A stretch of 20,910 bases of DNA from a virus. Location: IMG/VR virus record IMGVR_UViG_3300034102_001276, positions 1 to 20,910 of that record; one strand, written 5' to 3'. Shown piece after piece: positions 1 to 20,910 of the stretch; the stretch's first letter is position 1; each line of letters starts with the position of its first letter. A model generated the notes under the pieces. The model did not search any database, was not told the origin of the DNA, and worked only from the letters and a program-made list of their open reading frames with translations. The position numbers and the translations under genes were made by a program.

Positions 1-715
1 TGGCGCCTGCATTATAAAACGCACGATGAAGCCCATAACCCGCGACATTGGCTGTAGCAACATCTGCGTAATAACTGTAGTCTTTAATATCAACGATATT
101 GATAGCTAAGCCATTGCTTCCAGTGCCTATCTTGTAATAAAAGGCAGGAACCCAGCACATAACTGAGCCATCTGTGTATTGGTAATTTCCATAATTTGCA
201 GAGGCTATATCATCTGTTCCGGTCATTTTAGAAAAACCAGACGGTAGGTTTCGACAAATCCCAACGCCAAAGCCTTGGCTGCCTGCTATGCCAATAGTGC
301 TACTCATAAAATAATTTGATAAACCGGGAACGGCTACTGATTGCGAAATTGTCCAGCTTGCTATAGTTCCAGAGCCTGATACTAAGCTAACATTAGCCGT
401 TAGCACTCCGGTACTTGTGTTGTAACTTGTAACATCACCTAGCATCGAATTAGTAGGATTTACTGTTGAGGCAACTTTAATTGTCATACCAATAACGTAG
501 CTTTTTCCAGTTTGCGTTGTTAATGATATATTGCCCAATCCTATCAATAAGCTCGTGGTGCTTGTTGCATTGGTGGCGTTTAAAGTCATTGCTACCGCTG
601 TTGCATTACACTCAACTGCAAAAGTAGGCAATGCCGTCATAAAGGCATCAGCTCTCGCTGAGAAATTATTAGGGTCTGAGCGACTAGGAGCCGTTGGTAA
701 GGGTGTTATAGCCAT
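1..715 (-). CDS. Tail-tip/tail-fibre-like protein, C terminus cut off by window edge
   Basis: Read on the minus strand from ATG at 713-715, this frame stays open for 238 codons to the window edge. The N terminus reads MAITPLPTAPSRSDPNNFSA, a pattern I associate with the start of phage tail-fibre proteins (Ala/Pro-rich segment, then ARADAFMTALPTFAVE). A Ser/Thr/Gly-rich beta region follows, then a segment containing DGSVMCWVPAFYYKIG and GYGLHRAFYNAGA. The latter resembles phage receptor-binding proteins with a C-type-lectin/formylglycine-enzyme-like fold, the fold also used by the Bordetella phage Mtd protein. The start lies 1 nt after the TAA of the upstream tail gene, so it is the next gene of the tail operon. 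Its likely role is host recognition at the tail tip. The family assignment comes from remembered motifs; the C terminus, which would decide it, is outside the window. Confidence 0.72.
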   Translation of the reverse strand, partial: MAITPLPTAPSRSDPNNFSARADAFMTALPTFAVECNATAVAMTLNATNATSTTSLLIGLGNISLTTQTGKSYVIGMTIKVASTVNPTNSMLGDVTSYNTSTGVLTANVSLVSGSGTIASWTISQSVAVPGLSNYFMSSTIGIAGSQGFGVGICRNLPSGFSKMTGTDDIASANYGNYQYTDGSVMCWVPAFYYKIGTGSNGLAINIVDIKDYSYYADVATANVAGYGLHRAFYNAGA

Positions 716-716
716 A

Positions 717-1619
717 TTAAGTGAGTCCTTCTATAGTTAAGCTGCAAGAGCTGTAATCGGGGTAAGCAATGTTGACATCAAAATCTTTATAGAACCCATA
801 GACAATCAAACTGGTGTAAATGCTTTCAGCTCCGACCCATACCAGCGGTGTAGAACGATAACTGGCGAGCAAATTAACAACATCATCAACGATATTGTTA
901 TTAATCATTAAGTTTGAGTTCATGCGTTTGGCATAAGTACGCTGCACTACTGTTGTATTGCCAAAACTGTCGGTTGTTTTTACTGAATAATCGACAATGC
1001 CAGCGGAAGCACCGTATTGAGTAGCACCCAAGTCGTAATAGTTGCCTACTACGCAATTTCCACAAGTTGCTGTGCTGCTAATGTTAATAATAGAAACAGT
1101 AATAGTGCTATTGCTGTAGGGTGGTATATCCGTCAATACTAAATCACTTTTGTAGGTGATTAATTCAAAAAAGTAGGAATACCAGTCAATAACCTGTTCC
1201 CCTCCCACCATGTTGATCGTTTTTGAGTAAACATTGGCTCCAGATACAGTTACATTAACTGTAATAGATGTGGCGTCTACGTTTAATAAGGCTAGGCTAT
1301 TAATAATGGCAACAGGCGCTAAGACAAATGTTAGCGGTGTCGCAATGCTAGTCTGCGACCCCCAAGAAGCATCAAACATTTTCCATTTATTTGTGCTGCT
1401 AATCTCCAGCCATTTAGGCGTTGTTCCTGTTAGATTTACATCAGGGCTAAAATTAGTATTTGCAACCAAACATTCATAAATCTTGTGCGTACTGACTAAA
1501 ATAACGCGAGTGCTAACTGTGTATGCTGTGGCTCCGCTCCATGCCGTGTAATCTGTTTCTGGTACGTTACTGTAAGTTAAAACGCTATTAGTGACAGTAA
1601 CGGGTCTGATTAATTTCAT
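717..1619 (-). CDS. Tail protein with carbohydrate-binding-like N-terminal region
   Basis: A 300-residue protein whose ATG overlaps the tape-measure TGA (ATGA at 1616-1619), so it is translationally coupled to it. Residues ~24-75 have aromatic spacing typical of small chitin/cellulose-binding modules (CBM5/12-like: YTAWSGATAYTVSTRVI, then IYECL, then PKWLEI). NKWKMFD follows, and the rest is Ser/Thr/Val-rich and probably beta-sheet. A CGNC pair sits near residue 187. Its place directly after the tape measure, and before the fibre-like gene, fits a distal tail or baseplate component. I recognise the general type (a conserved phage tail protein with an NKW.MFD segment) but not a precise function. 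No signal peptide or membrane segment is visible. Carbohydrate binding is inferred from the residue pattern only. Confidence 0.75.
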   Translation of the reverse strand: MKLIRPVTVTNSVLTYSNVPETDYTAWSGATAYTVSTRVILVSTHKIYECLVANTNFSPDVNLTGTTPKWLEISSTNKWKMFDASWGSQTSIATPLTFVLAPVAIINSLALLNVDATSITVNVTVSGANVYSKTINMVGGEQVIDWYSYFFELITYKSDLVLTDIPPYSNSTITVSIINISSTATCGNCVVGNYYDLGATQYGASAGIVDYSVKTTDSFGNTTVVQRTYAKRMNSNLMINNNIVDDVVNLLASYRSTPLVWVGAESIYTSLIVYGFYKDFDVNIAYPDYSSCSLTIEGLT

Positions 1620-4600
1620 GCTGCCACCACTGTTGTTATTGCTGTCCCATCTTGCGTAACATCACGCAATATTTTTGCAGTTCTTAATGTATTATGTGCA
1701 ATAGCCTGTTGCCCTGCCCTCACATCTGATCTAAGTTGACGTATTTCAACTAGTAGTTCATCCATGTTCAACAATGACTTACTTTGTCCATTACTGTAAA
1801 TTCTTGATGCTCCGGTATTTTCAATCTCTGGACCATTTTCACCAACAATTCGCCAGCCTCCTTCGTGTTGCCCACCTGATGCAAAAGCTGGCAGCGCTGC
1901 GGCTGTTGCATTGGCGTAGGCTCTTGCTGTCTGATAAGTAACAAGGGCGGCATCTGCTGCGCTCCTGTCAGCATTAGCCGTATCTGATAATCCGCTTAAT
2001 AATGCTCCGGCTGCCGCTGCTGATACAACTGCTGCATTCGCATTTACTAGGGCAGTTTGAGCATTTGTTAGATTGTTACTAATATTATTATAATTACTTG
2101 CCGCTGCATTAAGATTTTTCCTATAAGCATCTCGCGCTTTTCCATCCCAGCCTTGATCTGTATTCATATTCGCCCAATACAAATATTTTGCTTTGGCTGC
2201 TGGTAGCGCATCGGTGAATTTTGCTATGGCTGCCGTTGAGTCAGTTACAGCGGTATTGGCATTTCTTGTTCTTAGCTCCCAATCGGCTCTTGCATTTGCG
2301 TAGACCAGCGCAGAAGCGGCTGCTTGAGTGTTTGCTTGTATTAAAGCCAGATCAGCTTTTGTTGCCGCTTTATCGGCTTCTGTTGCAAGCGCAATGGCTT
2401 TTGTTGCTGCGTTTTGAGCGTTTAATGAGCCGGCTAACTGATTGATCGCTTCGGAAACAGATATAACCGCCTGATTATTGCCCAGCATTTTCTCTATTTG
2501 TGTTTTTTGATCTTGAACTGTCGCTAGGTTCTTTTGTGCTTCGGTTAAGTTGGCAACTGAATCGGTTATACCTAGTGCCGAGGTAATTTGCGATGAAGTC
2601 AGTGTAATCATTTTGCCATTTACATCAATCACAGCGCTTTTCGTACCATCAGCCGACCCGATTAAATCAACAATCTTACCATTTACTTTAGTTACCTCTT
2701 GAGTAGTGCCATCGGCTGAAATAGCTTGTGACCGTGTTAATGTAACTAATTGTCCATCAACGTCTATGACGGCACTTTTAGTGCCATCTGCTGAACCAGT
2801 TAAGGTTACTATCGCATTATTAACTCTAATGACTTCTTTCGACACCCCATTAATAGCATCAATCTGCTGTTGTGCCATGTTAACTTGAGCATCGGCATAG
2901 TCAGCAAGCTGGGTTATTGTTCCACTGGTAAGGGCTTGATCTCTTGCGTAGTCTGTAAATGACGAATAAAGTTGCTCGCTAGGCTTAGAAATATCAGTTA
3001 ATGCTTTGTCCATGCCAGCAAAGTTATCAATCGAGCCGCCAGCATTAGCCACTTTTAAGGCGGCATTTAATACAGCCTGAGCATCTGCCCTGTCTTTTCT
3101 GGTTGTTGCGTCAGTTGTTACCGTAGTCCCTGTTGCTGCTGCTCTTAATTTTTGGGCTAATGATGATAGATTACTAATTGCTTTTGATACTTCATTCACG
3201 GCTGCTGAGACGGCTTTACTTGCCAGCGCCATTGCATCTGTTACCGCTTTATTCGCTACGGCTGTTGCATCGGCTACGGCTTTATTGGCATCGGCAAGGA
3301 TGTACACGCCTTGCTGAGTTATCCTTAAACTTGCGTCCATTGCTGCCAATTCATCTTTGCGCTTTTCAGTCAATGCGCCTACTGCATTACCTGTTAATTC
3401 CATGTATTGAATGTCAAGCGATCTCTGAGTTTTTGCGATTGCCGCTACTTTTTCCGCCCCTGATTCAAGCATTGAGTAATAAGTATCGGCTGCTGAACTT
3501 AACTCAAGCAATAGACTGTAACGTTGCTGGTCAAGTGGGTTTGTCATATTCAAACCCTCAACCAGTTTTTTATAATTTTCTCTGGTTGTCGGTAAAATAA
3601 CATTGGCTTCTGCGAGTGAACCGACCAGCGTTTTTTGCAGGCGTGTTTGTTTTTCTGCGTCTGAGTAAAACTTATCAAAGAATGCTTCAAATTGCTGTTG
3701 AAATTCCTCTAGTCCTCCTGCTGCTTGAACAATCGCATCACTGACTGCAATTACATCTTTTGCTAGTAACTTAAGTCCTGATTGAGTAAGCGCATCTTTG
3801 ACAATGACTATTTCAGAGACAATGCGCACTGTTGTCTCAAGCATCCCCTCACCAAGCAACTGATACTGTTTAACAATCGAACCGAATAGCTTTGAGGACA
3901 TTTTGTCGAGTGTAGCGGAGATAACGCCATTGATTTTCTTGGCGGCAGCTTCGCCATTCATCCCCATGATATCAATACGCATAGCTGGAATAGCTGAATT
4001 GTAAACAGTCTCTCGAAGATTTGTGCCTAATTCTTTCCCTAGAAACTCACCGACACTGAGCATCGTAGTGCCTATGTTTTTAAATACCATGTTCAGCGAA
4101 TCTTGAGTGGCTGCGCTGATCTTTTTTATTTGCGTTGAATACTCGTCCTTGCTGCTTCCAAAAATGCCGCCTGACGTGTGGGTTTTAATATCCGCAAATT
4201 GATAGGCTTTAACATTTCCACCATCGGCAACAGCCCCTAGATTAGTTTTTCTAGTGCCTATGCCTTGAGCCACTATTGACTGCGTGACTTTCCCACCAAA
4301 TAAAAAGTTGCTAATGCCTGATAGTATTGGGCTAAAAAGTGACGGAATCTGACTTATAAGCCCAGTTACTCCAGTCAGCGTTGCTGCGGCTAGCTGAAAA
4401 ACCGCCATGCCGCCAGCTTGAAATAGGTTGCTAATCGTTTTTGTAATTCCAGCTTGCAGATTATTAACGCCTCGATTAATGCCTCTCAACTCAACATATT
4501 CAGACGCATGGATGTTTTTCAGCAATTCATTGGTTTTACCGATTGATTCTGACACCGCTGTTGGGTCGCCTAATACTGTTCCTGTCCCATCGTCAGTGGG

Positions 4601-6760
4601 TGGGGGTGTTCCTCCGCTGCTGCCACTGCCGCCTGAAGCCGCAAAACCTAGCCCTGCCATCAATGCCAACATAGCTGCAACACCAGCAAATCCTGCCCAG
4701 CCAGATTGAGCAAATAATTTTGATGCGCCCTCTGCGATGTTCTTGGCTGTTGCAACTGCTGACAGTGCCATGCCTTTTACTTTCATCGCCATTTCAGCAA
4801 TGCCTATCGCCACCCCCACAGCGTGAAATGCCTTTGCCCCTGCTGACTTTTCAGCAAACATTTTTGACGATGCCATCGCCAGCTGCCTTGTTCCTGTCAT
4901 CTGGTCTTGCACGTTCTTAGCGTTTAACGTGGCTTCTTCTTTGGCGTATTTCTTAAAGTTTGCTGCTCTTTCTTTTGGGTCTGCAATGCTGTTATTGAGT
5001 AACTGATTTTTGTTCAACTCAGCCATTGCTTTTGAGTTTTCAGCTAATGAATCAGTCATTGTGGTTAATGCGCCCGTCATTAAGCTGATGCCACCCAATG
5101 CCCCATCGAATATAGCGGTAGTGATGCTGCCTAAATCTTGTGTTTTAGTCTTTGTATCGTCCAATGACTTGTTATAAGCGTCCAATGCTGTCTTGGCATC
5201 TTCCTGTGCTTTCTTTTGCGCCTCTGCCCCTGAAGTCTTATCAAACTGATCTAGTAAAGGCGCTTTATCTGCACCGGACATAGGTGATTTAATACCGTCT
5301 GGGCTTGTTGTGGTCAGGGTTGAGGAATAGTAATCTCTAGCCGACATAGTAGCTTTGTTATAGCGATCAATCAGCGAGTCTAGTTGCGACTTTTCTTCCT
5401 CGTTGTGTTGCTTTTTTGCTTCCAGCGCTGCCCCTGCATCCCAAAGCGCCATCGCCTGTGCAATCATGGCTTTGTTATAGCCCTTTGATGCCAGCGTCGC
5501 TTCTTCAAGCTGTCTTTTAGTTTTTGATTGCTCGATATTGTTTAACGTCAAAGCCTTCAAAGTGTCATCGAAAGACTTGGCGAGTGAGGCTTCTGCTCTT
5601 GCTGCTTCTTTTGCGGCTTTGTCATGCTCTTTTTTAGATTGTAGTGTTTCCTCTAAGACTTTCTTTTCTTGATGGGTAGAATTTAACAGCTTATCCGTTG
5701 CAGCCGTTTCTTGATTTTTAGCGACAATAACATCATGAGTGGTTTTAATTACTCCCTCTCTTTGCTTGATAAAATCAGATAGTCGGTTTTTTTCACCCTC
5801 CAATGAGTTACCTGTTAATGCGCCCGCTACTTGCCATGCCGCACCCGAAATGCCACCTTGACTCATGGCGGATATTTTGGCTTTTGAGCTGACAATCTTA
5901 TTATTGATTTCCTCTAATGCCAGAAACTCCTTACCAACGCCAGCGATTGAGTCTTTGAAATAATCCAGCCATGCTGTCCAGTTGCTAACAACTGTTTTTA
6001 AGTACCCCTCACTTTTATCATTTAATAAGGTATCTTCAAATGAGTGCCAAGCATCGGATAAACTGCTTATTTTTCCGTTCAATGTCTCCATTGCATTAGC
6101 ATTGCTTCCTGCTGCCGCCTCCCCCATTTTGACAATTAACTTGTCGATCATATCAACCGTAATTGTTCCTTTGGCTGACATTTCTGAAAGCTCTGCTGCG
6201 TTCTTGCCTGTGATTTCGCCAAGCAATCGCATAACTGGAACACCACGCTCCATTAGCACGACCATATCCTCCATTTGCAGCTTGCCCTTTGAATGGGCTT
6301 GACCTAATTGGAGTGCGATAGATGTTAATGTCTCTTGACTGCCTCCCAGCTTTGACGCTTGATCGGTCAAGGATTGCATGACTTGATGGGTGGGTTTTAT
6401 GCCCATGTTTTGCAGCATGATAAAGGTCTGAGTTAGTCCTTTTATCTCGTACGGTGTATCTTTTGCAAAAGTTAAGATCGCATTGAAAGCCCCTTTCGCT
6501 CCCTGTGCTGAACCCATAACAGACTTTAAACTAGCTCTTAATGATTCCATCTCTCGATTAGTATCAAGTACAGACTTCGCCAATGCGCCCAAACCAAGGC
6601 CAGCAAATAAGCCTGTTAAGCCCTGCATTGATTTCTCAACTGAGGACATAGCCTTGGCAGTCTTACCACCAGCCGTAGATAGTTTTTCTAACTCAGCCGA
6701 GGCTTTGGTAACGTCTGTTGCATCGACTTTTATGCCGAGTGTTGCCATATCCATCGCCAT
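1616..6760 (-). CDS. Tail tape measure protein
   Basis: At 1,714 residues this is by far the largest gene in the window. The N terminus (ATLGIKVDATDVTKASAELE) and residues ~60-260 (FAKDTPYEIKGLTQTFIML, LQMEDMVVLMERGVPVMRLL, LNGKISSLSDAWHSFEDTLL) match the phage tape-measure domain of the TIGR02675 type. A hydrophobic Ala/Gly segment lies near residues 685-715 and a second around 775-830, as expected for a protein ejected through the cell envelope. The rest is Ala-rich helix with two repeat blocks listed separately. The C terminus carries ASGGQHEGGWRIVGENGPE, a motif common at the end of such proteins, then a helix (ELLVEIRQLRSDVRAGQQAI). ATG at 6760 has a GGAG 7 nt upstream. At ~0.15 nm per residue the tail would be about 250 nm. 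The gene lies between the G/GT chaperones and the tail-tip genes, as in lambda-like phages. Confidence 0.96.
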   Translation of the reverse strand: MAMDMATLGIKVDATDVTKASAELEKLSTAGGKTAKAMSSVEKSMQGLTGLFAGLGLGALAKSVLDTNREMESLRASLKSVMGSAQGAKGAFNAILTFAKDTPYEIKGLTQTFIMLQNMGIKPTHQVMQSLTDQASKLGGSQETLTSIALQLGQAHSKGKLQMEDMVVLMERGVPVMRLLGEITGKNAAELSEMSAKGTITVDMIDKLIVKMGEAAAGSNANAMETLNGKISSLSDAWHSFEDTLLNDKSEGYLKTVVSNWTAWLDYFKDSIAGVGKEFLALEEINNKIVSSKAKISAMSQGGISGAAWQVAGALTGNSLEGEKNRLSDFIKQREGVIKTTHDVIVAKNQETAATDKLLNSTHQEKKVLEETLQSKKEHDKAAKEAARAEASLAKSFDDTLKALTLNNIEQSKTKRQLEEATLASKGYNKAMIAQAMALWDAGAALEAKKQHNEEEKSQLDSLIDRYNKATMSARDYYSSTLTTTSPDGIKSPMSGADKAPLLDQFDKTSGAEAQKKAQEDAKTALDAYNKSLDDTKTKTQDLGSITTAIFDGALGGISLMTGALTTMTDSLAENSKAMAELNKNQLLNNSIADPKERAANFKKYAKEEATLNAKNVQDQMTGTRQLAMASSKMFAEKSAGAKAFHAVGVAIGIAEMAMKVKGMALSAVATAKNIAEGASKLFAQSGWAGFAGVAAMLALMAGLGFAASGGSGSSGGTPPPTDDGTGTVLGDPTAVSESIGKTNELLKNIHASEYVELRGINRGVNNLQAGITKTISNLFQAGGMAVFQLAAATLTGVTGLISQIPSLFSPILSGISNFLFGGKVTQSIVAQGIGTRKTNLGAVADGGNVKAYQFADIKTHTSGGIFGSSKDEYSTQIKKISAATQDSLNMVFKNIGTTMLSVGEFLGKELGTNLRETVYNSAIPAMRIDIMGMNGEAAAKKINGVISATLDKMSSKLFGSIVKQYQLLGEGMLETTVRIVSEIVIVKDALTQSGLKLLAKDVIAVSDAIVQAAGGLEEFQQQFEAFFDKFYSDAEKQTRLQKTLVGSLAEANVILPTTRENYKKLVEGLNMTNPLDQQRYSLLLELSSAADTYYSMLESGAEKVAAIAKTQRSLDIQYMELTGNAVGALTEKRKDELAAMDASLRITQQGVYILADANKAVADATAVANKAVTDAMALASKAVSAAVNEVSKAISNLSSLAQKLRAAATGTTVTTDATTRKDRADAQAVLNAALKVANAGGSIDNFAGMDKALTDISKPSEQLYSSFTDYARDQALTSGTITQLADYADAQVNMAQQQIDAINGVSKEVIRVNNAIVTLTGSADGTKSAVIDVDGQLVTLTRSQAISADGTTQEVTKVNGKIVDLIGSADGTKSAVIDVNGKMITLTSSQITSALGITDSVANLTEAQKNLATVQDQKTQIEKMLGNNQAVISVSEAINQLAGSLNAQNAATKAIALATEADKAATKADLALIQANTQAAASALVYANARADWELRTRNANTAVTDSTAAIAKFTDALPAAKAKYLYWANMNTDQGWDGKARDAYRKNLNAAASNYNNISNNLTNAQTALVNANAAVVSAAAAGALLSGLSDTANADRSAADAALVTYQTARAYANATAAALPAFASGGQHEGGWRIVGENGPEIENTGASRIYSNGQSKSLLNMDELLVEIRQLRSDVRAGQQAIAHNTLRTAKILRDVTQDGTAITTVVAA
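2570..2815 (-). repeat. Alternating 21/25-residue repeats inside the tape measure protein
   Basis: Residues ~1316-1397 of the tape measure consist of four tandem units of alternating length: AIVTLTGSADGTKSAVIDVDG (21, cited as unit 1), QLVTLT...VTKVNG (25), KIVDLIGSADGTKSAVIDVNG (21, unit 3) and KMITLT...(25). The long period is 46 residues (138 bp). Each unit is a hydrophobic beta-like strand, then a polar ADGT turn, then a second strand ending in (D/N)G. Unlike the surrounding helical sequence, the block looks like a small beta structure. Confidence 0.8.
3164..3295 (-). repeat. Four 11-residue (hendecad) repeats inside the tape measure protein
   Basis: Residues ~1156-1199 read as four consecutive 11-mers: ADANKAVADAT, AVANKAVTDAM, ALASKAVSAAV and NEVSKAISNLS. 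Each has (N/S)KA(V/I) in the same register. Eleven-residue periodicity is typical of right-handed or straight coiled coils, and 11-residue phasing fits a long rod-like tape measure. The DNA copies have drifted, so the repeat shows at the protein level rather than as recent duplication. Confidence 0.75.
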
Positions 6761-6761
6761 A

Positions 6762-7127
6762 CTATTTCTCCGCTTGCTGTTTCTGGTAATGGGTCAAAAA
6801 AACACCGTCTAGTTGTTTGATAATGTCTACTTCTTGCGCTGTGACTGACTTATTCGTTAGTCGATTCCATGCGTCAAGTTCTGTATAGCTGATCGGATTT
6901 AATGTGTAGCCGTTACTTGTCCGACCATTATTCAATTCGTGGAAATCACGCCAGATAAATTCTAGTGTCTCCGGAAAAGGCACTGGCTCAAGTTGCTTTG
7001 GCGTTATCCCTGTTTGTCTCTCTACTGATTCAAGGTGATGACGTAATGAACCGCCATCACTTTGCTTTTCACTTAACGCTAATTCGTTCTCAGCAAACAG
7101 CAATAACTCTGCTATTTGCTCTTGATA
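6762..7127 (-). CDS. Tail assembly chaperone T domain (frameshift extension of the G-like protein, GT product)
   Basis: This frame is -1 relative to the upstream chaperone gene and follows on from its slippery site. Read from the shift it begins YQEQIAELLLFAENELALSE and gives 121 residues ending QKQQAEK. The fusion with the first 131 residues of the upstream gene would be 252 aa. A separate start could only be TTG at 7103, which lies in the loop of the frameshift hairpin and has no Shine-Dalgarno sequence; independent translation is therefore unlikely. In lambda, gpGT binds the tape measure through the T domain and recruits tail tube subunits, and this gene lies directly before the tape measure, as expected. 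The sequence itself (FPETLEFIWRDFHELNNGR) contains a segment typical of short phage tail chaperone C domains. Confidence 0.85.
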   Translation of the reverse strand, partial: YQEQIAELLLFAENELALSEKQSDGGSLRHHLESVERQTGITPKQLEPVPFPETLEFIWRDFHELNNGRTSNGYTLNPISYTELDAWNRLTNKSVTAQEVDIIKQLDGVFLTHYQKQQAEK

Positions 7128-7133
7128 AAATTT
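7092..7133 (-). promoter_or_regulatory. Programmed -1 ribosomal frameshift signal (slippery site plus hairpin)
   Basis: On the minus strand the G-like frame reads TCA AAT TTT ATC, which contains the canonical X XXY YYZ heptamer A AAT TTT (plus-strand 7127-7133). After a 6-nt spacer comes an 11-bp stem, AGCAAATAGCA (7120-7110), a 7-nt loop (7109-7103), then TGCTGTTTGCT (7102-7092), with one G.U pair. The zero-frame stop TAG (7114-7112) lies within the 5' arm. Spacer length and stem size fall in the range known for -1 frameshift elements. The -1 frame is open through the site and continues for 121 codons. Confidence 0.9.
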
Positions 7134-7519
7134 GACATTAAGTCCGATGCAGCCGATACCTGATCTCTGACCTCAGGGTTCATTCTGCATAATGCCAGTG
7201 CCATGTCTTTGGTGTATTCAACGGGCTTTCCAGCATCATTAAGACCTTTCCAGCCGATGATGGTGATTGCCGCCAACTGAATACCAAAGGCTTCATCTTC
7301 TTCCACTTTGCGATAATCATCTTTGCCCTTTTTCAATAGCATACGTTCACGATCTCGCATGTTGTTGACGGCTTTTCGTGTCCACTCTTTTACGGTGTCA
7401 GCATGCTTGCCGAGTACCGTAATGAAGAAGCCCTCACCAATACCTGTGGCTTCTGGAATGAACTCGAACTCATAACCGTTTTCGGAGGTTGATGATAAAT
7501 CTAAACTTGATAATTCCAT
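7112..7519 (-). CDS. Tail assembly chaperone, lambda gpG-like
   Basis: A 135-residue acidic/helical protein lying between the tail tube gene and the tape measure, the position where tailed phages keep the G/GT chaperone pair. It begins MELSSLDLSSTSENGYEFEF and contains EWTRKAVNNMRDRERMLLKK and a GWKGL..AGKPVEYTKD..ALCRMNPEVRDQV segment. That pattern (a charged helix, then W.G.., then a P-E-V/I-R-x-Q-V helix) is usual for such tail chaperones. Translation normally stops at TAG 7114-7112; a fraction of ribosomes should shift -1 at A AAT TTT and make the longer GT form. No motif for any enzymatic activity is present. It should act in the cytoplasm during tail assembly and be absent from the virion. 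Confidence 0.85.
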   Translation of the reverse strand: MELSSLDLSSTSENGYEFEFIPEATGIGEGFFITVLGKHADTVKEWTRKAVNNMRDRERMLLKKGKDDYRKVEEDEAFGIQLAAITIIGWKGLNDAGKPVEYTKDMALALCRMNPEVRDQVSAASDLMSNFIKSK

Positions 7520-7545
7520 TTTTAATCTCTGTTGTGCGATAAGGG

Positions 7546-7573
7546 TATCGTGGCTCAGATTTAAGCCACGATA
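7546..7573 (-). other. Perfect 10-bp hairpin between tail tube and chaperone genes
   Basis: TATCGTGGCT (7546-7555) and AGCCACGATA (7564-7573) pair perfectly around an 8-nt loop. The hairpin begins 10 nt after the stop of the tail tube gene on the minus strand. No U-tract follows (the minus strand continues CCCTTATCG), so it is not a textbook intrinsic terminator. It could be a partial terminator, an mRNA-stabilising 3' end or a processing site that raises tube expression relative to the chaperones. Confidence 0.65.
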
Positions 7574-7583
7574 ATGTTATTTA

Positions 7584-8798
7584 TTAAACAGCCAATGAAT
7601 CTTGAACGGATAATATAGTTTGGTCGTTAGCCAAAGCCGGGCCACCATTCATATTGATACGAGCAGTAAATGGATAAGTCCTAACGATTGCCTTGTCGCC
7701 ATCGTCTTTGCCGTCACCGTCCAACGTGATGTTGGATAGATTGAAAGAAACGAAGTCGGAAGATGCGGTGGTGTTGTCCTCGATAACCGCTACCAAATTG
7801 ACTTGTGTTGCTGCATCAAATAAGCCACTCAATACAGCGTCTTGATAGAAAGCTGTGAATGAGCCAGATACTTCGATTGAACCCCGTTGAATATCGGGTG
7901 CTACGTTTGAGCCAACGACTGCGCCCATGCCTGCCGCTTTGCCATCGATAGCCAAAGTCAAGCCAGTGATGTTAGTAATTGCTGCACCATTAACAATCAA
8001 AATGCCGTTGATAGCTGCCAATGGATTTGATGAAGTTTCAGCAGTTGGGGTGGTTAGTATGCGAGTGGCACCAGTAGTGCGGTTAAGACCTACGCCCGTG
8101 ACTGCCAAAGTTGCATTGCCTGTTGACGGCAACCCAATATCCAACTTGCCGAACATCACATCCGAATAGACTTCACTTTGTGAAATATCCGATTGCCAAT
8201 CTTCAACTGTCCAATAGTCTTTTGTATGACCTGTTATCGGTACAACTGATTTTTTGCCCGGCAATGCTATGGTGCAAGCTGTGCCTGAGCCAGCTGTCAT
8301 TGTGCTGCCGTTAAGGGTTTTAACAGTAATGACAGTATTTGTGATGTTAGTGATTAAAAGGTTTTTGCCGATACAATCAGCATTTAAACCTGTAGCGACT
8401 GAGATACGAATAACATCGCCAATCTTAAAGCCACCTGATGTTAACAAGCCTGTGCCTGTTAGCGTGTAAGCGCCTGCAACACCACCAACGGCTAATGCTA
8501 AACCAGTTAATGAAGTTGTAGCAGCAAAGTCTTTGCGTAATACTGAAGCGATAACTGTTGCATAAGTACCAGCCGATAAAACACCGTTTAAGGCCGTATC
8601 GACTGAACGTAAGCCGTGAGTCTTACCAGTCGATTGCTGATGACTAGCAATTTCGTTGTTAGCGTAAGTGTCTTTTTTAAGGTTGTTGTTTGATTGTTCC
8701 CGTCTTAAAATCTGACCGCCTGAACCTGATGCCGCTGTTCCGAGTACAGTCTGTTTTTTAATCGAGACTTGTTTGTTGATGCCTTGTGCGATTGCCAT
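7584..8798 (-). CDS. Major tail tube protein
   Basis: A 404-residue Thr/Gly/Ala-rich protein starting MAIAQGINKQVSIKKQTVLG, a pattern characteristic of phage tail tube subunits (helical start, then K.Q.tlG.a..g..gq..rR). Residues ~95-175 contain an extra GGVAGAYTLTGTGLL...FKIGDVIRI...VITVKTLNG block that looks like an Ig-like or other beta domain inserted in the tube fold. The C-terminal half has the expected strands (GSIEVSGSFTAFYQD, LVAVIEDN). AGGA lies 7 nt upstream of ATG. Position after the terminator protein and before the G/GT genes supports the call. At 404 aa it is longer than minimal tube proteins (about 200-250 aa), which the inserted domain would explain. Confidence 0.88.
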   Translation of the reverse strand: MAIAQGINKQVSIKKQTVLGTAASGSGGQILRREQSNNNLKKDTYANNEIASHQQSTGKTHGLRSVDTALNGVLSAGTYATVIASVLRKDFAATTSLTGLALAVGGVAGAYTLTGTGLLTSGGFKIGDVIRISVATGLNADCIGKNLLITNITNTVITVKTLNGSTMTAGSGTACTIALPGKKSVVPITGHTKDYWTVEDWQSDISQSEVYSDVMFGKLDIGLPSTGNATLAVTGVGLNRTTGATRILTTPTAETSSNPLAAINGILIVNGAAITNITGLTLAIDGKAAGMGAVVGSNVAPDIQRGSIEVSGSFTAFYQDAVLSGLFDAATQVNLVAVIEDNTTASSDFVSFNLSNITLDGDGKDDGDKAIVRTYPFTARINMNGGPALANDQTILSVQDSLAV

Positions 8799-8905
8799 TT
8801 TAAAATCCTAATGATTTCAAGGTGGCAATAACAAACGAGGCTTTATGCGTGGTTTGTAGCGAGCTTGTAGTTGTTAATTAAATTATTTTGGGATTACTCC
8901 CCGTA

Positions 8906-9004
8906 TTACTTTTTACTATCTTGTAGCCATTTTTCCCAAGCCGATAACATTCCCTTGGCTAACCTTATTATACTCTCATGCAGCAAAATTGTTGATGCGC
9001 TCAT
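8906..9004 (-). CDS. Small tail-operon protein of unknown function (32 aa)
   Basis: A short frame from ATG at 9004 to TAA at 8906. It begins 3 nt after the stop of the tail terminator gene, so it is likely translated by coupling; I see no Shine-Dalgarno sequence. The peptide begins MSASTILLHESIIRLAKGML and then reads SAWEKWLQDSKK: an amphipathic helix with a basic C terminus. Similar very short proteins (helix with W.KW) occur before the tube gene in related phage genomes as far as I recall, which is why I think this one is real. Function unknown. The 107 bp between it and the tube gene holds only an imperfect hairpin and the tube ribosome-binding site. Confidence 0.55.
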   Translation of the reverse strand: MSASTILLHESIIRLAKGMLSAWEKWLQDSKK

Positions 9005-9007
9005 AAT

Positions 9008-9403
9008 TTATATAGAAATGTAAGTGTGAAAACGTATGCGGACAGGAATAACGAACCTATCGCCATCGTTGTATGCTGGTTTTACTTCGGGCGTGTGTGA
9101 AATCAAAATACCGTTAGCGAGTGAAGTGCCACGTTTAAAAGTAGTTCTCAGTAACTCCGCTCTTGCCTCTGCTGTATTAGCACCCACTGACTGCGGATAA
9201 CAAAGATCAACTTGCAAAAAGCCTTGCTCTTGAAATCCTGCCCCCTTTTCCTGATTGTCAGGTTCAGCTAATAACAAACTTGCCCTTTGGTAAGGCGTAC
9301 CCACTACTGGTGTGAAGGGTACGTTTTGCCATGCGGTTTGAATTGCTGGTGTCATGCCGTCTAGCGCTGATTCCAGAGTTGACCTAATAGCCGATATACT
9401 CAT
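9008..9403 (-). CDS. Tail terminator/completion protein (DUF4128/gpU-like)
   Basis: 131 residues, starting at an ATG that overlaps the TGA or nearby stop of the preceding neck gene (9400-9403). The layout MSISAIRSTLESALDGM then WQNVPFTPVVGTPYQRASLL then FLQVDLCYPQ and ending VIPVRIRFHTYISI is that of the phage tail-terminator family. These have an alpha helix, a short strand bearing the N.p..P.....Y.r/l motif, and a beta-hairpin ending in a paired strand. Such proteins cap the tail tube once the tape-measure-defined length is reached and provide the joint to the head. Position between the gp10-like neck protein and the tube gene is as expected. Confidence 0.78.
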   Translation of the reverse strand: MSISAIRSTLESALDGMTPAIQTAWQNVPFTPVVGTPYQRASLLLAEPDNQEKGAGFQEQGFLQVDLCYPQSVGANTAEARAELLRTTFKRGTSLANGILISHTPEVKPAYNDGDRFVIPVRIRFHTYISI

Positions 9404-9804
9404 GGATTAACCTCTTGAGCTGCATGCCTGACAATCCCTTGGTATTCTGATATGGTTAAACCCACCATGCCGCTGGGCGCTTGTGATGACCAACCATTTT
9501 CAAGGCGTATTGAGTACGGTAAATTATTCACGAGATAGTGCAGTTTCCCTGCGGCTTCTTTCGGCACTTTGCCCATTAAATGCACCTGTGTACCTTTTCC
9601 GCTTTCGTCATAAATATCTAATTGACCTGTTGGCATTTCCCCAACGCCATACTGCCAGTTGCCTTTAAATAGTCCGGTATCTACTGGCGACTTTTTAATG
9701 ACTGAGCGCATCAGATCAAAGACTATCTTGCGTGTCACAAGATCAACATTAGAGTGAGTCTTATTAATAAACTTTGATATATCCAATGCGAAGCTGCCAG
9801 CCAT
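9400..9804 (-). CDS. HK97 gp10-like neck / head-tail joining protein
   Basis: The frame is open from 9825, but the best start is ATG at 9804 (MAGSFALDISKFINK), which shares one base with the stop of the gene upstream (TAATG). This gives 134 residues. The segment RSVIKKSPVDTGLFKGNWQY is the hallmark of the HK97 gp10/minor tail family (K.PVDTG..r.sW), and LPYSIRLENGWSSQAPSGMV matches its second conserved patch (Y...lE.G.s.qap.Gm). These proteins sit in the neck between head and tail. The neighbours are head closure and tail terminator proteins, the canonical order. Confidence 0.87.
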   Translation of the reverse strand: MAGSFALDISKFINKTHSNVDLVTRKIVFDLMRSVIKKSPVDTGLFKGNWQYGVGEMPTGQLDIYDESGKGTQVHLMGKVPKEAAGKLHYLVNNLPYSIRLENGWSSQAPSGMVGLTISEYQGIVRHAAQEVNP

Positions 9805-10163
9805 TAGATGCCCCTGATATAACACTCACACAGGACGTTTACACCTGACGGAGTGAGTAACTTAATGAAAGTGATTGTGTAGCTGGTAGCGCCTATAGTG
9901 ACCGTATCGCCTACATGTGGCGGTGTTGCCCCAACCATAGGCAGCAATAGTTTCTGGTCGCCCTGATGAATCAATGTGCCGTCAATGTCTTTTGCGCCTA
10001 CTGGAAACACTACGCCCTTAACTTGCTGAGTCGATACCGTGACAGACGCATTGCCTGTGGCTGGGTTATAAGCACCAATCGACTTTGCCGAGATCGTGAC
10101 TGTTTGCCCGTACTCACTCAGTGAGTCGTTAGCAACCATCGCCATATCAGCATAAAAGCTCAC
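9804..10163 (-). CDS. Head closure / head-tail connector protein
   Basis: 119 residues. Start ATG at 10163 overlaps the end of the gene upstream by 4 nt. The protein has a short N-terminal helix (YADMAMVANDSLSEYG) followed by strands (QTVTISAKSIGAYNPATGNA, GVVFPVGAKDIDGTLIHQGD, PHVGDTVTIGATSYTI). It has the beta-barrel look of head-completion proteins of the SPP1 gp16/HK97 gp7 kind; the G.V.......DG..i..GD.kl segment is typical of such proteins. It would close the connector after packaging. Function is assigned from fold-like pattern plus synteny. Confidence 0.68.
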   Translation of the reverse strand: MSFYADMAMVANDSLSEYGQTVTISAKSIGAYNPATGNASVTVSTQQVKGVVFPVGAKDIDGTLIHQGDQKLLLPMVGATPPHVGDTVTIGATSYTITFIKLLTPSGVNVLCECYIRGI

Positions 10164-10657
10164 CTAACCACCTTTACTTCAACGCCTGAGCCTGACTCAA
10201 AGTAAGGCGCTAATAGTGCCGTGATCGCTAAATACTGCGTAGATTGAGGCGAGTATTTATCAAACTCAACCTCTAGCACATCAACTTTGGTTCGGGTCTT
10301 TTGCTGGGTTGAATCGCTGAGCAATTCCCCTGCTGCTGCTCTCAATGCTAACTCTGAACAAGCATTAATAACGGCTCTAGGCACTGACGAACTTAACGTC
10401 ACAAAGCCATTTACAAAGACGTTGTAACGAGGCCATGAAAGGGCTTGAACTGAAGTCGTGCGAGTGCCTGCCCATCTTTGCGAATAGACTGCTTCCATGT
10501 AGTCGGTGGCACGTCTCAAGGCTTGTTCTTGCTGTGTCGTGGTAATGGTTGCCCATGTCGCATTGCCTCTAGCTGCATGATAAGCCAATGAGTCTGCCAC
10601 GCTGCAAAAACTCTCGCCTGTTGCGCTACCCGTTCCCGTTTCGACAATTAAAGCCAT
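10160..10657 (-). CDS. Head-tail adaptor, DnaT-like domain protein
   Basis: 165 residues beginning MALIVETGTGSATGESFCSV, then AYHAARGNATW...QQEQALRRATDYMEAVY and RWAGTRTTSVQALSWPR. This is the pattern of a phage protein often annotated 'DnaT-like ssDNA binding protein', but which by synteny is the connector/adaptor (gp6/gp15-like) attached to the portal: mostly helical, with ALRRATDY, G.R....QaL.WPR and P..v..A..ELAL motifs. It is the first gene after the major capsid gene, where adaptors are found. GAGG lies 9 nt upstream of ATG at 10657. The annotated name should not be read as a replication role. Confidence 0.75.
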   Translation of the reverse strand: MALIVETGTGSATGESFCSVADSLAYHAARGNATWATITTTQQEQALRRATDYMEAVYSQRWAGTRTTSVQALSWPRYNVFVNGFVTLSSSVPRAVINACSELALRAAAGELLSDSTQQKTRTKVDVLEVEFDKYSPQSTQYLAITALLAPYFESGSGVEVKVVR

Positions 10658-10700
10658 TATGGATAACCTCTATTTCAATTCCCAGTTAGTGTTTTAAGGA

Positions 10701-10724
10701 GTGCGCCCTTGTGAAAAGACGCAC
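10701..10724 (-). other. Strand-specific RNA hairpin after the major capsid gene
   Basis: On the minus-strand RNA, GUGCGUCUUU, loop UCAC and AAGGGCGCAC form a 10-bp stem with two U.G pairs. The plus-strand equivalent would have two A/C mismatches, so the structure is favoured only in the phage sense RNA. It starts 15 nt after the capsid stop codon. No U-tract follows, so termination would be partial at best. Together with the hairpin after the tail tube gene, it suggests structures placed behind the two most abundant virion proteins. Confidence 0.55.
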
Positions 10725-10739
10725 CGTTTAACCAACTAA

Positions 10740-11678
10740 TTAGTTGTTGATTGAAGTCAATCTTGCCATACCTTTGCGGTTGAACAATGCAAAGTTTGAG
10801 TAAGATTTAACACGAGTGATGATCTCGTCTTTGGTCTCAGCCACGCCCACTGTTTCGATTGCAATACCAGCTGGAACAGCGATTGGGTGAATCATTGACA
10901 CGCCCACTTTGTTTGAACCATCATCCCAGCAACCAGCGAACACTGAAGCCAAAGCGCCACCTGTTAAAGCCGCACCATTAGCAGTTTCCGCTACTGATAA
11001 GTAATCGTTTTGAAAGATCGGGATACCCTCGTAAACAGACACAGTACGAGTAGTGCCGTTTGGCATGGTGTAGGCCATTGTTTCAGTAATACCACCCAAG
11101 CTACGAACTAACGCTTTATAGTTGCGTAAAGTACGAGCAGGCATCATTATCCAATCGACTTGACCATCTTTAGATTTAACTAGGTCTAAAAGTTGATCCA
11201 TCAGCACTAAACTGATCGCTTGACCTGCTGAAGCAGTTGTATATTGAGCTGCATCGCATAAAGTGTGCAATGAGTTCAGTTGTGGCGATACGCCTGTGCC
11301 TGAAGCGATACCAGTTTGAAGTAAACGACCCACTGATTTTGCTTTAGATGAAATTTCAATGGCTAACTGGTCAACACCCGCACCCGAAGATTGAGCAGCA
11401 ACCAAACCATTGATCTCAGCATCACCGATTGTAGTTGTTGCGCTGAAAGTGATTTGCGTAAATGTTGCAGCGGCTTTTGCTGTGATAGCACTACCAACGG
11501 CTAAATGTTGAGCGTCACCTAATGCGTTTTCACGGTTGACAAGGATAGCTTGACCCTCGTAACCCGTCCACGGCATTGCAGCCCACATAGGGTTAGTGGT
11601 GATAATGTCCTCAGCTACGCCTTGAACGATTTGGTTGTTGATTAACTTTGCTGCTTCTGCGAGTGTTTGAGTTGCCAT
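10740..11678 (-). CDS. Major capsid protein
   Basis: 312 residues starting MATQTLAEAAKLINNQIVQG. The pattern of an N-terminal helix, then NPMWAAMPWTGYEGQAILV.REN, then ATFTQITFSATTTIGDAEIN, fits a phage major capsid of HK97-fold type. There is a DWIMMPARTLRNYKALVRSL segment in the P domain, then a VYEGIPIFQNDYL loop and a C-terminal strand VKSYSNFALFNRKGMARL. GGYE-like E-loop sequence is present. The gene follows the scaffold directly and has AGGA 6 nt before ATG. It assembles into the procapsid shell around the scaffold. No protease gene is recognised nearby, so scaffold is either removed by a different route or simply exits. Confidence 0.88.
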   Translation of the reverse strand: MATQTLAEAAKLINNQIVQGVAEDIITTNPMWAAMPWTGYEGQAILVNRENALGDAQHLAVGSAITAKAAATFTQITFSATTTIGDAEINGLVAAQSSGAGVDQLAIEISSKAKSVGRLLQTGIASGTGVSPQLNSLHTLCDAAQYTTASAGQAISLVLMDQLLDLVKSKDGQVDWIMMPARTLRNYKALVRSLGGITETMAYTMPNGTTRTVSVYEGIPIFQNDYLSVAETANGAALTGGALASVFAGCWDDGSNKVGVSMIHPIAVPAGIAIETVGVAETKDEIITRVKSYSNFALFNRKGMARLTSINN

Positions 11679-11693
11679 TGTGATTCCTAAGTT

Positions 11694-12281
11694 TTAGGTT
11701 TGTTTAGCCAACCCCGCTGCTATCTTTTGCGTTGAGGTTAGCGGTATTTGATTCGTTGTTCCGTTGCCGCTACCTTGCGACCCACCGCCACTATTTTCCG
11801 GTGCTTTTACAAAATGTTTGCCATCGTCCGAGGCTGCCCACTCTTTCACAAAGTCTGATACTGACTTATCACCTATTTTGGCTGTCCGTGTATCACCCTC
11901 CGCTACGATCTGTGCTTGCCCTGCAAACATGGCTTTTGTAGCTGCCAAAAACTGTGGTGCTACGCCATTTTTAACCAGTTCATCCGTTAAGCCGTTGTCG
12001 ATTAAAAGCTTCTGCGTGAACCCAGTTTCTGCTTTTAACTGTGTCTGCAAAGTCTCCAGGCTTTTACCTGTTTCTTTTGCCGACTTCTGACTTGTAACTA
12101 ACTCAGCCTGTAATTTATCAACTTGTGCCTCAAGATCGACCACCGTTTGCGGATCAATCTCTTGACCCTTCATAAGCTTCTTGTTTTTATCAAGAAGTTC
12201 TTGGTTCTTCGTCTTTAAACCACCTGTTGCTGCCTCAACTGCTGCATCAATAGCCGCTTGAATCTCTGGTGTAATTTCCAT
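11694..12281 (-). CDS. Capsid scaffold protein
   Basis: The frame is open from 12365, but ATG at 12281 (MEITPEIQAAIDAAVEAATG) has AAGGGGA 6-7 nt upstream and matches the usual start of such scaffolds, giving 195 residues. The upstream part of the open frame contains the promoter and its leader, so it is not coding. The centre is a long coiled coil (KTKNQELLDKNKKLM ... VDLEAQVDKLQAELVTSQKS), typical of scaffolding proteins. The C terminus has a folded FVKEWAASDDGKHFVKAP segment, then a Gly/Ser/Asn linker and a short basic helix (TSTQKIAAGLAKQT) that could bind capsid subunits. It is the gene immediately before the major capsid, as expected. It has its own promoter. Confidence 0.85.
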   Translation of the reverse strand: MEITPEIQAAIDAAVEAATGGLKTKNQELLDKNKKLMKGQEIDPQTVVDLEAQVDKLQAELVTSQKSAKETGKSLETLQTQLKAETGFTQKLLIDNGLTDELVKNGVAPQFLAATKAMFAGQAQIVAEGDTRTAKIGDKSVSDFVKEWAASDDGKHFVKAPENSGGGSQGSGNGTTNQIPLTSTQKIAAGLAKQT

Positions 12282-12347
12282 TGCTTCCCCTTGGGATGTG
12301 TGGAATGTGAAAGGCTTAGCCCGTGAATCGCCTAACGATTTGGCTTC

Positions 12348-12374
12348 ATTATACCATATATTCAATTATTGCAA
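12348..12374 (-). promoter_or_regulatory. Sigma70-type promoter with extended -10, upstream of the scaffold/capsid genes
   Basis: On the minus strand there is TTGCAA (12374-12369), a 15-nt spacer and TATAAT (12353-12348), preceded by TGG, an extended -10 element. Start would be near 12341, leaving a leader of about 60 nt to the scaffold ATG at 12281. The same boxes with the same spacing, and the same 12-mer ATATGGTATAAT, occur at 18055-18081. The 137-bp gap (12282-12418) contains no gene. Confidence 0.8.
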
Positions 12375-12418
12375 TATATTCTGTTTTAATATCACTTTAT
12401 TAGATATAGTGTTGAATT

Positions 12419-13477
12419 TCAGGTTGTTTTGCCGTACTTCTTATTCAGTTCTGCCAACGATAACGGCTTTCCACCGCTTATCATCTGATCCATCGTAATC
12501 TTGCCAGACTTCCATAACTCAGCCCTGCCCTTACCAAGAGTACGATCAGCAAACGTGGGATCTGTTTCCGTCTTGCGTTTTAGCCAGTCAGCAAAGCTTT
12601 TATCATTCACCTGACCCTCCATGCTTGCGCGTGTACCGTCGGGCAGTTCGTCCATGTTAATACCTAGCTCCTTCCAAGTTTTCAGCACCGGAATCATTGA
12701 GCAGCGGCATTTAAAATGCTTGGGTGGTATTTGATAAACCATGCTATGGTTAATTTTCTTACCGTCAGTCGTCCAGCGCTTACCGTCTAATGCTCCGCAC
12801 GTTGGGCATGTTCTACGATCTAAGGCGCTGCTCCACTCCTTGCCCGACATAACGTCGTCATTATCAGCAAATATTTTCTCTCGCGTGGTATTAGCGACCG
12901 ACTGAACCGAAGTATGCACCAGCGTTTCCGCATTACGCTTGGATATGTCCAGCACACCACGCACACGCTTAACGATTTGTGGCGTAGTCTCAGCACCGAC
13001 TAAACCTTGACGAACAGCCGACTGGAATTTAAACGCGGTATCTTCTGATTGACGACTCCACCATGCAGATTGCACAGCCCCTTGGATTATTGTGTTACCC
13101 GCTAATGTTTCAAGGTATGAGGCAGTCGGTATAGCCGCCATTGCAACTTGATTGCCTACCGCCATTAATAACGAGTCAGTGGTTGCACTTGCTGATACTT
13201 GCGCCACGCTGGTTGTCGTGTCTTTGGCTATGCCTGCCGCTTCATCATAATATTGCTTGATGACGGTACTGGCTTCCTTGAGCTGCTTATCAATCCGCGC
13301 CTTGCTCCAATCGGTTACGCCATTGGCTACTTTTGCAATGAGTTCTTTCTCAAGATTCTCTAATAGCTTGACGATAATAGCCCGTGACTGTATCGCTACG
13401 CGCTCCATATCGAGATGAAGCTCAACCGTTGAATCAAAAAGAACCTTATTGAGCGGCACTTGGTACAACCGGAGCAA
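12419..13477 (-). CDS. Phage head morphogenesis protein (Mu F / SPP1 gp7-like minor head protein)
   Basis: 352 residues read from the first in-frame TTG at 13477. No ATG occurs before residue 24, while the residues before it (KVLFDSTVELHLDMERV) look like the normal N terminus of the family, so a GTG at 13459 or a TTG start is likely, coupled to the portal stop at 13446. The family signature sits at residues ~184-260: AETLVHTSVQSVANTTRE, then ALDRRTCPTCGALDG, then PPKHFKCRCS. The Cys/His set C224, C227, H254, C257 and C259 probably binds a metal. These proteins enter the procapsid with the portal and are thought to protect or help eject DNA. The position after the portal is canonical. Confidence 0.9.
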   Translation of the reverse strand: MLRLYQVPLNKVLFDSTVELHLDMERVAIQSRAIIVKLLENLEKELIAKVANGVTDWSKARIDKQLKEASTVIKQYYDEAAGIAKDTTTSVAQVSASATTDSLLMAVGNQVAMAAIPTASYLETLAGNTIIQGAVQSAWWSRQSEDTAFKFQSAVRQGLVGAETTPQIVKRVRGVLDISKRNAETLVHTSVQSVANTTREKIFADNDDVMSGKEWSSALDRRTCPTCGALDGKRWTTDGKKINHSMVYQIPPKHFKCRCSMIPVLKTWKELGINMDELPDGTRASMEGQVNDKSFADWLKRKTETDPTFADRTLGKGRAELWKSGKITMDQMISGGKPLSLAELNKKYGKTT

Positions 13478-14831
13478 CTAATACAGGCGCTTGTTCGGCT
13501 ATCTGTGCTTGTTCATCCTCAAACGTCACTTCTGCCGCTATCAACTCGCCTTGTTGTAAGTTATTGAACAACGTCATGCTTGAGATACCTCCCGCTTGCC
13601 ACGCTCCGACTAACGCCGTTAATTCTAAGGATGACATCTTACTTGGTAGATAATCAGTATTCAATTTAACAGTTACTGGCTGTAATCCTGCCCATAAGTG
13701 CATAAATGAACAAGCCCTTGATAATACCTTACCCACTCTGTCAGATAGTTGAGCTAATACGCTAAACTCGCCCGTACTGCGTAGGCTTGCCCCTGTTGCT
13801 GTCTCTGCGGTTACGCTGTCACTCAGCATCTTTGCGCCTAACGCTGCCATTTGTTTCTCTTTCAACTCCAGCCGCTTTTCTAATGCGCTTAAGCCTTGAC
13901 CGCTAAACTCAAGATATTGTGCTTTAGCTTGTGGATCAGGAAATACCCACGCATTAACACCACCGACTGATAAAGTCACACCATCTGGCAACTGAACACC
14001 AGCCAGCCAAGGTTGCGGTATGCCCGTATAATGACAACCGTTTTCTAGGTCTGCTGTGGTCATGTAGTGCGAGATATTCAAATCAACTAGGTCGATCAGC
14101 AAGGGTAATTCATCGGCATCGCCTAAAAAGTAAAACGGTATTTCCTTTAATGATTTGCCGTTCATTTGCGGATAAATATCATCACCGACTTGGATAAAGT
14201 ATTTATCCTTTTCGATAAATTTGCGCTGCCGATAGTTGCCCATTTCGTCTAAGTCCAGCACCCGATAAAAGCACTGTTCATCGCCCTCAAATTCTGACTT
14301 GGCGATGTATTCTTCTTCTTCAAGTATTAACTGAATGATTCTTTTGCCATCCATGCGCCAGTTAATCACCGAGTCCGCATCGAATAGCGCTAGGTATGGA
14401 CGTGCGCCTAGTGCCTGAGCCTGTGCGAGTGTGACCGCTTGAATAGTGGGCGAGTGTTCGACCAAGATACCGCCAAAGCCTGTAACCAAGACTTCCTCTA
14501 ATACTTCCCCGGTAAACTCTGAAAGGCTGCAATCATGCCCTGTCACATCGTCTAAGTAAGGTGATGGATTATCAACACTCGGAGGCACTCGCATAATCAT
14601 ACCGGCGAAAGCATCAACGGTTCGACTCATTGCCCCATAAAATACCGCCCGTCTTTTGTAGGCTTGGTATTCTGGATTACTTTGCCCTGATAGCACGGGA
14701 AGATAAACATTCCCCGCTTCATGCACCGCTGTCTGCCCCTCTCTTACGTCCTCGCATTTCTCCCAGATAGCTAACATTTCTCCGCTGTCGGGGTGTCTTT
14801 TACTGATATTTTTAGCTGTATCACCGTTCAT
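13446..14831 (-). CDS. Portal protein (DUF4055 type)
   Basis: The frame is open from 14909, but ATG at 14831 (MNGDTAKNISKRHPDSGEML) begins 2 nt after the terminase stop and gives 461 residues with a sensible N terminus. Landmarks are WEKCEDVREGQTAVHEAGNVYLP (broken here: AVHEAGNVYLPVLSGQSNPEY), YKRRAVFYGAMSRTVDAFAG, a GFGGILVEH strand, ADLENGCHYTGIPQPWLAGV, and the AMLSDSVTAETATGASLRST-like segment near residue 350-370. These fit the DUF4055 portal family. The dodecameric ring at the capsid vertex is the channel for DNA packaging by terminase and for exit to the tail. Synteny TerS-TerL-portal-gp7 is fully conventional. Confidence 0.9.
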   Translation of the reverse strand: MNGDTAKNISKRHPDSGEMLAIWEKCEDVREGQTAVHEAGNVYLPVLSGQSNPEYQAYKRRAVFYGAMSRTVDAFAGMIMRVPPSVDNPSPYLDDVTGHDCSLSEFTGEVLEEVLVTGFGGILVEHSPTIQAVTLAQAQALGARPYLALFDADSVINWRMDGKRIIQLILEEEEYIAKSEFEGDEQCFYRVLDLDEMGNYRQRKFIEKDKYFIQVGDDIYPQMNGKSLKEIPFYFLGDADELPLLIDLVDLNISHYMTTADLENGCHYTGIPQPWLAGVQLPDGVTLSVGGVNAWVFPDPQAKAQYLEFSGQGLSALEKRLELKEKQMAALGAKMLSDSVTAETATGASLRSTGEFSVLAQLSDRVGKVLSRACSFMHLWAGLQPVTVKLNTDYLPSKMSSLELTALVGAWQAGGISSMTLFNNLQQGELIAAEVTFEDEQAQIAEQAPVLVAPVVPSAAQ

Positions 14832-14833
14832 TA

Positions 14834-16066
14834 TTAGAGTCCTAGTATTTGTGCTGTTTGCATAACCCGAATAACTGGGTATTTGTAGGCGATAAAATAA
14901 CCGGAGCAATCTGTCCAGTCGTCAATCGCAGGATGATTACTCCATTTTTCTGGATCGCCTTTATCGTCATAACCTTGAGTTTCTAAAGCGTTGGTTAAGT
15001 TTGGGCAAGTGTCGGTATTGATTAGCAACCTGTCGTGGCTTAATAGCCCGTTATAGGCGTTAATCCTGTCTCTCACCGCTGGATTGCTGGGCTTGTACTG
15101 TAATTGATAACCCGCTTGGGCGATCATGCTTATATCTGACTGACTTGAGTTTGTTTTGTTGGCCTTACCACTAGCATCTGGATAAATAACGCAAGTCTTA
15201 CCAGCATAACGGGTTAGGTTGTTGATGAAATCCTGTGTGTCATGACTGATAAACTCATCGACTGCTATCGGGTTATTGTTTTCAATGACGAAAACTACAG
15301 CACAACAGCCACCGATATTGAAATCAAGGCCGATATGAATAACGCTATCATTAGGCGTAAGAGATCGAGCAACATGGTGTTTAGTCCTATTGAAGAAGTG
15401 ATAAACCTTATTTTGATTGAGCGAAACGAACTCACCCTCAAGATACAGTTGCGCCAATATCGGATCGTAGTTGGCTAGTATTTGTTCGGCATAATCTTCT
15501 GGCAAGAATGGGTTTGAATAAGTCGAGGCTTTGAATAATGTATAGCCGTCTTGTTGTTTCTTCACCCACTTCTCATAGACGAAACCATTTACACCTTGGT
15601 CAGGTGTAGTCACTAAGCCCAGTGTGTTTTTATGTTCTCGGTTCTGTCTATTTCGTTCGGATATTTTTCGCCAGACTAAAGCGGCTTTGTCCTTGGGCAG
15701 TGTGTCCAATTCGTCACAGATAGAATGGGCTACCTCATAAGCAATGATTCGTTCCGGCCTATCGTAAGACCTGAATATAATCGTGCCATAACCGATAATG
15801 TCGATGGTGTAGCTGGATTTATTGGTTCTATACTCAAGACCTAGTTGCTCCAAGTCCTCCTCGATGCCGGGTATAGCCCGAAGTGTCAGTAAATCATAAA
15901 CCGGCATGTAATAAGCACCGTTTGCACCGGGGTCTGCAAGCAATAACCTAATGAGTCTCAGTGTTCCCGCTTTTGATTTACCCGAACCAAGACCACCCAC
16001 AATGGCGGGGTGTTTATCCTCACAATAGATGAAGGCATCTTGAGGCGCTGTTAAGTCAATAATCAT
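14834..16066 (-). CDS. terL: Terminase large subunit
   Basis: 410 residues. The ATPase has a clear P loop GGLGSGKS (24-31), a Walker B SICDELD (115-121, D118/E119) and a coupling motif GLVTTPDQG (~150-158). The C-terminal RNase H-like nuclease has acidic residues D248 (HIGLDFN), D297 (CVIYPDASG) and a late D382/D383 (AIDDWTD) in the expected order. ATG overlaps the TGA of the small subunit (ATGA at 16063-16066). The motor docks on the portal, pumps DNA into procapsids and cuts concatemers. The protein is somewhat short compared with many large terminases (usually 450-600 aa) because the N-terminal part before the P loop has only about 23 residues, but no key motif is missing. Confidence 0.95.
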   Translation of the reverse strand: MIIDLTAPQDAFIYCEDKHPAIVGGLGSGKSKAGTLRLIRLLLADPGANGAYYMPVYDLLTLRAIPGIEEDLEQLGLEYRTNKSSYTIDIIGYGTIIFRSYDRPERIIAYEVAHSICDELDTLPKDKAALVWRKISERNRQNREHKNTLGLVTTPDQGVNGFVYEKWVKKQQDGYTLFKASTYSNPFLPEDYAEQILANYDPILAQLYLEGEFVSLNQNKVYHFFNRTKHHVARSLTPNDSVIHIGLDFNIGGCCAVVFVIENNNPIAVDEFISHDTQDFINNLTRYAGKTCVIYPDASGKANKTNSSQSDISMIAQAGYQLQYKPSNPAVRDRINAYNGLLSHDRLLINTDTCPNLTNALETQGYDDKGDPEKWSNHPAIDDWTDCSGYFIAYKYPVIRVMQTAQILGL

Positions 16067-16521
16067 ATAACGCGCGTCATGAAGATCGGCTGCTGTGCAT
16101 TGGTGTTATTGATAACAGTTTGCGGATCTTTCCCCAATAATTGTTCCGAGGCTTTATTAACTGTCTCTTGAAATAACTTATGTTCATTCATTTCAAAATC
16201 TTCATTAACTTTTTTGTTCATGACTGCCAAGTTTTTAAGCGTCATGTTATTGAGTATTTGAGTGTGTTTTGTTCGCTCTTTTATCTCAGCGTCAACAACT
16301 GACAACAGCACAGGCTCAAGTGTTGACAATTCAACCCTGACCCTAGCAGCATCAACGATCAACTGTTGTTGTTCGCCTTTTATCCAGCCGTCTTTTTTGG
16401 CTTTCCGACTAATCGCTGCACGATCAATCCCAGTCTCTAAATTAATAGCTGATAGAGATTTTCCGACCTCAAATAACGCCCTTGCTTTTGCCCATATCTC
16501 GGGCTTTATCGCTAACGCCAT
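16063..16521 (-). CDS. terS: Terminase small subunit
   Basis: 152 residues. The N terminus forms a helix-turn-helix region of the terminase small-subunit kind (WAKARALFEVGKSLSAINLE, then TGIDRAAISRKAKKDGW), followed by a helical oligomerisation region and a C-terminal tail likely to contact the large subunit. It would bind the packaging site on phage DNA and regulate the motor. The start at 16521 is 3 nt after the stop of the small basic gene and there is no strong Shine-Dalgarno sequence, so translation is probably coupled. The gene adjoins terL with a 4-nt overlap. Confidence 0.85.
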   Translation of the reverse strand: MALAIKPEIWAKARALFEVGKSLSAINLETGIDRAAISRKAKKDGWIKGEQQQLIVDAARVRVELSTLEPVLLSVVDAEIKERTKHTQILNNMTLKNLAVMNKKVNEDFEMNEHKLFQETVNKASEQLLGKDPQTVINNTNAQQPIFMTRVI

Positions 16522-16524
16522 CGT

Positions 16525-16701
16525 TTAGAATGGAACCGCTGAATTTTTTGACGAGACTGAAGTTTTTGTGCCTTTTTTTGGCTTAAAAGCTCTAGCTATC
16601 TTGTTCGCTCTTTTCTGTGCCTCACTTAGTTTTGGGGTTCTAAACTTTCCCTTAACTTTCTTAGTGCCTCTTGTTCCTGATCCTGTGTTACCTGTTGCCA
16701 T
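16525..16701 (-). CDS. Small basic protein overlapping the PLD-fold gene (58 aa)
   Basis: A frame from ATG at 16701 to TAA at 16525, below common ORF length cut-offs. It overlaps the last ~76 nt of the gene upstream in another frame and then fills the whole 104-nt gap before terminase small subunit. The N-terminal half begins MATGNTGSGTRGTKKVKGKF, and the second half reads KLSEAQKRANKIARAFKPKK. The strongly basic Lys/Arg composition with almost no acidic residues suggests nucleic-acid binding. GGCGGGA lies roughly 7-12 nt upstream of the start. Adjacency to terS suggests a helper in packaging or in DNA condensation; this is inference and I do not recognise a family. Confidence 0.6.
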   Translation of the reverse strand: MATGNTGSGTRGTKKVKGKFRTPKLSEAQKRANKIARAFKPKKGTKTSVSSKNSAVPF

Positions 16702-17363
16702 AACTTTTCCCGCCTAAGCATTTGATGAGTTGCTTGATATTGATTTAATATTCCCGCTATCCACTCACGATGGAACGCGTATAAAACCGGACAATTATCA
16801 ATCGTTATCTGCTCTATGTTCATGGAGCTTCTTAAGTTTGCGGATCCACCAATAATGATGTGTTGCCCGCAAACTGTTTTAATTAGCGTTATCTTTGTAT
16901 GGATGCCAGCGACTGCCAGTGCAAACTGACCATTTCCAAGTTCGTTTGCTATATCTTCTATGCCAGACTTTCTTTCATGTGAAAAATAGAAATCCGATAT
17001 AACCAGACCCATGACGCCATTGAGCTTAAAGTCTTGAATGTTTTTAAGGCTATCAACATTTTCACGGCTCATTGACAGCGTTGAAATTAATATTTCTTCG
17101 GCTACCAAGTCATTGTCGAATAAATAGGCTTCTATTAAATCGCCTGCAATAAAGTTGCCAGATACGATGGCGTTGATGTGTTCGCCTTCTTCAACAATGC
17201 CAATATCTTTAACTAACTCTTGAGCATATTTATATTTGACGCATGATGGGCGTTTAAAGCGCTTTACGCGTGCAAATTTTGATGTTGCTGGCTTGCTTTC
17301 TTCATCTTCAAACATATCCATGTCAAAATCAAAATCATCAAATTCAGCGTTTAAATCTGCCAT
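16626..17363 (-). CDS. Phospholipase D-fold (HKD-like) protein in the packaging operon
   Basis: 245 residues. Residues ~155-185 carry a PLD-like half motif: IHTKITLIK (H155, K157), then HIIIGGSANLRSSMNIEQ with GSAN (173-176) and E184. In the canonical HxKx4Dx6GSxxN motif the Asp position is Lys (K162) here, and only one motif copy is present, so activity would need dimerisation and tolerance of that change. The first 30 residues are very acidic (DDFDFDMDMFEDEES), and a basic cluster follows (ARVKRFKRPSCVK). Single-motif PLD proteins include Nuc-type nucleases and restriction enzymes such as BfiI. The gene begins immediately after the stop of the coiled-coil membrane gene and lies upstream of terminase. 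A phage nuclease or DNA-binding role is plausible; no phospholipid role is implied. Confidence 0.75.
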   Translation of the reverse strand: MADLNAEFDDFDFDMDMFEDEESKPATSKFARVKRFKRPSCVKYKYAQELVKDIGIVEEGEHINAIVSGNFIAGDLIEAYLFDNDLVAEEILISTLSMSRENVDSLKNIQDFKLNGVMGLVISDFYFSHERKSGIEDIANELGNGQFALAVAGIHTKITLIKTVCGQHIIIGGSANLRSSMNIEQITIDNCPVLYAFHREWIAGILNQYQATHQMLRREKLWQQVTQDQEQEALRKLRESLEPQN

Positions 17364-17567
17364 TTACTTACTAATCTTTGTCTCAACAACCGTGAGTCGA
17401 TTATCTAGTCTTGATAACTCATGACGTAAGTCTCTATCTATCGTTGCCAGTGTTTCGTTTATTTCGCCTAGACGTTCGTGGAGCTTGTTACCCATCCAAC
17501 CAATGACGATAATTAGTACACTCATTAGTCCGCCCACTATCGGCATTAATATGTCTGCATCACTCAT
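17364..17567 (-). CDS. One-TM coiled-coil protein, candidate lysis protein (holin or inner-membrane spanin)
   Basis: The frame is open from 17633, but ATG at 17567 overlaps the lysozyme TGA (ATGA at 17564-17567), giving 67 residues. The protein has a short polar N terminus (MSDADI), a single hydrophobic helix at ~7-27 (MPIVGGLMSVLIIVIGWMG), then an amphipathic heptad helix (LHERLGEINETLATIDRDLR and beyond). This looks like a membrane-anchored coiled coil, as in i-spanins or small holin/holin-regulator proteins. Its coupling to the endolysin gene supports a lysis role. No overlapping lipoprotein (o-spanin) gene was found, so the exact role is open. Confidence 0.62.
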   Translation of the reverse strand: MSDADILMPIVGGLMSVLIIVIGWMGNKLHERLGEINETLATIDRDLRHELSRLDNRLTVVETKISK

Positions 17568-18022
17568 GCGTAAACCCCTGACTTCATCTGTGTGGATAGT
17601 TCTAACGCCCGATTGCCGACATCCTTTGCCCACTTTGAATCAAGCATTTCAATGGAGGCTTTCGTATAGTCTCCGGCTTTAACAAGTAATAATGCTTTCT
17701 TGAATTTGAGTAAACCCACTAATCCCATGTTGAAACACATATTGATTAATATGTCTTGGCGTACCGTGTCGAGTTTATTAATGAAAGGTATGGCTTCTTC
17801 GAGTTGATCGACGCATTTAGACACCATGAGTTTGAGTATCCTTTCGGCTTCAACTTCGTTCACGCCCTTTGTGTGAGCTTGGGCAATCTCTAGGCTACTT
17901 AAGTGCAGTGGGTTAGCTTTTAGGTTGTAACCGTAGCCTATTGTCTCCTTGCCAGCGCTGCAAAGATAAACCCGATTACGAAAACCCTCGTGACGTTTTA
18001 GTTGAGCTATCAATTTATCCAT
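17564..18022 (-). CDS. Phage lysozyme, T4-type (GH24) endolysin with Cys in place of catalytic Asp
   Basis: 152 residues. The active-site spacing of T4-type lysozymes is present: E12 (RHEGFR), eight residues, C21 (VYLCSAGKET), five residues, T27, then the IGYGYN loop. T4 lysozyme has Asp at the middle position; Cys occurs in some phage endolysins such as P1 Lyz. The C-terminal lobe has NMCFNMGLVGLLKFKKAL and SKWAKDVGNRALEL (family motif W...R...L). There is no N-terminal signal-anchor (SAR) segment, so release should depend on a holin. The enzyme cleaves peptidoglycan. It is the first gene after a promoter (18055-18081) and couples to the coiled-coil membrane gene. Confidence 0.92.
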   Translation of the reverse strand: MDKLIAQLKRHEGFRNRVYLCSAGKETIGYGYNLKANPLHLSSLEIAQAHTKGVNEVEAERILKLMVSKCVDQLEEAIPFINKLDTVRQDILINMCFNMGLVGLLKFKKALLLVKAGDYTKASIEMLDSKWAKDVGNRALELSTQMKSGVYA

Positions 18023-18026
18023 AAAA

Positions 18027-18040
18027 CACTATAGGTAGTG
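18027..18040 (-). promoter_or_regulatory. Small hairpin in the lysozyme leader, next to the start codon
   Basis: In the predicted ~26-nt leader of the lysozyme mRNA, CACTA, loop CCTA and TAGTG form a perfect 5-bp stem. It ends 4 nt (UUUU) before the ATG, where a ribosome-binding site would normally be. No Shine-Dalgarno sequence is visible. This could limit early translation of lysozyme, but so short a stem is of modest stability. Confidence 0.4.
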
Positions 18041-18054
18041 GTAATTTTGGCTCT

Positions 18055-18081
18055 ATTATACCATATCTTGTGTTTTTGCAA
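18055..18081 (-). promoter_or_regulatory. Sigma70-type promoter with extended -10, upstream of the lysozyme gene
   Basis: On the minus strand there is TTGCAA (18081-18076), a 15-nt spacer and TATAAT (18060-18055), with TGG directly before the -10. Start would be near 18048, about 26 nt upstream of the lysozyme ATG. The 12-mer ATATGGTATAAT and the box spacing are identical to the promoter at 12348-12374, and both have GCC about 4-5 nt after the -10 box. It separates the small early/middle genes from the lysis and packaging genes. Confidence 0.8.
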
Positions 18082-18103
18082 TATTTTCAACTTTGAATGA
18101 GCT

Positions 18104-18232
18104 TTAAAAATAACCATCGTCATCATCTGAATCTAATAATTCACCTATCTTTATCAGTGCATATTTCACTAAGCACATTGTCACGCCTATTACTCCAATG
18201 CAGATTGCAACCAATCCCGTAAGCAGTTCCAT
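18104..18232 (-). CDS. Small single-TM protein, holin candidate (42 aa)
   Basis: A frame of 44 codons begins at ATG 18238, but AAAGGA sits 6 nt before the second ATG (18232), so the product is probably 42 aa. It has one hydrophobic helix (LLTGLVAICIGVIGVTMCLV), then KYALIKIGELL and a very acidic end (DSDDDDGYF). The gene lies directly upstream of the lysozyme promoter, and the lysozyme has no signal-anchor, so a small holin-type or other inner-membrane role is reasonable. The ribosome-binding site and placement between adjacent genes (start 10 nt after an upstream stop) support that it is translated. Function not established from sequence. Confidence 0.6.
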   Translation of the reverse strand: MELLTGLVAICIGVIGVTMCLVKYALIKIGELLDSDDDDGYF

Positions 18233-18242
18233 GTCCATTCCT

Positions 18243-18401
18243 TTACCTCTGATGTTGAATTTCAATGTCGTATAGCGGTCTTTCTAAGCCACAATCTACA
18301 CATGTGCGTTTTTTCCAGCTCACATACGTTGCCCAGTGGGTGTGTTTACAATGTGCTACCCGTACTGGTGCATTAAATAAGTTGATTGGCTGAAAATTCA
18401 T
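18243..18401 (-). CDS. Small Cys/His-rich protein, probable zinc-binding (52 aa)
   Basis: A frame from ATG at 18401 to TAA at 18243. Residues ~17-37 carry HCKHTHW (H17, C18, H20, H22) and TCVDCG (C34, C37), a spacing able to bind one zinc ion in a ribbon-like fold, with CxxC at the end. It begins MNFQPINLFNAPVRVAHC. Such small phage zinc-ribbon proteins are common among middle genes but have no known shared function. Its stop region (AGGTAAAGGA) supplies the ribosome-binding site of the next gene. It starts 15 nt after the DUF3310 stop. Confidence 0.6.
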   Translation of the reverse strand: MNFQPINLFNAPVRVAHCKHTHWATYVSWKKRTCVDCGLERPLYDIEIQHQR

Positions 18402-18415
18402 TAGAGGCCAGCATG

Positions 18416-18610
18416 TCATATAAAATCATCCAGCATCGCTAAATAATCGAGTGCCTTAGCGGCATCATCATTACTGCCCTCTTTGCGTCCTGCCCTCAAT
18501 GAATACTTAATAGCGTTGCCCTTAATGAATCCAATGAACTCTTCGGCTGTTAGTAACCTCTCCATCAATGTGAAAGGCTCAATCGGCATATCTTTATAGT
18601 GCTGTTTCAT
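18416..18610 (-). CDS. DUF3310 family phage protein
   Basis: 64 residues. The pattern HYKDMPIEPFTLMERLL, then EFIGFIKGNAIKYSLRAGRK and DDAAKALDYLAML matches DUF3310 (HYk...ieP.......l....GNaIKY..RagrK.....D..KA..YL). This family is frequent in phages, often near nucleotide-metabolism or replication genes; some members are fused to nucleotide-modifying domains, and function is unknown. Start ATG overlaps the TGA of the gene before (ATGA at 18607-18610). Confidence 0.8.
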   Translation of the reverse strand: MKQHYKDMPIEPFTLMERLLTAEEFIGFIKGNAIKYSLRAGRKEGSNDDAAKALDYLAMLDDFI

Positions 18611-18795
18611 TTGATTACCTTTGCAAATGCTCTGTAACGAGCTTGGATAGGACTTAAACCTTCTTCTACGACTACTTCCCAGAACTTAGCCTTAAATAGC
18701 TCTTCCTCTTCCCCTGTTGGGTTTCGTCTGAATGTCTTTCTGCACTCATTGAAAAGAAAGTTGTTGTTTAGATCATCCATGTCATCCATCATCAT
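18607..18795 (-). CDS. Hypothetical phage protein (62 aa)
   Basis: A small acidic/helical protein, not recognised. The N terminus is Met/Asp-rich with four possible starts (18795, 18792, 18789, 18780). GGGGA at 18801-18797 gives the best spacing to ATG 18789. The body contains ECRKTFRRNPTGEEEELFKA and then FWEVVVEEGLSPIQARYRAF, suggesting two to three helices. It overlaps the stop of a 29-aa membrane ORF upstream and couples by ATGA to the DUF3310 gene. No membrane segment or cysteine cluster. Confidence 0.65.
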   Translation of the reverse strand: MMMDDMDDLNNNFLFNECRKTFRRNPTGEEEELFKAKFWEVVVEEGLSPIQARYRAFAKVIK

Positions 18796-18871
18796 TTCCC
18801 CAAGCCTTATAAATCACATACATCATAAAAATCATCGTTAAATAAAACGGTAAAATAATCCAACTAATCAT
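18782..18871 (-). CDS. Very small single-TM peptide (29 aa)
   Basis: A frame from ATG at 18871 (overlapping the RusA stop at 18864-18866) to TGA at 18782, overlapping the start of the next gene by 14 nt. It begins MISWIILPFYLTMIFMMYVI, then YKAWGNDDG: a 21-residue hydrophobic helix and a short polar tail, topology consistent with a bitopic membrane peptide. Overlap with both neighbours suggests translational coupling. Without this frame there would be a 68-nt non-coding gap in an otherwise gapless operon. Function unknown; small phage membrane peptides can be holins, superinfection-exclusion or envelope-targeting factors. Confidence 0.5.
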   Translation of the reverse strand: MISWIILPFYLTMIFMMYVIYKAWGNDDG

Positions 18872-19217
18872 CCGGTCCACCTGTTATTGATACTTTGATA
18901 TAACCCCCTGTTTCTGTATGCACCCAAGGACGGGTAATAAATCGGCTATCATCTATGCCAAGCGCATCTGCTATGCCGTCACGACCACTTTTAAAACTCG
19001 CTATCATGTTGTCGTCATCCCTTTGTCTTTTGTCCGGTGGATAGAATGTTATCCACAGATGTAATCTGCCTTCTGTTTCTGGCACAACAACCTTCGCGGC
19101 TTTTGTCATCAAGCAACATTGCAAACGATAAGCTTTAGCTGCTTTGCTTTTCTTCGCCCAATGTACGCGAGCGTTGGGTGATAGTTCTTGTGGAGGCCAA
19201 GGTAGGTGTAATTTCAT
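18864..19217 (-). CDS. rusA: RusA-type Holliday junction resolvase
   Basis: The frame is open from 19247, but ATG at 19217 overlaps the YbcO stop (ATGA) and begins MKLHLPWPPQELSPNARVHW, the standard RusA start (117 aa; E. coli RusA is 120). The active-site acids are in DKRQRDDDN (D67-D69), a Lys in MIASFKSGRD (K76, D80) and ALGIDDSRF (D89, D90), matching the D-x-D-N ... K ... D ... DD pattern. It dimerises and cuts four-way DNA junctions, resolving recombination intermediates and branched phage DNA before packaging. With NinB and YbcO it forms a nin-type recombination cassette, in the same order as in lambdoid prophages. Confidence 0.92.
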   Translation of the reverse strand: MKLHLPWPPQELSPNARVHWAKKSKAAKAYRLQCCLMTKAAKVVVPETEGRLHLWITFYPPDKRQRDDDNMIASFKSGRDGIADALGIDDSRFITRPWVHTETGGYIKVSITGGPDD

Positions 19218-19498
19218 CGTGTTGTTACCATGCCATTCTCTATCCAATAGTTCTGAGTTCTCTCAACACCCTGTCTATGTGCCAGTTCTGTATAATCTTT
19301 TTCAAATACCCAAGTGCGCCTGTCTACTTCGTCATGGCAACTGCTACAACAAAATGCACCCTGTAAGTCATGTTTCTTCAATGCCATACCACCACCACCT
19401 AAATGTGCCAATACCACTGTTTCAGGATTGCGATTACATACGCCCGGCAATCTGACTAAACACTCTTGACCGCGTGCGCTTTCTCGTAATTTACTCAT
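19214..19498 (-). CDS. ybcO: YbcO-like endonuclease (DUF1364, HNH-type zinc nuclease)
   Basis: 94 residues. MSKLRESARGQECLVRLPGV followed by CNRNPETVVLAHL and CCSSCHDEVDRRTW is a strong match to DUF1364/YbcO: LR..A.GQ.C.vR.PGvCn..peTvVLaH......g.K..D...a.cCs.CHd..D.R. Zinc ligands should be C13, C21, C51 and C54; H32 and H55 form the HNH-like active site. The protein from prophage DLP12 is a predicted DNA endonuclease encoded beside rusA, as here. Start ATG overlaps the stop of the true ninB frame (ATGA at 19495-19498), showing how this operon was arranged before ninB was broken. Confidence 0.9.
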   Translation of the reverse strand: MSKLRESARGQECLVRLPGVCNRNPETVVLAHLGGGGMALKKHDLQGAFCCSSCHDEVDRRTWVFEKDYTELAHRQGVERTQNYWIENGMVTTR

Positions 19499-19921
19499 AA
19501 GTTACTCGTAAATCTCACGTCCAACTCAGTCACCGCATAAGCGTATAGCCGTTCAAAATAGATACTCATGCCCTTCGTGGTTAGCTTTGTTGTGCTGCCG
19601 ACCATTTTTAACGTACCGTCTGGCATTTCTTCCCATTTCACATAATCTGGCAAGGGTTAATTCGTCACTGGGTACGTCCGGTAAAAATAATCCTTTTAAA
19701 TGTTCGTGCCAGATTTTAGGTGTGTAGCCTTTGCCGTCTATTCGCACTTGTCTGGATATGTCACCGAGTATGGCTTTCCACTGATAACGGTTCTGTCCAC
19801 TGGTGCGCTTCTTGACGTGTTTTTGTATAACGACTTCCATTGATCCGTCAGTCGGTAATTTTCCCAACGCTTTTTGTGCTTCGATCGGGCCACGTTCATC
19901 AATGACAAAAGTAAATTTCAT
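19495..19921 (-). CDS. ninB: NinB recombination protein, interrupted by a one-base frameshift
   Basis: Residues 1-89 (MKFTFVIDERGPIEAQKALG... KKRTSGQNRYQWKAILGDIS ... GYTPKIWHEHLKGLF) match NinB (lambda Orf), a recombination mediator that binds SSB/ssDNA and assists phage recombination. After codon ACC (19657-19655) the frame would run on to a stop at 19553, giving a 122-aa product with an unrelated tail (ARLCEMGRNARR). Skipping one base in the CCC/GGG run at 19654-19656 restores the NinB C terminus: LPDYVKWEEMPDGTLKMVGS, then TTKLTTKGMSIYFERLYAYA and VTELDVRF, ending at TGA 19497-19495. Reconstructed length is 141 aa (lambda NinB is 146), and the restored stop overlaps the YbcO ATG. This is a one-base insertion, an assembly error, or a programmed +1 shift. 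Confidence 0.88.
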
Positions 19922-19934
19922 GCGCTAATTACCC

Positions 19935-19962
19935 TTGACATTTGTAGCCTATAAGCTACAAT
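19935..19962 (+). promoter_or_regulatory. Promoter of the toxin-antitoxin operon
   Basis: TTGACA (19935-19940), a 16-nt spacer and TACAAT (19957-19962) form a strong sigma70 promoter on the plus strand. The expected start is about 7 nt after the -10 box, at or within a base or two of the A of the toxin ATG (19969). The -35 box lies 13 nt from the ninB start, which reads the other way. Confidence 0.85.
19943..19960. promoter_or_regulatory. Palindromic operator overlapping the toxin-antitoxin promoter
   Basis: TGTAGC (19943-19948), six bases, GCTACA (19955-19960): a perfect 6+6 inverted repeat lying in the spacer and over most of the -10 box. This is the usual place for a repressor site in an autoregulated type II operon, so the HTH antitoxin is the likely ligand. 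Binding would block RNA polymerase. Confidence 0.75.
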
Positions 19963-19968
19963 AGACTC

Positions 19969-20262
19969 ATGAATTACGAAATACACACTACTGAAGTTTT
20001 TGACAAATGGACTGCCAAGTTGAAAGACCGTCAAGCAGCTATGGCAATAGCGTTGCGTTTGGCTAGGGTTGCTAGTGGTAACTTTGGTGATACTAAAGTC
20101 ATTGGTGATGGTGTGAGTGAACTGCGTATTTTTGTTGGCCCAGGCTATCGAATTTATTACACTATCCGTAATAACGAAATTGTTATATTGCTGTGTGGTG
20201 GTGATAAATCTTCCCAACAAAACGATATTAAACAAGCCAAAGAACTGGCTAAAAACTTGTGA
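19969..20262 (+). CDS. Type II toxin, RelE/ParE superfamily (HigB-like, 'addiction module killer protein')
   Basis: 97 residues. GDTKVIGDGVSELRIFVGPG, then YRIYYTIRNNEIVILLCGGD and KSSQQNDIKQAKELAKNL are hallmarks of the addiction-module killer protein subfamily (TIGR02683/COG3657), in the RelE/ParE fold. Conserved R53, Y60, R61 and the GGDK (77-80) patch are in place. Relatives mostly cleave mRNA on the ribosome, but the exact target is not known for this one. It is the first gene of the pair, as in HigBA modules. There is no Shine-Dalgarno sequence before the ATG, and the promoter places the RNA 5' end at the start codon, so translation may be leaderless. It reads against the phage genes. 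Confidence 0.93.
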   Translation: MNYEIHTTEVFDKWTAKLKDRQAAMAIALRLARVASGNFGDTKVIGDGVSELRIFVGPGYRIYYTIRNNEIVILLCGGDKSSQQNDIKQAKELAKNL

Positions 20263-20271
20263 GACTTCCCG

Positions 20272-20553
20272 ATGAAAACTGAAACAAAACTTTATAACCC
20301 TTTCGATCACTTGTTGACTCAAGCGGATATGGGCGACTACTTGACGCAAGCATTTTTGGATGATGACCCTGCTGTTTTTGTTGCTGCACTGGGTCATGCT
20401 GCCAAAGCCAAAGGTATTGCCCAACTTGCTACTGATACCGGGCTTAACCGTGAGAGCCTTTACAAAGCCTTGTCCGGTAAAACACAGCCTAAATGGGATA
20501 CTGTGCAGCGCATCATCAAGGCTCTGAATATTAACTTGCATATTGCCGCTTAA
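20272..20553 (+). CDS. HTH antitoxin ('addiction module antidote', TIGR02684-like)
   Basis: 93 residues. The N terminus (MKTETKLYNPFDHLLTQADM, GDYLTQAFLDDDPAVFVAAL) is typical of this antidote family and probably wraps the toxin. Residues ~48-80 form an XRE-type helix-turn-helix (GIAQLATDTGLNRESLYKAL, then SGKTQPKWDTVQRIIKAL). It should neutralise the toxin and bind the operator palindrome at 19943-19960 as a repressor, usually with the toxin as co-repressor. The gene starts 9 nt after the toxin stop, and its own stop lies 2 nt from the end of the convergent 47-aa ORF, so the cassette is fitted tightly into the operon. No terminator is visible after it. Confidence 0.92.
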   Translation: MKTETKLYNPFDHLLTQADMGDYLTQAFLDDDPAVFVAALGHAAKAKGIAQLATDTGLNRESLYKALSGKTQPKWDTVQRIIKALNINLHIAA

Positions 20554-20555
20554 CT

Positions 20556-20699
20556 TCACCCCCACCCCCTGCTCTTTGGTACTGTCATATCTCTAACGCC
20601 CTGAAACTTACCTTCATTCATTAATACTTTTCCCTTGTGTCTCATGGCTTTAGCTTGTATGCCAAACTTACTTTCTAAGCTGTCCGTTAATGCTTGCAT
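20556..20699 (-). CDS. Hypothetical small phage protein (47 aa)
   Basis: A minus-strand frame from ATG at 20699 to TGA at 20556, between the primase-like gene and the toxin-antitoxin cassette. It begins MQALTDSLESKFGIQAKAMR, then HKGKVLMNEGKFQGVRDMTV and PKSRGWG. It is basic with mixed helix and strand character, and contains no cysteines or membrane segment. It starts 7 nt after the primase stop, so it is in the phage operon. I do not recognise a family. Its end touches the antitoxin end (convergent), so its 3' end probably marks the insertion edge of the cassette. Confidence 0.5.
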   Translation of the reverse strand: MQALTDSLESKFGIQAKAMRHKGKVLMNEGKFQGVRDMTVPKSRGWG

Positions 20700-20705
20700 T
20701 TTCAG

Positions 20706-20910
20706 TCAATTAGCCGCTTTCATAATGACGTAATCGTTGTAATCGCATTTGCGCCCATAATCCTCAACGGTTTCTTGATTAACTAAAGTAACGACTCGAA
20801 CGGTTTTGCCTTCTTTAACCTTCAATCTGTTAGCTAATTCATAAGCCGCTTTCTGTCCGGTGAAACTCTCGTCTGAATCTGCATAAATCCACACTATTTT
20901 GACCGACTCA
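20706..20910 (-). CDS. Primase-like protein, C-terminal TOPRIM part (5' end outside window)
   Basis: The frame is open from the right window edge to TAA at 20706 (67 residues visible). It reads ESVKIVWIYADSDESFTGQK, then AAYELANRLKVKEGKTVRVV. The ADSDESFTGQKAA segment carries the D-x-D TOPRIM metal-binding motif, followed by the alternating helix/strand (VRVVTLVN) seen at the end of phage/plasmid primase or primase-helicase proteins. In these the enzyme makes RNA primers at the phage replication fork. The ending (EDYGRKCDYNDYVIMKA) has the D-x-ND-x pattern typical of such proteins. The apparent GTG start at about 20894 is internal; the true start lies outside the window. Confidence 0.8.
   Translation of the reverse strand, partial: ESVKIVWIYADSDESFTGQKAAYELANRLKVKEGKTVRVVTLVNQETVEDYGRKCDYNDYVIMKAAN

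Follow-up and report, generated by a model that had tools for sequence, protein, structure and literature searches.

Bacteriophage lambda reportedly makes its tail assembly chaperones G and G-T by a programmed -1 frameshift, in work credited to Levin (1993) and Xu (2004, 2013). Its slippery motif is G_GGA_AAG. Frameshifting of the G/G-T kind is widely conserved among tailed phages (PMC5009743), and annotated joined chaperone genes number in the thousands (PMC10885494). In an HK97-like chaperone cluster, 6-7% shifting has been measured (PMC3711429). Escherichia phage Seurat (KM236243) carries a 268-aa fusion, deposited as a joined CDS with its G part noted as 'ribosomal slippage', and this fusion is matched by both domains of the locus described here.

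The window, by which we mean the whole 20.9-kb viral contig analysed, encodes terminase, portal, Mu F-like protein, major head protein, tail terminator, tail tube, G, T, tape measure and lysozyme (Table 1). On the strand opposite to these phage structural genes, at 19969-20553 (+), lies a toxin-antitoxin pair comprising a Gp49-like toxin and an HI1420-type antidote. The lambda-type order of tail tube, G, T and tape measure is present, recognized through Phage_tube_2, PHROG 313, Phage_TAC_18 and TMP_3. As in lambda (PMC5009743), the -1 shift would fall near the end of G, with T made only as a fusion. Unlike lambda, the window uses A_AAU_UUU and has a covarying hairpin 6 nt downstream. Its G matched a different chaperone family (PHROG 313) from that of lambda G, and no similarity between the two proteins was seen in the searches made.

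Table 1. Features of the G/T region in window coordinates
Feature	Coordinates	Strand	Basis or remark
Tail tube protein, next gene upstream	7584..8798	-	Pfam Phage_tube_2, E 4.5e-17
G, tail assembly chaperone, zero frame, 135 aa	7112..7519	-	PHROG 313 'Tail assembly chaperone', E 6e-15
Slippery heptamer A_AAT_TTT (Asn-Phe codons AAT TTT)	7127..7133	-	In frame; invariant in 22/22 close relatives
6-nt spacer ATCAAG	7121..7126	-	Between heptamer and stem
Putative stimulatory hairpin, 11-12 bp, holds zero-frame TAG	7092..7120	-	Fold, codon resampling, covariation
Stem 5' arm AGCAAATAGCA	7120-7110	-	Contains the TAG stop
Hairpin loop	7109-7103	-	
Stem 3' arm TGCTGTTTGCT	7102-7092	-	One G.U pair with the 5' arm
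G stop TAG	7114-7112	-	Read from sequence
T, -1 frame extension, 121 codons after heptamer + stop	6762..7133	-	Pfam PF23812 (Phage_TAC_18), E 1.9e-16
Tape measure protein, next gene downstream	1616..6760	-	Pfam TMP_3, E 1e-33

The match of T to Phage_TAC_18 scores 60.4 bits against a gathering cut-off of 27, and T is colinear with the T of relatives. An AlphaFold model of G (pLDDT 87), compared with BFVD, hits phage tape-measure chaperones. Together with the predicted model of T (pLDDT 85) it leads to one and the same protein, the Seurat fusion named 'tape measure chaperone', with query-normalised TM scores of 0.68 for G and 0.81 for T. Searching by sequence for solved structures of G and T returned chance hits only, and Foldseek of G against the PDB gave nothing useful, with a single weak VIA-align match (Z 2.8). 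The chaperone reading, already put forward in an earlier note on this DNA, is supported by family membership, the position between the tube and tape measure genes, the heptamer, the frame relation and the covarying stem in relatives. Membership of these families suggests the tape measure and tube proteins as binding partners of G and G-T.

In the zero frame of the minus strand, G ends with ATG TCA AAT TTT ATC AAG AGC AAA TAG, which places an X_XXY_YYZ heptamer in the zero frame inside the G/T overlap, exactly where the earlier note had it. Heptamers of this form occur in frame at 18 of 3838 codon positions in the structural genes of the window; AAATTTT does so once among them, at the 3' end of G. 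In E. coli, both A_AAU_UUU and A_AAU_UUC fall into the H_HH.U_UU.Y class of efficient slip sites (PMC4066793). The E. coli rules may not fit the host of this phage exactly. A literature search combining AAATTTT, frameshift and phage found only an unrelated gene. As in Seurat, the shift would occur at the Asn-Phe end of G, but the Seurat site is AAT TTT TTC TAA, that is T_TTT_TTC, and the 64 nt downstream of it fold weakly (-3.5 kcal/mol). Joining the frames by script yields a 252-aa fusion whose stop ends at 6762, with the tape measure directly after it (ATG at 6760, GGAG a short way 5' of it); the length of the -1 frame and of the fusion had been given correctly before.

Judged from sequence, the window very probably encodes a programmed -1 ribosomal frameshift that makes the tail assembly chaperones G and G-T. 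The evidence lies in the heptamer and frame relation in 22/22 close relatives, the pinned site, startless T frames, covariation, codon nulls and the match to the Seurat fusion. Most ribosomes would translate G and terminate at the TAG. In a small share, the hairpin 6 nt downstream would stall the ribosome while Asn-tRNA reads AAU and Phe-tRNA reads UUU; both tRNAs would re-pair one base back, on AAA and UUU, and translation would continue in the -1 frame to produce G-T. On the lambda model, the tape measure protein would be bound by many copies of G and few of G-T, and T would bring in the tail tube subunit, allowing a tail of the proper length to assemble.

Comparison with close relatives locates the shift. 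In 22 viral contigs whose G is 87-100% identical, AAATTTT stands at the same codon in every case; near copies are numerous among the contigs compared. The -1 frame runs on into T in 21 (L021 reaches the contig end), and the remaining one, L017, carries an insert. The earlier note had expected the reading to fail if relatives lacked both the heptamer and an overlapping -1 frame; no such relative occurred in the window's clade. The T frame opens just 9 nt before the heptamer in L003, L005-L008, L010 and L019, and 0-6 nt before it in L065, L049, L059, L061, L078 and L095, so the shift is pinned to the heptamer or the few codons after it. Likewise, the -1-frame stop 9 nt before the heptamer in many close relatives confines the shift to the last ten codons of G.

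These frames also bear on whether T is a separate gene, with its own TTG start at 7103-7101 or translated by termination-reinitiation after the G stop. The TTG is suitably placed in the window and some relatives, and in the deposited records of relatives T figures as an ORF of its own or is missing. Counter to this, the TTG is gone in L008, L010, L012, L016, L019, L023, L108, L061 and L062, where T is intact, and in the window it is preceded only by a weak AGAG, 3 nt away. ATG, GTG and TTG are all absent from the first ~50 T codons of L010, L019, L108, L093, L095 and L070; ordinary independent initiation of T is thus excluded in L010, L019 and L108. We rejected an independent start, the TTG being unconserved and several T frames startless, and consider a separate T gene very improbable. 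The earlier note had placed this TTG in the hairpin loop, which holds for its first base; the other two lie outside. With startless frames, and T in a frame different from that of G in all but the L017 allele, the sequences are those of a T made only as a fusion. One startless relative, L108 (CAILCX010000089.1), is the sole one from the bacterial genome search and belongs to a Methylobacter MAG, which hints at methanotrophs as possible hosts of these phages.

In L017 (IMGVR_UViG_3300046002_000454, 2887-4139), ~1 kb is inserted directly after the retained heptamer. The insert contains an HNH endonuclease ORF (2956-3465), and at 3414-4139 a divergent G-like domain is fused in frame to T. This allele, known from that one contig, would give G and G'-T without any frameshift. 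A group I intron was considered; Rfam finds none. Wherever else T can be identified in a relative, it is out of the zero frame of the preceding G.

Downstream of the heptamer, the hairpin is as the earlier note drew it: an 11-bp stem with one G.U pair and a 7-nt loop, beginning after a 6-nt spacer, with the TAG in its 5' arm. ViennaRNA prefers a 12-bp version with a 5-nt loop and a second G.U. Most 3' stimulators have their 5' end 6-9 nt away (PMC5009743). Hairpin-stimulated versions had been described as less often documented, which is too strong, since three of five phage clusters among the -1 candidates of Sharma et al. carry a conserved hairpin (PMC4066793). Folding, proposed beforehand as a check, gave an MFE of -15.8 kcal/mol for 7133-7080, against -7.7 +/- 2.3 for dinucleotide shuffles (z -3.5; 0/200 as good). 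Because T codes across the stem, a second null resampled T codons with the codon usage of the window. Under this synonymous recoding the mean was -6.1 +/- 2.7 (p 0.0035, the energy being reached in 0.35%), and the ten core stem pairs were attained in 0.5% of recodings (p 0.005).

The comparative check, likewise proposed beforehand, found compensatory changes in the stem alongside the invariant heptamer. Across sixteen distinct sequences, L061 and L062 included, 93% of the 12 pairs are kept, against at most 58% when the partner arm is slid as a control, and the covariation was matched in 0/500 shuffles. One pair appears as A-U (8), C-G (6), G-C (1) and U-G (1), another as G-C (14) and A-U (2). 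L061 and L062 keep the hairpin at an identity to the window of only 41-46% in G and 35-42% in T.

Could the frameshift be real and the hairpin not its stimulator, arising instead as a by-product of the T sequence or serving RNA stability? Arguing for this, conserved residues account for much of the pairing: the synonymous null alone pairs 6.7 of 10, and stem conservation partly follows from the T amino acids. In addition, the more distant -1 relatives L059, L095, L102, L049 and L070 have no significant stem in the codon-resampling test. Against it stand the compensatory changes, the constant 6-nt distance to the heptamer and synonymous choice favouring pairing in 17/17 rows (p 0.001-0.056 each, values that must not be multiplied, as the rows share kinship). 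An intrinsic terminator was rejected, the U run being missing after the stem, and Rfam matched no known RNA family in the whole window. We regard a hairpin without a stimulatory role as unlikely. The hairpin, which we favour as a stimulator, is a lineage feature, absent from the five distant relatives just named: a covarying structure 5-9 nt downstream was found only in the window clade, L061, L062 and L108.

Beyond this clade, 63 further loci were examined with a T profile, which located T in 61; the other two contigs were too short. Relative to G, T lies in the -1 frame at 32 loci, in the +1 frame at 29 and at no locus in the zero frame. Among the -1 loci the site is AAATTTT, AAATTTC, AAAAAAA or, one codon upstream, GGGAAAC. 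As in the window, the T homologue lies in the -1 frame of the adjoining upstream gene in the TAC_18 phages Mannheimia 1152AP2, Pasteurella Pm86, Pseudomonas ZQG1 and PMBT14, Vibrio vB_VhaS-tm and Roseobacter CRP-6, although their sites differ from that of the window. In nine cultured phages the T homologue lies in the -1 frame; the overlap of eight holds GGGAAAG, GGGAAAC, TTTTTTC or a different heptamer, and that of the ninth, CRP-6, GGATTTT. In the CRP-6 overlap (L114 1440-1500) X_XXY_YYZ is absent, and the site is apparently a non-canonical G_GAT_TTT.

The +1 members (L047, L048 and most of L072-L107; for example, L047 2830-2872) comprise 27 viral contigs together with Limnohabitans phage DC31 and Curvibacter phage P26059A. 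Their G and T are homologous to those of the window, and all 29 have AAY_TTT_CG(A/C) at the same Asn-Phe codons where the window would slip by -1. This pair is invariant in the G alignments used, which do not include the AAAAAAA members L070 and L075, both without it. Most +1 loci have the site bounded by a +1-frame stop immediately before it and by the zero-frame stop 12 nt further on, which confines the shift to ~five codons. A similar motif is the PA-X +1 site of influenza A, UCC_UUU_CGU (PMC3498833). The +1 frame could formally be reached by a -2 shift instead; the PA-X authors knew of a single natural -2 example, the G-T of phage Mu (PMC3498833).

The trees intermix the two directions. 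P26059A (+1) groups with L095 and L102 (-1, AAATTTT), inside or beside the larger +1 group, with support of 97/96 in the G tree and 100/99 in the fusion tree; long branches occur elsewhere in both trees, and this grouping rests on starred branches. Each tree needs at least two direction changes. We therefore think it likely that the direction of frameshifting switched at least twice at the same Asn-Phe pair, between -1 tandem slippage on A_AAU_UUY and a +1 slip by Phe-tRNA on UUU_CG(A/C), with the fusion remaining colinear. To slip forward at codons where relatives slip back is unusual, and such a switch contradicts the generalisation that direction is conserved among orthologues using ribosomal frameshifting (PMC3711429). 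The literature searched, which left many subscription papers outside, held no report of a direction switch in tail chaperones.

A further alternative is that transcriptional slippage on the TTTT run changes the frame, as mRNA indels would yield either frame and the site does have four T. Runs that usually support transcriptional slippage are far longer than four T. Moreover, TTT is followed by CG in the +1 relatives, the site of the GGGAAAC relatives lacks a T run, and the hairpin spacing fixed at 6 nt is typical of ribosomal stimulators. The short run, its absence in some relatives and the fixed spacing all disfavour this explanation, which we hold to be extremely improbable.

For ribosomal frameshifting, the window is a well-supported further case of a known recoding event, the related phage Seurat being already annotated with slippage, and the covarying putative stimulator of the window makes a compact test construct. 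There is also a systematic gap in annotation: in most of the cultured relatives inspected, the deposited T is a separate ORF or is left out, and in the cultured phages L047, L113, L117, L118 and L120 the annotation skips T between G and the next annotated gene. PMC3711429 takes mixed directions as a rule for inferring mechanism, ribosomal or transcriptional; the family counsels caution with such inference. The family carries more weight than the window and allows one to ask how the sign of a frameshift can change while a ratio-controlled fusion persists.
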